Shown here piece after piece: positions 1-64,000 of a DNA stretch of 64,000 nucleotides. The translations under genes and the position numbers were made by a program. Under the pieces are notes generated by a model. That model was not told the DNA's origin. It saw only the letters and a program-made list of their open reading frames with translations, and searched no databases. Numbering within the stretch: the stretch's first letter is position 1; every line of letters begins with the position of its first letter. The DNA is from Daejeonella sp. (GTDB lineage: Bacteria > Bacteroidota > Bacteroidia > Sphingobacteriales > Sphingobacteriaceae), in contig NZ_JAUYSS010000009.1 in NCBI RefSeq assembly GCF_030695525.1, positions 62,001 through 126,000 of the forward strand, read 5' to 3'.

Positions 1-911
1 TAAGAGCTAATCCCGGTATTGATTTGTTCGGGACTAAGATTAAAATAGCTGCCCACACAGATAGCAGAAACTATATTATCAAAATTATAGATTCCGGGTA
101 AATTTGATTTTGCTGTAAAGCTGTTCTTATCAGAAGGTTCGCCATTGCTTTCCCAGATTATCTCGAGAAAGGGTGAAGAAGCTATTAGTCTTGCGCTTGT
201 GAAATTATCCTTTCCTGAGCCATAGCTTACTATGTTTTCAAGTCTGCGTTCAACACACATTTCTTTCAAAACCTGATCATCAGCATTGATGAATATAGTA
301 CCCCCGGTTTTCGCTATGAATTCATAAAGTTCACCCTTCCCAATTCTGACTCCTTCAATTCCACCGAATCCCTCTAAATGTGCTTTACCAACATTTGTGA
401 TCAGTCCCTGTGTAGGCTGAGAAATTTCACAAAGAAAGCCGATCTCTTTCTGATGGTTTGCCCCCATTTCAATGATTGCAATTTCGCAGGAATCATCTAT
501 TGATAAAACACTTAATGGGACCCCAATATGGTTATTCAGGTTTCCTTCTGTTGCGAAGGTTTTAAACTGTTGTGAAAGTACAGATCTTATTAACTCCTTG
601 GTAGTGGTTTTTCCATTGCTTCCTGTAATCCCGATTACCGGGATGCTGAGCTGTTTCCGATGAAATCTGGCAAGGTCCTGAAGTGTTTCCAAAACATCCG
701 ACACGAGTATAAAGTGCTCATTTACAGCATATTTTTTATCATCGATTATTGCAAAGGCTGCACCGCTTTCAATGGCCTTAAGGGCAAACTCATTACCATC
801 GAAATGATCCCCCTTCAACGCAAAGAACAGACATGATTTACTGATCTTTCTGGTATCAGTACAAATTATCGGATGCTTCCTGTATACCTTATATAACTGT
901 TCAATATTCAT
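1..911 (-). CDS. murF: UDP-N-acetylmuramoyl-tripeptide--D-alanyl-D-alanine ligase (5' part)
   Basis: This cytoplasmic enzyme adds the D-Ala-D-Ala dipeptide to the UDP-MurNAc-tripeptide, the last cytoplasmic step of peptidoglycan precursor synthesis. About 303 N-terminal residues are present; the reading frame is open to the window edge, so the C-terminal ligase domain is missing only because of the cut. The protein starts MNIEQLYKVYRKHP and has the Mur-ligase ATP loop GITGSNGKTTTK at about residues 94-105. An EMGANHQKEI stretch typical of MurF and a GKAHLEGFGG segment follow. The neighbouring M14 peptidase is divergent, so no operon partner is visible. Assignment is by family recognition of these motifs and is secure. 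Confidence 0.93.
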   Translation of the reverse strand, partial: MNIEQLYKVYRKHPIICTDTRKISKSCLFFALKGDHFDGNEFALKAIESGAAFAIIDDKKYAVNEHFILVSDVLETLQDLARFHRKQLSIPVIGITGSNGKTTTKELIRSVLSQQFKTFATEGNLNNHIGVPLSVLSIDDSCEIAIIEMGANHQKEIGFLCEISQPTQGLITNVGKAHLEGFGGIEGVRIGKGELYEFIAKTGGTIFINADDQVLKEMCVERRLENIVSYGSGKDNFTSARLIASSPFLEIIWESNGEPSDKNSFTAKSNLPGIYNFDNIVSAICVGSYFNLSPEQINTGISS

Positions 912-1134
912 TTTGGATAGCTTGGTACAATAATAATACTTTTGTTCCTCTCAGGCGAAGAATTTGGTAATTATGCGATTCTCTCGTACATTCGGGAGAT
1001 TTCTTTAGGCTTTAAAATGGCTGAATGACACTCATACCGGTATAATTGCTTCAATTTATGCTGTTCAATCTATGCTGTTTTATGTCCTTCCGTTTTGACC
1101 TGGGATATTACCAATTATAAACACAGAATTCCGG
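912..1134. other. Divergent intergenic region, murF / M14 peptidase
   Basis: This AT-rich spacer must hold the promoters of two divergently read genes. I see no convincing TAnnTTTG box and no palindrome that I would name as an operator. Confidence 0.4.
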
Positions 1135-3654
1135 ATGAAAAAATATTTTATTCTGCTCCTCTTTTTAACAGGACTGCAATTGAATGGATTTGCCCAAAAA
1201 ATTCAATCACCATCCGAATTTCTCGGTTATCGGCTGGGGGATCAATTTACTCCACATTACAGGGTGCTTGAATATTACAAATATCTGGCTTCCGTCTCAA
1301 AGAATATCAAGTTGCAGGATTATGGCAAAACAAATGAAGGCCGACCTTTATTTCTTGCTTTTGTTGGTTCGGATTCAAATATTTCCCGTCTTGAAGAGAT
1401 CAGAAAGAATAATATGAAACTTACCGGAATTAAAGATGGCTTAAATACCACAGTGGCTGGAGAAGTATTAAAAGATCAACCGATATTGGTATGGTTTAGT
1501 TACAATGTTCACGGAAACGAATCTGTATCAACAGAAGCTTCATTACAAACCGTTTTTGATCTTCTAGACCCTTCCAATTCAAGAACTAAAGAATGGTTAA
1601 AAAATTCTTTGCTTATTCTTGATCCTTGTTTAAACCCTGATGGAAGGGAGCGTTACGTTAATTTTTATAATCCAATTAAAAATTCGATTCCAGATGCCCT
1701 TCCTTTTGCCCGTGAGCATATGGAACCATGGCCTGGAGGCAGGTCCAATCATTATTATTTTGATTTGAACCGCGACTGGGTATGGCAAAGTCAGGTCGAA
1801 TCCCAACAGCGGCTAGCGGTTTATAATCAATGGCTTCCGCAGGTTCATGTTGATTTTCATGAACAGGGAATTAATAATCCATATTATTTTGCTCCGGCGG
1901 CCGAACCCTACCATCAGGACATCAGCAAATGGCAGCGGGAATTTCAAACAATTATTGGTAAGAATAATGCACGCTACTTCGATCAAAATGGTTGGATGTA
2001 TTTTACCAGAGAGAATTTTGATTTGCTATATCCTTCTTATGGAGATACTTACCCGGTATATAACGGTTCAATAGGAATGACTTATGAACAGGGTGGCTCA
2101 GGAAGAGCAGGGCTTGCAGTAATCAATGCCGAGGGTGATACTTTAACCCTTAAAGACCGGATTGATCACCATCATACATCAGGTCTTTCAACATTGGAAG
2201 CGGCTTCCCAAAATGCTGAACAAGCGCTTATAGAATTTAAGAATTATTTTACATCAAGCAAATCAAATCCTCCCGGGGTTTATAAATCCTACATTATCAA
2301 GGGCGATAATACTGAGAAGATAAAATCTCTTGCCACATTGCTTCAAAGGAATGGAATTGAATTTGGTTTTGGTATTGCAAAGGGGGCTCAGGGTTATAAT
2401 TATTTCAATGGGAAAACGGAAAGTTTCAGGGTCGAACAAACGGATATGGTGCTTAGCGCCCATCAGCCCAAATCAGTACTTCTGAAAGTTTTGTTTGAGC
2501 CAAATACATTTGTGTCAGATTCGGCAACCTATGATATTACCGCATGGTCATTGCCTTATGCTCACGGACTTCAGGCTTATGCAACGAAAGAATCCATTAA
2601 ACCTGAAACTAGCCTTATCCCGGAAAGCAGTGTTTCTGCTGCTACAGTCTCAAATCCGGTTGCCTATATCGCGAACTGGAATTCTATCGCCGATGTGAAA
2701 TTTCTGGCTGAATTGCTAAATAATGGGATAAAAGTAAGGTATTCCGAAATTCCATTTGAAACTTCCGGAAGGCGCTTTAATTCCGGCTCCCTAATCATTA
2801 CCCGAAACGGAAACAGTACAATTAGTAGTGGATTTGAGAAGACAGTGAATGAAATTGCAAAAAAAACAGGAATTAGCCTTTTTGCGATTCCTACTGCATA
2901 TGTAGATAAGGGGGCAGATCTTGGGTCTAGTAAGGTTCGATTTATAAAAAAACCCAGGGTCGTTGTGGTTGGCGGGGAAACGGTTTCTTCACTTTCTCTG
3001 GGTGAGATATGGCATTTTTTCGAGCAGGAGATTGGATATCCCGTAACGATTGTAAGGCCGCAGGACCTGAATATGATCAACTGGAATGAGTTTGATGTTC
3101 TCATTTTTCCTGATGGCAAATATAGTGACATGGGGAATGAGAAAATGCTGCAATGGATTCGGGGTGGTGGAAAGCTTATTGCTATGAAAAATGCTGTCTC
3201 AGATCTGGCCGGCAAAAGAGGTTTTGATCTGAAGAATAAGGATGAGGCCAAAAAGGAAGAAAAGAACATTTATGAAGATCTCAAAGCTTATGAACAAAGA
3301 GAAAGGGAGAACGTAAGTACAAATATTCCGGGAGCTATTTATAAAATCGATTTAGACAATACACATCCATTGGGATTTGGTTTTCCAAACTTTTATTATA
3401 CTTTAAAACTTGATGATAAAGTTTATAAGTATCTGACTGCTGGATGGAATGTGGGCACAATTAAAAAAGATAATTATGTTACTGGTTTTGTAGGAGTACA
3501 GGCAAAGAAAAAACTAGCTGATGGTCTGATCTTCGGCGTTCAGGAAATGGGCAACGGTTCAGTTGTATATATGGCTGATAATCCTTTATTCAGAGGTTTT
3601 TGGGAAAATGGTAAATTGTTATTCAGCAATGCCGTGTTTATGGTAGGACATTAA
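1135..3654 (+). CDS. Secreted M14-family zinc carboxypeptidase
   Basis: A probable zinc metallocarboxypeptidase of 839 residues exported to the periplasm or beyond. An N-terminal signal peptide ends around GFAQ at residue 21. The peptidase domain covers roughly residues 30-370. HGNE (H126, E129) supplies the first two zinc ligands, LNRDW near 211-215 matches the substrate-binding NR pair, and VDFHEQG supplies the third ligand, H242. MTYEQGGSGRAG contains the probable catalytic Glu. The C-terminal third, starting near PRVVVVGGE, resembles the class-I amidotransferase-like fold often fused to these Bacteroidota peptidases and probably has no amidotransferase activity. A hairpin terminator follows directly. 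The substrate is unknown; a peptide or cell-wall fragment is an inference. Confidence 0.85.
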   Translation: MKKYFILLLFLTGLQLNGFAQKIQSPSEFLGYRLGDQFTPHYRVLEYYKYLASVSKNIKLQDYGKTNEGRPLFLAFVGSDSNISRLEEIRKNNMKLTGIKDGLNTTVAGEVLKDQPILVWFSYNVHGNESVSTEASLQTVFDLLDPSNSRTKEWLKNSLLILDPCLNPDGRERYVNFYNPIKNSIPDALPFAREHMEPWPGGRSNHYYFDLNRDWVWQSQVESQQRLAVYNQWLPQVHVDFHEQGINNPYYFAPAAEPYHQDISKWQREFQTIIGKNNARYFDQNGWMYFTRENFDLLYPSYGDTYPVYNGSIGMTYEQGGSGRAGLAVINAEGDTLTLKDRIDHHHTSGLSTLEAASQNAEQALIEFKNYFTSSKSNPPGVYKSYIIKGDNTEKIKSLATLLQRNGIEFGFGIAKGAQGYNYFNGKTESFRVEQTDMVLSAHQPKSVLLKVLFEPNTFVSDSATYDITAWSLPYAHGLQAYATKESIKPETSLIPESSVSAATVSNPVAYIANWNSIADVKFLAELLNNGIKVRYSEIPFETSGRRFNSGSLIITRNGNSTISSGFEKTVNEIAKKTGISLFAIPTAYVDKGADLGSSKVRFIKKPRVVVVGGETVSSLSLGEIWHFFEQEIGYPVTIVRPQDLNMINWNEFDVLIFPDGKYSDMGNEKMLQWIRGGGKLIAMKNAVSDLAGKRGFDLKNKDEAKKEEKNIYEDLKAYEQRERENVSTNIPGAIYKIDLDNTHPLGFGFPNFYYTLKLDDKVYKYLTAGWNVGTIKKDNYVTGFVGVQAKKKLADGLIFGVQEMGNGSVVYMADNPLFRGFWENGKLLFSNAVFMVGH

Positions 3655-3662
3655 ATGAACCT

Positions 3663-3686
3663 AACCCCGGACCTGATCCGGGGTTT
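3663..3686. terminator. Bidirectional hairpin between convergent genes
   Basis: AACCCCGG and CCGGGGTT form an 8-bp stem with a 7-base loop, followed by a short T tract on the plus strand. It lies between two converging stop codons and could serve both genes. Confidence 0.65.
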
Positions 3687-3687
3687 C

Positions 3688-5277
3688 TTAAAATTGTGCT
3701 TCCTGCTCTGGCTTATTTCTACTCTGATCATACAAGCTGTCATTTTTGCATTTTAAACCATTGGTTGTCATAATCCATTCTGAAAGGAAATCACTTTTTG
3801 CATCTTGTGGCTGACATTCCCATAGGCTATAATCTTCAAGATACCTGTTTAATGTGCCTTCAATGAAAAGTGTAGTACTTTCGGGAATACTTAGAATCAG
3901 ATGAACATTCTGGTCGCGCCATAATTCTCCTTTTTGAAGATGGGTATTACCATCAATTAATAGCAGGGAATCAGTTTGGATATAACTATGTTTTGCTCGC
4001 TGTGCATTGTATAATGCTGTTTCAAAATCCGGACCCTTGGCCCTGAATTCCTGTATAATTATTGGAGTGCTTATATTTGCTTTTACAATTTTCAAACTTA
4101 CATTTCTAGGTAAATTAAACTGCCCTCTTCTGGAATTCAGAATGATGCGGCCCTTAAAATCATTAGGGTCTATATTATAATCAATACTATCTTCTTTTGT
4201 AAGATATTGAACAGGATTTAGTTTCAAATAAAAGGTTTTTGATGGTTTTAAATTTGATTTTACAGAGTATTGAGCTTCTTCATTGAATTCAGAACCAATC
4301 TTTGAAACATGATACACTCCAATCCCTAAACTTGCAAGCCATATAATCAGCATTCCGAAGTAAACAGTTTTTGAAACTTCAAAATGAGCAAACAATACTC
4401 TGATTGCAAATACAACGAGTGCTGCAATCGGAATAAATAACAGGGTAAATGCCGATAATGTAATAATAGATTTATATCCCGGATTTACTACATTAAAAGG
4501 AAAGGTGTTTAACTGGTTACCGTTCCAATAGCCCAAAAAGGTAATCAGACCAATTCCTAGAACAAATAAGCCGGTGACTCCCGCTAGTATGATAATCGCG
4601 CCGATAAATTTTACGAAAATCATCCCGGCTTTGCCGATAAACTTCGCCAAAGAGTGAATTGCCGGTTTTGCTTCTTTTCGTGCTGTTTTGAGTCCGCTTT
4701 TTAAACTTTCAATCTCCTCATCAAAGTTCTTTTTAAAATTCTGAATATTGATTGGCTCTCCTTTCATTGCCATTTTATCCACCCTGGTTCTAGCCTTGGG
4801 GATAACAAGCCATAAAATAATATACACCGGAATACCTATGCCCATAAATAAGGTTATGATTGCAATCAGTCTGATCCACTTTGGCTCTACGCCAAAATAA
4901 TGCCCAATTCCTGAACATACACCACTGATTATGCTGTCCTCAATATCCCTGAATAATTTCTTTTCTGTTTTAAATGCGCCGGTTGACAAGCGGATGCTTG
5001 GATCCTCTTCATCTACATCGAAATCATCAACATTACCCATTTTTTCAGTCACAAACTCAACGTCTTCGATAATGATTACCTGTTTATGATCATACTTCAA
5101 CTTTTCAAGAAACATTTCTGCCAGTCGGTTTTCAATATCCGTGACAATCTCTTCACTATCGGCGGAATAAGCAAAATGCCTTTTTACACCGGTCATATAA
5201 GTCCTCAGCATTTCATATGCATCTTCCTCAATATGGAAAACAATCCCATTAATATTGATTATAATAGTTTTATTCAT
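3688..5277 (-). CDS. PspC-domain membrane protein
   Basis: A 529-residue inner-membrane protein of the PspC family, which in other bacteria senses envelope stress. The first ~90 residues are a soluble region rich in acidic residues. The PspC domain lies near residues 105-165 (FRDIEDSIISGVCSGIGHYF, then a hydrophobic helix ending IILWLVIPKA). Three further hydrophobic segments lie at about 215-330, followed by a roughly 200-residue extracytoplasmic C-terminal region without a motif I recognise. It starts 21 bases after a PadR regulator gene on the same strand. PadR plus PspC is a recurrent pair in Bacteroidota, so PadR probably controls its expression. The molecular function is unknown. Confidence 0.82.
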   Translation of the reverse strand: MNKTIIININGIVFHIEEDAYEMLRTYMTGVKRHFAYSADSEEIVTDIENRLAEMFLEKLKYDHKQVIIIEDVEFVTEKMGNVDDFDVDEEDPSIRLSTGAFKTEKKLFRDIEDSIISGVCSGIGHYFGVEPKWIRLIAIITLFMGIGIPVYIILWLVIPKARTRVDKMAMKGEPINIQNFKKNFDEEIESLKSGLKTARKEAKPAIHSLAKFIGKAGMIFVKFIGAIIILAGVTGLFVLGIGLITFLGYWNGNQLNTFPFNVVNPGYKSIITLSAFTLLFIPIAALVVFAIRVLFAHFEVSKTVYFGMLIIWLASLGIGVYHVSKIGSEFNEEAQYSVKSNLKPSKTFYLKLNPVQYLTKEDSIDYNIDPNDFKGRIILNSRRGQFNLPRNVSLKIVKANISTPIIIQEFRAKGPDFETALYNAQRAKHSYIQTDSLLLIDGNTHLQKGELWRDQNVHLILSIPESTTLFIEGTLNRYLEDYSLWECQPQDAKSDFLSEWIMTTNGLKCKNDSLYDQSRNKPEQEAQF

Positions 5278-5298
5278 GGTATTAATGTTAGCAATTTT

Positions 5299-5655
5299 TT
5301 AGAAATTTTCTTTATTGGATTCGATAATTCTGTTATTTAATGATACCTCCACAGCATAAGATAACTCAGACCAGGTATTATCCAAGCGTTTCAACACTTC
5401 CTGACCCGCTGGCGACAAGGTGTAATATTTTCTGGGTGGACCCGATGTCGACTCCTGCCAGTTATAGACCAACAGTCCGTTATTCTTTAAGCGCGTTAAT
5501 AGGGGATATATAGTACCCTCTACGACAATTAAGCGGGCATTTGTTAGTTCGGAAATGATATCTGATGCATAAATTTCCCCTCGGGAGATTATGGAAAGAA
5601 TACAATATTCAAGTATTCCTTTCCTCATTTGAGTTTGGCTGTTTTCAACTATCAT
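5299..5655 (-). CDS. PadR-family transcriptional regulator
   Basis: A 118-residue winged-helix DNA-binding protein, probably a repressor of its own operon with the PspC gene. The sequence MIVENSQTQMRKGILEYCIL and the later VEGTIYPLLTRLKNNGLL (recognition helix and wing) are typical of PadR. PPRKYYTLSPAGQEVL is the conserved wing and linker. The frame stays open upstream to a further ATG, but I chose the start giving MIVENSQTQ because relatives begin there and because a Bacteroidota-type promoter lies immediately upstream. The -7 box ends only five bases before this ATG, so the transcript may be leaderless. Confidence 0.85.
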   Translation of the reverse strand: MIVENSQTQMRKGILEYCILSIISRGEIYASDIISELTNARLIVVEGTIYPLLTRLKNNGLLVYNWQESTSGPPRKYYTLSPAGQEVLKRLDNTWSELSYAVEVSLNNRIIESNKENF

Positions 5656-5659
5656 ATAA

Positions 5660-5691
5660 CAAAGATATATGCTTTGGTTGGTAATATGCAA
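5660..5691 (-). promoter_or_regulatory. Promoter of padR-pspC operon
   Basis: On the minus strand a TATCTTTG -7 box is preceded, 21 bases upstream, by TTG. This matches the Bacteroidota sigma-A pattern (TTG about 20 bases before TAnnTTTG). The expected start site falls on or next to the chosen ATG. Confidence 0.6.
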
Positions 5692-5768
5692 TACATAGTA
5701 GTAAAATGTTAATTAATGTCTATGTAATTGTTACAAAGGCTAGAATTTTTATGAATTAACCTGGTTAT

Positions 5769-6710
5769 TTACAAAGATATTTTTGTGTCTATGACTGAAT
5801 AACTCAGATGAACCTGTTGTCCATCTACCTTTAAGCTGCTCATTCTTCCAAAAATTAAGGCCCGGTTATCCGGAATATGACCTGCCGGAAAATTAAAGCA
5901 TACCGGAAAGTCATACTCTTTAACTTGATCCATGATTATCCGCTCGGGAGTCTGACCAAATGGAATGTCATTATCTTTCAGTTCAGTAAAACCTCCAATG
6001 ATCAAACCTTTGAGATCCTTCAATTTTCCAGCACGCTTCAGGTTCCACATCATTCGGTCGATCGAATAAAGGTACTCTCCAACATCTTCAAGAAAGAGGA
6101 TTTTGCCTGAGAAATCCTGTTCAGACACCGATCCGCCCATCATGACCAGCAGGCTCAGATTACCCCCAATCAATATTCCTTCGGCTTCACCGCTTCGGTT
6201 ATTTGCCGGACTGGTGTAAGAATAATTAATTTCTTCATTGAATAGAGCTTTCCTTAAAGTTTCTAAAGAAATTTCAGAACCTTCCCTGATAGTTAAGGGC
6301 ATTTGTCCGTGTATGCTTTCAGTTTTATACAAAGACTGAATATGGCTGTGAAGAACCGTGATATCGCTAAAACCTATAATCCATTTAGGATGGTTTATGA
6401 AAGCGGTGAAGTCGAGACGGTCAATGATGCGGATGGTTCCATAGCCCCCCCGAGCAGCGAATATGGCTTTAACCGATTGATCATCAAGGAAGCGCTGGAA
6501 ATCAGCTGTGCGCAGTTCATCGCTACCGGCAAACTGATTCCAGGAAGCATGAACAGTTTCCCCAAGAATGACATTTAAGCCCCATGATTTCAAGAGATTA
6601 ACAGCATCTTCAATGTCACGGGGAAGCTTTTTGGCCGGACAAGTAATGGCCACAGTATCTCCCGTCTGCAGATAGTTTGGCGATTTATAACTAATGTTTT
6701 CGTTTATCAA
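5769..6710 (-). CDS. ldcA: LD-carboxypeptidase (S66 family)
   Basis: A cytoplasmic muramoyltetrapeptide carboxypeptidase of 313 residues, which removes the terminal D-Ala from recycled murein tetrapeptides. The nucleophile elbow GFSDITVLHS places the catalytic Ser at residue 115, as in characterised LdcA enzymes. FLEDVGE near 206-212 carries the expected Glu, and AGHIPDN near 278 carries the His. AARGGYGTIRIIDRLD is the conserved stretch before the nucleophile. Length is normal for the family, and no signal peptide is seen. It stands alone between the PadR operon and the divergent metG. Together with murF and the dipeptide epimerase elsewhere in the window it belongs to cell-wall synthesis and recycling. 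Confidence 0.9.
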   Translation of the reverse strand: MINENISYKSPNYLQTGDTVAITCPAKKLPRDIEDAVNLLKSWGLNVILGETVHASWNQFAGSDELRTADFQRFLDDQSVKAIFAARGGYGTIRIIDRLDFTAFINHPKWIIGFSDITVLHSHIQSLYKTESIHGQMPLTIREGSEISLETLRKALFNEEINYSYTSPANNRSGEAEGILIGGNLSLLVMMGGSVSEQDFSGKILFLEDVGEYLYSIDRMMWNLKRAGKLKDLKGLIIGGFTELKDNDIPFGQTPERIIMDQVKEYDFPVCFNFPAGHIPDNRALIFGRMSSLKVDGQQVHLSYSVIDTKISL

Positions 6711-6855
6711 TTTTGTGATCTCTTATTCAGTCAGTTTAGTTTATGCTTTTTCAGGAAGATCTCCTTTAATTTTGAGTGCTACCTGCTCAAATTTACAAAT
6801 TACATCCACATCAAATTGACCTCCGATGTCATTAGTAATTTAGCTCATTAGCCTT

Positions 6856-6863
6856 TATCTTTG
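6856..6863 (+). promoter_or_regulatory. Probable -7 box of metG
   Basis: TATCTTTG matches the Bacteroidota TAnnTTTG box and lies about 30 bases before the chosen metG start. The upstream -33 element is weak. Confidence 0.55.
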
Positions 6864-6894
6864 CAAATCAAAAAAACATATAAATATTCTGATT

Positions 6895-8994
6895 TTGGGA
6901 CATAATAAATTCAAAAGATATACGGTTACCGCAGCACTTCCATATACAAACGGTCCGGTACATATCGGGCATTTGGCTGGAGTGTATATTCCGGCAGATA
7001 TTTATGTCAGGTATCTCAGATCAAAAGGGCGGGATGTTATTTTTGTATGCGGATCTGATGAACACGGGGTTCCAATCACTCTAAAGGCTCGTAAGGAGGG
7101 GATACAACCACAGCAGGTTGTTGATAAATACCATAAAATTATTGGTGATTCATTCAGGGATTTTGGGGTTTCTTTTAATATTTATCATCGTACTTCTTCA
7201 GAAACGCATCATGATACTGCAGGAGGGTTCTTCAGAACGCTGTATGATAAGGGTGTTTTCAATGAAGAAGAAACCGAACAGTATTTTGATGAACAGGCCG
7301 GACAGTTTTTGGCCGACAGATATATTATAGGTACCTGTCCAAATTGTGGAAACGAGGAAGCTTATGGTGATCAGTGCGAAAAGTGCGGTACTTCACTTAG
7401 TCCGACTGAACTGATCAATCCGAGATCCACCTTATCAGGAGCTCAGCCTATTTTAAAGAAAACCAGGAACTGGTTTCTTCCTCTGGATAAAATGCAGCCT
7501 CAAATAGAAGCCTATATCGACTCCCATAAAGAATGGCGTCCAAATGTGTACGGGCAATGTAAATCATGGCTAAGCGGTGGCCTGCACCCTCGTGCTATGA
7601 CCCGTGACCTCGAATGGGGAGTCAAAGTTCCGGTTGAAGGAGCTGATGGAAAAGTATTATATGTATGGTTTGAAGCACCTATCGGGTATATTTCGGGTAC
7701 TAAAGACTTATGTGATCCCGAATTAAGTGCAGAGAAGAAAGCTGATTATTATTTTAATGAAGCACTTAAACCTGCAGACAACTGGGAGAAATACTGGTAT
7801 GCTGAGGATACCAAACTGGTTCATTTTATAGGTAAGGATAATATTGTGTTCCACTGTATCATCTTTCCTTCGATACTTATGGCACATGGGGAGTACCATC
7901 TTCCTGATAATGTTCCTGCCAATGAGTTTTTGAATCTTGAAGGTGATAAGATCTCCACCTCCAGAAACTGGGCGGTTTGGTTGCATGAGTATCTTGAGGA
8001 TTTTCCAAATAAACAGGATGTCCTTCGATACGTTTTAACAGCTACTGCACCAGAGACTAAAGACAATGATTTTACCTGGAAGGATTTTCAGGCCCGGAAT
8101 AATAATGAACTGGTTGCCATTTTTGGAAATTTTGTGAACCGTGTTTTGGTACTGTCACATAAATATTTTGATGGCAAGGTTTTGATGGGTTCTGATCTTA
8201 CATCTGCAGATCTGGGAGTACTGGAAGAATTAAAGGAATACCCGGCGAAGATTGCATCATCTATTGAGCAATATCGTTTCAGGGAAGCTTTGAGCGAATT
8301 CATGAATCTGGCCCGTTTAGGAAATAAATATCTGGCGGATGCCGAACCCTGGAAACTAATTAAAACAGATGAAGAGCGGGTAAAAACAATCCTGAATATT
8401 GGATTGCAGATTACCACTAACCTTGCCATCCTCGCCCAAGCACTTCTTCCGTTCAGTTCCGATAAATTATTTCAAATGCTTAATCAGGATAAACTTGAAT
8501 GGGACAAAGCAGGAACTGCTGATTTGCTGCCAATCGGGCATCAGTTGAATGAGGCAAGTTTACTTTTTGAGAAGATTGAGGATGATGCAGTTGAAGCACA
8601 AATTAAAAAGCTGATGGATAGTAAAAATGCCAATGAACTGGCAGCATTGAAAATGGAAGATTCAAAGCCAAATATCAGTTTTGATCAATTTGTGGCGATG
8701 GATATCCGCGTCGGAACGATTCTGGCTGCTGAAAAAGTAGCTAAAACCAAAAAGCTATTGAAGCTACAGATCGATACCGGGATCGATCAGCGTACCATTG
8801 TTTCAGGAATTGCAGAGCATTTTGAACCTGAAAATATCATTGGCAAACAGGTTTCAGTTTTGATTAATCTGGAGCCCAGGGAGATCAAGGGAATATTATC
8901 ACAGGGAATGATTCTTATGGCTGAAAATCCGGATGGAAATCTTAGTTTTGTGGCTCCTCCGGCAGGCATGAATAATGGCAGCGTGGTAAGGTAA
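6895..8994 (+). CDS. metG: Methionyl-tRNA synthetase
   Basis: Class I synthetase charging tRNA-Met; 699 residues. The HIGH signature is [10 protein letters not shown] (residues 22-31). A zinc knuckle CPNCG...CEKCG lies near 145-165. The KMSKS equivalent is GDKISTSRN near 350-358, a normal variant for this subfamily. The last ~105 residues (from [12 protein letters not shown]) form the C-terminal EMAPII-like tRNA-binding and dimerisation domain. No ATG is available upstream in frame, and the first conserved residues ([12 protein letters not shown]) lie seven codons in. The best start is therefore a TTG codon, which is unusual for such a gene. A Bacteroidota -7 box lies about 30 bases upstream. 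Confidence 0.96.
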
Positions 8995-9000
8995 ATAATA

Positions 9001-9072
9001 GGTCCCGTAGTTCAACGGATAGAATAGAAGTTTCCTAAACTTTAGATGTGGGTTCGATTCCCGCCGGGACCA
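9001..9072 (+). tRNA. tRNA-Arg (anticodon CCT)
   Basis: All four arms can be paired. The acceptor is GGTCCCG with CGGGACC, the D arm GTTC with GAAT, the anticodon arm GAAGT with ACTTT enclosing loop TTCCTAA (anticodon CCT), and the T arm GTGGG with CCCGC enclosing TTCGATT. The CCA end is not encoded. Its 3' end, from within the T loop onward, is duplicated about 3.2 kb downstream, which marks it as an integration site. Confidence 0.95.
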
Positions 9073-9076
9073 CAAA
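9054..9076 (+). repeat. attL: 23-bp direct repeat in tRNA-Arg 3' end
   Basis: The 23 bases from the tRNA T loop through the acceptor end and four bases beyond recur exactly at 12248-12270. This is the standard footprint of a tyrosine-recombinase element inserted into a tRNA gene. The left copy completes the working tRNA. Confidence 0.85.
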
Positions 9077-10034
9077 AAACGCAGTTTTCACCTAATAGAG
9101 ATGTGTTTTTGGCTATGTGGGTCGCACTATAGGTAAAATGCGGATGACATGGTATACAACATGTCATATTGCGAAGGCACCGGATGGAAATATGATAGGC
9201 GCTTATTATTATGGTTAGTTTTGAAAGTTGAATAAATCATAAGCTGATAAATGCTCCGGGCCTTCAAGAAACGTAAGCTCACTTTATAGTTTTAATCATA
9301 AAAGCTAGTCAATAGATAAACGCCGTAAACTTAGTAGGTGAAGGACGAACGAGTTTAAATTAGCTTAAGATTCTATTGAACAAGTAAGACTCTAGTCCAC
9401 CGATCTCCCACGGGGATGACCGGAAGATTGGTCGAGAGACAAAGTCGCCGGAAAACGCTTAAAATTGCTCCGTGATCAGTCTGTGATGATATGGCAGTTG
9501 AAAAGCGCCATTGAATATCCAATGGATGAAAATGAATTATAAGTGCCTCGTACGTAATTTTCGTCACCAATTCCACTTTTTTAACTTCCTTCGATCACTT
9601 ATCTACATTTCCAGGACAATTGAAGCTAACGTAAAATCATAAATATGAATATTTCTGAGGTTGTACCTATAAGCAGTTATTTTGTTCACAAGCTGAGTTC
9701 CAAATTTATTCTGGAAACGGAGCTTCTTCCTTCAAAAAAAGTGACTTTGAGCACGAAGTGCTCCTCCTCTAAATGTGCTTCTTAAACAAGAAGATAATCT
9801 ACTCTTTTTATCTCTACTCTCTTTAACTATGGGGGCCGAAATCGAGCCTACCCCCTAGTTCGAATCTCGGCTTGACAACCTAGGCTCGGCTTGACAACCT
9901 AGGCTCGTTAGTGAGCCATACCTTCATCAAACTTTCACCTTACTAACATCTTGAAGTATTATAACAAATTTTTTCTAACTGATAATCAATCAGTTGTAAA
10001 TTACTATACGAGTTTTGGCTATTAGTGCCATTTC
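9077..10034. other. Long non-coding left arm of the integrated element
   Basis: No supportable gene. It contains a tandem 19-bp repeat (listed separately), a small hairpin GGCTC/GAGCC just after it, and an inverted repeat AACTGAT/ATCAGTT at 9977-9995 about 40 bases before the HTH gene, which could be that gene's operator. A 67-residue minus-strand frame at 9373-9576 has no recognisable homology. Confidence 0.5.
9866..9903 (+). repeat. Two tandem 19-bp units
   Basis: CTCGGCTTGACAACCTAGG occurs twice head to tail, followed by the start of a third copy (CTCG). Each unit ends in the palindrome CCTAGG. It lies in the non-coding arm of the integrated element; its function is unknown. Confidence 0.8.
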
Positions 10035-10520
10035 ATGGGAGTTATGAAAAGTAAGCGTCACATCGCCACAAAAAAAATGAGAAAATTTGGAAATGACTTC
10101 CTAGGCCCTCAAAACTTAGACCCGAAATTCCTTGCTAACTATGCGCTCTTCGCAGGACGTAAGGCCACTTTTATGTCTTTGAAACCGATTCTTGAAGACA
10201 ACGAACTAAGTGTCCATGCGAGACTCTTATTTCAAATAATTAGCTCTCTTTCACCAAAAAAAGGATACTGCTTTGCTTCTAATGATTTCCTTGGTCAGAA
10301 AATGGGTGTTACGATTAGTAGTATCAAACGTTATTTGTCAGAACTCCGGAAAGCGAAACTGATCAGATCTGAGATGGTACCGAATGCTATGGGCTCACAT
10401 AGACACATCTACATTGACTTTTACAGCCTGCGTCGTCGATACATCGACAGTTTGTCAAATAAGTATGAGCCGAAGTCATGGGACCCGCAAACTAAAAGCT
10501 ACAGAAAACGTGAGGAATAG
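10035..10520 (+). CDS. HTH-domain protein of the integrated element
   Basis: A 161-residue basic protein. The central part (about 55-115: LSVHARLLFQIISSLSPKKG, then a helix-turn-helix ending VTISSIKRYLSELRKAKLI) resembles the HTH_36-type winged helix of plasmid replication initiators and mobile-element regulators. The tail is rich in Arg and Lys. A second ATG four codons downstream is an equally good start. It lies 69 bases upstream of the integrase remnant, in the same direction. Its role could be replication or regulation of the former element; sequence alone does not decide. An inverted repeat about 40 bases upstream may be an autoregulatory site. Confidence 0.65.
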   Translation: MGVMKSKRHIATKKMRKFGNDFLGPQNLDPKFLANYALFAGRKATFMSLKPILEDNELSVHARLLFQIISSLSPKKGYCFASNDFLGQKMGVTISSIKRYLSELRKAKLIRSEMVPNAMGSHRHIYIDFYSLRRRYIDSLSNKYEPKSWDPQTKSYRKREE

Positions 10521-10589
10521 AAAATAGTTGTTTTAAAAATTTTAGAATCCAAAAAGACGATTGGAAATTCGAGTAAAAAATATAAAGAA

Positions 10590-10862
10590 ATGAGACTTAC
10601 ATATAGCATCAAAACAGTACTACGTCAGGACAAGAAAAAGGCTGACAACTTAATCCCAATTTATTACTCTGTAAGAGTTGGTCCACACGCTTCGAGACTT
10701 CCTACTGGGAAATACACTCTTCTCAAAGATTGGAATGTAAAAGATAATTGCCCAAAAAGTAATACAAAAGAGAACCAACTGTTAGGTACATATTTGCAAC
10801 AACAGTTGGCTAAATGGCAGATTTTCATGCTAGAATTCGGAATCGTCCCAGAGATCTCGTAA
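10590..10862 (+). pseudogene. Truncated tyrosine recombinase (arm-binding domain only)
   Basis: About 85 residues remain, beginning MRLTYSIKTVLRQDKKKADN. They match the N-terminal arm DNA-binding domain of Bacteroidota tyrosine recombinases, including the pattern of a strand, a PIYYSVRVG strand and a W-V-containing turn (DWNVKDN). The SAM-like core-binding domain and the catalytic domain with its R-H-R-Y residues are absent. The frame stops shortly after the sequence switches to ATPase-coding DNA in another frame, so a deletion fused two unrelated genes. It is the only recombinase trace in the element. Confidence 0.7.
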
Positions 10863-11374
10863 AATTATGCACAAAAGCAGCTGAAGAGGCTTACCGGACC
10901 AAATCAACAACAATAAGTACCGAACATATCGAAGCAATTCTACCGGCATATTCTAAAAGCATAATGGAGGATACAATCGGCGAGTACATCTCTGAATTAC
11001 CAGCGATCTCAAAGCTCTTGTATGGTATGAGGCCCACGAAGAAAGAGAGAACAACCGAGGATGGATACAGGTACACAACTACTGAACTGCATAGTAAACT
11101 GCATCAAATCATGATAAATAATACTTTCAACTTCGCTTCAGCGAGTCCTGTAGACCCCAAAAGCTTGAAAGATTTCTTGTATAAAATCAACTTTATTACG
11201 GCTCGAAAGACTTTGCCAGATGGTGCGATTATTCGAAGTAGTTATGAAGAGAATCAGAAGTTATCACTTGCTTACATGAATGAAGGTTATGAATGGGAAG
11301 TGCATTTAGCTTATAGGTGGGAATTGCAGGCTGATTCATTAGATGATATTTTCAACAAAATTTCCATCAATTAA
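10814..11374 (+). pseudogene. C-terminal fragment of a P-loop ATPase (Sll1717-like)
   Basis: The 186-residue frame lacks a Walker A or B motif. From NRPRDLVKLCTKAAEEA onward it resembles the C-terminal part of the P-loop ATPases of the Sll1717 type: the RPRD motif, a helical region, a small domain LKDFLYKINFITARK, and a final W-x-VHLAYRWELQ that corresponds to the family's HPAFR ending. The first ten or so codons (MADFHARI) are integrase DNA read in another frame, so this is a 5'-truncated gene joined at a deletion point near position 10835. It ends 13 bases before the next gene's start. Family placement is by memory of the motif order and is moderately sure. Confidence 0.55.
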
Positions 11375-11387
11375 CTTTGAAAAAGTA

Positions 11388-12065
11388 ATGAGGCCCATTG
11401 AATTCACTGTCTACATAATTATTTTAATTTCAATTGTTGGATGTCATATCTCTAGAGCCCAGCACATTGATTCCCTTCGATCACAACGCAGGGAAATAAG
11501 CAGGGTTGATACCTTCCTGCTAGTTAAAAATGGTATTGTTAGTGACACAACGAAAACCACTTTAGCTGATTGGGAGAGGAAGATGCCTTGGATAGCAGTT
11601 CTCGTAATAGGAGTATTAGCATTTTTGGCAAATATTGTATCGAGTATTAATTTGCGGCGTACCAGTCTTGAGACTACTAAACAGCAAATCGAATTATCCC
11701 GAAAAAACAGTGAACGTGATTTTAATAAAACAGTACTTTCAGGTAATAGACAGATATGGATAACTCAATTTCGCTCACTCATGAGCGAGATTATTACCCT
11801 TCTTTCATTTTTCGTTACCAAGCAGGGTCTAAACAATGAAGATTACTCCAAGCTTCAGCTTTTGGTTACACAAGCAGAATTGATGTTGACCGACTCTACG
11901 GACGAGCGCTTTACAGAGATTCTAATAAATGCCAAAGTTTATTGTTTTGAGTTACTCAAGACGAATTGCCAAGCTGAAGAATTGGAGTTACATATTAAGG
12001 CTGTAAAAACCGCTACCATATCAAAACTAAACACTGAGTGGGATAAAGTCAGGAGCGGCAAATAA
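11388..12065 (+). CDS. Predicted membrane protein of the integrated element
   Basis: A 225-residue protein with an N-terminal hydrophobic segment (FTVYIIILISIVGCHIS) and a second one at roughly 65-85 (IAVLVIGVLAFLANIV). A coiled-coil-like stretch (ETTKQQIELSRKNSERDFN) follows, then a soluble region beginning RQIWITQFRSLMSEI. That layout, two helices then a coil and a N-R-Q-x-W-I block, is shared by many accessory Bacteroidota membrane proteins found beside ATPases. I start at MRPIEFTV, which lies 13 bases after the ATPase stop with an A-rich leader; a longer frame overlaps the ATPase gene. It may have acted with the now truncated ATPase. No function can be assigned. Confidence 0.55.
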   Translation: MRPIEFTVYIIILISIVGCHISRAQHIDSLRSQRREISRVDTFLLVKNGIVSDTTKTTLADWERKMPWIAVLVIGVLAFLANIVSSINLRRTSLETTKQQIELSRKNSERDFNKTVLSGNRQIWITQFRSLMSEIITLLSFFVTKQGLNNEDYSKLQLLVTQAELMLTDSTDERFTEILINAKVYCFELLKTNCQAEELELHIKAVKTATISKLNTEWDKVRSGK

Positions 12066-12247
12066 ATATTTCTGGCTATTGAAATATCAAATATCTTAAA
12101 GCACGGGACACGCGTGGCACTACCATAGATTTATTAAGGTATAATGATTGGGTCACAAAATGGGTAAAACGTGAATGACCTCTAGCACTCTCAAATGCAC
12201 TTAATTGAACCCCAAAGACATGTAAAGAAATGCCATAAGCATGAAAA

Positions 12248-12270
12248 TCGATTCCCGCCGGGACCACAAA
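12248..12270 (+). repeat. attR: duplicated tRNA-Arg 3' end
   Basis: An exact second copy of the 23 bases spanning the tRNA-Arg T loop to just past its 3' end. It marks the right junction of the integrated element; no tRNA is formed here. Confidence 0.85.
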
Positions 12271-12345
12271 TAAACTCAGCAATTCAATTTTCTTGAAGGC
12301 GTTTCATTTAATACCATTGACGCCCATTTCCTAAATTTTTAGTTT

Positions 12346-13146
12346 ACAGCGAGTTCGATGTAAAATCTTGTGGGACTAATTAGATTCACTGATTTTCTAT
12401 TGTTTTAGAAAGCAAGGTCTGTGATTCTTCGGTCGCGAATTCCCGTGTTCTGCACTTGCTAGCGCAAGCGCAATGTCATTATTTAAGCATTCAAGTTTTC
12501 TGTTTGGTACCGTTTTGCCCATTTGCCCTGTAGAGGCCACATGTTATAATAGATTAGCCGACCCCGTAGGTAGTCGCATGTTTATAGAAAGACCATACAA
12601 ACCGATTAGCGACCCCGTAGGTGGTCGTATGTGTACCATTACCACATTCGACCACCTTCCTTTAGATTTCGTTGAAAATTGTTCTATAAACATGTGACCC
12701 ATTCTAGGTTATCTATAAATATTCGGCCTTCTTCTGGGTCGACAGAGAAAATTTCGAATTGAAAGGACAATCGGCAGAGTTGAACTTAACCTTAAATAAT
12801 GACATTGCGCGCGCACCAGCAGCGCCGAGCTGCCCTTCCCAATGAAAAACAGCCCCGGGTAAAATAAACCTTGCCGGAGGAGGTAGCTTCCGGCTATTCG
12901 CCTGTGGTCGGTGTTATCACCGACCAATGATATTATCGTGCTTGGTACGGTGAGAACACCGACCACAGGGAAATTTGAAACAGAACGCGATTTCTTGCCG
13001 GAAATACTCCGGAGGAAAGGGCTGAACCGGCCCATAACACACAGGTATTGATTTCCAAAATCAAATCATTGTGGTTCAAGAGCCTTATCTGACCAATTAT
13101 AACCGTATTTGTTGCTCTTCCTTATATCGTCGACCTCAGGTTAATT
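12346..13146 (+). repeat. MITE-like repeat, copy A (interrupted)
   Basis: This 0.8-kb non-coding stretch shares ordered blocks with 18541-18899: TAAAATCTTG near the left end, TTTTAGAAAGCA, GGTCTGTG, ATTCCCGTGTTCTGC, a block of about 70 bases around CTTGCCGGAGGAGGTA, AGAACGCGAT, and a right end CTTATATCG...CAGGTTAATT. The left end carries GAGTTCGATGTAA, related to the right end in inverted orientation. Copy A is longer because a second palindromic element and other sequence were inserted. Short frames inside it are not credible genes. Confidence 0.7.
12468..12810. repeat. Nested element with perfect 20-bp terminal inverted repeats
   Basis: GCGCAATGTCATTATTTAAG at 12468-12487 is repeated as its exact reverse complement at 12791-12810. 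Inside are two similar hairpin units (CGACCCCGTAGGT followed by GTCG and ATG). The 343-bp unit sits where the shorter copy B has unrelated sequence, so it looks like an insertion into copy A. Confidence 0.7.
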
Positions 13147-13338
13147 AAAAAAAATGACCTCCACCTCCCATTTTCGGTCTTTTAGTCTGATTTTAGAATA
13201 GTTTAATCTAAGGGTACTCCCTAAACTTAAAATCAACTAAATAGAACATCACATTTTACAGCATACTGTCTTTGTAAGTTCACACACCCAACCATTCTGT
13301 CATTATTCTGTAATACGTCAAACTTATTTTTTAAAATG

Positions 13339-13359
13339 ATAGTATTACTATTATGTTTG
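13339..13359 (+). promoter_or_regulatory. TetR operator overlapping the export-cassette promoter
   Basis: The perfect 13-bp palindrome ATAGTATTACTAT is followed at once by TATGTTTG, a Bacteroidota -7 box, 19 bases before the TetR start. A repressor bound here would cover the promoter. The identical palindrome occurs in the control region of the paralogous TetR gene near 41.75 kb. Confidence 0.7.
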
Positions 13360-13377
13360 CATGTAAAATATTCAAAA

Positions 13378-14058
13378 ATGAAAACATTACTTCAAAATAT
13401 TAGACCCGAGATCCAGGAAGGCATCTTTCTGAAGAATCCCGAAAGTTCAGCTTTGGGCAAAAGCATTGTTAAAGAAGGTGTTTTACTGATAGATGAAATT
13501 GGTTTTGAATCCTTTACTTTTAAGAAACTAGGAGAAAGAATTCAAACCAACGAAAGTTCTGTCTACAGGTATTTCGAGAATAAACATAAATTCCTGCTTT
13601 ATATTTCCTCGTGGTACTGGAGTTGGATGGAATGTCGTCTTGTTTTTGAAACTGCAAATTTAGTGGATGCAAATGACCAGCTTATGAAGGCCGTTTTACT
13701 GGTAACAGAGGATACAGCCGATGATATATCAAGTGATTATATTGATGAATCCGTTTTAAAAAGGATAATAATATCAGATTTTACTAAAACATTTTTGACC
13801 AAGGAAGTAGATGATGAAAACCGTGAGGGTTTTTTTAAGATATACAAACGTGTAATTTATAGAATTGCCGCTATAATAAAGGAAGTAAACCCGGCTTATG
13901 CCTACCCTGAGAGTCTTGCAAGTAATATAGTAGAAGGTTCCATGCATCAGCATTTTTTAAAGCAGCATCTTAAAACAATTACTAACTGTAATGAATCGGT
14001 ATCGCCTGCTGATTTTTATTTAAATATGGTAAACAGCATTGTAATCAAGTCCTCATGA
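13378..14058 (+). CDS. TetR-family regulator of the export cassette
   Basis: A 226-residue repressor-type protein. The N-terminal helix-turn-helix is clear: FESFTFKKLGERIQTNESSVYRYFENKHKFLLYI. The remaining helical ligand-binding domain matches the second TetR protein of this window over its length, including the W-Y-W-S-W motif after the HTH. I start at MKTLLQNIRPEI; a longer frame would begin inside the operator. It overlaps the downstream ABC gene by ATGA, so the cassette of regulator, ABC, HlyD and TolC is one operon and probably self-regulated through the palindrome just upstream. The inducer is unknown. Confidence 0.88.
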   Translation: MKTLLQNIRPEIQEGIFLKNPESSALGKSIVKEGVLLIDEIGFESFTFKKLGERIQTNESSVYRYFENKHKFLLYISSWYWSWMECRLVFETANLVDANDQLMKAVLLVTEDTADDISSDYIDESVLKRIIISDFTKTFLTKEVDDENREGFFKIYKRVIYRIAAIIKEVNPAYAYPESLASNIVEGSMHQHFLKQHLKTITNCNESVSPADFYLNMVNSIVIKSS

Positions 14059-15728
14059 CACCTTTAAAACGCTTCTATAACTTACTAAAGCTGGATAAAA
14101 AAGATGTTTACCAGATTATAATTTACGCTGCTTTTTCCGGACTAATCAGCCTTTCACTGCCATTGGGGATTCAGGCGATTGTAAATTTTATCCAGGGTGG
14201 GCAGATTAGCGTTTCATGGAAAGTGCTTATTCTAATAGTAACTATGGGTGTTGCTTTGGTTGGTATTCTGACACTTATGCAATTACGAATTACAGAAAAC
14301 CTTCAGCAAAAGATATTTATCCGTTCATCTTTTGAGTTTGCATATCGCTTGCCGAAGATTTCCTTTAATGCACTATATGATGAATACCCCCCTGAAATTG
14401 CGAACCGGTTTTTCGACACACTTGCAATTCAAAAAGGCACGTCCAAATTATTGCTTGACTTTACAACGGCTCTTTTACAGGTAGGATTAGGACTCATCTT
14501 GCTTTCTCTTTATCACCCTTTTTTCATACTATTTGGGATAGTGTTGTTGATTATGCTTTATGTCATTTTCAAATTTTCCTTTAATAAAGGTTTATATACC
14601 AGTTTGAAGGAATCCAGCTATAAATACAAGGTAGTTTACTGGCTGCAGGAAATTGCGCGTAATAAAAGCAGTTTTATTAAAAAAAATAATTTTGACTATG
14701 CTTTAAATAAGAATGATCTATTGGTAAATAACTATCTGCATTATCGTGAAAAACATTTTAATGTAATTCAAACACAATTTTCCCAACTAATAATTTATAA
14801 GGTATTAATTACAGCCGGACTTTTATTAGTGGGTGGTTATTTAGTTTTGGACCAAAAAATGAATATCGGTCAGTTTGTAGCTGCCGAGATTATCATCTTA
14901 TTAATCATCAATTCTGTTGAAAAGCTGATAGTTGGCTTGGAAACTTTGTATGATGTTCTCACAGCTGTCGAGAAGATTGGCTTGGTTACTGATCTGGAAA
15001 TTTATGAAAGTATTAAAAAGCCTGACTCTGATTCACCTGAAACTCATTTAACCATAGAAACTGTTGATATGAGCTATAGATTTCCTGATGATGACAAGGA
15101 TACAATTAAAAATATCAACCTTAAAATTACTCCTGGTGAAAAGGTCTTTATTGCAGGAACAAATAATTCAGGAAAAACAACACTTGTTAGATTACTTTCT
15201 GGATATCTATCCCCCACATCTGGTATTATATATGTTAACGAAAGTGTAATGAAAAAATCAGAAAGTGGCTATTATAAAAATTTTACCGGGCTTGTAATGC
15301 AGGATGATACACTTTTTGAAGGTACTTTAATAGAAAATCTGATATTTAATAACCCTAAAGTTAGTAGTGAGGATGTAAGATGGGCTTTAGAAGCGGTGGG
15401 GTTAACAGTTATAGTTAAAAGGCTTCCCAATGGGCTGGATACGACAATAAATTCTGATGGCAGGCACTTAACAAGATCTGTGATTCAGAAAATTCTAATT
15501 GCAAGAGCTATAATTTGCCGACCCAAAGTCCTGTTTCTTGAAGAACCAACAATTAGCATGGATCCTAAATCTGCGAGACAAATAATTGACTTTCTTGTTA
15601 GTCCGGAAAATGATTGGACAATAATTGTGTCATCAATTGATGAATACTGGAAAAAGGCATGTAACAGAGAAATTGATATGAATACTGGAGAAATTGTCAG
15701 GGATATAAAAACAATTGGTAATGCTTAA
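14055..15728 (+). CDS. ABC exporter, membrane and ATPase domains fused
   Basis: A 557-residue half-transporter resembling the inner-membrane component of type I secretion or peptide/drug efflux systems. Residues 15-300 hold five or six hydrophobic helices (for example IIYAAFSGLISLSLPLGI and VLITAGLLLVGGYLVL); no C39 peptidase domain precedes them. The ATPase domain has Walker A AGTNNSGKTT near 367. The other motifs are degenerate: LTRSV replaces LSGGQ near 471, FLEEP replaces LDEP near 492, and the H-loop His is lacking (VSSID near 523). Relatives in Bacteroidota show similar decay as far as I recall. Start and stop overlap both neighbours, so translation is coupled with TetR and HlyD. Confidence 0.87.
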   Translation: MTPLKRFYNLLKLDKKDVYQIIIYAAFSGLISLSLPLGIQAIVNFIQGGQISVSWKVLILIVTMGVALVGILTLMQLRITENLQQKIFIRSSFEFAYRLPKISFNALYDEYPPEIANRFFDTLAIQKGTSKLLLDFTTALLQVGLGLILLSLYHPFFILFGIVLLIMLYVIFKFSFNKGLYTSLKESSYKYKVVYWLQEIARNKSSFIKKNNFDYALNKNDLLVNNYLHYREKHFNVIQTQFSQLIIYKVLITAGLLLVGGYLVLDQKMNIGQFVAAEIIILLIINSVEKLIVGLETLYDVLTAVEKIGLVTDLEIYESIKKPDSDSPETHLTIETVDMSYRFPDDDKDTIKNINLKITPGEKVFIAGTNNSGKTTLVRLLSGYLSPTSGIIYVNESVMKKSESGYYKNFTGLVMQDDTLFEGTLIENLIFNNPKVSSEDVRWALEAVGLTVIVKRLPNGLDTTINSDGRHLTRSVIQKILIARAIICRPKVLFLEEPTISMDPKSARQIIDFLVSPENDWTIIVSSIDEYWKKACNREIDMNTGEIVRDIKTIGNA

Positions 15729-17088
15729 TATATCAAATAACAACCCGGTAAAAATGGATGATGGAACCGGATATGAGACCATCAGGATACTTAACAACAG
15801 ACCACATTACAAAATTCTAAATAGGATAATTTGGTTTATTTGCCTGATAAATTTAATTGGGCTGTTTTTACCCTGGACACAAAATATAAGAGGAACTGGT
15901 TCTGTGACAACACTGAAGCCCGACCAGCGCCCACAAACGATCCATTCGGCAATCGCAGGAAGAGTTGAAAAATGGTTTGTTAAAGAAGGTGACTTTGTGA
16001 AGAAGGGAGATACCATTGCATTCATATCTGAAATAAAAGAAGAATATTTTGATCCAAATCTAGTGGGAAACACAATGCAGCAGGTAAATGCAAAAAAGAT
16101 GGCGCTTGAATCATATGATGATAAAGTTATTGCATTAGAAAGCCAGATGGCATCTTTGAGCATGGAACTTAGCCTTAAGCTTGAGCAGGGAATGAATAAA
16201 ATACAACAGGCTTTTTTGAAAGTGAAAAGTGACAGTATGGATCTCGTAGCAGTGCATACACAATTGACTGTTGCCCAAACCCAATTCAGCAGGGCTGAGA
16301 CACTTAATCGCGACGGGCTGAAACCATTAAGTGATGTAGAGGAAAAAAGACTTAAACTTCAGGAGTCACAGGCCAAAATTATTACCCAGCAGAATAAATT
16401 GCTGGCTTCAAAAAATGAATTAATCAATTTACGGGTAGAAATAAATCGAATTAAAGCGGAGTATAGCGAGAAAATATCAAAAGCCAACAGCGATAAATTT
16501 ACTGCCAAAAGCAGCCTTTATGATACCGAAGCGCAGGTTACAAAACTTGAAAATCAGTATGTAAATTATAGCATACGTAATGGCCTGTATCACATCAGGG
16601 CACCTCAAAGCGGTATTGTAAATAAGACATTGCTTAGCGGTATCGGAGAAACAATTAAAGAAGGAACGGCACTTGTTAGCATAATGCCTGCCAAATATGA
16701 TATTGCTGTGGAAACATATGTAAATCCTATTGACCTTCCCTTAATACAAAAAGACTCCAGAATTAGGGTATGGTTTGACGGATGGCCCACAATTATCTTC
16801 TCCGGATGGCCGGGAATGTCATATGGAACTTTTGGGGGTAATGTAGTCGCAATAGAAAACTTTATCAGTCCGAATGGCAAATACAGAATTTTGGTTTCAC
16901 CGGATAAAGATGAGGAGCCATGGCCAAAAGAATTAAGTATTGGAGCGGGTGCTCAAACAATAGCTCTGTTAGAAAATGTACCCATTTGGTATGAGATATG
17001 GCGGAACCTCAATGGTTTCCCCCCAAATTACTATACATCTCAAGCATCTGGTAAAACAGGATCAAATAATAAGGATGAAAAGAAATAA
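15721..17088 (+). CDS. HlyD-family membrane fusion protein
   Basis: Periplasmic adaptor linking the ABC exporter to the outer-membrane TolC protein; 455 residues. One transmembrane helix lies near residues 38-55 (IIWFICLINLIGLFLPW). It is followed by a lipoyl-like half (IHSAIAGRVEKWFVKEGDFV), a long coiled-coil hairpin (about 110-270), the second lipoyl half (IRAPQSGIVNKTLLSGIGE), and a beta-barrel region. The ATG chosen overlaps the ABC stop codon by eight bases; a TTG two codons upstream is less likely. It ends three bases before the TolC gene. The order ABC-HlyD-TolC is that of a complete tripartite exporter. Confidence 0.9.
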   Translation: MLNISNNNPVKMDDGTGYETIRILNNRPHYKILNRIIWFICLINLIGLFLPWTQNIRGTGSVTTLKPDQRPQTIHSAIAGRVEKWFVKEGDFVKKGDTIAFISEIKEEYFDPNLVGNTMQQVNAKKMALESYDDKVIALESQMASLSMELSLKLEQGMNKIQQAFLKVKSDSMDLVAVHTQLTVAQTQFSRAETLNRDGLKPLSDVEEKRLKLQESQAKIITQQNKLLASKNELINLRVEINRIKAEYSEKISKANSDKFTAKSSLYDTEAQVTKLENQYVNYSIRNGLYHIRAPQSGIVNKTLLSGIGETIKEGTALVSIMPAKYDIAVETYVNPIDLPLIQKDSRIRVWFDGWPTIIFSGWPGMSYGTFGGNVVAIENFISPNGKYRILVSPDKDEEPWPKELSIGAGAQTIALLENVPIWYEIWRNLNGFPPNYYTSQASGKTGSNNKDEKK

Positions 17089-17091
17089 GCT

Positions 17092-18486
17092 ATGAAACTA
17101 ATTTATAGGCTTTTTATTGTCTTTGCTTTAATAAATGTTCCTGCTTTTGCTCAGGAGTTTAATCAGGAAGTACTGAGTTTCAGGGAATATTTGGGTTATG
17201 TAAAAAAATATCATCCGCTTGTTAGCCGTGCAAACATAGAATTAGACAAAGCCCAGGCAGCTTTAATGCAGGCAAGGGGTGGATTTGACCCTAAAATTGA
17301 GTTAGATTTTGACAATAAGCAATTTCAGGGTACTCAATACTACTCTATTTTAAACAGCAGTTTTAAAATACCAACCTGGTATGGTATAGAGGTAAAGGCA
17401 GCATTTGATGATGCTGAAGGCATATATTTAAATCCTCAAAATTTAGCACCCAATCAGGGAGTAACTTCACTTGGTGTAAGTGTTCCTCTGGCACAGGGTC
17501 TGTTCATTAACCAACGAATCGCAGATCTTAGAAAAGCCAAATTACAGATTCAATTAAGTGAATCGCAGCGGCGTTTGTTCAGTCTGGAAGTTTTGTACAA
17601 TGCATCAATTGCTTATTTTTCCTGGTTAAAACATTTTAATGAAGTTGAAATGTATAGGGAATACCTGTATTATTCTCAGGATCGCTATAATGGGGTGCTA
17701 AAACTAATAAAGCAGGGTGATAAACCGGCGATTGACAGTGTTGAGACGGGTATTGCTGTAAAAAATCGCCAACTGAATTTAGAAAATGCAATACTCAAAT
17801 TAAACAAAGCAAGGCTTGAACTTGCCAATTACCTATGGATAAACGAAACCCCGGTTGAGCCTTCGGAAAATCTTAAACCTGAACTAAACCTCACAGCCAG
17901 CATAGAAGGGATCTTAAGTACAGGAGACTTATATGATACTCAGGATATTATTGCAGACCATCCTAAACTGAAAATGATGGAGACTAAAATTAATATGCTT
18001 GATGTTGAAAGAAAACTAAAAGCCAATTATTTACTTCCTAAAATTGACTTGGGCTATTATTACTTTTCTGAACCTTTGGATTTTCACTCTCTAAGGAATG
18101 ATGATTACAAAGTGGGGATAAACTTTTCATTCCCAATATTTCTTCGTGTGGAAAGAGGGTCACTAAATTTAGCGAAGCTTAAATTGAGGGAAACGAGATT
18201 TGAACTTCAACAGGAAAGACTACAGATCAAAAATAAGATTGATGCACAACTAGTTGAGAAAACATCATTTAAAAAACAGGCCGGCTTGGTAGGTAATCTG
18301 GTAAAGGATTATCAAAAGATGCTGGAAGCAGAGGAACGCCTTTTTTCGTTTGGAGAGAGTTCAATTTTTATTCTCAACTCCCGTGAAAACAGTCTGATTT
18401 CTGCAAAAATTCAGCAGATTGATTTGGAAAATAGTTATCTGGTTAGTAATGCAGATTTATTCAGGATATTGGCTACAGAAAACTAA
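17092..18486 (+). CDS. TolC-family outer-membrane efflux protein
   Basis: A 464-residue outer-membrane channel protein and last gene of the export cassette. The signal peptide ends near PAFAQ at about residue 21. The TolC pattern follows: paired long helices (SRANIELDKAQAALMQARGG) and a beta-strand region (GFDPKIELDFDN). The repeat in the second half reads HPKLKMMETKINMLDVERKL. The final helices carry the usual LFSFGESSIFILNSREN stretch. It is separated from hlyD by three bases. The substrate of the assembled pump is unknown. A copy of the MITE-like repeat follows about 55 bases downstream. Confidence 0.9.
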   Translation: MKLIYRLFIVFALINVPAFAQEFNQEVLSFREYLGYVKKYHPLVSRANIELDKAQAALMQARGGFDPKIELDFDNKQFQGTQYYSILNSSFKIPTWYGIEVKAAFDDAEGIYLNPQNLAPNQGVTSLGVSVPLAQGLFINQRIADLRKAKLQIQLSESQRRLFSLEVLYNASIAYFSWLKHFNEVEMYREYLYYSQDRYNGVLKLIKQGDKPAIDSVETGIAVKNRQLNLENAILKLNKARLELANYLWINETPVEPSENLKPELNLTASIEGILSTGDLYDTQDIIADHPKLKMMETKINMLDVERKLKANYLLPKIDLGYYYFSEPLDFHSLRNDDYKVGINFSFPIFLRVERGSLNLAKLKLRETRFELQQERLQIKNKIDAQLVEKTSFKKQAGLVGNLVKDYQKMLEAEERLFSFGESSIFILNSRENSLISAKIQQIDLENSYLVSNADLFRILATEN

Positions 18487-18540
18487 GGTGGAATGATCTG
18501 AGATCGGGCAGCATAAAATTTAGAATTAAAAGATTTTAAT

Positions 18541-18899
18541 TTAACCTGACTTCCATATAAAATCTTGCCGCGCTGTTTTGATTGAATAATTTTATCTATT
18601 TTAGAAAGCAGGGTCTGTGCCTCTTAGGTCCTGCTATTCCCGTGTTCTGCCCTAGTTTTTGCCCATAAATTGCTTTTTGAGATAAAGTTTCGCCCGGGCA
18701 AAAAGCTAGAACTGTCACCCGGGTTTAATTACACGGGCAGTGGATCTTTTGCCGGGCTGCCCTTCCCGATGAAATACAGCACCGGGTAAAATAATCCTTG
18801 CCGGAGGAGGTATCTTCCGGCTATTCGTTTTTGATATAGAACGCGATTGGATAATTATAAGCCTGGCTTTTAACCTTCCTTATATCGAACTCAGGTTAA
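18541..18899 (+). repeat. MITE-like repeat, copy B
   Basis: A 359-bp non-coding element whose first 20 bases, TTAACCTGACTTCCATATAA, and last 20 bases, TTATATCGAACTCAGGTTAA, are inverted repeats matching at 18 of 20 positions. Inside are hairpins (for example TTTTTGCCC pairing with GGGCAAAAA, and GCCGGA with TTCCGGC) and the blocks shared with copy A. It is in the same orientation as copy A, and the two bracket the TetR-ABC-HlyD-TolC genes. No coding capacity is evident. Confidence 0.75.
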
Positions 18900-19064
18900 T
18901 TTAATTATTTTTAGGCTGTTTTTTAATCAGTACTTAGGAAGAAAATAAAAGTCTAAATGTTTTTTGGATGTATCAGCTTTAAATTTTTGAAACCTTTCGT
19001 TATTGGACTAAAATTTCTAATCAAACACAAAAAAATCAGAATAATCTTCGTTTCTTTATCTATC
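18900..19064. other. Spacer upstream of NIPSNAP gene
   Basis: A short AT-rich spacer between repeat copy B and the next gene. A frame open through it would lengthen the NIPSNAP protein but would put a hydrophobic and basic stretch before a good signal peptide, so I treat it as untranslated. Confidence 0.4.
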
Positions 19065-19811
19065 ATGAAAAAATTATTAATCATCTGCCTTCTTCTGGTT
19101 TCACAACTAAGTTTTGCAAAAAAAGCTGACAAGCGCTATTTTGAATTAAGAGTATACTATTGCAATCCGGGTAAACTGGATGCTTTAATTGACAGATTCA
19201 GGGATCATGCGGTACCCCTGTTTAAAAAACATGGAATTGACGGACTTGGATACTGGGTCCCAACCAATAATCCGGATAATGCATTCTATTATCTGATGGC
19301 CTATCCAAGTAAAGAAGCTAGGGATGCATCCTGGAAAGAGTTTGGAAAAGATCCGCAATGGCTGGAAGCTGCAAAAAAATCAGAAGAAAATGGAAAACTT
19401 ATTGCAAGAGCAAATATTTATTTTCTAAAGGGTACAGATTATTCACCTAAAATTAAAGCTTCCAGGGGCTCAGCAATGCGCACCTTTGAAATGCGTATCT
19501 ATACCGCAATGCCTGAAAAGCTCCAGAATCTTGAAAACAGATTCAGGGATCATACCATGAAGATCTTTAAGAACAATGGTATGCAGAATGTTGCATATTT
19601 TACAACCATAGAAAAGGATCCTGCTGATCAGGCTAAACTTCTATATTTCCTGGCTTATCCGGATGAAGCAGCTGGTAAGTTAGCATGGCAAAATTTCCGT
19701 AAAGATCCCGAATGGATAAAGGCAAGTACGGCATCTGAAGTAAACGGTAAACTGGTAGAAAAGGTCGAATCCGTTTATATGAAACCTATGGACTTCTCGA
19801 AGTTGAAATAA
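19065..19811 (+). CDS. Secreted NIPSNAP-family protein, two domains
   Basis: A 248-residue protein with a signal peptide (MKKLLIICLLLVSQLSFAKK) and two tandem NIPSNAP domains of the ferredoxin-like dimeric alpha-beta barrel type. The first begins YFELRVYYCNPGKLDAL near residue 25 and the second begins TFEMRIYTAMPEKLQNL near residue 140. The two repeats share the RFRDH and WxxFxKDPxW motifs. In Bacteroidota such proteins often accompany sugar or aromatic catabolism, but no biochemical role is established. It stands alone, with a strong bidirectional terminator behind it. I chose the ATG at the signal peptide over a longer frame. Confidence 0.85.
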   Translation: MKKLLIICLLLVSQLSFAKKADKRYFELRVYYCNPGKLDALIDRFRDHAVPLFKKHGIDGLGYWVPTNNPDNAFYYLMAYPSKEARDASWKEFGKDPQWLEAAKKSEENGKLIARANIYFLKGTDYSPKIKASRGSAMRTFEMRIYTAMPEKLQNLENRFRDHTMKIFKNNGMQNVAYFTTIEKDPADQAKLLYFLAYPDEAAGKLAWQNFRKDPEWIKASTASEVNGKLVEKVESVYMKPMDFSKLK

Positions 19812-19835
19812 TCACATTTGAATTTGTATCAATGT

Positions 19836-19869
19836 AAAAAATGGCTCTGTATTTACAGAGCCATTTTTT
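19836..19869. terminator. Strong bidirectional terminator
   Basis: ATGGCTCTGT and ACAGAGCCAT form a perfect 10-bp stem with a 4-base loop, flanked by A and T runs on both sides. It serves the NIPSNAP gene and the converging glycosidase gene. Confidence 0.9.
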
Positions 19870-19876
19870 TACAATA

Positions 19877-22174
19877 TTAAATTGCATTTAATGTAATTCT
19901 GCTATTTGGTTCAAAATCAATCCGGATAAAACCTGGCTCCGATTCTACGATCTTTACCTTCCCGCTGATCTTCTGTTCGAATTTTCCAAAAGGTGATTTT
20001 ACTTTAAGAATTCCACCCTTTTCTGATTGGATATTGAGTATCGTTACTTTTCCATCCTTCTTTTCTGCACTAACCAGAAAAGCGCCTTCAGCTCTCAGGG
20101 ACTTAAATGATACATCGTTCCAGTCGGCAGGGATTGCCGGAAATATTTCGAGAAAACCTGCATTAGACTGAATCAGCATTTCCTGTATCCCGGCTGCGAA
20201 TGCAAAGTTTCCCTCCAGAGTGAATGGTCGATAAACAAAATCGGAGTATCCGGATTTTGTCTGATCTCCGTTTAAGTGAAAGCTATTGGTTGAGCAAAAT
20301 GCTGTTGAGAAAATTGTTAATGCTTTTGCCGCTCCCTCACCATCTTTTGCTCTCGCTTTAAGGTTTCCCAGCCAGGCGTAAGAATATCCGCACCATAATT
20401 TCGGTCCAACATCATCCAATAATTTGATACTTGAGCGGATAATATTTTTTGCCTGATCAGAATCTTCCCATTTTATCAATCCAAGGGGATGAATGGCCAT
20501 GGTATTTGAAAAATGACGGTGAGATTCACTATATGGATAGTCAGGAGATATCATCAGTTCATTATTATTGGAAATAGCAAGATCCGGTAATTGCTGATAT
20601 ATTTTATCCCAATGCCTTGCTTCTTCCATAAGGTTCAACACTCTTGCCAGCTCTGCTGCTGTTTTAAAATTAAATTGCATGAGTGAGAGGTCGTAATTGG
20701 TTGTTTTAGTAAACCAGGCGCTGCTTTTATTATCATTGATCTCCGGACTTGAGCTAATTACGAGTTTACGCTTGCCGGTTTCAGGATCGAGCACTGAAAT
20801 TTGTTCCAGAAAAGTAGCAGTGGATTTTATCCATGGATAGGCTTTATTTTTCAGGAAATCCTTATCCATGCTATATCGCCATTGCAAATAATAGTGTTGT
20901 GATACCCATGCAGAAACAGTTGGAGAAAGTGAATACTGAATCCATCCACCCATTTCGGTTCCATCTAAAGTAGTGACCCCGGGTACTGCTATCCCTTCTT
21001 TGTCAAAGAATAGCTTTGTATAGCGTTTATAGTTTTCTTTATTGAGTTCAAAGTGATCCAGGTAGCCCATTGCAAGTTCAAGGTGATTCCCACTGTAGGA
21101 TGGCCAATAGCTTAGCTGGGTATTCAGATCATGATGAAAATCCCCTTTCCAGGGTGGGATCCGGCCATTATCTGCCGACCAGATAGCCTGCAGGGAAATT
21201 GGCGGGGCATTCTGTCGGGCAGTGGATCCAAATTTATATTGCTCCATTTCCCATTGATGCTGCAGCGTTTTATCCGGAACCTGAAGATCAGATTTAGCCC
21301 AAAATTTCGACCACCAGTCTAGATGACTCTTTCTGTTCTGATCATATCCTGCTTTCAGTTTTTGCTGTAAGTTCGAGAGATCCAGATTGCTTTTAAAAAC
21401 ATCAGGATTAGTTCTGATGGTCCAGGCACCCTCAACAGTTTTAGCATCAAGCCTTTTCCAGCTTACAATTACATCGTATGAAAAAGCACCCCAGCCTTTT
21501 TGATGGTAAATAATGCTGTTATTTGTTCTCTCGACAATCCCTTGTTCGTATCCCAGCCGCCCAAGATCATCCCCTCCAACCGGGTCCCCGCTTATATTTA
21601 CCGCAGCCTGATAGGATGGTGGGATCAATTCAATATCAAAATCTATGGATAGGTTTTCAAATCTGAACCAGCCAACAGGATCTACAGCATGAACATAGGA
21701 AAACAAGCGTGTACCATTCTCCCAGCTGATTTCAGAGGTAGCTTCATCGAGGTTTAATTTAGCATCCTTAAGGCTTAGCCCTTTCGTAAAATTAAACTCA
21801 ATTGCTGCTCCGGGAATTTTTGTTGGAGCCGGCTCCCTGTCATAAGGATGATCAAAATATTCCTGAACCGGTTTATAATTACCATTCAATCTTTGTTCTA
21901 CTATCCATTGATAGCTAAACTCTTTGCGATGCAGGCCTTTCATCGGACGGCTATCCCAAAGGTCGGCGCGGTCTAATGCAAAGCGTATAGTTTTGTTTTT
22001 CTCCCAGATCAATGAACCGATCATGCCATTTCCCTGAGGGATCGCTTCATCCCATTGTTGTGGTAGGGGGTTGAAGGGATGAAGTCTGGGCTGAGCCAAA
22101 ACAGAAAGGGTCTGAATAAGGGATAGAAACAGAAAAACTAAATGAATTCTGGTTATTTTGCTGGAATTTATCAT
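19877..22174 (-). CDS. GH95-type glycoside hydrolase (alpha-fucosidase-like), secreted
   Basis: A 765-residue glycosidase with an N-terminal signal peptide (FLFLSLIQTLSVLAQ). The N-terminal beta-sandwich contains the family signature AIPQGNGMIGSLIWEKN near residue 45. The (alpha/alpha)6 catalytic part contains HHDLNTQLSYWP, equivalent to the NINTEMNYWP segment that holds catalytic Asn residues in GH95 fucosidases. A C-terminal beta domain ends the protein. GH95 enzymes usually hydrolyse alpha-1,2-L-fucosides, some act on galactosides; which applies here cannot be told. The gene is followed downstream by a terminator, and a sulfatase lies 36 bases upstream on the same strand, so the two are probably cotranscribed. 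Confidence 0.75.
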   Translation of the reverse strand: MINSSKITRIHLVFLFLSLIQTLSVLAQPRLHPFNPLPQQWDEAIPQGNGMIGSLIWEKNKTIRFALDRADLWDSRPMKGLHRKEFSYQWIVEQRLNGNYKPVQEYFDHPYDREPAPTKIPGAAIEFNFTKGLSLKDAKLNLDEATSEISWENGTRLFSYVHAVDPVGWFRFENLSIDFDIELIPPSYQAAVNISGDPVGGDDLGRLGYEQGIVERTNNSIIYHQKGWGAFSYDVIVSWKRLDAKTVEGAWTIRTNPDVFKSNLDLSNLQQKLKAGYDQNRKSHLDWWSKFWAKSDLQVPDKTLQHQWEMEQYKFGSTARQNAPPISLQAIWSADNGRIPPWKGDFHHDLNTQLSYWPSYSGNHLELAMGYLDHFELNKENYKRYTKLFFDKEGIAVPGVTTLDGTEMGGWIQYSLSPTVSAWVSQHYYLQWRYSMDKDFLKNKAYPWIKSTATFLEQISVLDPETGKRKLVISSSPEINDNKSSAWFTKTTNYDLSLMQFNFKTAAELARVLNLMEEARHWDKIYQQLPDLAISNNNELMISPDYPYSESHRHFSNTMAIHPLGLIKWEDSDQAKNIIRSSIKLLDDVGPKLWCGYSYAWLGNLKARAKDGEGAAKALTIFSTAFCSTNSFHLNGDQTKSGYSDFVYRPFTLEGNFAFAAGIQEMLIQSNAGFLEIFPAIPADWNDVSFKSLRAEGAFLVSAEKKDGKVTILNIQSEKGGILKVKSPFGKFEQKISGKVKIVESEPGFIRIDFEPNSRITLNAI

Positions 22175-22210
22175 AGAAATAAGACAAAAGATTATTTGCT
22201 GAATTCAGGT

Positions 22211-23617
22211 TTATGGTTTTATCGAAAGCGATCTCCTGTTCTTACCCGGGCTTTTGGTCAGATCATCTCCCAGGTCTTCTCTTGCGGCCGCAGCAATTTT
22301 TAAAAGTTCAGCCTCAATTTCCGGATGTTCTCCCCGAATATTATACCTTTCTCCAGGATCGCGGCGCAAATCAAATAAACCCCCTTCAAAAAAGTAGTTT
22401 TCGTTAACCTGCCCCGGCAGACCATCCTTTCCGGGTACGAAACCTTCGTAAGTTCTTGTAGGATGAGGGAAAATCAGCTTCCAGTTACCTTTTCGGATTG
22501 CTTCGAGGCTATTTTTTCTGTAGTAATATAAAAAATGATCTCTTGGGTTCTGACTAAAATCTCCCTTCATCAGTTCAAATATATTTACCCCATCAATCTT
22601 TTTTTTAGGTAAAGCAGCACCGGTTATTGCGGAAATTGTTGGCAGAATATCAATGGATGATGCCAGGTTATTGCAGATTATGCCTTCAGGTATTACCCCT
22701 TTCCAGCTCATCAGGCAAGGCACTCTTTGTCCTCCTTCAAATGAAGTGCCTTTGCCCTCCCTAAAACCTCCGCTGCTACCTGCATGATTGCCATAATTAA
22801 GCCAGGGACCGTTATCAGAGGTAACAATCAGTAGCGTGTTTTCTTCCAGTTTCAGCTCTTTTATTTTCTTTCTGATTTGTCCGATACTCCAGTCCAGTTC
22901 CATGATTACATCCCCATAGAGGCCTTGTTTTGATTTGCCTTTAAATTTATCAGAGACAAACAGAGGTACATGTGGCATTGGGTGCGCCAGGTAAAGGAAA
23001 AAGGGATTATTCCTATTCTTCTCTATAAAATTCAGGCTTTTTTCGGTGAATTGAGTTGTAAACTGGCTTTGATCGGGATTAGTTTGAATTGTGGCTTCAT
23101 TTTCAATCAATGGCAGCGGAGGGTAATAATTTTTCCCTGTCGGATGATTTGGCCACATATCATTGGAGTAAGGGATACCAAAAAACTCATCAAAACCATG
23201 CTGTCGTGGTAAAAATTCTGGTAAATGTCCCAGATGCCATTTGCCATAAACCGCTGTTGCATAAGCCCTGGCTTTTAATAATTCCGGAATGGTTTCTTCA
23301 TCCGGATTAAGCCCGGTTTTAGCCATATGATCTAATGCTCCTGCAAAACCAATCCTGTTTGGATAGGTGCCTGTAAGCAAACCTGCACGTGATGCGGTAC
23401 ATACTGCCTGTGGTGAGTAGAATTGTGTAAAGAAGATACCTTCTTTTTGTAACTGATTGAAATTGGGGGTTTGATATGCATTTGCTCCCGTTATACCAAT
23501 ATCTCCATATCCCATATCATCAATGTAAATAAGGATGATGTTTGGCTTTTTTGTCTGAGCAATAATTGACATGCCTGCAAATAAAAGTAAGCCTGATAAG
23601 ATCAGTTTAATCCGCAT
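22211..23617 (-). CDS. Secreted sulfatase (formylglycine type)
   Basis: A 468-residue sulfatase that probably removes sulfate esters from a polysaccharide. The signal peptide ends at about residue 21. YIDDMGYGD near 31-39 supplies metal-binding Asp residues. SPQAVCTASRAGLLTG carries the C-x-A-S-R sulfatase signature, with Cys73 to be turned into formylglycine; GKWHLGH and SDNGPW are the other conserved blocks. It is first in a two-gene unit with the GH95 enzyme, so the natural substrate may be a sulfated, fucose-containing glycan. No SusC/SusD pair is adjacent, and the maturation enzyme is not in the window. Confidence 0.9.
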   Translation of the reverse strand: MRIKLILSGLLLFAGMSIIAQTKKPNIILIYIDDMGYGDIGITGANAYQTPNFNQLQKEGIFFTQFYSPQAVCTASRAGLLTGTYPNRIGFAGALDHMAKTGLNPDEETIPELLKARAYATAVYGKWHLGHLPEFLPRQHGFDEFFGIPYSNDMWPNHPTGKNYYPPLPLIENEATIQTNPDQSQFTTQFTEKSLNFIEKNRNNPFFLYLAHPMPHVPLFVSDKFKGKSKQGLYGDVIMELDWSIGQIRKKIKELKLEENTLLIVTSDNGPWLNYGNHAGSSGGFREGKGTSFEGGQRVPCLMSWKGVIPEGIICNNLASSIDILPTISAITGAALPKKKIDGVNIFELMKGDFSQNPRDHFLYYYRKNSLEAIRKGNWKLIFPHPTRTYEGFVPGKDGLPGQVNENYFFEGGLFDLRRDPGERYNIRGEHPEIEAELLKIAAAAREDLGDDLTKSPGKNRRSLSIKP

Positions 23618-23657
23618 TTGAATGAAGTTTAATGAATTCAGTTGCTTAAATATATTC

Positions 23658-24146
23658 CTAAAATGTCAATTTCCCGCTATCCTTTCCCTTAAGAAGAATC
23701 AGGCTCTTCGGGCTTTTATCCAGATAAAAATTGATAATATTTTGCTGACTATCAAAATATTTGTGAAGAATACTGTTTCTGACTTCTACTTTTTGTGGTC
23801 TGGGAATTTGTTTTGCCTCGAAGTAAAACCAGGCGGCATCTTCTTCGATTTCATAACCCAGATAGTTTAATTCTGCTTTTTTTCCATTCACTAGAATTTC
23901 GTTGTTTTGAAGGATGTATTGCTTAAGTTTCCTGTCCAGATCGGCTTTGTCTTTTGGTTTTAAAAAATCAATTTTGCTAGCGTATAAGTCAGTTAATTCT
24001 AATTCAAGATCATCCCAGAAAATTTTTTGTGAGATCTCCAGACTGCTTTCCCTTGCATTATATTTTATTTCCGTTAGACTTATATAGAATGGATGGAATA
24101 AGCTTTGAATGAGCAGAAATATTGAAAGTATATAATTGTAAAGCAT
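23658..24146 (-). CDS. DUF6702 family protein
   Basis: A 162-residue protein with an N-terminal hydrophobic stretch (MLYNYILSIFLLIQSLFHPF), probably a signal sequence. The HPFYISLTEIKYN motif that follows is characteristic of the family named DUF6702. The body consists of predicted beta strands (SLEISQKIFWDDLELEL) and an acidic segment. I use the ATG rather than a TTG seven codons upstream. In related Bacteroidota this gene lies beside a HupE/UreJ-like membrane protein and an M1 peptidase, exactly as here, so the three probably act together; what they do is not known. Confidence 0.75.
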   Translation of the reverse strand: MLYNYILSIFLLIQSLFHPFYISLTEIKYNARESSLEISQKIFWDDLELELTDLYASKIDFLKPKDKADLDRKLKQYILQNNEILVNGKKAELNYLGYEIEEDAAWFYFEAKQIPRPQKVEVRNSILHKYFDSQQNIINFYLDKSPKSLILLKGKDSGKLTF

Positions 24147-24217
24147 AATACCTGATATTTGCTGCAAATTATGGATATTCTGATTAAGCTCAGGTATTAT
24201 TTAACAATCTGATTTTT

Positions 24218-24793
24218 ATGGGACAGTTTGAACTTTATTTCCGGCTTGGAACAAATCATATTCTTGATCTTGCCGGATTTGACCATATTCTATTTGTTAT
24301 TGTCCTATGCAGTTTATATTCAATTTCAGATTGGAAAAGGATAATCATTTTAGTAACGGCTTTTACTATCGGACATTCGCTTACTTTGGCGCTTGCCACC
24401 TTCAAACTGCTATTTATCAATTCAAATCTGATAGAATTTTTAATACCTGTAACAATAGCCATAACAGCCGCCGGCAATATTATTCATCCAAAAGCAGCTA
24501 AAGGAATACAACTAAATTATTTTTTTGCAATTTTTTTTGGTCTGATACATGGACTCGGTTTTTCCAGTTACCTTCAGGCTCTGCTGGGCAATGAGGTATC
24601 CATATTGAACCCGCTCTTTGCCTTTAATGTTGGATTAGAGGCAGGTCAATTATTGATTGTACTGTTTTTCCTTCTTTTATCGCTTGTTCCATTATTGGTT
24701 TTCAAAGTAAATCAAAAGCAATGGACGCTTGTTGTTTCTTCGATAATTCTTGGAATGGCAATAATGATGATGATTGAATCGAAGTTTTGGTGA
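24218..24793 (+). CDS. HupE/UreJ-like membrane protein
   Basis: A 191-residue integral membrane protein with about six helices. The N-terminal GTNHILDLAGFDHILFV contains two His residues in the pattern H-x-x-D-x-x-x-F-D-H of HupE/UreJ proteins, which in other bacteria move nickel or cobalt. TIGHSLTL and FGLIHGLGFS are further conserved His-bearing blocks. It is transcribed divergently from the DUF6702 gene with 71 bases between, and precedes the M1 peptidase by 99 bases. Metal transport is a family inference; no urease or hydrogenase genes are nearby. Confidence 0.8.
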   Translation: MGQFELYFRLGTNHILDLAGFDHILFVIVLCSLYSISDWKRIIILVTAFTIGHSLTLALATFKLLFINSNLIEFLIPVTIAITAAGNIIHPKAAKGIQLNYFFAIFFGLIHGLGFSSYLQALLGNEVSILNPLFAFNVGLEAGQLLIVLFFLLLSLVPLLVFKVNQKQWTLVVSSIILGMAIMMMIESKFW

Positions 24794-24892
24794 GTATTTT
24801 CTTTATATTTTAAAGGACTGTTTATCTTAGCGGGGATTTTATCCCGGGATTCCCTGATTTAAGTACCAATTGTTAAGCCCTTTATTTAAATT

Positions 24893-27220
24893 ATGAAAAG
24901 AATATCAATTGCTTTAGCAGTTTTTTTGCTTTGCGGACTTCAAGGCATTGCCCAGCAGACTGAGCAAAACCATGCTGAAAGATTCGAACAATTAGATGCC
25001 AGCCTCCGATCCCCTAATGTTTACAGAACGGCATCAGGTGCACCGGGACATATGTACTGGCAACAAAAGGCAGATCATGAAATTCAGGTTGAACTCAATG
25101 ATGCGAATCAATCTATAAAGGGGTGGCAGAAAGTTACTTATCATAATTATTCTCCGGATCCGCTCTCCTATTTATGGATCCAGCTTGATCAGAACGAAAG
25201 AGCCAGGGATTCAAATACACCCAAAGTTGCCGAAAACAAAATCTCTCAGAATATGTCCATGACCCAGCTTCAGGGTATTTTATGGCACGATCAGGACCTT
25301 GGTTACAAGATAATTTCAGTGAAAGATCTGTCGGGCAAGGATATTCCGGTGACGATTAATAAAACAATGATGAGGCTTAATCTGCCTGAGCCCCTTAAAC
25401 CAGGTGAGAAAATGGAGTTCACAATGGACTGGACTTTCAATATTCATGACAGGATGAGTTTTATAGGTGGCCGACCGGGGTATGAATATTTCGAGAAAGA
25501 TGGAAATTACCTCTATACTATGGCCGAGTGGTTCCCGAGAATGGCAGTATATTCTGATTTTCAAGGATGGCAAAATAAGCAATTCATGGGTAAGGGAGAG
25601 TTCGCCTTAACCTTTGGTGATTATAAAGTTAAAATTACAGTTCCTGCTGATCATATGGTCGGCGCTACAGGAGTGCTGCAAAATCCTGAGTCCGTTTTAA
25701 GTCCGGATGAGTTGAAACGATGGGAAGATGCAAAGAAAAGTTATGATAAACCTGTAATCATTCGTACTCAGTCCGAAGCTGAAAAACTGGAAAAAGGCAG
25801 ATCAAAAGATAAAAAGAGCTGGATCTATCATGCAGAAAATGTAAGGGATTTTGCCTGGACTTCTTCACGGAAGTTGATTTGGGATGCTATGGCTGTAAAA
25901 CAACAGAACAGGGATGTGATGGCCATGTCATATTATGGCAAGGAGGGTAATCCGTTATGGGAGCAATACTCTACAAAGGTTGTTGCCCATACCATCAAAT
26001 CTTACGGATCCAAAACGTTTGATTATCCATATCCGGTGGCGATTTCTGTGGAAGCTTCTAATGGGATGGAGTACCCAATGATTTGCTTCAATTATGGCCG
26101 TCCGGATTCTGATGGAACCTATTCTGATGCGGTTAAGTACGGAATGATTTCTGTGATTATACATGAAGTCGGGCATAATTTCTTCCCGATGATTGTCAAT
26201 TCTGATGAACGTCAGTGGACCTGGATGGATGAGGGATTAAATACCTTCATGCAGTTTATGGCTGAACAGGAATGGGATAGAAACTATCCATCAAGAAGAG
26301 GCCCGGCTCATAAAATAGTGCCTTACATGAGAAGTGAGAAGCACCTGCTTGAGCCGATTATGACCAATTCTGAAAACATTATTCAATTTGGCCCAAATGC
26401 TTATGCAAAGCCAGCAACAGCACTTAATATTTTAAGGGAAACGGTTATGGGAAGGGATTTGTTTGATTATGCTTTTAAAGAATATGCAAAGCGCTGGATG
26501 TTCAAACATCCTACCCCCGACGATTTTTTCAGGACTATGGAAGATGCATCAGCAGTTGACCTTGATTGGTTTTGGAGAGGCTGGTTCTTCAAAACAGAAC
26601 CGGTTGATATTTCACTTGAATCGGTGAGTTGGTTTAAACTTGATAATCGTAGTCCGGCAGAAAAAAAATCTGATGCAAAGAAAATATTTGAAAGGGAAGA
26701 GGCTTATGTAAGTAAAAATATTAACCTTAAGGATAATCAAAAGACGGTGGTGGAGTCAGATCCGGCAACCCGAGATTTCTATAACTCCTATAATCCATTC
26801 AGTGTTACTCCCGATGATGAAAAGGCATATTCTGAGTTTGTTGCGAAATTAAGTTCTAAGGAAAAGGAATTGCTGAACAGCAATCTAAATTTTTACGAAC
26901 TCAAATTTAAGAATATCGGAGGTCAGGTAATGCCTCTGATCATTCAGTTTAACTTTTCAGATGGAAGTTCAGAGATTGAAAGAATTCCTGCCGAAATATG
27001 GAGATTAAATGAAACAGAGGTGTCTAAAGTATTCGCTAAAAATAAGGAGGTTCTAAGCATTATGCTTGATCCATTACGTGAAACTGCTGATATTGATGAA
27101 CATAATAACTCCTGGCCAAGACAGTTTATGCCAAGCAGATTTGAGCTTTTTAAAGGCAACCCAGGTATAAGGGGTGTATCTACAGGGGATAATCCGATGA
27201 AGAAAGCCAAAAAGCCCTGA
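24893..27220 (+). CDS. Secreted M1-family metallopeptidase
   Basis: A 775-residue zinc peptidase of the gluzincin clan. The signal peptide ends near IAQQ at about residue 22. The zinc motif HEVGHN places ligands at H424 and H428 with catalytic E425, and the third ligand is E447 in WMDEGLN. GMEYPMICF near 390 is the substrate-binding GxMEN-type segment (here GMEYP, a known variant in Bacteroidota members). The C-terminal 200 residues are a helical and beta region. It follows a HupE/UreJ-like gene in a conserved arrangement, and a clean terminator follows. Substrate unknown; aminopeptidase activity is the family default. Confidence 0.88.
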   Translation: MKRISIALAVFLLCGLQGIAQQTEQNHAERFEQLDASLRSPNVYRTASGAPGHMYWQQKADHEIQVELNDANQSIKGWQKVTYHNYSPDPLSYLWIQLDQNERARDSNTPKVAENKISQNMSMTQLQGILWHDQDLGYKIISVKDLSGKDIPVTINKTMMRLNLPEPLKPGEKMEFTMDWTFNIHDRMSFIGGRPGYEYFEKDGNYLYTMAEWFPRMAVYSDFQGWQNKQFMGKGEFALTFGDYKVKITVPADHMVGATGVLQNPESVLSPDELKRWEDAKKSYDKPVIIRTQSEAEKLEKGRSKDKKSWIYHAENVRDFAWTSSRKLIWDAMAVKQQNRDVMAMSYYGKEGNPLWEQYSTKVVAHTIKSYGSKTFDYPYPVAISVEASNGMEYPMICFNYGRPDSDGTYSDAVKYGMISVIIHEVGHNFFPMIVNSDERQWTWMDEGLNTFMQFMAEQEWDRNYPSRRGPAHKIVPYMRSEKHLLEPIMTNSENIIQFGPNAYAKPATALNILRETVMGRDLFDYAFKEYAKRWMFKHPTPDDFFRTMEDASAVDLDWFWRGWFFKTEPVDISLESVSWFKLDNRSPAEKKSDAKKIFEREEAYVSKNINLKDNQKTVVESDPATRDFYNSYNPFSVTPDDEKAYSEFVAKLSSKEKELLNSNLNFYELKFKNIGGQVMPLIIQFNFSDGSSEIERIPAEIWRLNETEVSKVFAKNKEVLSIMLDPLRETADIDEHNNSWPRQFMPSRFELFKGNPGIRGVSTGDNPMKKAKKP

Positions 27221-27233
27221 AAATTTGAAAATA

Positions 27234-27271
27234 AAATAATCCCTGAGGATTAAATTCATCAGGGATTATTT
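27234..27271. terminator. Bidirectional terminator after M1 peptidase
   Basis: AAATAATCCCTGA pairs perfectly over 13 bp with TCAGGGATTATTT around a 12-base loop. It lies between the converging M1 peptidase and PIG-L genes. Confidence 0.85.
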
Positions 27272-27288
27272 GATTAATAAGGCATTTC

Positions 27289-28311
27289 TTACTTAGGAAC
27301 TGCATTTTTCTCAATATAATCAGGTAAAATGGAAACCGGATTACCAATGTAGTGGTAGGCTTCAGCCCATTCCAATCCATACTTTTTACCTACTTCCCGG
27401 TCTGATGGAGTACCCCTTTGAGTTAAAGAGTCTTTATCGAGCACAAAATGCTTGACATAGTTGAAATCTGCCGACTCATCCGTATCACCAAGTATTGGTA
27501 ATTTTTTACCCTGATCTGCCAGTCTCTTTCTGATTCTAGAGCCATTATTACCTCCGGGCCCCTGAGTAGTAATTACAACATTACTTTCAACCTTTTTATC
27601 GATATGTTTCGATATGTCAACAATACGGTTGACCAGTTGCGGACCCCTGGCGAAGTAATACCGCTCTTTTACACCATAAGGTTTAACTGCATCCAGTTGT
27701 TCTGGGTAATCGACACTTCCCGACATCCACCGTGCTGCTTCAACCGCCTGGGCAGTTACATAATGATCCGGATTTTCTTCATAATGCCCCCATGGATCAT
27801 AACTGAAAATGGTATCAACTTTCAAAAGTCTGAACAGGAATATTAATCTTCCTTTTATTTCCTGGGTATTGTATTCATCCATACGATGGTTTCGGTATCC
27901 AAGATTATATACTTTTTTCAGACCCAATACTTTGGCTACCTTATCATTGTCTCTCTCATTATTCAAAACCCTGTCACCATCAGTTCCCGCTCCTGCTGCA
28001 TCATCATTGGTGGTTCTGATAAGATATCCGGTGTATCCTTCACTAATTAATTTTGCGATAGCGCCACCAGCAAACAAAGTGCAATCATCAACATGTGGCT
28101 GAATTACTGCCAGAACTTTTCCCTCATGGGGTCTTCCGGATACACTTCTTTCGATAAAAATTCCATCATCTTCTGCCATTTTATTGGCTTCTGCGTCATT
28201 TTTAGGCATATTTTCAGCCGCTTTTGCTTCTGAGCCCAACAGAGTGGCATAAGTTGCAGGTATGATTGCACTTGCTGCCAAACCCTTTGAAATAAATTTT
28301 CTTCTTTCCAT
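27289..28311 (-). CDS. PIG-L family deacetylase, Tat-exported
   Basis: A 340-residue zinc-dependent N-deacetylase of the PIG-L/LmbE family. The N-terminus MERRKFISKGLAASA is a twin-arginine signal. The metal motif is PHVDD near residue 72 (family consensus P-H-x-D-D), followed by LFAGGAIAKL. The His motif DHYVTAQAVEAARW lies near 182-195. Substrates in the family are N-acetylglucosamine-containing lipids, thiols or sugars; none is indicated here. It is a single gene; the unit upstream (higher coordinates) has its own terminator. Confidence 0.87.
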   Translation of the reverse strand: MERRKFISKGLAASAIIPATYATLLGSEAKAAENMPKNDAEANKMAEDDGIFIERSVSGRPHEGKVLAVIQPHVDDCTLFAGGAIAKLISEGYTGYLIRTTNDDAAGAGTDGDRVLNNERDNDKVAKVLGLKKVYNLGYRNHRMDEYNTQEIKGRLIFLFRLLKVDTIFSYDPWGHYEENPDHYVTAQAVEAARWMSGSVDYPEQLDAVKPYGVKERYYFARGPQLVNRIVDISKHIDKKVESNVVITTQGPGGNNGSRIRKRLADQGKKLPILGDTDESADFNYVKHFVLDKDSLTQRGTPSDREVGKKYGLEWAEAYHYIGNPVSILPDYIEKNAVPK

Positions 28312-28370
28312 ATTAGAATATTTTCTATTTCTAATATAGAAATTCCTTAGTTTATAAAATGCCTATTAAT

Positions 28371-28399
28371 AAAAAAGCTGCCCTTTGAGGAACAGCTTT
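28371..28399 (-). terminator. Terminator of outer-membrane barrel gene
   Basis: On the minus strand AAAGCTG and CAGCTTT form a 7-bp stem followed by TTTTTT. Confidence 0.8.
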
Positions 28400-28420
28400 G
28401 TATAGTGTTTATTTAAAATT

Positions 28421-31303
28421 TCAAAAGTTTCCCGGACCACCGCTTCCGGGTCTCATCCAGGGGCCACCGCCTCCAGGTCTCATCCCAGGGCCTCTTTCCT
28501 GTTGTTGCTCAGGTTGTTTTCCGCTGAATTTTTGCAGTCTCATGGTAAAACTAAGCATGTAATATCTTGACAAACGATTGTTTTGGCTATCTGTGATCAC
28601 ATTTCCGGTTACAGAACGGGATACACTGGTATTTTCATTGAGCAGATCAAATCCCTGAAATCTTAAGGAAGCTCGTTTGTCTTTAAAGAATTGCTTTTCA
28701 AGATAGGTATTGATAATAAAAGGATTAACGGCTAATGAACTGCTATAGCCATTATTAAATGCTTTACTAAGGTCAGAACCTATCAGCCAGGTTTTAAGAA
28801 AGAATACTCTGCTATTAAAATTCAGTGAGTAGGTTGAAACCTTTGTATTGTTATTGGTAATTGCATCATTGGTATTAGTATTTAAACTGTATCTCAATCC
28901 GGGGTTGAATTCAAGATTCCTGTTTGGGTTTATCTGCATATTCAAGCCTTGTGAAAAGATCCAATTTTTACCGGTATTCTTTACATCATCAGTGTATGAA
29001 ATGTTATTGATGTAATTTGCTGAACCGTTGAATGAAAACACATATTTCTTTTCCTGAAAGGGTTTGGAGAAATTATAGAACGCATTTGCTGTATAATACC
29101 CATCAGTATTCAAATATCGGGTTTCCTGAACCAAACCAACTACCGGATCCATAGAACGTACTATGTTAGACACAATCTTGTTTTCTGTATAGTTACCAGA
29201 TAAGTTAAAAAACAATACATCTCCGGAGTTGAAATTAAAATTATTATATCTGAAGGTCATGATATGTGTAAATTCAGCACCTAAATTTGGATTTCCATAT
29301 ACAGGATATTGCGGATTTGAAATATCAGGAGTGGGTTGTAATTGAATATAGGTTGGTTCATTTGCCCGGCCAAAGTAAAATGCATTTACTGCTCTTGTTC
29401 TAGAGAAGTTATAGGAATATCGTGCAGAAGGGATAATATTAAATCCCGTATTCCGGTTTGGTGTAGTTACTCCATTAACTATTGATCTGCCCTCAAGAAC
29501 ATTTGGCTGGGCACTCAGTCCGAAGGAATAATTATATTTTTTCTCATTAAATCTGTAATTAAATCCAAATCTGTTGGTACTAAAGGAATAATTGAAATCG
29601 TTACTCAGGTTTATATTATAGCTTGACGATCCAGCCGGGCTAATATCATAGGTTTCTCTTACATTTTTATAGTTTGTGGTGCTGTGGTTATAGTTGAATT
29701 CCAGATTTGATTTTGGACTAAGTGGCTCATTGTAAGATAGATTGGCATTAATATTAGAGTTTCTATTATTATCATATAATTCCTGATTTCTATAAACGTT
29801 TGAATTTCCACCCCCAACAATATAGTTGATATATTGAGTTAACTGATCATCTTCCTGTTTGGTTTTGGCGTTATTAGCTGAAGTGAATAAGGATAAATTT
29901 CTTCCTCTTTTTTTGAGGCGGTGATTTAACAAAAGCGTCGCCCCGAAATTGGGGTTTTTGGAATCTGTATTATTGAGTGAAGTACCATCGGAGCTAAGAC
30001 GGCCATCATCATATTGTAAATAACTTGAATTTCCATTATCGATTGATGAACCGTAGCTGAAGGTAGGGTTAAATTTAATGTAGTTTACAGTATCGGGACG
30101 ATACTCAATATTCCAGCCAAACCGGTGATTATTATTAATCACATTTTTTAGTGAATTCTGAGTAGTTGAAATTAGTGAATTCTGAAAGTTGTTTTGTTGT
30201 AATTGGTCACTGATTACATCGTTATCCCGGTTAGAAAAACTGTAATTTCCGTATGAACTAACTTTTTTTCCGTAGTCCTTACGATAATTAAGTCCGACAG
30301 ATCCAACTGAAGTGAGTCCATCACTATTATTTCCACCCTGGAAACCTCCACCGCCCATACCACCGCCACCCTGGAAGCGCATACCTCCACCACCTCCACC
30401 ACCTCCACCACCTGCACCCTGGACGCGTGCACCACCACCGCCGCCACCGAATCCACCGCCGCCACCAAAATTGAATACCGAGCTATTGGTGTTATTCAGA
30501 TTCCCAATAAAAGAAAACTGCTCAGTGTTGTTATAGGTATTGGCCGTGAGTGATGCCTGATAACGTTCTTTATCACCTCCTCCAACTGTACCTCTGGCGA
30601 AATATCCCTTGTTTTTATCTGCTCTGATTGTAAAATTCAAGATCTTTTCAGGATCTCCGTTTCTGATCCCGGTCAGGTTGGCCTGGTCACCATAATCATC
30701 AATGATTTGAGCAGACTCAAGAATATCAGCAGGAAGCTGCTGGGTAGCTGTTTTTACATCACCCCCAAAAAAATCTTTACCATTTACCCGAACCCTGGTA
30801 ATCGCCTTGCCCTGAGCGGTTACATTTCCATCTTTATCGACCTCAACTCCAGGTAATCTCTTCAAAAGATCCTCAGCCAGGGCATTTTCTCTTAAAGGGT
30901 AATCCGACGCCCTGTAAATGATTGTATCTTCTTTTATAGTTACCGAAGGTGTACCCGAAATAACTACTTCTGAAAGAACTCTGCTCTCTGCTTTCAGGCT
31001 GATTGGGTCTAATTTGATCGGTGTTTCACCATCTTTGTATAAAAACCGCTTGTTTAAAGGCTGGTACCCTAAACTGGTTACTGTTAAAAGGAAAGTGGAT
31101 GATTTCACCCCTTTGAAAATAAAATTGCCATCAGCATCAGTTCTGGTAAACAAGGTATCCTTTCCGGCAATGTACTTTACTGTAGCAGCGATGATACTGG
31201 TACCTGTAGAATCATTTACCACTCCACTTATATCCCGGCTTGTTTGCGCGACAGCACTAAAGCTAATAAGTAAGCTGATAATGAAGGGTAACAGTTTTTT
31301 CAT
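28421..31303 (-). CDS. TonB-receptor-like outer-membrane beta-barrel protein
   Basis: A roughly 960-residue outer-membrane protein of the OMP_b-brl_3 type. The signal peptide (MKKLLPFIISLLISFSAVAQ) is followed by a CarboxypepD_reg-like domain (ISGVVNDSTGTSIIAATV). A plug region (VTAQGKAITRVRVNGKDFFG) and a barrel of long aromatic strands ending SFTMRLQKF follow. Two Gly-rich low-complexity stretches stand out: about 60 residues near residues 285-345, and the C-terminal tail (MRPGGGGPWMRPGSGGPG). I start at the signal peptide; the frame runs 16 codons further upstream. The gene upstream encodes a secreted protein with a similar Gly/Tyr/Met-rich tract, suggesting cooperation. No SusD partner is present, so the cargo is unknown. 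Confidence 0.82.
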   Translation of the reverse strand: MKKLLPFIISLLISFSAVAQTSRDISGVVNDSTGTSIIAATVKYIAGKDTLFTRTDADGNFIFKGVKSSTFLLTVTSLGYQPLNKRFLYKDGETPIKLDPISLKAESRVLSEVVISGTPSVTIKEDTIIYRASDYPLRENALAEDLLKRLPGVEVDKDGNVTAQGKAITRVRVNGKDFFGGDVKTATQQLPADILESAQIIDDYGDQANLTGIRNGDPEKILNFTIRADKNKGYFARGTVGGGDKERYQASLTANTYNNTEQFSFIGNLNNTNSSVFNFGGGGGFGGGGGGARVQGAGGGGGGGGGGMRFQGGGGMGGGGFQGGNNSDGLTSVGSVGLNYRKDYGKKVSSYGNYSFSNRDNDVISDQLQQNNFQNSLISTTQNSLKNVINNNHRFGWNIEYRPDTVNYIKFNPTFSYGSSIDNGNSSYLQYDDGRLSSDGTSLNNTDSKNPNFGATLLLNHRLKKRGRNLSLFTSANNAKTKQEDDQLTQYINYIVGGGNSNVYRNQELYDNNRNSNINANLSYNEPLSPKSNLEFNYNHSTTNYKNVRETYDISPAGSSSYNINLSNDFNYSFSTNRFGFNYRFNEKKYNYSFGLSAQPNVLEGRSIVNGVTTPNRNTGFNIIPSARYSYNFSRTRAVNAFYFGRANEPTYIQLQPTPDISNPQYPVYGNPNLGAEFTHIMTFRYNNFNFNSGDVLFFNLSGNYTENKIVSNIVRSMDPVVGLVQETRYLNTDGYYTANAFYNFSKPFQEKKYVFSFNGSANYINNISYTDDVKNTGKNWIFSQGLNMQINPNRNLEFNPGLRYSLNTNTNDAITNNNTKVSTYSLNFNSRVFFLKTWLIGSDLSKAFNNGYSSSLAVNPFIINTYLEKQFFKDKRASLRFQGFDLLNENTSVSRSVTGNVITDSQNNRLSRYYMLSFTMRLQKFSGKQPEQQQERGPGMRPGGGGPWMRPGSGGPGNF

Positions 31304-31366
31304 GTTTATTATTATTTGGTTCATAATTGGTTTAAAATACCGGCAATTCATATGCTGAAACCTTGA

Positions 31367-32191
31367 TTATTGCTTTTCTGCCAGCATACTTTTGATAAAA
31401 AACTCAGTTGATGTTGATATTCTGGCAGGAGGATAATTTCTGGAAGGCATCCCACCATACATTCCACCATAATTTCTGCCATACCTGCCATTGTATCTGC
31501 CACCGAATCCCCCACCATACATATCATCAAATGCATTCATATCCCTTTGCTGCACAGCTGTGGGTCCCTGAAATCCATTGATCCGAATGCTGTAAGTTAT
31601 AGGTTCAGTTCTGCCGGGTTCAATGCCCAGTAAACGGATAGGTATTGCGATCTCCTGAATCAGATTATTTTTTGAATCAAAAGCTGCCGCAGCTTTTATC
31701 CCATAGTCATTATACAGTGAAATACCCCCATCAATAATTTCTTTGAATCCATCAACTCTAATCTCTTTGATTCTTTCAAGGATTCTTCTTTGTATCTCCT
31801 CAGGTGCAGGTTGTTCGGTTTCATTTCGCTTCTTTCCGGGAGTCCGGTCGAGAAGCGGAAAGGTCACCATTGCAGGAATTTTCTTATTTTCAAGATTGGC
31901 TGAAAAGCTTATTCCTCTGGCGAGAATTCGGGTTAAACTTTCTGGTGAGCCATTTTTTATTGCCAGGTAGATATTCTCATCGTCATTGGCCAGATTATAG
32001 TAAAGTTTTGTAGCATCGTTATAGAGGCTTAGACTATCATTCCAGTCATTAAGCTGACCGTCAATTAGTATTGGTTTATCAGCCCACAGAGATTTTATCA
32101 GCTCTGCTTTTTTCTGCGAATAGGCAGGAAGCGAACTAATTAATACAATTGATAATGAGAGAACGAAAAAATTTTTAGTTTTTGTCTTCAT
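31367..32191 (-). CDS. Secreted protein with CBM9-like N-terminal region
   Basis: A 274-residue exported protein (signal peptide near SSLPAYSQKK). The segment ILIDGQLNDWNDSLSLYNDA, followed by YYNLANDDENIYLAIK, resembles the DOMON/CBM9-like fold found at the start of many Bacteroidota surface proteins. The later part has a Gly-Gly-Met-Tyr-Arg-rich tract (MYGGGFGGRYNGRYGRNYGG) and a Pro-rich end. It lies 63 bases upstream of the barrel protein gene on the same strand, which has Gly-rich tracts of its own; an operon is likely. The ligand is unknown and the domain call rests on one motif. Confidence 0.6.
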   Translation of the reverse strand: MKTKTKNFFVLSLSIVLISSLPAYSQKKAELIKSLWADKPILIDGQLNDWNDSLSLYNDATKLYYNLANDDENIYLAIKNGSPESLTRILARGISFSANLENKKIPAMVTFPLLDRTPGKKRNETEQPAPEEIQRRILERIKEIRVDGFKEIIDGGISLYNDYGIKAAAAFDSKNNLIQEIAIPIRLLGIEPGRTEPITYSIRINGFQGPTAVQQRDMNAFDDMYGGGFGGRYNGRYGRNYGGMYGGMPSRNYPPARISTSTEFFIKSMLAEKQ

Positions 32192-32349
32192 ATGGTTTTT
32201 AGACTAAGTATGTGTTAAAGGTTTAAAGGACTTCGTAATGATTTCATTACAATTATAATTATATACGATTCCGGCAATATTCTGAATCAGGAGGCTCAAC
32301 CGCTTAAATTAATTGTGGTAGGATATTGAATGTTAAGCTAAAGCAGACT

Positions 32350-33603
32350 TCAACTCTTCTCCTCCCAAATTAATGCCAGATTAATAATGGTTTGAACTGC
32401 CTTTTGCATATCCTGGATAGATACCCACTCTTGTTTTCCGTGAAAAGCATGCTCACCGGCAAATATATTCGGGCAGGGTAAGCCCATGAATGAGAGCCTG
32501 GAACCATCTGTCCCTCCTCTGATACTCTGCAATCTTGCTGTTAACCCACTTCGTTCAATAGCTTCTATTCCAGCCTGAACAACTTGAGGATATTGATCAA
32601 GTACCGATTTCATATTCCGGTATTGTTCTTCAACGCTAAATTCATAACCTGAACCGGGATAATCCAATAATATTTTCTTAACAATTTGTTCCAGAACCAA
32701 TTCATGGCTTTTTAATAGTTCGGTATTAAAATCACGGATGATAAATTCAATGCTGGCCTGCTCTACTGAACCGTTTATAGAAACAGGGTGTATGAATCCT
32801 TCTCTTCCTGAAGTGCTTTCGGGTGATAAATATTCTTTTGGCAATGCGGATACGACCTCCGAAGCTATCTTTAAGGCACTTTCCATGTTATTTTTCGCAA
32901 ATCCGGGATGTGCACTCAGTCCCTGTATGATTACCTTAACCCCATCGGCCGAGAAAGTTTCATTCTCAATGGAACCTGCAGTTTCACCATCAATTGTATA
33001 TGCGAAATCAGCTCCAAGTTTTTTAAGGTTTGCCTTATCAACGCCCCTCCCAATCTCCTCATCGGGAGTGAAGAGAATTTTGATTTCACCATGCTTATAT
33101 TCAGGATGGGAGATCAGGAAATTTGCGGCATCCATAATTTCGGCTATTCCAGCTTTATTGTCGGCACCCAATAAGGTTAATCCGCTGGCCGTGATGATAT
33201 CATTTCCAATCTGATCTTTCAGGTCAGGGTGATCCTTCATGCGAAGAATTTGGTTAGGATCATCAGGAAGAATAATATCCTGGCCCTGATAATTTTTATG
33301 AATAATAGCTTTCACATTCTCGCCACTACAATCCGGAGAAGTATCCATATGAGAGCAGAAACAAATGCCAGGCACTTTTTTATCGGTATTTCCCGGAATG
33401 CTTGCATAAACATACCCGTACTCGTCTAGATGAGCGTCTTTCAAACCCATTTCTATTAACTCGCTGACTAATAGCGAACCAAGATTTTTTTGTTTTGCAG
33501 TAGAAGGAAAGCTTGCAGAAGCCGGGTTAGATTGGGTATCAATTGCGGTATATCTTAAAAATCGATCTGTAACAGTATATCTTATATTTTCGCTTAAGGT
33601 CAT
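32350..33603 (-). CDS. pepT: Peptidase T (tripeptide aminopeptidase)
   Basis: A cytoplasmic M20-family zinc enzyme of 417 residues that removes N-terminal residues from tripeptides. HMDTSPDCSG near 84-93 holds the first His/Asp metal ligands, LLGADNKAGIAEIM the bridging Asp, and TPDEEIGRGVD near 178 the catalytic Glu pair. IRGGTDGSRLSFMGLPCPNI, near 360-380, is the PepT-specific C-terminal block, with the final HGKQEW stretch. No signal peptide is present. The gene is divergent from mmcQ; the spacer holds a small hairpin CCTGAG/CTCAGG at 33669-33684 and no clear promoter box. Confidence 0.94.
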   Translation of the reverse strand: MTLSENIRYTVTDRFLRYTAIDTQSNPASASFPSTAKQKNLGSLLVSELIEMGLKDAHLDEYGYVYASIPGNTDKKVPGICFCSHMDTSPDCSGENVKAIIHKNYQGQDIILPDDPNQILRMKDHPDLKDQIGNDIITASGLTLLGADNKAGIAEIMDAANFLISHPEYKHGEIKILFTPDEEIGRGVDKANLKKLGADFAYTIDGETAGSIENETFSADGVKVIIQGLSAHPGFAKNNMESALKIASEVVSALPKEYLSPESTSGREGFIHPVSINGSVEQASIEFIIRDFNTELLKSHELVLEQIVKKILLDYPGSGYEFSVEEQYRNMKSVLDQYPQVVQAGIEAIERSGLTARLQSIRGGTDGSRLSFMGLPCPNIFAGEHAFHGKQEWVSIQDMQKAVQTIINLALIWEEKS

Positions 33604-33711
33604 TTTTGCTTAATTTTAGAATTGGCATGCGAAATTAAGCATTACTACCGTATTTTGAACTTCATGTACCTGAGTGCGCTCAGGGCTGGTCAGATGTAAG
33701 AATACCCTGAT

Positions 33712-34050
33712 ATGAATATTGAAAATTTAAGAGATTATTGCCTTTTAAAGCCTGGTGTTACTGAAACTTTTCCTTTTGGTGAGGACACTCTGGTGTTCAA
33801 AGTAGGAGATAAGATCTTTTTGCTTTGCGGACTTGACAATCCTGATCGTTTTAATGTGAAGTGTGATCCTGAAAGAGCAGTAACACTTCGGGAGGAATAT
33901 GAAGAAGTGCAGCCGGGCTACCATATGAATAAAACCCACTGGAATACCGTATTTATGAAAGGTCGGTTAAGCAATACACAATTAATGGAAATGATCGATC
34001 ATTCTTACGATCTGATATTAAAAAGCCTTCCCAAAAACAAGCAGTTATAA
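33712..34050 (+). CDS. MmcQ/YjbR family protein
   Basis: A 112-residue protein of the MmcQ/YjbR family, a small alpha-beta fold related to DNA-binding CyaY-like proteins. The typical start MNIENLRDYCLLKPGVTETF, the FPFGEDTLVFKVGDKIF strand pair and PGYHMNKTHWNTVFM are all present. It is followed after nine bases by a pterin dehydratase gene, which in turn abuts an M14 peptidase and a rhomboid gene, forming a tight four-gene run. The biological role of the family remains unsettled. Confidence 0.85.
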   Translation: MNIENLRDYCLLKPGVTETFPFGEDTLVFKVGDKIFLLCGLDNPDRFNVKCDPERAVTLREEYEEVQPGYHMNKTHWNTVFMKGRLSNTQLMEMIDHSYDLILKSLPKNKQL

Positions 34051-34059
34051 GATTTAATT

Positions 34060-34314
34060 ATGGATTGGAAAGAAGTTAAAGATGTAGATAAGGGAGAAGC
34101 ATACCTTAAAAAGGAATTCAAATTCAAGGATTTTATTTCTGCATGGGCTTTCATGAATAAAGTTGCCTTGCTTGCCGAAAAAGCAGGTCATCATCCGGAT
34201 TGGTCCAATTCATATAACAAGGTTATTATAATGATAAGCTCGCATGATGCCGGTAATATAATTACAGAAAAGGACAGGAATCTTGCAGATCTTATCGATA
34301 AACTTGGGCATTGA
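34060..34314 (+). CDS. Pterin-4a-carbinolamine dehydratase-like protein
   Basis: An 84-residue protein of the PCD/DCoH family. Classical members regenerate the pterin cofactor used by aromatic amino acid hydroxylases. The active-site block EKAGHHPDWSN (residues 44-54) has the H-H-P signature, and SSHDAGNIITEKD supplies the third catalytic His. No phenylalanine hydroxylase is seen in the window. The next gene's signal-peptide ATG lies 23 bases downstream. Confidence 0.85.
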   Translation: MDWKEVKDVDKGEAYLKKEFKFKDFISAWAFMNKVALLAEKAGHHPDWSNSYNKVIIMISSHDAGNIITEKDRNLADLIDKLGH

Positions 34315-34337
34315 TCTTATATTTGTCCCGATACGGA

Positions 34338-36077
34338 ATGTTTAGTAGGTTTTGTATTTTATTGATCCTGATTACTTATTTTCCTATGGCAAATGCACAA
34401 ATAAGCCCTTATGAAAAAGACAATGCAATAACTGTAAGCTATCAGGAACTTATGGATTATTATCGGCTTCTGGACACTAAATATGTACAGATGCAGCTTT
34501 TGGAGTATGGGCAAACCGATATTGGGAAACCATTAAATCTGATCGTTCTTTCCGCGGATAAAATCTTTGATCCGGCACAGATAAGGAAGCAAAACAAAAG
34601 AATCATATTAATTAATAATGGGATTCATCCGGGTGAACCTGAAGGGATAGATGCCAGCATGATTCTTGTGCGTGATTTGTTGGAAAAGAATTCCATCCCC
34701 AAAAATGTGGTGATTTGCATCATCCCTATCTATAATGTTGATGGAATGCTGAACAGAGGCCAATCCAGAGTGAATCAGAATGGGCCTGAGTCATATGGTT
34801 TTAGAGGAAATTATCAGAATCTCGATCTTAACAGGGATTTTATTAAGGCTGATTCAAGGAATTCAAGGGTCTTTCAAATGATCTTCAATACCTGGCAACC
34901 GGAAGTATTTATAGATAATCACACGAGCAATGGAGCTGATTATCAGTATATAATGACCCTCATTGCTCCTCAGAAGGATAAGTTGAATCCGGTACTTTCA
35001 GAATATTTAAGCAGCCGTATGCTGCCCGATTTGTACAAAAAAATGAAGTCTTCAAATTTCGAGATGACACCCTATGTAAATAACATAGAGGAGACTCCGG
35101 ATTCAGGAATTACAGGTTTTTTAGAGACTCCACGCTATTCAACTGGTTATGCTGCCTTACATAATACGATTGGTTTTATGCCCGAAACGCATATGCTTAA
35201 ATCATATCCTCAGCGGGTTGAGGGTACCTACAAGTTTATGGAGCATGTAATTGAAATAGTAAAGCGTGATGCGGATTTGATCGCCACAAATAAACAAAAG
35301 GCTGATGCTGATGTCAGAGCACAGGTTTCATTTCCGCTGCAATGGACTCTGGATGATAGAAGTTTTTCCTTGTTCAGGTTTAAAGGCTATATGGCCAAAT
35401 ATAAAACCAGTGAAGTTAGCGGTATACAAAGACTCTATTATGACCGGAATGAGCCTTATGAAAAAGATATCCGTATTTTTGATCATTACATACCCTTGGA
35501 TCTGATAAAAAAACCATTTGCTTACATTATTCCGCAATCCTGGCAAAAGGTAATTGATCTGATGTTACTGAATAATGTACAGATTCAACGCCTTGTCTCA
35601 GATATGGAGATCGATTCGGAAATGTATTATATTGAAGATTATAAAACCGTGAACAAACCGTTTGAGGGGCATTATCTTCATTCTCAGGTCAAGCTCAGAA
35701 CTGAAATGCAAAGTGTGAAATATTATGAAGGCGATTATATCATTTATACTGATCAGGTGAAGAACAGATACATTGTCGAAACCCTTGAACCACAGGGTGT
35801 AGATTCTTTCTTTGCCTGGAATTTCTTTGATTCAGTGCTTGGGCAGAAGGAACATTTTTCCGATTATGTTTTTGAGGATGAAGCAGCCCGCCTATTAAAG
35901 CAGGATCCTGAATTGATGGTCAGGCTTGAAGAAGAGAAGAAAATAAATCCCGAATTACTGCAAAGCCCATCAGCACAGTTGGATTGGGTTTACAGGAATT
36001 CAAAACATTACGAGAGAACACATATGAGATACCCGGTAGGCCGTTTAATCAGTCCTGCTAAAATTGAATTGAATTAA
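34338..36077 (+). CDS. Secreted M14-family metallopeptidase (second)
   Basis: A 579-residue probable zinc carboxypeptidase with a signal peptide (CILLILITYFPMANAQ). GIHPGEPEG near residue 95 gives the first zinc pair (H-x-x-E). LDLNRDFIKAD near 165 holds the substrate-binding Arg, and FIDNHTSNG near 192 gives the third ligand. The region GFMPETHMLKSYPQRVEGTY probably carries the catalytic Glu (PETH). The remaining 270 residues form a C-terminal region I do not recognise. I start at the ATG of the signal peptide, nine codons after a TTG that overlaps the previous gene. Its stop is immediately followed by the rhomboid ATG. Confidence 0.82.
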   Translation: MFSRFCILLILITYFPMANAQISPYEKDNAITVSYQELMDYYRLLDTKYVQMQLLEYGQTDIGKPLNLIVLSADKIFDPAQIRKQNKRIILINNGIHPGEPEGIDASMILVRDLLEKNSIPKNVVICIIPIYNVDGMLNRGQSRVNQNGPESYGFRGNYQNLDLNRDFIKADSRNSRVFQMIFNTWQPEVFIDNHTSNGADYQYIMTLIAPQKDKLNPVLSEYLSSRMLPDLYKKMKSSNFEMTPYVNNIEETPDSGITGFLETPRYSTGYAALHNTIGFMPETHMLKSYPQRVEGTYKFMEHVIEIVKRDADLIATNKQKADADVRAQVSFPLQWTLDDRSFSLFRFKGYMAKYKTSEVSGIQRLYYDRNEPYEKDIRIFDHYIPLDLIKKPFAYIIPQSWQKVIDLMLLNNVQIQRLVSDMEIDSEMYYIEDYKTVNKPFEGHYLHSQVKLRTEMQSVKYYEGDYIIYTDQVKNRYIVETLEPQGVDSFFAWNFFDSVLGQKEHFSDYVFEDEAARLLKQDPELMVRLEEEKKINPELLQSPSAQLDWVYRNSKHYERTHMRYPVGRLISPAKIELN

Positions 36078-36707
36078 ATGGAGAGTTTTATTAATGATAC
36101 CCCAGTTGCAACAATTATTTTTATTTTCACGATTGTTACCAGTATTTATGCCTTTTCGAATGCAGAGGTGTACGGTAAATTTATGCTTCACCCTTACAGT
36201 GTAAGTCGTGGCCGCCGACTATATAGTATGCTTACCAGCGGACTTATTCATAAAGACTGGCCACATCTTCTTGTGAACATGTTGTCTTTTTACTTCTTCG
36301 CATTCACCCTTGAAAAAACCTTTGTTTCTCTGAGCAGTTGGGGTCATTTTCAGTTTGGATTATTATACATTGTAAGTATTATTTTGAGTGATATCAGTTC
36401 TATCTTTAAGCATAAGGAGGACTTCTGGTATAACAGTTTGGGTGCTTCTGGTGCCGTTTGTGCGGTTGTATTTAGTTATATTTTATTCTATCCAATGAAT
36501 AAAATGATAATCTTTCCAATTCCAATTCCGATTCCTGCGGTTTTATACGGATTTCTGTTTCTGGGCTATTGTGTATATGCCTCGCGTAATTCAAGAGATG
36601 CAATTAACCACGATGCTCACTTCTACGGGGCGCTGACCGGAATTCTGTTGACAATTATTTACTACCCGGATATTGCAGGATATTTTGTTAATCAGTTAAC
36701 AGCCTGA
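36078..36707 (+). CDS. Rhomboid-family intramembrane serine protease
   Basis: A 209-residue membrane protease with about six helices. The catalytic dyad is visible: GASGA with Ser124 near the start of one helix, and NHDAHFYGALTG with His181. HLLVNMLSFYFFA near 63-75 is the conserved HxxxN oxyanion helix. The gene starts directly after the M14 peptidase stop codon, so translation is coupled. The function in Bacteroidota is unknown; the class cleaves transmembrane segments. Confidence 0.9.
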   Translation: MESFINDTPVATIIFIFTIVTSIYAFSNAEVYGKFMLHPYSVSRGRRLYSMLTSGLIHKDWPHLLVNMLSFYFFAFTLEKTFVSLSSWGHFQFGLLYIVSIILSDISSIFKHKEDFWYNSLGASGAVCAVVFSYILFYPMNKMIIFPIPIPIPAVLYGFLFLGYCVYASRNSRDAINHDAHFYGALTGILLTIIYYPDIAGYFVNQLTA

Positions 36708-36754
36708 TGGTTTCGTTAAGATGGGGGTAAAAGGCGCGAAGAAAAATCCGGGAT

Positions 36755-37744
36755 TTAGGAAGGCAAATCAACAGACTTGGCTGAAATAATCTCCAAATTT
36801 TTAGTGAGGAGATAACTCAGCGGGTTTTCAGGATCTTTCAGAATCTCAAATAAGAGGATTCCCCAGGGCTTCCAGAAATTTTCAAGTACCTGGGCATAGG
36901 TTTTGTTTTGCCAGAAATCAAAAAGGGGCTTATTGCTCATTCCACGTAATGGCATAGCCTCAATATAGACCGCATCTTCGGTTGGCATGACAGTATATTC
37001 GGGTAAGCGGTTAAACAGGTAATTGGAATAAAAAAATCGCGCAAATATTTCCTCCAATTGTGCGGGATGTACTGCTTTACCGTTTAATTTTGAAAGAATA
37101 TCCTTATGGTAAACCGCATTGGTACCGTTGTCCTGCAGACAAGCAATGATTCCAAAATCCTTCATTCCTAAAGAAAATGTAAGGGTGTTTATTTCATCGC
37201 GGTAGTTGAACAAATCCTTGCTGCTCTCTAGTTTGAAGACCCGAATACTCCAGGGATTATTTCCCTCAAAAATTACAGGCTGATTCAATGATTGAAGCAT
37301 TAAGTGGAGATTACTGAACTTATGGATCAGGGATTGTGAGAGGACAAACTCTTCATTCCTGGCTTTCTGCTGCATCATCCCAATGCGGATTTCATTGAAT
37401 AGGATACCATAAACCATTTTGGCAATCCATTGAAATAGTCTTAATTCGGGAATTTGTTTAACAGCATCATATCCCGATAAAAAGGCAGTTTGTATTTCTT
37501 TTTCCAGAGGCTCTATAGCCAGTTCATAAATTTCCCCGGAACATGGTAGTTTCATGTCGCTGTAAGTCGACATACTTTCGTCGAGGAGTTTGAATGGTTT
37601 ATCCCGGAGGTCGTATTCCTGCATCAGCCAGGGTGGGAATACCGTGATCTCCTCTTCAGGCGACTGAAGTTTTTTGCCGCTTAGAAAACAAAATTGCTTG
37701 CTGAAAGTTAAATTTTCGAAAGGTTTGTACAGTTGAAGCACCAT
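36755..37744 (-). CDS. Conserved protein of unknown function
   Basis: A 329-residue soluble protein (no signal peptide or helix) that I cannot assign. It starts MVLQLYKPFENLTFSKQFCF with a short FLSGKKL motif, as if derived from a zinc-binding knuckle, but only one Cys pair member is left. The middle is helical (FQWIAKMVYGILFNEIRIG) and the end aromatic-rich (FWKPWGILLFEILK). It has the composition of a cytosolic housekeeping protein and an independent position; its start is close to the lipoprotein gene upstream, so they may be cotranscribed. Confidence 0.6.
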   Translation of the reverse strand: MVLQLYKPFENLTFSKQFCFLSGKKLQSPEEEITVFPPWLMQEYDLRDKPFKLLDESMSTYSDMKLPCSGEIYELAIEPLEKEIQTAFLSGYDAVKQIPELRLFQWIAKMVYGILFNEIRIGMMQQKARNEEFVLSQSLIHKFSNLHLMLQSLNQPVIFEGNNPWSIRVFKLESSKDLFNYRDEINTLTFSLGMKDFGIIACLQDNGTNAVYHKDILSKLNGKAVHPAQLEEIFARFFYSNYLFNRLPEYTVMPTEDAVYIEAMPLRGMSNKPLFDFWQNKTYAQVLENFWKPWGILLFEILKDPENPLSYLLTKNLEIISAKSVDLPS

Positions 37745-37772
37745 GGGGGCAAAGGTAGCAAACCCGCTTATT

Positions 37773-38453
37773 TTATTTCAGGACTTTAGTTTTCGCATCG
37801 TAAAATTTTCGAATTTCATCTCCAATGCGGCGAATCATTTCCTGTTTAGACAAAATCAGAATATAGTCGTCCTCTGTAGGTTCAAATCCCATTCCTCTCG
37901 ACATACTGATTGAAGGGTCCAGAGCTCGTGGATCTCCTTGTATATTATCAACATAAGTATTCACATAATTATAGTTGGCAATGAATGTTTTTTGAAATTT
38001 TACCGGAGTTTCTGCTTTAATTGATAAGGATGTTTTAAATCGTGCATTCGTTCTTTGCTGGATCTGAAAAATATCTACACTTGCTGTAACAGTCTGATAT
38101 ACAGGTTTGCCGTTCGAATCAGTTCCAACTACTATGTTGCGGCTTACCCTCCTTCTTGAAACCCTTTCATCTTTTGGCCAGAGCGAAAAGTTTTCAATAT
38201 CAATATTTAGGACAATCTCCGGGTTTTCATCGGGTTCAACCAACACAAAATTTACACTCTGAAACTGTTCAATGCCATTCAGCAACTGAAATCGGTAATA
38301 ACTCAGGTTTATAAAATTTGTATTTGTGCTGCTTTCAGCCTGGATATTGATTGCAATTGGTACATCAATTTTTGGTGCTCTGGGTTTTTTTTGAGTTTTG
38401 CAGGAGATGCAAAAAATGATTAGAATGCAAAAAATCAATTTAGGCTTTTTCAT
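37773..38453 (-). CDS. Putative lipoprotein, unknown function
   Basis: A 226-residue protein with a lipoprotein signal: MKKPKLIFCILIIFCISCK, whose lipobox is CISC with Cys18. The mature part is beta-rich (INIQAESSTNTNFINLSYYRF), contains an Arg-rich segment DERVSRRRVSRN and ends in a helix ILSKQEMIRRIGDEIRKFYD. No family is recognised. It probably sits in the periplasmic or outer-membrane leaflet and may be expressed with the next gene downstream, 28 bases away. Confidence 0.65.
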   Translation of the reverse strand: MKKPKLIFCILIIFCISCKTQKKPRAPKIDVPIAINIQAESSTNTNFINLSYYRFQLLNGIEQFQSVNFVLVEPDENPEIVLNIDIENFSLWPKDERVSRRRVSRNIVVGTDSNGKPVYQTVTASVDIFQIQQRTNARFKTSLSIKAETPVKFQKTFIANYNYVNTYVDNIQGDPRALDPSISMSRGMGFEPTEDDYILILSKQEMIRRIGDEIRKFYDAKTKVLK

Positions 38454-38607
38454 AATTATGCCTGCTAATAAACCGATGAAGAACTAATCAGCCTTGGCTG
38501 ACTACCAATCTACGTGAATATTGCGACATTTTTAGTAAAATCCTCATGAAATTAATTAATACAGATTTAAGAATCGACAAAGTAAAAATTTAAAGAAATT
38601 CCTTAGA

Positions 38608-39363
38608 TTAAAAATTCAGAATGGTACTTAATAGAATTCCTTTATTATCCTGAAATATATTTCTACCATTAACTTCTCTCGATAATTGTGCTATCTGATT
38701 CAAGTAGCCACCTTCAATACGTACTTTTGGGGAGAAACGGTATCCAAGAAGTATAGCCAGCCTGTTTTGGTCGAATACATTTTCATTGACGTTTTTGCCG
38801 AATCCGATAAGGATTTCATCGTAGACTGCCAGGTATGGAGTTTTATCGGCAATAGTTCTTCCTTTTAGCGGAATATTTGCCCTGAACATATACCTCAACC
38901 TGTTCCAGAAAACAAAATCGTCCTCTTTTGTAAGTGAGGCGCTTGAATATCTGCCAATCCACCTTTGTTCTAACATGAAGCGGTGGCTGAAATCAAATAT
39001 CCCGGATTTATCGTTTAATGTAGCCATTTGATAGATTCGATGTTCAGTAAATTGCTTCCCCAAATTGTTGAGCGGTATATCGCCGTAATTATAGGTTTCT
39101 GCGAGCGCATAGCCAGCTCTTAAACCAATCTTATTGTTTAAAGTATAATTGATTCCTGCTCTGTAGAGATCTTGCTGAGGTTTAGTAATCAGACGATCCC
39201 TTCGAACCTGCAGCTCGGTGTGGAGGCTCCATTTCTGATTTAATTTGATAGTTCCGGTATAGGCTATCCAACCGATGGTGTTTGCGTCGGTGATCCTGGT
39301 ATTCTGAGCGAAGGAAACGATTGTATAAACACTTAAGAATGCGGCTAAAACAAGTTTTTTCAT
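38608..39363 (-). CDS. DUF2490 outer-membrane protein
   Basis: A 251-residue protein with a signal peptide (MKKLVLAAFLSVYTIVSFAQ). A series of amphipathic strands follows, such as WSLHTELQVRRDR, NYTLNNKIGLRAGYALAETY and FDFSHRFMLEQRW, ending LLSTILNF, as in small beta-barrels. The WIAYTGTIKLNQKWSLH start and RYMFRANIPL are typical of DUF2490. Function unknown; this family is common in Bacteroidota outer membranes. Confidence 0.8.
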   Translation of the reverse strand: MKKLVLAAFLSVYTIVSFAQNTRITDANTIGWIAYTGTIKLNQKWSLHTELQVRRDRLITKPQQDLYRAGINYTLNNKIGLRAGYALAETYNYGDIPLNNLGKQFTEHRIYQMATLNDKSGIFDFSHRFMLEQRWIGRYSSASLTKEDDFVFWNRLRYMFRANIPLKGRTIADKTPYLAVYDEILIGFGKNVNENVFDQNRLAILLGYRFSPKVRIEGGYLNQIAQLSREVNGRNIFQDNKGILLSTILNF

Positions 39364-39427
39364 GCGGCTAATTTCAGAAAATTGTTTTAAACTGAATCAG
39401 TATCAGTTATTATGTGACTCAAAAAAA

Positions 39428-39469
39428 ATTCGGGGCGTCACCGGTAAGCATTACCGAATCACCCCGAAT
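39428..39469 (-). terminator. Terminator of carbonic anhydrase operon
   Basis: ATTCGGGG and CCCCGAAT enclose a second stem CGGTAA/TTACCG. On the minus strand the hairpin is followed by a run of eight T, making a strong intrinsic terminator for the carbonic anhydrase gene that ends just before it. Confidence 0.9.
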
Positions 39470-39486
39470 ATTGAAAATATAAAGGT

Positions 39487-40128
39487 TTATTTGATTATCT
39501 GTGTGTCCTCGAAAAAATCCACCACACCAGTGCTTATATCGTGGGTACCACCAACAATACCAATCTGTCCGGCTTCGATCATTTCTTTGAGAATCGGACT
39601 TCTTTCCATAATTGCTTTTACTGTACGTTTCACGTTGATTGCAGAAACCTTCTCAACAAATTCGGCATTTGATGAGTTTCGTTCTGATTTAACAGTAGAT
39701 TCATCATCTACCGCCGGCCTGATTTTTGTTAAAAGTGCGGTGAGATTTCCCATTTCAACATGATCACAGGCACCTTTAACTGCACCACATTTGGTATGGC
39801 CTAACACTACTATGATTTTTGAGCCTGCTACCTTACATCCAAATTCCATGCTTCCTAAAATATCCTCATTCAGGATATTACCTGCAATACGAACACTGAA
39901 TACGTCTCCCAAACCCTGATCAAAAATCAGTTCTGCGGATGTCCTTGAATCGATGCAGCTCAGAATTACTGCAAAAGGGTGTTGCCCATCCGAAGTCTCA
40001 TTAGCCTGCTGAAGTAGATTCCGGTTTACTTTTAGGTTATTTACGAACCGCTTATTACCTTCTATCAATAGCTCTAGTGCCTGTGCCGGTGAAATGGCTT
40101 CCTGTAATTCTTTTGTTAGTGTTTTCAT
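39487..40128 (-). CDS. Beta-class carbonic anhydrase
   Basis: A 213-residue cytoplasmic zinc enzyme interconverting CO2 and bicarbonate. The ligands are visible: CIDSR (Cys58, with catalytic Asp60 and Arg62) and HTKCGA (His111, Cys114). FDQGLGDVFSVRIAGN is the conserved block between them. It is the second gene of an operon with a SulP anion transporter, six bases apart, which suggests a bicarbonate uptake and interconversion unit. Regulation probably comes from the TetR operator upstream of the SulP gene. A strong terminator ends the operon. Confidence 0.95.
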   Translation of the reverse strand: MKTLTKELQEAISPAQALELLIEGNKRFVNNLKVNRNLLQQANETSDGQHPFAVILSCIDSRTSAELIFDQGLGDVFSVRIAGNILNEDILGSMEFGCKVAGSKIIVVLGHTKCGAVKGACDHVEMGNLTALLTKIRPAVDDESTVKSERNSSNAEFVEKVSAINVKRTVKAIMERSPILKEMIEAGQIGIVGGTHDISTGVVDFFEDTQIIK

Positions 40129-40134
40129 CTTTTT

Positions 40135-41694
40135 TTAGCTTGTTGTTTGTGGTTCAATAAAATTGACTGTTTCTACTTCTATATTCTTGGTTTTCGCATT
40201 TGTTCGGAAGTCTATAATCAGTTCTATGACATCATGTGCTATTGATTTAGATCTTGTACAATCGATAATTACTTTTGAGTTTTCAGGAATTTTATCCAAT
40301 GCTTGCAATACACTTGCTTTGTTAAAGAATGAAACCTCCTCTGCCAGTTCCAAATGGTATACTTGAACTCCATTCGTTTTGTTTATGCTGGTTTTTAAAT
40401 GATGCGAATTCCGGTAACTATGTTTTAAGGTATAGAATATGCCAAAGAGCATTCCTATGGTAATTCCCATCAGAAGATCAGTTAACAATATTGCAATTAT
40501 TGTTGCCATAAACGGGACAAATTGTTCCCAGCCTAAGCGGTACATTTGTTTGAAAAGTTCAGGTTTCGCCAATTTATATCCTACCATAATTAGTATAGCT
40601 GCAAGACTTGCCAGAGGAATCATATTCAATAAACCCGCGATGGTCAGGGCACTAATCAGAAGAAAAACACCATGGAGAATTGCCGACATTTTTGTTTTTC
40701 CTCCAAATGAGATGTTAGCAGAACTCCGGACTATTACTTGAGTGATAGGTAAACCACCAATCATTCCGGATACGATGTTCCCTAATCCCTGAGCTTTTAA
40801 TTCCCTGTTTGTAGGTGTTACCCGTTTATCAGGATCCAGTTTATCGGTAGCTTCAACACAAAGCAGGGTTTCAAGGCTCGCTACAATTGCTAGTACTACA
40901 GCGATTTTGTAAATCTCCGGATTGCTGAGCTGTGTGAAATCTGGTAGAGTAAATTGCGTGAAGAATTCTGCAAGGTTTTGAGCAACAGGAAGCTGCACAA
41001 CCTGATCACTTGACAATGTAAAGTTCAACATTCCATTTTGGAACATGTAATTCATCAAAATACCCAGAAATACTACAACAATTGGTCCCTGAATTAACTG
41101 GAAGACCTTATGTTTTTTGGTAAGTACGGCATCCCATAAAATCAGAATTGCTATAGAAATAACCGCTATCAAGACAGCACCAGGTGTAACCCAATCAACA
41201 GCTTTGCTGATAGCAGAGAACGTATTCTCCCCATCCGCCTGAAGAAATGCATCATCACCTTCAGCATTTTTGTCATAGCCCAATGCATGTGGTATCTGTT
41301 TTAGAATAATCAGCAAACCAATACCGGTAAGCATCCCTTTGATAACTGAAGTCGGGAAGAAATAAGCAATGAAACCTGCCTTTGCAAATCCCATTGCAAG
41401 CTGAATAATTCCGGCAATGACCACTGAAAGTAGAAATGCTGGCCAGGAACCCAAGGCTGCTATGGAAGTAAGTACGATTACTGCCAGTCCTGCTGCCGGG
41501 CCACTAACTCCCAGTGGAGATCCACTTGCAATTCCAACTATAATTCCACCAACAATTCCAGCAATGATTCCTGAAAAAAGTGGTGCTCCCGATGCCAGTG
41601 CTATACCAAGGCAAAGTGGAACTGCAACAAAAAATACGACTATGCTGGCTGGCAGGTCGTTTTTAAGTTCTTTAAACATGTTTTTCGATTCCAT
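40135..41694 (-). CDS. SulP-family anion transporter (probable bicarbonate)
   Basis: A 519-residue inner-membrane transporter with 10-14 helices and a C-terminal STAS domain from about residue 420 (VYHLELAEEVSFFNKASVL, then KVIIDCTRSKSIAHDVIELI). The SulP signature SASIVVFFVAVPLCLGIALASGAPL is present in slightly altered form at residues 14-38. SulP proteins carry sulfate, bicarbonate or other anions. The immediately downstream carbonic anhydrase argues for bicarbonate, as in BicA-like systems; this is inference. The ATG at the fifth codon (MFKELKND) is an alternative start. A TATCTTCG box overlapping a TetR-type palindrome lies just upstream. Confidence 0.88.
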   Translation of the reverse strand: MESKNMFKELKNDLPASIVVFFVAVPLCLGIALASGAPLFSGIIAGIVGGIIVGIASGSPLGVSGPAAGLAVIVLTSIAALGSWPAFLLSVVIAGIIQLAMGFAKAGFIAYFFPTSVIKGMLTGIGLLIILKQIPHALGYDKNAEGDDAFLQADGENTFSAISKAVDWVTPGAVLIAVISIAILILWDAVLTKKHKVFQLIQGPIVVVFLGILMNYMFQNGMLNFTLSSDQVVQLPVAQNLAEFFTQFTLPDFTQLSNPEIYKIAVVLAIVASLETLLCVEATDKLDPDKRVTPTNRELKAQGLGNIVSGMIGGLPITQVIVRSSANISFGGKTKMSAILHGVFLLISALTIAGLLNMIPLASLAAILIMVGYKLAKPELFKQMYRLGWEQFVPFMATIIAILLTDLLMGITIGMLFGIFYTLKHSYRNSHHLKTSINKTNGVQVYHLELAEEVSFFNKASVLQALDKIPENSKVIIDCTRSKSIAHDVIELIIDFRTNAKTKNIEVETVNFIEPQTTS

Positions 41695-41727
41695 TTTAAA
41701 TCTTTTGTTTAGTTTGATGATACGAAG

Positions 41728-41761
41728 ATAGTATTAATATTTTAAATAATAGTAATACTAT
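41728..41761. promoter_or_regulatory. TetR operator between SulP and tetR genes
   Basis: A 34-bp imperfect palindrome (ATAGTATTA ... TAATACTAT). Its right part contains the perfect 13-mer ATAGTAATACTAT, identical (reverse complement) to the operator at 13339-13351; its left part holds a degenerate copy. It overlaps the SulP -7-like box TATCTTCG and lies about 26 bases before the TetR -7 box, so one repressor could control both directions. Confidence 0.7.
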
Positions 41762-41786
41762 TTCATTTAATTGTAAAACTTTTACC

Positions 41787-41794
41787 TACTTTTG
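41787..41794 (+). promoter_or_regulatory. -7 box of second tetR gene
   Basis: TACTTTTG matches TAnnTTTG and lies about 50 bases before the start codon, downstream of the palindromic operator. Confidence 0.55.
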
Positions 41795-41846
41795 TAAGGT
41801 ACCAATCAGAAAAATCAAATTAATTTAAGAAAAATAGCTCAGAACA

Positions 41847-42533
41847 ATGGAATTACAGCTTCAAATTAAGATGAATGAGAAATTGTTTGTTCGTAATCCC
41901 GAGCAAACAGAACTTGGAAGAAAAATAATTCAGTATGGTATACAGTTAATTCACACAAATGGCTTTGAATCCTTTACTTTTAAGAAACTTGCGGAAGAGA
42001 TTGGTTCTACTGAGGCAGGTATTTACAGATATTTTGAAAATAAACATCGTTTATTGATCTATTTGACTGCATGGTATTGGAGTTGGCTTGAGTTCCGGGT
42101 TACTTATCATCTTAATAATATTACTGACCCAACTGTTAAATTGAAGAAGTTGATTCAGCTTCTTGCATCTAATGTTACTGATGACGATAGAACGATATAT
42201 GTCAATGAGGGACTTTTGCATCAGATAATTATTGCTGAAGGTTCAAAAGCATACCTGACGAAGCATGTATCTGATGATAACAAGGACAGGTTATTCAAGC
42301 CTTATAAAGATCTATGCTCATTAATTGCCGGAATTATCATGGAATATAATTCTGAATATACCCATCCGCGTTCACTTGCTAGTACAATTATTGAAATGTC
42401 ACATTTGCAGGTCTTTTTTATGCATAATTTGCCCTCACTTACAGATTTTGGTGATACTAAGAACGAGCAACTGGTAGTTGAATATATTGAAGATCTTGTA
42501 TTCTGCAGTATCCGCAAAGAACTGGATTGTTAA
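41847..42533 (+). CDS. TetR-family regulator of SulP/carbonic anhydrase
   Basis: A 228-residue regulator, paralogous to the TetR protein of the export cassette. The HTH segment FESFTFKKLAEEIGSTEAGIY and the following RYFENKHRLLIYLTAWYWSW are almost the same in both, while the ligand-binding halves differ more. It is divergent from the SulP-carbonic anhydrase operon, with a shared palindrome between them. Family members bind an inducer in the C-terminal domain; the inducer here is unknown. The gene converges on the nitrilase-family gene with no bases between the stop codons. Confidence 0.9.
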   Translation: MELQLQIKMNEKLFVRNPEQTELGRKIIQYGIQLIHTNGFESFTFKKLAEEIGSTEAGIYRYFENKHRLLIYLTAWYWSWLEFRVTYHLNNITDPTVKLKKLIQLLASNVTDDDRTIYVNEGLLHQIIIAEGSKAYLTKHVSDDNKDRLFKPYKDLCSLIAGIIMEYNSEYTHPRSLASTIIEMSHLQVFFMHNLPSLTDFGDTKNEQLVVEYIEDLVFCSIRKELDC

Positions 42534-43499
42534 TTAATCATTTTTGTCTTTATCCGAATTAAGCCAAACCACATTTAGTTCGGGCTGGTGCTCCTGCCCC
42601 AGGATCTTGCGGTAAAGATCCGGTCTTCTGGCCTTTGTATAACGGAAGCCACCAGCTTGCTTCAGCTTTTCAGGTATCAGTACAGTACTAACTAATGAAT
42701 CATCAAAGGTCCGGCATTCAGCCAGAATATCCCCAAATGGGTCGATAATCATTGAACATCCGTTTTTTAATTGATCGTCGTCCAATCCAATTGGATTAGA
42801 GAAAACAACAAAGATTCCATTATCATAAGCTCTGGAAGGCAGCCATTTCATCAGCCATTCCCTGCCTTTCATGCCATCAAATTCAAGGCGAAGGGAGCTT
42901 GGATCATTTTCACGGTTGAACCATAATTTAGGATCCACAAAACCTGCACCGGGCCGGGTAGAGGGAGTGCACATGGTTACATGTGGCATAAAGATGATAT
43001 TGGCACCCAGCAATACTGTAGCCCTCACATTTTCGATTACGTTATTATCATAACAAATCAGAATGCCGCATTTCCATCCATGAAGGTCAAATACGGTATA
43101 GCTATTACCCGGACTTAAATGCGGATTGATAAATGGATGTAATTTTCTATGTTTTGCTACAAGACCGCTTTTATCTACACAGACATAGGCTTTGAATAAG
43201 TTCCCTTCTTTATCCTTCTCAAAAAGGCCGGCCAGAATTGCAATATCATATTTTTCTGCAATATCTGTCAACCGAATTATGCTCGGCCCATCGGGAATGA
43301 GTTCAGCAAGATCAAGCATTTGTTCCCTTGAAAGGTTCCTGGCAAATGTATAGCCGGTAATTGAGCATTCGTGAAAGGCGATTACTTTTGAGCCCGCTTG
43401 GGCGGCCTCCTTGGCCAACTTTTCAATCACTGATAAATTGTAGATCTTATCAGCACTTTTATTTTCAAATTGGGCAGTTGCTATTTTTAATTTTTCCAT
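42534..43499 (-). CDS. Nitrilase-superfamily carbon-nitrogen hydrolase
   Basis: A 321-residue cytoplasmic amidase-type enzyme. The catalytic triad can be placed: Glu44 in AFHECSITGY, Lys119 in KHRKLHPF and Cys149 in GILICYDN. Length and motif spacing are normal for the superfamily, which hydrolyses amides, nitriles or carbamoyl groups. The insert MCTPSTRPGAGFVDPKLWFN between strands is typical of a subgroup annotated as nitrilase or amidohydrolase in Bacteroidota. The small membrane protein gene upstream is 16 bases away on the same strand. The substrate cannot be told. Confidence 0.88.
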   Translation of the reverse strand: MEKLKIATAQFENKSADKIYNLSVIEKLAKEAAQAGSKVIAFHECSITGYTFARNLSREQMLDLAELIPDGPSIIRLTDIAEKYDIAILAGLFEKDKEGNLFKAYVCVDKSGLVAKHRKLHPFINPHLSPGNSYTVFDLHGWKCGILICYDNNVIENVRATVLLGANIIFMPHVTMCTPSTRPGAGFVDPKLWFNRENDPSSLRLEFDGMKGREWLMKWLPSRAYDNGIFVVFSNPIGLDDDQLKNGCSMIIDPFGDILAECRTFDDSLVSTVLIPEKLKQAGGFRYTKARRPDLYRKILGQEHQPELNVVWLNSDKDKND

Positions 43500-43515
43500 T
43501 TTAACGAGCTATCAA

Positions 43516-44145
43516 TTAAACTTCCTCTACTGGTTCAATGGCCACTTTCCTTTCTAAGTAGTAAATCATTTTACGATAACGGTGCAAAAGGCAGTAGTTT
43601 AAAACTATCCAAATAACCAGCATTATACTAAAATTAAAATTTGATATTGACAATTGTCTGGAGCTAATATTATACTTCTGTAGAAAAAACAATAAGGTAA
43701 AAACCATGGCCGGAAGAAGAGCAGCAAGAGTATATTTTCTAAGTCCGGAGTAAATGATCATACCTGTCAAGAGTAGGATGATCCAAATCCCCGTAATAAT
43801 ATAAAATTGAAAATCAGAGAGCTTCCAATAGCTTTCGAAGCTACTACTCTGTGAGAAAATAAACCAAAGTGAAAACAATAGAACAGGCAAAAAGCATATT
43901 GCGACCTGGTTTTTAAAGTTTTTAAGAGTCCTGAGCCCGATAGCAATTATGACAAAGTTGAAGCAGGTCAGAATCAATATCAATGGAATATATAAAAGTG
44001 CTGCAGAAATCAGATAATAAAGGGCAACAGCTAAAGGAGTACTTATATTACCTCCTTCCGAAATATAGAAAGCTGATATAACTAATGATGAAAAAGCAGC
44101 TAATAATAGGATATGATACTTAATCAGCCTGATTAATTTATTCAT
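43516..44145 (-). CDS. Six-helix membrane protein, unknown function
   Basis: A 209-residue integral membrane protein with about six hydrophobic segments: residues 10-28, 42-72, 83-99, 114-133, 139-155 and 171-188. The tail is charged (RYRKMIYYLERKVAIEPVEEV). No family recognised and no enzymatic motif visible. It is probably cotranscribed with the nitrilase-family gene. Confidence 0.6.
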   Translation of the reverse strand: MNKLIRLIKYHILLLAAFSSLVISAFYISEGGNISTPLAVALYYLISAALLYIPLILILTCFNFVIIAIGLRTLKNFKNQVAICFLPVLLFSLWFIFSQSSSFESYWKLSDFQFYIITGIWIILLLTGMIIYSGLRKYTLAALLPAMVFTLLFFLQKYNISSRQLSISNFNFSIMLVIWIVLNYCLLHRYRKMIYYLERKVAIEPVEEV

Positions 44146-44299
44146 GAGCTTTCGCTATTTATATAGTGCAATATAAATCATTTATAGAGGCAATTACCTT
44201 CGATTTGTCAGGTTTATCAATAGATTGTACCCACATGCAACAAAAATTTGTTAGCAGATAATATATATTTCGTTATTTCGTAAATCATATATCACTATA

Positions 44300-45313
44300 A
44301 TGAAGATCAGCTATAAGCCTTTCGAACTCAATCTTAGGCACCCTTTTACAATCGCAAAATTTTCACGTACCTCTACCCCCATCATTCTAATGGAGATAAG
44401 TCATGAAGGCTATACTGGTTATGGAGAAGCATCAATGGTGCCTTATATGGGCGAGAATATTGAAACGGCAAATGCCTTCATGTCAAAAGTTGATCTTTCA
44501 TGGCTTAAATCCCCTTTCAATTTTGATGAACTGATTGCCTATCTGGATGGTATTGCCCAAGGAAATCCAAATATCAAAGCAGCTATTGACATTGCTTTAC
44601 AGGATCTGCGGGGTAAGATTGAGCAAAAGCCCTGTTATAAATACTTTAATACCGATCCGGCTAAAATGCCTCCAACGTCTTATACCCTCGGGATTGACAG
44701 CCCTGAAGTTTTACTTCAAAAGATCAGGGAAGGAGAAAACTGTCACATTATTAAAGTAAAACTGGGAAGGGATAATGATAAGGAACTGATCAATACCATA
44801 CGTTCTGCAACTGATAAACCATTGTATGTAGACGCCAATCAGGGTTGGACAGACAGGCAACAAGGTCTGGATATGGTTTTATGGCTGCACGAACAAGGTG
44901 TGGTATTGATTGAACAGCCTATGGCAAAAGATGATCCGGATTCTAATGCCTGGATCACCGAAAGAAGCCCGGTTGCAATAGTAGGTGATGAATCTGTTCA
45001 GCGTTTTGCGGATGTTGAAAAAGCTAAAGGCGTTTACCATGGTATCAATATGAAGTTGATGAAAAGTGCGGGCATGCACGAAGGCTACCGAATGATTATG
45101 AAGGCAAAAGAACTGGGATTGAAAACTATGATTGGTTGTATGAGCGAGACGAGCTGTGGTACACTTGCCGCTGCCGCGCTTGCTCCATTATGTGATTGGG
45201 CAGATCTCGACGGTCCTTTCTTAACCAGCAATAATCCCTATAAAGATCCTGAATTTAAAGATGGGAAATGGATATTATCAGATTCCCCGGGACTGGGATT
45301 GATTAAGTTCTGA
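44300..45313 (+). CDS. L-Ala-D/L-Glu (dipeptide) epimerase
   Basis: A 337-residue enolase-superfamily enzyme. Family members epimerise L-Ala-D-Glu released during murein recycling. The first catalytic Lys lies in IIKVKLGRD (K152/K154), and the metal ligands in LYVDANQGW, LIEQPM and VGDESV. The second Lys lies in INMKLMKSAG, and the C-terminal GCMSETSCGT block is present. The N-terminal capping domain starts MKISYKPFELNLRHPF, typical of Bacteroidota dipeptide epimerases. The exact dipeptide specificity cannot be read from sequence. It matches functionally with the LD-carboxypeptidase near the start of the window. It converges with the DUF6358 gene. Confidence 0.88.
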   Translation: MKISYKPFELNLRHPFTIAKFSRTSTPIILMEISHEGYTGYGEASMVPYMGENIETANAFMSKVDLSWLKSPFNFDELIAYLDGIAQGNPNIKAAIDIALQDLRGKIEQKPCYKYFNTDPAKMPPTSYTLGIDSPEVLLQKIREGENCHIIKVKLGRDNDKELINTIRSATDKPLYVDANQGWTDRQQGLDMVLWLHEQGVVLIEQPMAKDDPDSNAWITERSPVAIVGDESVQRFADVEKAKGVYHGINMKLMKSAGMHEGYRMIMKAKELGLKTMIGCMSETSCGTLAAAALAPLCDWADLDGPFLTSNNPYKDPEFKDGKWILSDSPGLGLIKF

Positions 45314-45323
45314 GTTTCCCTGC

Positions 45324-45518
45324 TTATTTCTGATTTTTTCGGGTCAAACTTCTGACACTCTTAACCAGCCTGAATTTAAGATAGATCAGCATGGCAAGCG
45401 GTGGTATTCCGGCAAATACATAAAGATAGAATGAGTTTTTTACCGCCCAGGCAATGCACATTACCAAAACAATGATGGCAACATTCAGAAAAATGTTTAA
45501 TAAGACTTTTTTTAGCAT
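45324..45518 (-). CDS. Small two-helix membrane protein (DUF6358-like)
   Basis: A 64-residue protein with two hydrophobic segments (NVAIIVLVMCIAWAV and FYLYVFAGIPPLAMLIYL) and a basic C-terminus (VRSLTRKNQK). It resembles small sphingobacterial proteins named DUF6358. It is six bases from the rhodanese gene on the same strand, so they form a unit. Confidence 0.6.
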   Translation of the reverse strand: MLKKVLLNIFLNVAIIVLVMCIAWAVKNSFYLYVFAGIPPLAMLIYLKFRLVKSVRSLTRKNQK

Positions 45519-45524
45519 ATTGAA

Positions 45525-45842
45525 TTAATATACCTGCATATCTGGCTCATACTCGGCTTTCCAGGCCAGAATGCCACCTTTTAGGTTATAAAGGTTAGTA
45601 TATCCCAATTGCTGTTCGAGCTGATTCAAAGCTGCAGCACTTCTTGCACCACTACGACATTGGATAATAACCGGTTTATCCTTACTGATCTTGGAGGCCT
45701 CAAGAATAACACCAGCCAGTGGTATATTCAGCCCATTCAGATTGGACATCTCATATTCAAAAGTCTCGCGGACATCGATTAGTTGAAAATCTTCTTTCTT
45801 GTCGATTTTTTCCTTTAGCTCCTGTACTGTGATTTCTCTCAT
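45525..45842 (-). CDS. Rhodanese-like protein
   Basis: A 105-residue single-domain rhodanese, normally a sulfur transferase. The active-site loop is IQCRSGARSAAA with the catalytic Cys near residue 60, preceded by the QLIDVRETFEYEMSNLNGLNIP block. Its C-terminus LGYTNLYNLKGGILAWKAEY is characteristic. It is the first gene of a two-gene unit with the small membrane protein. The divergent spacer to the DUF4407 gene is 127 bases and contains no obvious operator. Confidence 0.88.
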   Translation of the reverse strand: MREITVQELKEKIDKKEDFQLIDVRETFEYEMSNLNGLNIPLAGVILEASKISKDKPVIIQCRSGARSAAALNQLEQQLGYTNLYNLKGGILAWKAEYEPDMQVY

Positions 45843-45969
45843 ATCGCAATAATATAAAGTGTAAAGGTACGATTTTCTTAAATATTAATGATAATACAAT
45901 CTTAGCCATTAAGTCGTTTAATAGCCGGATTTCTGTAACAAATTTGCATTCCGGACGTCTTATTATATA

Positions 45970-47103
45970 ATGAAAAAACTTACTGATTTCTTTTGGTTCT
46001 GTTCCGGAGCACATAAAGACACCCTTCTGAAGTATCCTACCGAGCATAATAAATACGTGGGCATAGGTGCCACTATATTTTTTACGGCTCTGTTCGCTTC
46101 GCTCTCCGGAGGATATGCCATGTACTTCGTTTTTGCCGGAACTGAAACTGCAGTACCTTTGGCTTTCCTTTTCGGGATAATATGGGGACTTGCCATTTTC
46201 AACATGGACCGTTATATAGTTTCCAGTATCAGTAAAAGCGTGACAACCTGGCATCAGATATTACAGGCTACTCCCAGAATACTTCTGGCAACAATAATTG
46301 GAATCGTTATTTCCAGGCCTTTGGAGCTCAAAATCTTTGATAAAGAAATCCGGCAGCAGTTAAAAACAAGTTACCTGAATCTGCAGCGTGCCAGAATAGA
46401 TACCCTGAACCGTACTTTTGACCTGAAGTATGCACAGGAACTGCAGAAAACCTCAAATTTTAAAATTGAGAAGGATTCTTTGGAAAAAGATATAAACCGT
46501 TCCAGATATATTCTGAATCAGGAAGTTTTCGGGGATAAAACGAATCAGACCTCAGGAATTACCGGCTATGGTACCTATGCCAAACAAAAAGAATCAATTG
46601 TAGTACAGAAGGAGTTAAGGCTGGAGCTTCTTCGCAAAGAGCTTGCCGCGATGGATACCTTCTTTCATAAGAGAAAGGAACTTGATGGATTAGCACAACA
46701 AAGGATGTTTAGCGGCCAACAGCTCGATAGTCTTGCGAATGTTGCTGGTTTTGCCGACAGAAACAGAGCACTCGGACAGCTCAGTTATAAAGAGGATGGA
46801 AGCCGGGATATGGATAATTATCTTGCAATATACTTTATTGCATTCCTGTTCATTCTCTTCGAATGTTTGCCGGTATTTGTAAAACTGATGAGCAATAAAG
46901 GCCCTTATGATGTGGCTGTTCAGAACATTGATGATACAGCTATTTATCATTCAGATAAAACCAAAGATCTGGACATATCGCTTATCGAGGGTGTTCATGA
47001 GACCAGAGTCAGTACCGGGGTAAGCCGACAAAAGAAAGCAATTGAAAGTGGTTTTGAAACCGATTTGCACAATAATCCAACACAACATATTCAGGACTTA
47101 TAA
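45970..47103 (+). CDS. DUF4407 membrane protein
   Basis: A 377-residue membrane protein with helices near residues 28-75, 97-115 and 270-290. Between the second and third lies a long coiled coil (LNRTFDLKYAQELQKTSNF ... LELLRKELAAMDTFFHKRKEL). The start MKKLTDFFWFCSGAHKDTLL and NMDRYIVSS are hallmarks of DUF4407. A charged C-terminal tail follows. Function unknown. It precedes a small frame and the M28 peptidase on the same strand, about 140 bases away. Confidence 0.85.
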   Translation: MKKLTDFFWFCSGAHKDTLLKYPTEHNKYVGIGATIFFTALFASLSGGYAMYFVFAGTETAVPLAFLFGIIWGLAIFNMDRYIVSSISKSVTTWHQILQATPRILLATIIGIVISRPLELKIFDKEIRQQLKTSYLNLQRARIDTLNRTFDLKYAQELQKTSNFKIEKDSLEKDINRSRYILNQEVFGDKTNQTSGITGYGTYAKQKESIVVQKELRLELLRKELAAMDTFFHKRKELDGLAQQRMFSGQQLDSLANVAGFADRNRALGQLSYKEDGSRDMDNYLAIYFIAFLFILFECLPVFVKLMSNKGPYDVAVQNIDDTAIYHSDKTKDLDISLIEGVHETRVSTGVSRQKKAIESGFETDLHNNPTQHIQDL

Positions 47104-47148
47104 CGCGATACAATTTTTTATAAATCACAACAAGTAATTAAATAAACA

Positions 47149-47244
47149 ATGAGGATAATACTTCTTTTCTTGTTTAGTTTAATATTATCTTCAAATACTC
47201 AAAGGATGATCTTATTCGTCAAAAGAGTGAATAAATCAATATGA
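47149..47244 (+). CDS. Possible 31-residue hydrophobic peptide
   Basis: ATG at 47149 opens a frame for MRIILLFLFSLILSSNTQRM, plus eleven more residues, ending in an ATGA overlap with the M28 peptidase start. It looks like a signal sequence or tiny membrane peptide and could couple translation to the peptidase; it may equally be chance. No homologue known to me. Confidence 0.25.
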   Translation: MRIILLFLFSLILSSNTQRMILFVKRVNKSI

Positions 47245-48542
47245 AAAGACAATTGTCCGGCATTATTGCCATATTATTTCTGACAGCATGTACAGTTCAG
47301 AAACCGGAGCAGCTTATTAAACTGGTCGATGTTGAGAGATTGATAAAAACCCTTTCCTCTGATGAAATGGAAGGCAGGGGTACTTTTACGCCAGGTATTG
47401 ACAGGGCTGCTAAATTTATTGAAAATGAGTTTAAGCAAATTGGTCTTAAACCACTTGATGGTGATAATGATTTCAGGCAGGATTTTATGGTTAAGAGAAT
47501 CAAGCCTGAATCTATTCAGGCAACCATAGATGGAAAAACAATTGATCAGCAAAATGTATTGATTATCTCTGATCTGCCAATATCAGGTTTTGATCAAAGC
47601 TCCGGGAATAATGTGATACTTATTGCTGCCGGGGATCAGTTCATTCAGAAATACAGGGAGATTACAGCAATGAAATCACCGGTTCTGGTACTGGTTGATA
47701 ATCAGCATGCTCAGATGTTCAAGCGCCTTAAGGATAATAGTAGTCGGGGGCGTATAGTTGAAAAGCAAAACCAAACAGCAGCTGCGGTATTCATCCTTGG
47801 TGAATCGGATGTGGCCTCGTATAGAGTCAGTTTCCGCAATAAGATTGAAGAACTTCCCCTTTTTAACGTAGCAGGGATGCTGCCGGGCAGATCTAAAGTA
47901 AAAGAATTGGTTTTAGTTTCAGCACATTACGATCATTTGGGTATTGTCGAAGAAGTTGATGGTGATGCCATTGCAAATGGTGCAGATGATGATGCTTCAG
48001 GAACTACTGCTGTAATCTCACTTGCCAAATACTACAAGAAACTGAACAATAATGAACGGACTCTGATATTCGTTGCTTTCACAGCAGAAGAAGTTGGGGG
48101 TTTCGGTGCCCGTCATTTCTCTTCACTCTTAAACCCGGACGATGTTGTTGCGATGTTCAATATCGAGATGATTGGTAAAGAATCGAAATTCGGGAAAAAC
48201 GCGGCCTTTATTACAGGCTATGAACGGTCTGATTTTGGGGAGATTCTTCAGAAAAATCTCGCCGGTACCGATTTCAAGTTTCACCCTGATCCCTATCCAA
48301 CACAGAATCTATTTTACCGCAGTGATAATGCAACCCTGGCTGCTTTGGGGGTGCCGGCACATACGATTTCAACTGTCCAGATCGATACTGATAAATATTA
48401 CCACACGGTAAAAGATGAATTTGAAACACTGGAGGTGGCAAATATCCATGCGACAATCAAAGCGATTGCATTGAGTGCGAGAAGCATTGTGGCCGGAACA
48501 GATACGCCGAAGAGGATACTGAAATTAAACGGGAGACCGTAA
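47241..48542 (+). CDS. M28-family aminopeptidase-like lipoprotein
   Basis: A 433-residue exported zinc peptidase. The lipoprotein signal has lipobox LTAC with Cys near residue 14. Peptidase motifs are SAHYDHLG (His and Asp metal ligands) near 229, NGADDDASGTTAV (bridging Asp) near 248, FTAEEVGGFGARHF (catalytic Glu and metal Glu) near 280, and a final H ligand near 381 (HTISTVQIDTDKYYHT). A PA-like insertion domain lies between residues 90 and 200. It probably works as an aminopeptidase at the periplasmic face of a membrane; the substrate is unknown. Confidence 0.87.
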   Translation: MKRQLSGIIAILFLTACTVQKPEQLIKLVDVERLIKTLSSDEMEGRGTFTPGIDRAAKFIENEFKQIGLKPLDGDNDFRQDFMVKRIKPESIQATIDGKTIDQQNVLIISDLPISGFDQSSGNNVILIAAGDQFIQKYREITAMKSPVLVLVDNQHAQMFKRLKDNSSRGRIVEKQNQTAAAVFILGESDVASYRVSFRNKIEELPLFNVAGMLPGRSKVKELVLVSAHYDHLGIVEEVDGDAIANGADDDASGTTAVISLAKYYKKLNNNERTLIFVAFTAEEVGGFGARHFSSLLNPDDVVAMFNIEMIGKESKFGKNAAFITGYERSDFGEILQKNLAGTDFKFHPDPYPTQNLFYRSDNATLAALGVPAHTISTVQIDTDKYYHTVKDEFETLEVANIHATIKAIALSARSIVAGTDTPKRILKLNGRP

Positions 48543-48617
48543 TTATCAATATTGTGCTTAAACACTAGATAGATTGAATTTTTAAGAGGTTCATTATTAT
48601 TATAGGTTTAAAAACAA

Positions 48618-48737
48618 CTAATAATGACCCTTTACCGAATGGATAAAGACTGTATTATCGTTTATCTCATATACTATTCGATGTTCCCGGTTAATCCGTC
48701 TTGACCACAAACCACTAAGGTTGTGCTTTAAAATAGG
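48618..48737 (-). pseudogene. C-terminal relic of a Txe/YoeB-type toxin
   Basis: Read on the minus strand, about 39 codons before a TAG stop give [20 protein letters not shown] followed by [17 protein letters not shown]. This is the C-terminal half of YoeB-type mRNA interferases, including the catalytic Glu/Arg/His region and the terminal Tyr. The N-terminal half is missing and no antitoxin gene is adjacent, so it is a dead fragment trapped between the M28 and GNAT genes. Confidence 0.75.
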
Positions 48738-48756
48738 GAAACAATAAAGGAAAATT

Positions 48757-49239
48757 TCAAAGGTTTTTCCTCATCACATAGTCGTTCAGTACAAAATTAT
48801 GATAAGAAATATCTACTGTCCGGTAGATATCAAATCCAGCCTTTTTGTAAAATTCGGAAGCAGGATTACCCCTGTTTACGTTAAGCTCAAGGATCTTTCC
48901 ACCCTGCTCCCTGGCTAAGTCCGAAATATGTCCGATCAGTTTTTTACCTGTTCCGCTGCCTTGTTCAGAAGGAAGAACATAGAGTTTGTGAAGTTTATGG
49001 ATCCCCGGCTCAGTAAGTGAAAATCCTGCAAATGCCACAGGCATATTTTCACTTTCTGCTAGGATAAACTCAATACCCGAATTCATTTGTTCTTTTAAGC
49101 TTTCTTCAGAGTACATATCCTTCAGCATAAAGCTGATCTGCTCATCAGAAATGATATTTCTATAGGAAGGCCACCAGATTTTTTCTGCAAGCTCAGAAAT
49201 CACCGGGATATCCTGTTCGGTTGCTTTTCTGATTCTCAT
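48757..49239 (-). CDS. GNAT-family N-acetyltransferase
   Basis: A 160-residue acyl-CoA dependent acetyltransferase. The start [20 protein letters not shown] and the acetyl-CoA loop [17 protein letters not shown] near 92-107 are typical; [13 protein letters not shown] near 136 is motif B. The substrate cannot be predicted. The next gene upstream (TPK-like protein) ends one base before this start codon, so they are translationally coupled. The toxin relic lies directly downstream. Confidence 0.85.
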
Positions 49240-49240
49240 C

Positions 49241-49807
49241 TTAAATTGATTCTGCTATAAAAATAAATGGTTGCTCAAAAGTAAGGGAATAAAAGCCGTC
49301 CTTTTCTGTTTCAAATATATGATCTTCCAGTCTTCTTAATCCGCTGATATGAAGATTATGAACCTCGTGGAGAATTTGGATCTGTTCACCTGCAGGCTGC
49401 CATTTACTAAACCCGGATCTTACCGGAAATATCTTTTTATTGCCTATAAAAACTACGATATCAATATCATCAACGAACAGTGCATAATCCTTTAAAACGA
49501 ATTCATTGGCTATGACATTGACGGCACTATATTGTTCAGCAAGCAGAAATTTAAAAGCATCTTCCACCGGATCGGTATCTGTTATGATCAATTTTGTGTT
49601 TTCCTGAGCATAGAAATGAGGGTCAGGGGTTATTACGGCATCAATTTTAAAGGCCAGGGAATCGGCTAATTCATAAATATCCTGCTGTACGATTACTGTC
49701 GGGCACCATTCCAGTATTTGTCCGAGGTTTTCGTATTCAAAACCTTCAAGACTCAGAATCAGCAGTGCCGGTTCCTGCTTTTCGCGAACAATATGATGGG
49801 ATGACAT
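49241..49807 (-). CDS. Degenerate thiamine pyrophosphokinase-like protein
   Basis: A 188-residue protein. Its beginning, MSSHHIVREKQEPALLILS, and LGQILEWCPTVIVQQ are the same as I recall for Bacteroidota thiamine pyrophosphokinases, and the layout of a shortened two-domain enzyme is kept. The residues expected to bind metal and thiamine diphosphate are missing: TPDPHF stands where GDFD is expected, DPVEDAFKFLL where NKTDLEKA occurs, and no TGGRxDH block is found. It is probably catalytically dead or changed in function. It is near thiE and the TPP-riboswitch-controlled receptor, though on a separate side of a repeat element, and coupled to the GNAT gene. Confidence 0.6.
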   Translation of the reverse strand: MSSHHIVREKQEPALLILSLEGFEYENLGQILEWCPTVIVQQDIYELADSLAFKIDAVITPDPHFYAQENTKLIITDTDPVEDAFKFLLAEQYSAVNVIANEFVLKDYALFVDDIDIVVFIGNKKIFPVRSGFSKWQPAGEQIQILHEVHNLHISGLRRLEDHIFETEKDGFYSLTFEQPFIFIAESI

Positions 49808-49844
49808 ATATCAAACTTAGATATTTTATAGAAATAAAGAGCAA

Positions 49845-50148
49845 TGAACAAGGAACAAAGATTGAGCCAAGAGCCAGGATTGCGGTTCTTGGTTGAATTG
49901 TCTGTTTTCGGGATATTACTTTAACATGAACTCAACCTAATATTTTAAAAACCACATAGAAACATAGCATTTTATAGCTTCTAACATAGATTTTAAACAC
50001 AGATAGCCTTGAAGCTTCGCTTCAATATATATGATTTACAATCTATGTTTCCTTTAAAGCTTCATATAAGTCAATCTATGTGGTTAAATATTAATCTTTA
50101 GTATTTATATATCGAACTCACTTTACTTTAATCTTTGATCCTTGTTCA
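49845..50148. repeat. Nested palindromic element (outer and inner inverted repeats)
   Basis: The outer ends TGAACAAGGAACAAAGATT and AATCTTTGATCCTTGTTCA are inverted repeats matching at 18 of 19 positions. Inside (about 49915-50128) is a second element with ends related to CTTTAACATGAACTC and CGAACTCACTTTACT, and a palindromic core ACCACATAGA ... TCTATGTGGT. The inner element is the same family as the one at 59891-60003, in the opposite orientation. It fills the space between thiE and the TPK-like gene and holds no gene. Confidence 0.7.
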
Positions 50149-50151
50149 ATT

Positions 50152-50787
50152 TCAATAGATCTTTTTATAAAAATCCCTGATTGCTTCTGCAGGGTCATCA
50201 GCCAGATTAACAGATGCTGAAACTGCAATTCCATGAATTCCAGTTTTGAGAAGATGCTCCGTATCATCAATTTTTATTCCACCGACAGCTAAAACCGGTA
50301 TCTCAATGCCGGAATCTTTCATTTTCGCTATCAGGTCAGCATAGCCATTTATTCCCAGCAATGGAAAATCGTTTGGCTTTGTTTTAGTGATAGAGAATGG
50401 CCCGCAGCCGATATAATCTACTACACCTGAAGAAAAAATGCGCTGAATATCTTGAAAAGTATTAGCAGATGCACCAAGAGTCTTCTCATCACTAATGATT
50501 TCGCGGATCTTATTAAAATCTGCCTGCATATCCTCCAGGTGGACTCCCTGAGCATCAACCTGATCCAGCAGATGATAATGATTGGTCAGGATCAGGGTGG
50601 CCCCCCAATCATCACAGATTGATGCTACCTGATGCAATTCTTCAATAAGTTCAGAATCAGATTTTGTCAGACAGCGATACTGGACCCAGTTAGCGCCGGC
50701 TTTACAGGCAATTGCTGTTTGCTCAACATGGCTTCGATGAGGAAGATCCTGTGTCAGGTAATGGAATTTGGAGATGTATTTTTTCAT
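50152..50787 (-). CDS. thiE: Thiamine-phosphate synthase family protein
   Basis: A 211-residue TIM-barrel enzyme. ThiE joins HMP-PP and HET-P to thiamine monophosphate. Motifs: WVQYRC (Arg38), LILTNHYHLL (Asn69), GVHLEDMQ (Asp86), GASANT (Ser107), GCGPFSITKTKPN (Lys135/137), VLAVGGI near 192. The Asp that normally follows Asn is His70 here, and the Lys after QYR is Cys39, so activity may be modified; a TenI-like regulatory role is an alternative. It lies downstream of the TPP-riboswitch-controlled TonB receptor gene, separated by a hairpin, so it may share its control partly by read-through. Confidence 0.75.
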   Translation of the reverse strand: MKKYISKFHYLTQDLPHRSHVEQTAIACKAGANWVQYRCLTKSDSELIEELHQVASICDDWGATLILTNHYHLLDQVDAQGVHLEDMQADFNKIREIISDEKTLGASANTFQDIQRIFSSGVVDYIGCGPFSITKTKPNDFPLLGINGYADLIAKMKDSGIEIPVLAVGGIKIDDTEHLLKTGIHGIAVSASVNLADDPAEAIRDFYKKIY

Positions 50788-50850
50788 AATCTAGATATAA
50801 CGCTGACCGGGTAAGGCTGACAGTCCCGGTCCCGGATTAGATCCGGGATA

Positions 50851-50883
50851 AACGCAGACAGGGTTCAAAACCCTGTCTGCGTT
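50851..50883 (-). terminator. Hairpin after TonB receptor gene
   Basis: AACGCAGACAGGGTT and AACCCTGTCTGCGTT pair over 15 bp around a 3-base loop just beyond the receptor stop codon. The following T run is short (TTTAT), so termination may be partial and allow some expression of thiE. A smaller CCCGGAT/ATCCGGG hairpin follows. Confidence 0.65.
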
Positions 50884-50886
50884 CTT

Positions 50887-53253
50887 TTAAAATTTCAAAC
50901 CCAAGGATAGTAAAAAATTACGCGGTGCCTGCGGGTAATAGTAATTTTCAGTTGTAAAGTCTCCACCGTACATATAACTGAAGGTATAACCATTTGCTTC
51001 ATAAAGTTCAGAGAACACATTATTCACCAGCAGGGTCAGTCCGATATTTTTTACTCCTTTAAACGAAGTATTATACCTTAAGCGCAGATCATTTACAAAA
51101 AATGCATCCAGACTTCTTTGCGAATTGGAGGTATTATCCAGAAACTGCTTACTAACATATTTGCTTAATAAAGCAATTTCGGTGTTCTTAAAAGCTTGAA
51201 AACCCAGCTCACCCGATCCAATAAAATTTGGAGAAAATGCCAGGGCTGTATTTTTGTAATTGTTTACAATTTGTCCCCCATTATCATAATCATCGGCATA
51301 TTCTGTAAAGTTTTTGATCTTGTTATCACTGATTGAAGCAGTTAATGCCCATGACAATTTATTATTGATTTGTACTCTGGCGTCAGCTTCAATGCCGTAA
51401 CGATAACTGTCCTCCACATTTTGACGGATATATTCACCTACATCATTTACCTTTCCGGTCAAAACCAGCTGATCATTATACATCATTGCATAAGCATTAA
51501 TACCTGCAGTAAGTCTGCTTCCTCCAAGCCGGTATCCGGCCTCAATATCCAGCAAATTTTCTGAACCAGGCCGGTTAACAGGTGTAGAATTGATATAATC
51601 ATCCCGGTTTGGTTCTTTATTGGCAACTGCAATTGATGCGTAAACATTATTTCGGGAGTTGAGCGCATAACTCAAACCGAATTTCGGGTTGAAAAAATTC
51701 AACTGATCCTCCTGATCCAATGTCATCCTATTCTTATCGGTTCCGGTAACTTTATAACTTACGCTTCTGTATTGAAGATCAGCAAACAACTTTAATCTCC
51801 CAATCTCAAAATCAGCCTTAGCGTAAGTATTAAAATCGGTCTTAAAACCATTACCCTCATAGTATGGCGAAATAGTATTAGCAATTGGTATAAACTGACC
51901 ACGAATCACTTCGCCGAAATGGTCACCATCATATTCATTATAGGCTCCTCCTAAAGTGAATGTAAGCTCTTTAAAAGGAATATAATTCAGGGAGTAAGTC
52001 ATGCCATAAAAATCATTGTCTAGCCAGCGGCGCCTGATCAGATCACTTCTGGAAATAGTATTTCCACCCACTATTTGCGGACTGATTCCATAATTTCCAA
52101 GCCTTTGATCTTCTTTAAATTCTTCGTAATAGCCTCTTCCATAAGTATAGTGTAGTGCTGAATTTGCTGAAAGTTTATCAGAAAAAGTATGGGAGTATAG
52201 AAACTGATAATGATCCTGGGTATAATTATCGGTCTGATCATCATAACTGAAGCCATTAAATGTGCGGTTAGTTTTTAGCAAGTTTTCTGGTACCCCGTTC
52301 CATGCCTGATAGGTTTTTTCAGATCCTGAAAAAACATTGACACGAATCAGATCTTTTTTTCCATAATAGGCTCCACTTAAGAAATAGGATTTGAGCATGG
52401 ACGAACCACGGTCAATATACCCATCCGACTTGATTCTGGATAAGCGGCCATCAAAACTGAATTTATTATTGATCAGGCCGGTGCCTGCATTGATTGTATT
52501 TTTCACAGTCTGATAGGAACCAAGGGTATTGTTAATCTCTGCATAAGCCGAATCCTGTTTGGTGGTAGTCTGAATGTTTAAGCTGCCCCCAAAAGCACCT
52601 GCGCCATTTGTCGATGTTCCAACGCCCCTTTGGATTTGAATATTATCAACCGAAGAGGCAAAATCAGGCAGATTCACCCAAAAAGTACCCTGGCTTTCAG
52701 GGTCATTATATGGAATACCATTTATTGTGACATTCAAACGGGTTGGGTCGCTTCCGCGGATGCGGATACCGGTATAGCCGATTCCATTACCAGCATCTGA
52801 ACTGACTACAACCGATGGAGTCTGATTTAAGAGAAAGGGCAAATCCTGTCCCAGATTGTTTTTTTCAAGCTCTTCCTTACTGATATTCCGGTAGGTGCTG
52901 GCCGAATTTTCAGATGCCCGGGTAGCTCTGACCAGTACTTCATCGGCTAAAAGATTATTGGGGATTAATTCCAGATCCAGACTGATATTTCCATTCAGGC
53001 TGATTGATTTTTCCAGTGTCTGAAAACCAAGAAAAGTAACTTTTACCCGGTAATTACCAGACTTTAGATTTTTAAAAATGAAATTTCCATTCGGATCTGT
53101 ACGTGTTGATAGGTCCGGATCTTCTAAACTAACACTGGCAGCACTGAGCGCCGAACCTGAATTTTTTTCTGAAACTTTTCCTGTAATAGAAAATTGAGCT
53201 GAAGCCAATGCAGGCATCAGAATCGCTAAAGCGATAATTAATAATTTTTTCAA
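50887..53253 (-). CDS. TonB-dependent receptor, probable thiamine or precursor importer
   Basis: A 788-residue outer-membrane receptor. The signal peptide ends near LASAQ at residue 19, followed by a CarboxypepD_reg-like domain (ITGKVSEKNSGSALSAASVS). The plug domain contains VVVSSDAGNGIGYTGIRIRG and ending GAFGGSLNIQT, and a 22-strand type barrel ends FLLSLGLKF. No SusD partner. A TPP riboswitch with terminator lies directly upstream, so its expression falls when thiamine diphosphate is plentiful, which argues that it imports thiamine or a thiamine precursor. thiE follows downstream on the same strand. Confidence 0.88.
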   Translation of the reverse strand: MKKLLIIALAILMPALASAQFSITGKVSEKNSGSALSAASVSLEDPDLSTRTDPNGNFIFKNLKSGNYRVKVTFLGFQTLEKSISLNGNISLDLELIPNNLLADEVLVRATRASENSASTYRNISKEELEKNNLGQDLPFLLNQTPSVVVSSDAGNGIGYTGIRIRGSDPTRLNVTINGIPYNDPESQGTFWVNLPDFASSVDNIQIQRGVGTSTNGAGAFGGSLNIQTTTKQDSAYAEINNTLGSYQTVKNTINAGTGLINNKFSFDGRLSRIKSDGYIDRGSSMLKSYFLSGAYYGKKDLIRVNVFSGSEKTYQAWNGVPENLLKTNRTFNGFSYDDQTDNYTQDHYQFLYSHTFSDKLSANSALHYTYGRGYYEEFKEDQRLGNYGISPQIVGGNTISRSDLIRRRWLDNDFYGMTYSLNYIPFKELTFTLGGAYNEYDGDHFGEVIRGQFIPIANTISPYYEGNGFKTDFNTYAKADFEIGRLKLFADLQYRSVSYKVTGTDKNRMTLDQEDQLNFFNPKFGLSYALNSRNNVYASIAVANKEPNRDDYINSTPVNRPGSENLLDIEAGYRLGGSRLTAGINAYAMMYNDQLVLTGKVNDVGEYIRQNVEDSYRYGIEADARVQINNKLSWALTASISDNKIKNFTEYADDYDNGGQIVNNYKNTALAFSPNFIGSGELGFQAFKNTEIALLSKYVSKQFLDNTSNSQRSLDAFFVNDLRLRYNTSFKGVKNIGLTLLVNNVFSELYEANGYTFSYMYGGDFTTENYYYPQAPRNFLLSLGLKF

Positions 53254-53273
53254 TGTAATTAATTTATTAGTTA

Positions 53274-53302
53274 AAAATTCTGCATAGTGGGGTTCTATGC
53301 AG
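53274..53302 (-). terminator. Riboswitch expression-platform terminator
   Basis: On the minus strand CTGCATAG and CTATGCAG form an 8-bp stem around AACCCCA, followed by AGAATTTTT. It stands between the TPP aptamer and the receptor start, as expected for control by transcription termination. Confidence 0.7.
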
Positions 53303-53310
53303 CTTATTAA

Positions 53311-53488
53311 CTTGTACCTCCCTACGCCGGCATTATCCGGATCAGGTGCTCTTTAAGTTGAAAGTTGAAAGCTGAAAGCTAAAAGTTTCGTACGGAAACT
53401 CTCAACTGTCAACTGTCAATTGTCAACTATTAGATGGGTATATTCTCAGCCTGTTTTTGTGTTTGATTTCGCAAACAAGGCACCCCTG
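53311..53488 (-). ncRNA. TPP riboswitch (THI element) with enlarged P3 arm
   Basis: On the minus strand GGGGTGCC opens P1/P2, CTGAGA is the conserved HMP-binding motif and ACCC follows. The 3' half CACCTGATCCGGATAATGCC, then GGCGTAGGGAGGTAC, is the diphosphate-binding P4/P5 region. All conserved blocks of the TPP aptamer are present in order. The P3 arm between ACCC and ACCTGATC is about 80 bases long and made of short repeats (TTGACAGTTGACAGTTGA, CTTTCAGCTTTCAACTTTC) around an AGTTTC/GAAACT hairpin, so the aptamer is about 178 nt instead of the usual 100 or so. Confidence 0.93.
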
Positions 53489-53801
53489 TTGATGGGGCAA
53501 ATATATAGAAAAATTGATATTTTAGTAGAAATCAAAAAATTTATGCTGAAATCAGCAATGTTAAGAATCAAGCCTGAACTGGTATTCAAAAGCTAATTCT
53601 AATTGGATTAGGGAACCTGGCATGCAATGAATACCTCATTACTGCTTCAAAGTATAGTTTCGGCCATTGTTTTGATTAGCTTTTTATTTGCGATTTTTAT
53701 AAGTTTTTCATAATAAAATAGCCTGAAGGCACAATTTTGATGAGATATTATATCGTTTTTACAAAAAATCAATAAAATACTTATCATTTTTCTAAAAACT
53801 G
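53489..53801. other. Spacer between TPP riboswitch and aspS
   Basis: It should hold the promoter of the riboswitch transcript on the minus strand; I see no strong box. A 28-codon hydrophobic frame, MNTSLLLQSIVSAIVLISFL and eight more residues (53627-53713, plus strand), could be a tiny membrane peptide but has no further support. Confidence 0.35.
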
Positions 53802-53809
53802 TACTTTTG
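53802..53809 (+). promoter_or_regulatory. -7 box of aspS
   Basis: TACTTTTG fits the Bacteroidota TAnnTTTG box and lies 17 bases before the aspS start codon. Confidence 0.6.
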
Positions 53810-53826
53810 CGGATTAGGACAAAATT

Positions 53827-55611
53827 ATGCTAAGAACACATACTTGCGGCGAACTAACCATAGCTGATTTGAATAAGGAAGTAACTCTAACCGGATGGGT
53901 GCAGAAATCGCGCGATCTTGGAGGAATGACTTTTATTGATATGCGCGACCGTTATGGAATCACGCAGCTTACGTTCAATTCAGACGATAATGCAGAAATG
54001 AGAGCGCAGGCACGTGAACTTGGACGGGAGTTTGTCATTAAAGTTAGCGGAAAAGTTATTGAGCGTTCCAACAAGAACCTGAAAATGGCTACCGGTGAAA
54101 TCGAGATTAAGGTTTCGAAACTTGAACTGCTTAATGCGGCTAAGCTTCCTCCCTTTTTGATTGAAGATGAAACTGATGGTGGTGATGATCTGAGGTTGAA
54201 ATACCGTTATCTGGATTTACGTCGTAATCCGGTTAGAAATAACCTGGTTTTAAGACATAAAATGGCTCAGGAGGTAAGAAAATACCTTGACGGCATGGAT
54301 TTCATTGAGGTTGAAACTCCTGTGTTAATTAAGTCTACGCCTGAAGGTGCACGCGATTTCGTGGTTCCAAGCCGTATGAATCCGGGTGAATTTTATGCAT
54401 TACCCCAATCCCCTCAAACCTTTAAACAATTACTGATGGTTTCGGGTTTCGACAGATATTTTCAGATCGTAAAATGTTTCCGTGATGAGGATCTTCGTGC
54501 CGACAGACAACCGGAATTTACTCAGATAGATTGCGAAATGGCATTCATTGAGCAGGAGGATATTCTAAATGTTTTTGAAGGACTTATCCGAGCCTTGTTC
54601 AAAAATATAAAAGGTATTGATCTTGCCGAAGTTCCCAGAATGCAGTATGCTGATGCTATGCGTTTATATGGCTCTGATAAGCCTGATACCCGCTTTGACA
54701 TGAAATTTGTGGAGCTAAAAAATACTAATTTACCTGGTTCCGAGGCTTCTCTCCTTTGGAGAGGCGGGGGAGAGGCCACTTTCCCTGTTTTTGAAAATGC
54801 AGAGTTAGTAATAGGCATCAATGCAAAAGCCTGTGCAGAGTACACCAGAAAACAGCTTGATGAACTGACAGATTTTATTAAACGCCCGCAAATTGGTGCT
54901 ACAGGCCTGATATATATGCGTCATGGCGCTGATGGAAGCTTAAAATCATCAGTAGATAAATTCTACAATGAGGATGATCTGAAGAAATGGTCCGAAGCTT
55001 TTAATTCTGAACCGGGTGACCTGATCCTGATCATGGCAGGACAAACTGATAAGGTACGCAAACAACTAAATGAACTGCGCCTCGAAATGGGTAACCGTTT
55101 AGGCTTGCGTGATAAAGATACATTTGCCCCGCTTTGGGTCCTGGACTTTCCACTGTTGGAATGGGATGAAGAGAGCGGCAGATATCATGCGATGCATCAT
55201 CCTTTCACCTCACCAAAACCTGAGGATATTGCGATGCTGGATACCAATCCGGGACAGGTTCGTGCCAACGCCTATGATATGGTGATAAATGGCACCGAGA
55301 TCGGTGGGGGTTCTATTCGTATTCACGACAGAGAGCTTCAGTCATTGATGTTCAAACACCTTGGTTTTAGTGTAGAAGAGGCACAAAAGCAATTTGGATT
55401 TTTACTGGATGCTTTTGAATATGGTGCTCCACCGCATGGCGGAATTGCCTTTGGATTTGACAGGCTGGTTTCAATTTTCGCCGGATTGGATTCAATCCGG
55501 GATGTTATTGCATTCCCTAAAAATAACTCTGGCAGAGATGTAATGATCGATTCTCCTTCAACGATTGCAGATGAGCAATTAAAAGAATTGAAAATCCAAA
55601 CAACTGTATAG
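53827..55611 (+). CDS. aspS: Aspartyl-tRNA synthetase with repeat-derived insertion
   Basis: Class II synthetase of 594 residues. An N-terminal OB-fold anticodon domain ([20 protein letters not shown]) is followed by motif 2 [16 protein letters not shown] near 218 and motif 3 [10 protein letters not shown] near 538. A GAD insertion domain occupies about 290-420. Near residues 304-318 the segment [16 protein letters not shown] separates MKFVELKN from [13 protein letters not shown], where relatives, as I recall them, have a shorter linker. Its DNA contains CTCTCCTTTGGAGAG and a GGGGGAGAGGCC arm, the form of a palindromic repeat inserted in frame. Start and promoter are standard. Confidence 0.96.
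54741..54777 (+). repeat. Palindromic repeat unit inside aspS
   Basis: CTCTCC and GGAGAG flank TTT, and the outer arms GGCTTCTCTCC and GGGGAGAGGCC match in inverted orientation at 9 of 11 positions. The unit is read in frame through aspS and encodes about a dozen residues of low conservation. Confidence 0.6.
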
Positions 55612-55650
55612 CCTTTTACTTTGGCACCGGGTAAAGATTCAGTTTGCAGA

Positions 55651-55921
55651 TTGGGCTAAAGCCCAATGTAATTTTCCTCACACCTTGCTTAATGTTGGGC
55701 TGAAGCCCGAAAACAATCATACTCGATAACCCCAGCTAAAGCTGGGGCCTATTGAGCAATCGATCTGATGTCATGTTGAATAACAAATACTGAGCATTGG
55801 GATAGCCATTTTGCTCAATAGCCCGGTGCTTTAGCTCCGGGTGAAGGTTCAGCTTTCGGATCGGGCTTCAGCCCAAAACCTAAGCGTCCAGAACGGAACA
55901 AATACGGGTGCTTTAGCGCCC
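55651..55921. repeat. Cluster of REP-like hairpins
   Basis: Six short palindromes follow one another: TTGGGCTAAAGCCCAA, GGGCTGAAGCCC, CCCCAGCTAAAGCTGGGG, CCCGG...CCGGG around TGCTTTAGCT, GGGCTTCAGCCC and GGGTGCTTTAGCGCCC. The central ones are held in a larger inverted repeat, TATTGAGCAA with TTGCTCAATA. The pattern resembles REP/BIME clusters mobilised by RAYT transposases; none is encoded here. Confidence 0.8.
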
Positions 55922-56016
55922 AAATGCTGATAAATAATCCACACCTACCATTCCCGAACCCGTATTTTAATATACCAAAACATTTCTCTGAATGGGATCT
56001 TTACTTAACTTTAAAT

Positions 56017-57036
56017 ATGATCAGTCGCCGAAAATTTTTAGCAGTGGGTTCTTTGGCAGGTGCCTCGGTATTATCCGGAAATAAACCTTTAGGAATGAAT
56101 GTAGATGATTCAGTTTTTACCGGATCACCAATCGTAATTTCAACCTGGGATTTTGGAATTGCTGCGAATGCAGCGGCCTGGCAAATTTTAAAGAATAAGG
56201 GGAGGGCTCTGGATGCCGTGGAAACCGGAGTCCATGTTCCTGAGGCTGACCCTAATAATCAATCTGTTGGATATGGAGGTTTGCCAGACAGGGATGGCAG
56301 AGTAAGCCTGGATGCATGCATCATGGATGAATTTGGTAATTGCGGAAGTGTAGCAGGATTGGAGCATATCATTCATCCAATCTCTGTTGCCAGAAAAGTA
56401 ATGGAGAAAACTCCGCATGTCATGCTGGTAGGTGCCGGAGCTCTGCAATTTGCTCTTGAGCAAGGTTTTAAGAAGGAAAACCTACTGACTCCTGCCTCAG
56501 AAAAAGCATGGAAAGAATGGCTTAAAACTGCAAAGTACAATCCTGAAATAAACGTAGAAAACAGACTTTTCAGTCCGGCGAAACTACCCGGCAATCAATA
56601 TAATCATGATACCATCGGGATGCTTGCTTTAGATGCAGCAGGAAATATGTCTGGTGCATGTACAACCAGTGGCATGGCCTACAAAATGCATGGGCGAGTG
56701 GGTGACTCGCCAATCATTGGTGCAGGACTCTATGTTGACAATGAAATTGGAGGAGCCACTTCTACCGGTGTAGGTGAAGAGGTAATTCGAAACGTAGGAA
56801 GCTTTTTGGTTGTTGAACTGATGCGACAGGGTTATTCACCTGATGAAGCCTGTAAAGAAGCGGTCATGCGCATCATCAGGAAGAAACCTGAAACAGCGAA
56901 AAAAATCCAGGTAGGTTTCCTTGCATTGAATAAAAAGGGTCAGTTTGGCGGATATGCAATTCAAAAAGGCTTCAGTTTTGCGGTATGCGATCAAAATGAT
57001 CAGAAACAATTAATAAAATCACCCAGTTATTATTAA
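56017..57036 (+). CDS. N4-(beta-N-acetylglucosaminyl)-L-asparaginase, Tat-exported
   Basis: A 339-residue Ntn-hydrolase resembling glycosylasparaginase, which cleaves the GlcNAc-Asn bond of N-linked glycan stubs. The N-terminus MISRRKFLAVGSLAGAS is a twin-arginine signal. The precursor is expected to cut itself before Thr199 in NHDTIGMLALD, making that Thr the nucleophile. HGRVGDSPIIGAGLYVD and GGATSTGVGEEVIR form the substrate pocket of the beta subunit, and VGYGGLPDRDG belongs to the alpha subunit. I start at the Tat signal; a longer frame reaches back into the REP cluster and is not credible. The PAS-domain gene follows after ten bases. Confidence 0.87.
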   Translation: MISRRKFLAVGSLAGASVLSGNKPLGMNVDDSVFTGSPIVISTWDFGIAANAAAWQILKNKGRALDAVETGVHVPEADPNNQSVGYGGLPDRDGRVSLDACIMDEFGNCGSVAGLEHIIHPISVARKVMEKTPHVMLVGAGALQFALEQGFKKENLLTPASEKAWKEWLKTAKYNPEINVENRLFSPAKLPGNQYNHDTIGMLALDAAGNMSGACTTSGMAYKMHGRVGDSPIIGAGLYVDNEIGGATSTGVGEEVIRNVGSFLVVELMRQGYSPDEACKEAVMRIIRKKPETAKKIQVGFLALNKKGQFGGYAIQKGFSFAVCDQNDQKQLIKSPSYY

Positions 57037-57046
57037 GCAGATATCA

Positions 57047-57715
57047 ATGAGAACATGGTTTGACAACAAGAGCAGCACAAAAAAGGACTTGTTGCAGCTC
57101 CTTAAAGCCTATAAGGAAATCGTTGACATCAATGCCATTTGTTCAGTAACAGACCCGGAGGGGAAAATAATCTATGTTAACGATAAATTTTGCGAAATAA
57201 GTAAGTATTCAAGAGAAGAGTTGCTTGGGCAGGATCATCGTATCGTTAATTCAAATTATCATCCTTCTTCGATGTTTAAAGACCTTTGGGATACCATAAA
57301 AAGTGGAAAAGTGTGGCGCTCTGATGTGAAGAGCAGGGCGAAAGATGGCACATTTTTCTGGCTCGACAGTACAATTGTTCCTATCCATGATGATAATGGG
57401 GTGATTACAGAGTATTTTTCATTGCGTACTCCAATTAATGACAGGAAGAGGATTGAGGAAGAGCAGAAAGAACATGTTAAAAATCTGGAAAAAATGCTAT
57501 TTATGGTTTCGCATGAAGTGAGGAGTCCGGTTTCTCAGATTTTAGGGATAGTTCAGATTCTTCAGGAGTCTGGTAATTTAGATCCGGAAAGTTCAGAGTT
57601 AATCAGCAATCTTAAAACTTCTGCAGCAGACCTTGATGCATTTACAAAAAAGCTAAGCTCTTTCATGCATAAGCTTAGGCCAGAATCAGAAAGCAGTTCA
57701 AATGAAAGCAAATAA
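57047..57715 (+). CDS. PAS and histidine-kinase dimerisation (HisKA) protein without catalytic domain
   Basis: A 222-residue cytoplasmic protein. A PAS/PAC domain spans about residues 22-138 (ITDPEG-type start VTDPEGKIIYVNDKFCEIS, ending YFSLRTPINDRK). A HisKA-like helix FMVSHEVRSPVSQILGIVQI follows, with the phosphoacceptor candidate His156. The protein ends about 55 residues later, so no HATPase domain is present. It may be phosphorylated by another kinase or act only as a sensor or dimerisation module. It is sandwiched in a tight run between the glycosylasparaginase and cutC genes, eleven bases from the latter. Confidence 0.8.
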   Translation: MRTWFDNKSSTKKDLLQLLKAYKEIVDINAICSVTDPEGKIIYVNDKFCEISKYSREELLGQDHRIVNSNYHPSSMFKDLWDTIKSGKVWRSDVKSRAKDGTFFWLDSTIVPIHDDNGVITEYFSLRTPINDRKRIEEEQKEHVKNLEKMLFMVSHEVRSPVSQILGIVQILQESGNLDPESSELISNLKTSAADLDAFTKKLSSFMHKLRPESESSSNESK

Positions 57716-57726
57716 TTCGTTTTTTC

Positions 57727-58455
57727 ATGTCTTATAAACTCGAGATCTGCGTTGGAAGCATCAATTCGGCCTTGATTGCACAGGCATTTGGAGCCGACAG
57801 GATTGAACTTTGTGATAATCTGTCTGAAGGTGGTACAACTCCATCATATGGTATGATTGTACAAAGTAAATCTCAGCTAACAGTTCCCTTTTTTCCGATT
57901 ATTCGTCCGCGTGGAGGTGATTTTGTTTTTTCCCGGGATGAATTTCAAATAATGCGGGAAGATGTGCTCTGTTGCAGGGAAATGGGATGTGAAGGTATTG
58001 TAATTGGAATTCTCAGGAAGGATTCTACCATTGATATGGAGAGATGTGCAGAGCTGATAGCACTCTCAGGAGAAATGGAGATCACTTTTCATCGTGCTTT
58101 TGACCGTTGTATTTCTATGGAAAGGGCGCTCGAAGACCTTGTTGAGCTGGGATGTCATCGTGTATTGACCTCCGGAGGGAAGGAATTTGCCGCTGATGGA
58201 ACTGAAAAATTGAGATCACTGGTCAGGCAGGCAGGATTCAGGATCAATATTATGCCGGGTTCAGGTATAAGCCATCGAAATTTACAGAAAATTGCTGCTG
58301 AAACAGGAGCTTACGAATTTCACACCACGGCGAAAAAGCTTGTCGAAAATAGTATTGATCCAATCAGCGCCCAGCCATATCGTACGATAGAAGCAGACGG
58401 AGAGCATGTTAAGATGCTGAAGGATATACTTAAGCAGATTGGCTGGGTATATTGA
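57727..58455 (+). CDS. cutC: CutC family protein
   Basis: A 242-residue TIM-barrel protein of the CutC family. CutC has been linked to copper homeostasis in E. coli, though its direct role is disputed. The motifs YKLEICVGSINSALIAQAFG, AFGADRIELCDNLSEGGTTPS and IIRPRGGDFVFSRDE are typical, and HRAFDRC near 120 and MPGSGISHRN near 178 are the other conserved blocks. Full length with a normal start. It forms a run with the PAS protein before it and the amidohydrolase after it. Confidence 0.9.
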   Translation: MSYKLEICVGSINSALIAQAFGADRIELCDNLSEGGTTPSYGMIVQSKSQLTVPFFPIIRPRGGDFVFSRDEFQIMREDVLCCREMGCEGIVIGILRKDSTIDMERCAELIALSGEMEITFHRAFDRCISMERALEDLVELGCHRVLTSGGKEFAADGTEKLRSLVRQAGFRINIMPGSGISHRNLQKIAAETGAYEFHTTAKKLVENSIDPISAQPYRTIEADGEHVKMLKDILKQIGWVY

Positions 58456-58497
58456 ATTTCTCATAATTTCCTTACTTTTAAAAACAAATCAATTCAT

Positions 58498-59799
58498 ATG
58501 AATAAATTATTGTTTGCAGGTTTATGCCTGTTTTCTATACCTGCAATTTCTCAGACAGTTCCTGTAAGATCGAAATTGAATACAGCAGCAGATAAAATTG
58601 AAGCAAGGGTTATCGAATGGCGCCGTGACTTTCATGAACATCCTGAATTAGGTAATCATGAGACCAGAACAGCAGGAATTATTGCAAAACATCTTGAAAG
58701 CCTGGGAATTGAAGTGAAAACAGGTGTTGCCAGAACTGGAGTTGTTGGACTTTTAAAGGGAGGAAAACCGGGCCCGGTAGTTTTATTGCGGGCTGATATG
58801 GACGGACTCCCGGTTACTGAAAGAAACTCGCTTCCTTTTGCATCAAAGGTTAGGACACAATACAATGGTCAGGAGGTAGGGGTTATGCATGCCTGTGGTC
58901 ATGATTCACATGTTGCAATTCTTATGGGGGTTGCTGAGGTTTTAGCCGGAATGAAAGCCGACTTGAAGGGCACTGTAAAATTTGTATTTCAGCCTGCAGA
59001 AGAAGGCTCTGCTCCCGGAGTGGAAGGTGGTGCCGAATTAATGGTTAAAGAAGGAGTACTCGAAAATCCTAAAGTGGATGTTGCTTTTGGCTTACATATA
59101 TGGGCACAGACAGAAGCCGGAAAGATAACTTATCGTCCCGGTGGAATGATGGCCGGTGTAAATGACATGCAGATTATTGTGAAAGGAAGGCAGGCGCATG
59201 GTGCTGCTCCATGGGCCTCAATTGATCCTATTGTGATCTCAGCGCAGATTATTAATAATTTGCAGACCATTATAAGCCGTAATTTGAACGTTACTGAAAA
59301 CGCAGGTGTTGTAACAATCGGTTCCATACATGCCGGTGTGCGTTCTAATATCATTCCGGAACAAGCAGAGATGCTCGGAACCATAAGATCTTTAAGTGTT
59401 GAAGATGAAAAAATGCTGATCGACAGAATCAGAACAACTGCAACCAAAACCGCTGAGGCTGGTGGTGCTATCGCTGAAGTAAAGATCCCATACAGTAATC
59501 ATTATCCGGTTACTTATAACGATCCCGCATTAACTGAAAAGATGCTTCCAAGCCTTGCAAAAGTCGCAGGTGCCGATAATGTAAAGCTGATACCACCAAT
59601 AACAGGCGCTGAAGATTTCTCTTTTTTTCAGGAAAAAGTTCCGGGACTATTTTTCTTCTTAGGTGGAATGCCTAAAGGAATGGATCCTAAAACTGCCCCA
59701 TCACATCATACACCCGATTTTATGATCGATGAGAGTTCATTTAAACTTGGAGTAAAAGCACTGGCCGGGCTTACACTTGATTACATGGAGGTAAAATAA
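58498..59799 (+). CDS. Exported M20-family amidohydrolase
   Basis: A 433-residue metal-dependent amidohydrolase of the hippurate or N-acyl-amino-acid hydrolase type. The signal peptide ends at ISQT near residue 20. Metal and catalytic motifs: RRDFHEHPELG near 41, VMHACGHDSHVAILMG near 130, and FQPAEEGSAPGVEGGAELM near 163 with the catalytic Glu. TGAEDFSFF near 370 and SHHTPDFMID near 400 are the C-terminal blocks. The lid domain lies in the middle. It follows cutC after 42 bases. The substrate is not evident; N-acetyl or aromatic acyl amino acids are typical for the family. Confidence 0.88.
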   Translation: MNKLLFAGLCLFSIPAISQTVPVRSKLNTAADKIEARVIEWRRDFHEHPELGNHETRTAGIIAKHLESLGIEVKTGVARTGVVGLLKGGKPGPVVLLRADMDGLPVTERNSLPFASKVRTQYNGQEVGVMHACGHDSHVAILMGVAEVLAGMKADLKGTVKFVFQPAEEGSAPGVEGGAELMVKEGVLENPKVDVAFGLHIWAQTEAGKITYRPGGMMAGVNDMQIIVKGRQAHGAAPWASIDPIVISAQIINNLQTIISRNLNVTENAGVVTIGSIHAGVRSNIIPEQAEMLGTIRSLSVEDEKMLIDRIRTTATKTAEAGGAIAEVKIPYSNHYPVTYNDPALTEKMLPSLAKVAGADNVKLIPPITGAEDFSFFQEKVPGLFFFLGGMPKGMDPKTAPSHHTPDFMIDESSFKLGVKALAGLTLDYMEVK

Positions 59800-60466
59800 G
59801 ATCTCTTTGATTCATAAATATTATACTGATATCCTGGAATTTTCCGGACTATTTTTGTTTCCAGGGAAGGAATGACCCCGACGAGAAAAATTATTATATA
59901 ACGAGAGTTCGATATATAAATTTTTAACCACATAGATTGACTTATATAATGCTATGTTTCTATGTGGTTTCAAATATTATGTCGAGTTCACGTTATATTA
60001 TAAAAAGTGGTCGACATATACGCCATGATGACAAATCAAATTTAATAATACAGGAGAATCCGCCTCGGGGTCCGGAATCGCAATGGAAATAAGGCCTGCC
60101 CAAAATACAATTTTTCCTATTAGTGATTAAGTAAAACCTTATTGATTGTCATGGCGGGCTTGATCCGCCATAAACCCGGGAGAAATGGAAAGCCCCGGCA
60201 AGCAATGATTTAATCTTATGCTGAATTTTATGCCGGGCTTGCAATGGATCACGGGACTAGCGGCCGCCAAAGGCAGTACCATTCATTTTCAAATCAAAAA
60301 AGCAGGAATTTTCTGAGCTATTGATCAAAACCAGAACATAGTTTAAACAAATAGCCCATCAGTCTAATCAATAAAACTAAACTACCTAACATCCATCAAT
60401 TCGGCTTTCAATTAACAGCATCTTTACAAGCAAATCCTAAATTAAGGGAGCTACTTAATTCCTAAC
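59800..60466. other. Non-coding region with dispersed palindromic repeats
   Basis: No gene of substance. It contains the palindromic element at 59891-60003, a TGGCGG/CCGCCA hairpin at 60152-60170 and GC-rich stretches (60170-60260) resembling dispersed repeats of other Bacteroidota. It lies between converging genes (amidohydrolase and ssb) and probably hosts their terminators. Confidence 0.6.
59891..60003. repeat. Palindromic element with inner and outer inverted repeats
   Basis: The ends TTATTATATAACGAGAGTTC and, inverted, TTATAATATAACGTGAACTC match over most of their length. The core has AACCACATAGA and TCTATGTGGTT as an inner inverted repeat. It shares core and ends with the element inside 49845-50148, where the sequence is longer. 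It is about 113 bp and non-coding. Confidence 0.75.
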
Positions 60467-60934
60467 CTAAAACGGTAAATCATCATCAGCCCCTTTTTCA
60501 TAATTCATAGGATGATCCTCTTTGGCCACACTATGATTATTTTGGCCGGTACCATGCTCTTCCTCGGATTTCTGCTGACTATTTTCACCATGTCCCTCAA
60601 AATCACTTTTGCGACCAAGCATGGTGAAGTTTTCTGCAACTACTTCTGTGGTGTATTTTTTATGACCCTCTTTATCTTCAAAAGAGCGGGTTCTTAATTT
60701 ACCTTCGATATATACCAGCTTACCTTTCTGGAGGTATTTTGAAGCGATATCGGCTAAACCTCGCCACATAACAATGTTATGCCATTCGGTTTGCTCAATT
60801 TTTCTACCGTCCTTGTTATAGGTCTCTGAAGTTGCTAATGGGAAGCTAGCGACAGTAACTCCCCCATCCAAATGCCGGACTTCAGGATCTTTCCCCAAGT
60901 GTCCAACTAAAATGACTTTGTTAATACCTGACAT
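60467..60934 (-). CDS. ssb: Single-stranded DNA-binding protein
   Basis: A 155-residue SSB. The OB fold occupies about residues 1-110 (MSGINKVILVGHLGKDPEVR, EWHNIVMWRGLADIASKYL, LRTRSFEDKEGHKKYTTEVV). A flexible Glu/Lys-rich linker follows, ending in the acidic DDDLPF tail that recruits DNA-processing enzymes. It protects ssDNA in replication, recombination and repair. The start lies 23 bases after the mutY stop on the same strand, so the two repair genes probably form an operon. Confidence 0.95.
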   Translation of the reverse strand: MSGINKVILVGHLGKDPEVRHLDGGVTVASFPLATSETYNKDGRKIEQTEWHNIVMWRGLADIASKYLQKGKLVYIEGKLRTRSFEDKEGHKKYTTEVVAENFTMLGRKSDFEGHGENSQQKSEEEHGTGQNNHSVAKEDHPMNYEKGADDDLPF

Positions 60935-60957
60935 GTTCTTAAAAATAGATAGTTCAG

Positions 60958-62010
60958 TTACAATTTAAAGAAATTTTCGAAGAATTGAAAAATTAGTTTA
61001 GGCTGCGGCAGTTTTTCAAGTTCTTTTTTGCTTACATAAAACCAGGATTGATCCGGTCGAAAATCTTCAGTAAAATGCTCTATTTGAATGAAGCTGGTGT
61101 AAAGTTTCTGGTGACTGAGAACATGTATTATGGGTTTAGAAACAGATCGAACCAGTACCTGTTTACCAAAAGCATTTATAAATTTTTCTGATTGGATAAG
61201 TTCTGGAACCTCAGTCCGGGATTCTGTCTCGAAAAGAGGGAGATCGATCATGTTTTCCCAGATATCGCCCGAACGACGCTTGTTTATGAGAACTTTATCA
61301 TTTTTAATTGCCAGTATATAATTGAAATATCGCTCCTTGCTTTTCTGAGATTTTATTTTGACTGGCAGCTCATGGATTCTGTTTTTCAAACGCGCTTCAC
61401 AGGAAGTTTGCAAGGGGCATATCGGGCAATCCGGAATTTTGGGTTTGCATTGTAATGATCCAAACTCCATTATTGCCTGGTTAAAAATCCCGGCTTGCTT
61501 CTGATCCAGCAATTCATTTGCTAAATCGGTAAATATCTTTTTTCCTTTTCCGGTATTGATTGGAGTATCAATGCCAAAATATCTGGAAAGCAGTCTGAAA
61601 ACGTTCCCATCTACAACGGCTTTTGCTTCATTGGATGAAAATGAAGAGATGGCAGCAGCTGTATATTCGCCTATTCCCTTTAATCGGATCAGGGTATCAT
61701 AATTTTTAGGAAAGTAACCAGCATGTTCCTCCATTACTGCCTGTGAAGTTTGATGCATATTTCTGCCCCTTGAATAATAGCCCAGTCCCTGCCAGAGTTT
61801 TAATATTTCATCTTCACTGGCCGAAGCAAAATGTTCGACTGTTGGGTATTTTTCAGCAAAACGCTGAAAATAAGGGATTCCCTGTTCTACGCGGGTCTGC
61901 TGCATGATTATTTCAGATAGCCAAATTATATAAGGGTCATTTGTATTCCTCCAGGGAAGATCCCTTTTATGTTTTTGGTACCATTCAATAATTTCTGCAG
62001 AAAACTTCAT
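60958..62010 (-). CDS. mutY: A/G-specific adenine glycosylase
   Basis: A 350-residue base-excision repair enzyme removing adenine opposite 8-oxoguanine. Catalytic Glu33 lies in SEIIMQQTRVEQ. A helix-hairpin-helix (LKGIGEYTAAAI) lies near 110-121 and catalytic Asp134 in VVDGNVFRLL. The [4Fe-4S] cluster ligands are C188, C195, C198 and C204 (C-x6-C-x2-C-x5-C). The C-terminal NUDIX-like domain, which reads 8-oxoG, covers about 230-350. It is the first gene of a unit with ssb, and divergent from HU. Confidence 0.95.
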   Translation of the reverse strand: MKFSAEIIEWYQKHKRDLPWRNTNDPYIIWLSEIIMQQTRVEQGIPYFQRFAEKYPTVEHFASASEDEILKLWQGLGYYSRGRNMHQTSQAVMEEHAGYFPKNYDTLIRLKGIGEYTAAAISSFSSNEAKAVVDGNVFRLLSRYFGIDTPINTGKGKKIFTDLANELLDQKQAGIFNQAIMEFGSLQCKPKIPDCPICPLQTSCEARLKNRIHELPVKIKSQKSKERYFNYILAIKNDKVLINKRRSGDIWENMIDLPLFETESRTEVPELIQSEKFINAFGKQVLVRSVSKPIIHVLSHQKLYTSFIQIEHFTEDFRPDQSWFYVSKKELEKLPQPKLIFQFFENFFKL

Positions 62011-62123
62011 TGCTCTTGCGTGGGTTTAACTCATTAGAGCAACAAAAATACCTTACTATTTGTTTTATAGCGACTTGGTTTTAAAAAAAAGCAGATTTAT
62101 TTCCCAAATTGAATTAAAACCAA

Positions 62124-62131
62124 TACTTTTG
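62124..62131 (+). promoter_or_regulatory. -7 box of HU gene
   Basis: TACTTTTG, a good TAnnTTTG match, lies about 50 bases upstream of the HU start codon. Confidence 0.6.
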
Positions 62132-62180
62132 CAACCCCAAATCAATTAGAATACAGTACAAAAAATTAAAGAAAATAGAT

Positions 62181-62465
62181 ATGACCAAGGCAGAAATCAT
62201 TACAGAGATCTCTAACAAAACAGGAATTGAAAAGGTAGATGTTCAGGAAGCTATAGAAGCGTTTTTTAAAGTTGTCAAAAATTCAATGGTAAATGGCGAG
62301 AATGTTTACGTGAGAGGTTTTGGGAGCTTTGTGGTGAAGAAAAGAGCAAAGAAAACAGCTCGTAATATTTCAAAAAATACAGCAATCATTATCCCTGAGC
62401 ATTTCGTGCCAAGTTTCAAACCTGCCAAGGTATTTGTTGAGAAGGTAAAAAGCGGAAATAAGTAA
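62181..62465 (+). CDS. HU-family DNA-binding protein
   Basis: A 94-residue histone-like protein that bends DNA as a dimer. The start MTKAEIITEISNKTGIEKVD, the helix AIEAFFKVVKNSMVNG, the beta-hairpin VYVRGFGSFVVKKR and the DNA-contacting arm RNISKNTAIIIPEHFVPSFKPA are standard for HU. Here the arm has PEHFVPSFKP in place of the common PARRVVKFKP, which is usual in many Bacteroidota. It is followed by a TPR protein gene 18 bases downstream. Confidence 0.94.
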   Translation: MTKAEIITEISNKTGIEKVDVQEAIEAFFKVVKNSMVNGENVYVRGFGSFVVKKRAKKTARNISKNTAIIIPEHFVPSFKPAKVFVEKVKSGNK

Positions 62466-62483
62466 TCATTTATTCAGTAGGGA

Positions 62484-63335
62484 ATGTTACAAAGAAAGCA
62501 AATTGTGGTAATTGGGTCAGTGGTGGTACTGATGGGCTTGATGCTTTCTTTAGATATTCAGGGATTGGTCAAACCGAATGAAGGTGCTGCTGCTGCGAAT
62601 GCTTCAGGTACCACTCAGGCGGAAAAAGTTAAAGAAGTTTCATTAGAAGATATTTCTACAAAGACCAAAGAGAATTTAAATGCCAGTCTTAAAAAGCAGA
62701 TTTCGGACCTTGAAGCACAATTAAAAAGCGCTTCTGAATCTGAGAAGCTAAGTATTCAAAAGCAACTTGCCCAGCAATGGGATGATGTAAATCAAAGTAC
62801 TCCAGCAGCTTTTTATTATGAATTTATAGCTGAAAAAGAACCGAATTTTGATTCATGGCTTAAAGCCGGTGATAAATTTACTGATGCTTATCAACAGAGC
62901 ATGGATACTCTTGTTCAGCCGGCTCTTGTTCAAAAGGCAATTAGTTCTTATCAAAAAGCTGATAAAATCAAACCGAATACCCTTGAAGTTAAAACCGGAT
63001 TAGGAATAGCGTACGTTACAGGAACACCAAATCCCATGCAGGGTATTACCTTGTTGCTGGACGTAGTAAAACAAGATCCAAAAAATTTAAAGGCTAACCT
63101 GAATCTGGGCTTGTTTTCAATGAAATCAGGTCAATTTGATAAGGCAGTTGAGCGTTTCAAAACGGTAATTGATATTGCTCCAAGTGCTGAGGCATGGTTT
63201 TACCTGGCTTCAAGCTATGAGAATATGGATAGAAAGGCTGACGCGATTGCTGCCTATCTGAAAACTAAAGAAATTGCAGCTGACCCGAACATGAGCACGT
63301 TTGTGGACAGGAAAGTAAACGAATTAAGTAATTAG
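62484..63335 (+). CDS. Membrane-anchored TPR protein
   Basis: A 283-residue protein. One N-terminal transmembrane helix (IVVIGSVVVLMGLMLSL) is followed by an Ala/Lys-rich segment and a coiled coil (LNASLKKQISDLEAQLKSAS). Tetratricopeptide repeats begin near residue 105 (FDSWLKAGDKFTDAYQQS), 165 and 200 (ANLNLGLFSMKSGQFDKAVERF) and 240. TPR proteins mediate protein contacts; the partner is unknown. It sits between HU and the tiny basic AURKAIP1/COX24-type gene in a run reading toward RNase G, an order that suggests a ribosome- or nucleoid-related unit, though only as inference. Confidence 0.8.
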   Translation: MLQRKQIVVIGSVVVLMGLMLSLDIQGLVKPNEGAAAANASGTTQAEKVKEVSLEDISTKTKENLNASLKKQISDLEAQLKSASESEKLSIQKQLAQQWDDVNQSTPAAFYYEFIAEKEPNFDSWLKAGDKFTDAYQQSMDTLVQPALVQKAISSYQKADKIKPNTLEVKTGLGIAYVTGTPNPMQGITLLLDVVKQDPKNLKANLNLGLFSMKSGQFDKAVERFKTVIDIAPSAEAWFYLASSYENMDRKADAIAAYLKTKEIAADPNMSTFVDRKVNELSN

Positions 63336-63363
63336 ATTATAAAACATTTTAAAAAACAACATT

Positions 63364-63453
63364 ATGCCAAGCGGTAAGAAAAGAAAAAGACATAAAATGG
63401 CTACTCACAAGCGTAAAAAACGCTTAAGAAAAAACAGACATAAGAAAAAATAG
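63364..63453 (+). CDS. Tiny basic AURKAIP1/COX24-type protein
   Basis: Only 29 residues, MPSGKKRKRHKMATHKRKKR followed by LRKNRHKKK, nearly all Lys, Arg and His. This is the Bacteroidota form of the small bacterial proteins carrying the AURKAIP1/COX24 domain, which resembles the basic C-terminal part of mitochondrial ribosomal protein mS38. It is likely ribosome-associated (bS22-like). It is easily missed because of its length. It lies between the TPR gene and RNase G, with a hairpin behind it. Confidence 0.85.
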   Translation: MPSGKKRKRHKMATHKRKKRLRKNRHKKK

Positions 63454-63509
63454 TCTGATTTTTAATCGGTTCTTTATGTTCGGATTAATTGCAGACTTAT
63501 AAAATTTTT

Positions 63510-63539
63510 AAACCTCCCGCTTAATTGCGCCGGAGGTTT
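63510..63539 (+). terminator. Hairpin after the tiny basic gene
   Basis: AAACCTCC pairs with GGAGGTTT over 8 bp around a 14-base loop that has its own short GCG pairing; the T run is weak. It probably separates the HU-to-small-protein unit from RNase G. Confidence 0.6.
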
Positions 63540-63618
63540 AAACCATTTGTTTGTTTTTATTTATTCCCTAGTTTTAAACGTATACCGGTTTTCTTAGCCG
63601 GTGTCTTAAATTTAGCCA

Positions 63619-64000
63619 TTGGTAAAGGAATTAATTATCAATTCATCCCCTAGTGGGGTTACTATTGCTTTACTGCAAGACAAGCAACTCGTAGAATTAA
63701 ACACAGAGCAGGTCAGCAACAATTATGCTGTTGGCGATATATATTTAGGCAAGATCAAAAAGATCATGCCCGGATTGAATGCTGCATTTGTTGATGTGGG
63801 CTACGAAAAAGATGCTTTTTTGCATTATCTGGATCTTGGACCACAGGTTCAATCGCTGCTAAAACTTACAAAAATTGTAAAGAATGGCAGTTATAAAGAT
63901 AAACTACTCAATAGTTTCAGACTTGAAACGGATATCAGTAAATCCGGTAAAGTCTCAGAGATACTGAACCGGAACATGCTGCTTCCCGTTCAGATCGCCA
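63619..64000 (+). CDS. rng: Ribonuclease G/E family protein (5' part)
   Basis: The first 127 codons of an Rne/Rng-family endoribonuclease, cut by the window end. The N-terminal block KELIINSSPSGVTIALLQDK, then VGDIYLGKIKKIMPGLNAAF with VDVGYEKDAFLHYLDLG, is the S1-like RNA-binding region typical of this family in Bacteroidota. The best start in frame is a TTG codon (giving M-V-K-E-L), as no ATG lies upstream in frame before a stop. The catalytic Asp residues lie beyond the window. It is expected to process rRNA and decay mRNA. Confidence 0.85.
   Translation, partial: MVKELIINSSPSGVTIALLQDKQLVELNTEQVSNNYAVGDIYLGKIKKIMPGLNAAFVDVGYEKDAFLHYLDLGPQVQSLLKLTKIVKNGSYKDKLLNSFRLETDISKSGKVSEILNRNMLLPVQIA

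Follow-up and report, generated by a model that had tools for sequence, protein, structure and literature searches.

The locus

Across the 64,000 nucleotides of Daejeonella sp. DNA analysed here (the window), a stretch between a tRNA-Arg gene and a NIPSNAP gene holds a four-gene exporter operon – encoding TetR, ABC, HlyD and TolC proteins – that sits between two repeats, referred to below as copies A and B. The family to which both copies belong is called M1, and the genome itself is a 4.2-Mb assembly. The features discussed are the following:

9001-9073, + strand: tRNA-Arg(CCT), an attachment site for integrative elements and the left edge of the variable interval (missing in the relative G019)
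12249-12268, + strand: second, att-like copy of the tRNA-Arg 3′ end; in the relative G011, an element is followed by a 55-bp copy of this tRNA end
12347-13141, + strand: repeat copy A, an M1 element with nested repeats
12457-12821, strand not given: repeat within copy A whose terminal inverted repeats are 31 bp long
12896-12974, strand not given: short hairpin repeat inside copy A
13378-14058, + strand: TetR-family regulator (PF00440)
14055-15728, + strand: ABC transporter, membrane domain and ATPase (PF00005)
15715-17088, + strand: HlyD-type membrane fusion protein
17092-18486, + strand: TolC-type outer membrane protein (PF02321)
18537-18543, + strand: target-site duplication TAATTTA to the left of copy B (7 of 7)
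18544-18896, + strand: repeat copy B, a solo M1 MITE with IS982-type terminal inverted repeats
18638-18722, + strand: internal M1 hairpin with compensatory changes across copies
18897-18903, + strand: target-site duplication TAATTTA to the right of copy B
19068-19811, + strand: NIPSNAP gene, the right edge of the variable interval

Two copies of one repeat

With their ends refined from the sequence and from comparisons with empty sites, copies A and B measure 795 and 353 bp, respectively. They are non-coding, share one orientation and resemble each other block by block, the common blocks including, in order, 77 nt at 92% identity, 32 nt at 88%, 35 nt at 74%, 20 nt at 90%, 19 nt at 89% and 18 nt at 94%. 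This likeness is not due to chance, since copy B, used as a query against its own genome, recovers copy A at E = 1.6e-25; alignment and search together thus confirm the initial annotation, which had described two same-direction non-coding repeats with ordered common blocks on either side of the exporter genes. The match is confined to ordered blocks, and copy A is the longer, because two other repeats, each with counterparts elsewhere in the genome, are nested within it. The one at 12457-12821 carries 31-bp terminal inverted repeats (TGCTAGCGCAAGCGCAATGTCATTATTTAAG) and recurs as fragments, while the one at about 12896-12974 is a short hairpin repeat that many M1 copies carry at this internal position and that copy B lacks. 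The ends (GGTGTTATCACCACAGGTGTTCGGAAGA) of a degraded DDE_Tnp_1 insertion sequence that adjoins an M1 copy elsewhere (L200, G000:C58:12249-12794) resemble this short hairpin repeat.

Copy B carries terminal inverted repeats, as had been claimed, and is flanked on both sides by a perfect 7-bp duplication, TAATTTA; it was therefore inserted alone. Target-site duplication is less clear for copy A, whose outer flanks (TAGTTTA and TAATTAA) agree at only 5 of 7 positions. As the left flank of copy A and the right flank of copy B are alike at 6 of 7, the flank sequence, taken alone, would also be compatible with a composite event.

A genus-level MITE family

Searches of the genome returned 58 matches to copy B and 113 to copy A, which cluster into about 55 separate places. 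The terminal inverted repeat of the family (ACNTGAGTTCGATATAA), searched as a pattern with up to three mismatches allowed, gave 41 hits in the same genome, compared with none for a reversed control. All but one of the 43 copies tested (42/43) lie outside open reading frames of 120 aa or more, even as 81% of their flanks consists of such frames. Dozens of intergenic copies were one of two observations that the initial annotation had held to be at odds with its own reading of the locus; the other – conservation of the cassette at this position in all relatives – does not hold, the site being variable, albeit for reasons unrelated to the repeats.

The M1 consensus, 456 bp long, contains no transposase gene and has stops in all six frames, which rules out a protein-coding origin. 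Among known RNA families, tRNA alone reached threshold in the window. M1 was found in 11 of the 20 genomes of the genus; of 24 other genera in the same family, one yielded a mere trace of it. M1 is, then, a genus-level MITE family and a common small non-coding transposable element in this Daejeonella genome. Another repeat, matching a 206-bp MITE that lies beside the cassette in L091 and L092, is represented in the window by additional copies or fragments at 49921-50120 and at about 59923-60000.

Mobility and a probable link to IS982

Comparison of occupied with empty sites between this genome and its relatives G009 and G019 gives ends of the form ACCTGAGTTCGATAT... and 7-bp duplications, namely TAATATA for the related 206-bp element (at C10:8368) and TATCTTA for an M1 copy missing from the genome under study. 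Flanks matching at 6-7 of 7 positions accompany 31% of the extracted copies, as against 7% in mismatched controls, with several of the extracted ends miscalled. M1 insertions are polymorphic between sister species, and this, along with the terminal inverted repeats and the 7-bp target duplication, bears out the description of the repeats as MITE-like.

Ends beginning with AC, combined with a 7-bp duplication, suggest IS982 as the driver. A search with NF033520 found IS982 transposase genes in two other Daejeonella genomes, G007 and G004 (E = 1e-72 and 1e-71), where they are enclosed by the ends ACGTGAGTTCGGGTTAAG and ACCTGAGTTCGATTAAT in elements of 1044 and 1004 bp; in the inverted ends of both elements, the first 11 to 13 bases are the same as in M1. 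The same search found no IS982 gene in the genome under study, and the driver is either absent from it or unassembled there. M1 and the 206-bp element, which has the same ends, may on this sequence evidence be read as IS982-type MITEs, and we infer that M1 was moved in trans by an IS982 transposase. Two other drivers were considered and rejected: an IS1380 element, suggested by TTAA ends, has no counterpart in the genome (PF13701 gave no match), and the empty sites show a 7-bp duplication and ends that start with AC; for a DDE_Tnp_1 transposase (PF01609) there are two hits in the genome, neither of them with M1 ends; one of the two, at C58:12249, is the differently ended element beside an M1 copy mentioned above.

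The gap between tRNA-Arg and NIPSNAP in relatives

The 3′ end of the tRNA-Arg gene recurs in att-like form at 12249 in the window and as a 55-bp copy in G011, so this tRNA serves as a landing site for integrative elements. The segment between the tRNA and its att-like copy (9074-12268) is interpreted as the decayed remains of an integrative element; it contains an HTH_36 gene and a fragment of an Arm-DNA-bind_5 integrase.

In G019, the order metG–tRNA-Arg is followed directly by the NIPSNAP gene, and a segment of about 10 kb (9078-19029 in the window) is wholly absent, including the cassette and both repeats; the MetG and NIPSNAP proteins are 95% identical to those encoded here. G009 has the operon at the same place, beside a truncated copy A and the 206-bp MITE, without copy B; the junction there falls short of a clean pre-insertion site. 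G017, a more distant relative, carries LysR, icd, sbtA and other genes to the left of TetR, and a partial copy B with the 206-bp MITE after the operon. Given the unclean junction in the former and the partial copy in the latter, the difference in copy B may be a gain or a loss. G011 has the start of icd joined to the tail of TolC, with copy B and then NIPSNAP after it, and in G010 the ABC gene is truncated, its break joined to the NIPSNAP side. The genes that precede the operon in G017 (L092:837-8203) encode LysR, isocitrate dehydrogenase, Sua5-like, dihydroorotase-like and SbtA-like bicarbonate transporter proteins, and LysR and the icd start are common to G017 and G011.

The breakpoints in the four relatives that miss the cassette or the repeats thus fall at tRNA-Arg/NIPSNAP, at icd/TolC and inside the ABC gene. 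None of the breakpoints is an A/B junction, and no single hybrid repeat occurs in any of the four. The hot spot is the gap between tRNA-Arg and NIPSNAP, where integrative elements also land; the repeats do not bound the variable region.

The ABC gene of the operon is present once in the genome, and the same four-gene operon is found in Flavobacterium (ABC 58-79% identical in full-length Flavobacterium hits), where it lacks the NIPSNAP gene and the other neighbours seen at the present locus, which makes the operon a unit of its own. It has likely been exchanged between the Daejeonella and Flavobacterium groups, to judge from identity only.

Mobile unit, recombination or coincidence

The initial annotation had seen in this arrangement a composite mobile unit or a region prone to excision by recombination between the copies, and neither proposal fares well. 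For the operon to have moved as one unit, an IS982 transposase would have to use the outer ends of A and B, which do offer inverted repeats of the same family on both sides and outermost 7-mers that nearly agree. Such a unit would carry a target duplication at its outermost ends only, yet copy B has a perfect duplication of its own; nor do the outer repeat ends delimit where the cargo is present or missing, as the operon or its remnant is bordered by other sequence in G009, G011, G017 and G010, and the empty site in G019 has the tRNA and the NIPSNAP gene as its limits. With a single ABC gene in the genome and a Flavobacterium operon devoid of this neighbourhood also against it, we consider a composite transposon extremely improbable. 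Homologous recombination between the copies would draw on their direct orientation and on the 77-bp block; however, the common blocks are short and diverged, the breakpoints of loss are unrelated to A and B, and the hybrid repeat that such an event would leave behind is missing from the cassette-less relatives examined, so that excision by this route is highly unlikely.

What M1 does show are the hallmarks of an IS982-type MITE: terminal inverted repeats, target-site duplication, multiple dispersed copies and no transposase gene. Copies A and B are, in all probability, independent MITE insertions that lie by chance on either side of the operon in a hypervariable gap, rather than the ends of a mobile unit. 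They would represent two separate insertions of one non-autonomous family that happened to land on both sides of the exporter operon, presumably carried there in trans by IS982 transposases that sister species still possess; the gap would gain and lose DNA through integrative elements at the tRNA and through ordinary deletions, and not through exchange between A and B. Overall, the MITE family is ordinary, the spot that it surrounds is variable, and the finding is largely unremarkable.

An internal hairpin

M1 contains an 86-nt internal hairpin, located at 18638-18722 in copy B and present in 38 other copies, whose stem is kept through compensatory changes. Over 33 distinct copies, 96.5% of cells are paired and six pairs have changed on both sides, and covariation reaches 0.170, where shuffles give 0.061 and slid versions no more than 0.038. 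Convergent genes flank 18 of 38 copies and divergent ones three of 38; kinship among the copies inflates the counts. Copy B also folds better than its shuffles (z -4.2). A similar hairpin with a different loop is seen in another genus (L137:1440-1521).

Pairing, fold and orientation bias fit selection on structure, but they also fit quasi-palindrome correction, which can mimic compensatory change, and loss of insertions near promoters; insertion away from promoters can yield the same bias. That M1 carries an internal structured segment under selection – e.g. a terminator or RNA that an IS982-type MITE disseminates – is a doubtful, if conceivable, proposition. A related reading, in which the repeats are retained for a role at gene ends, as terminators or structured RNA, with their MITE-like spread secondary, would draw on the maintained pairing, the fold of copy B and the convergent-gene bias; it has also to contend with copies that are polymorphic between close species and in many cases degraded, and with a family that was not detected in 9 of the 20 genus genomes and barely at all beyond them, and we think it unlikely.

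Comparison with known systems

Two mobile repeats on either side of a gene set are by themselves no evidence of a composite element, as illustrated here by sister genomes that place the breakpoints elsewhere. The locus resembles composite transposons in having two similar mobile repeats around genes, and differs from them in that each tested insertion is independent and no mobilisation of the outer ends is seen. Beyond this, the analysis describes a Daejeonella MITE family whose ends match those of IS982 elements in the genus, and identifies the gap between tRNA-Arg and NIPSNAP as variable; were the hairpin functional, M1 would also exemplify the spread of a structured RNA element by a transposable element.

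A literature search on MITEs in Sphingobacteriaceae returned nothing relevant, and the one close precedent found is MITECca01, a MITE from the Cardinium endosymbiont cOegib; its ends are of the IS982 type, and its parent, ISCca4, belongs to the IS982 family (PMC9769881). M1 differs from MITECca01 in being longer (consensus 456 bp compared with about 240 bp; PMC9769881) and modular, with nested repeats and internal hairpins, in belonging to a non-endosymbiont genus and in having no parent insertion sequence found in its own genome. Compared with the IS982-family elements of the genus (G007:C78 and G004:C21), M1 has no transposase gene and an unrelated interior, while the terminal inverted repeats (ACNTGAGTTCG...) are the same and the target is similarly short and AT-rich, with TAAATA repeated beside the G007 element. 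Like MITECca01 (PMC9769881), M1 is a short, transposase-less element of the Bacteroidota with IS982-like terminal repeats and many copies.
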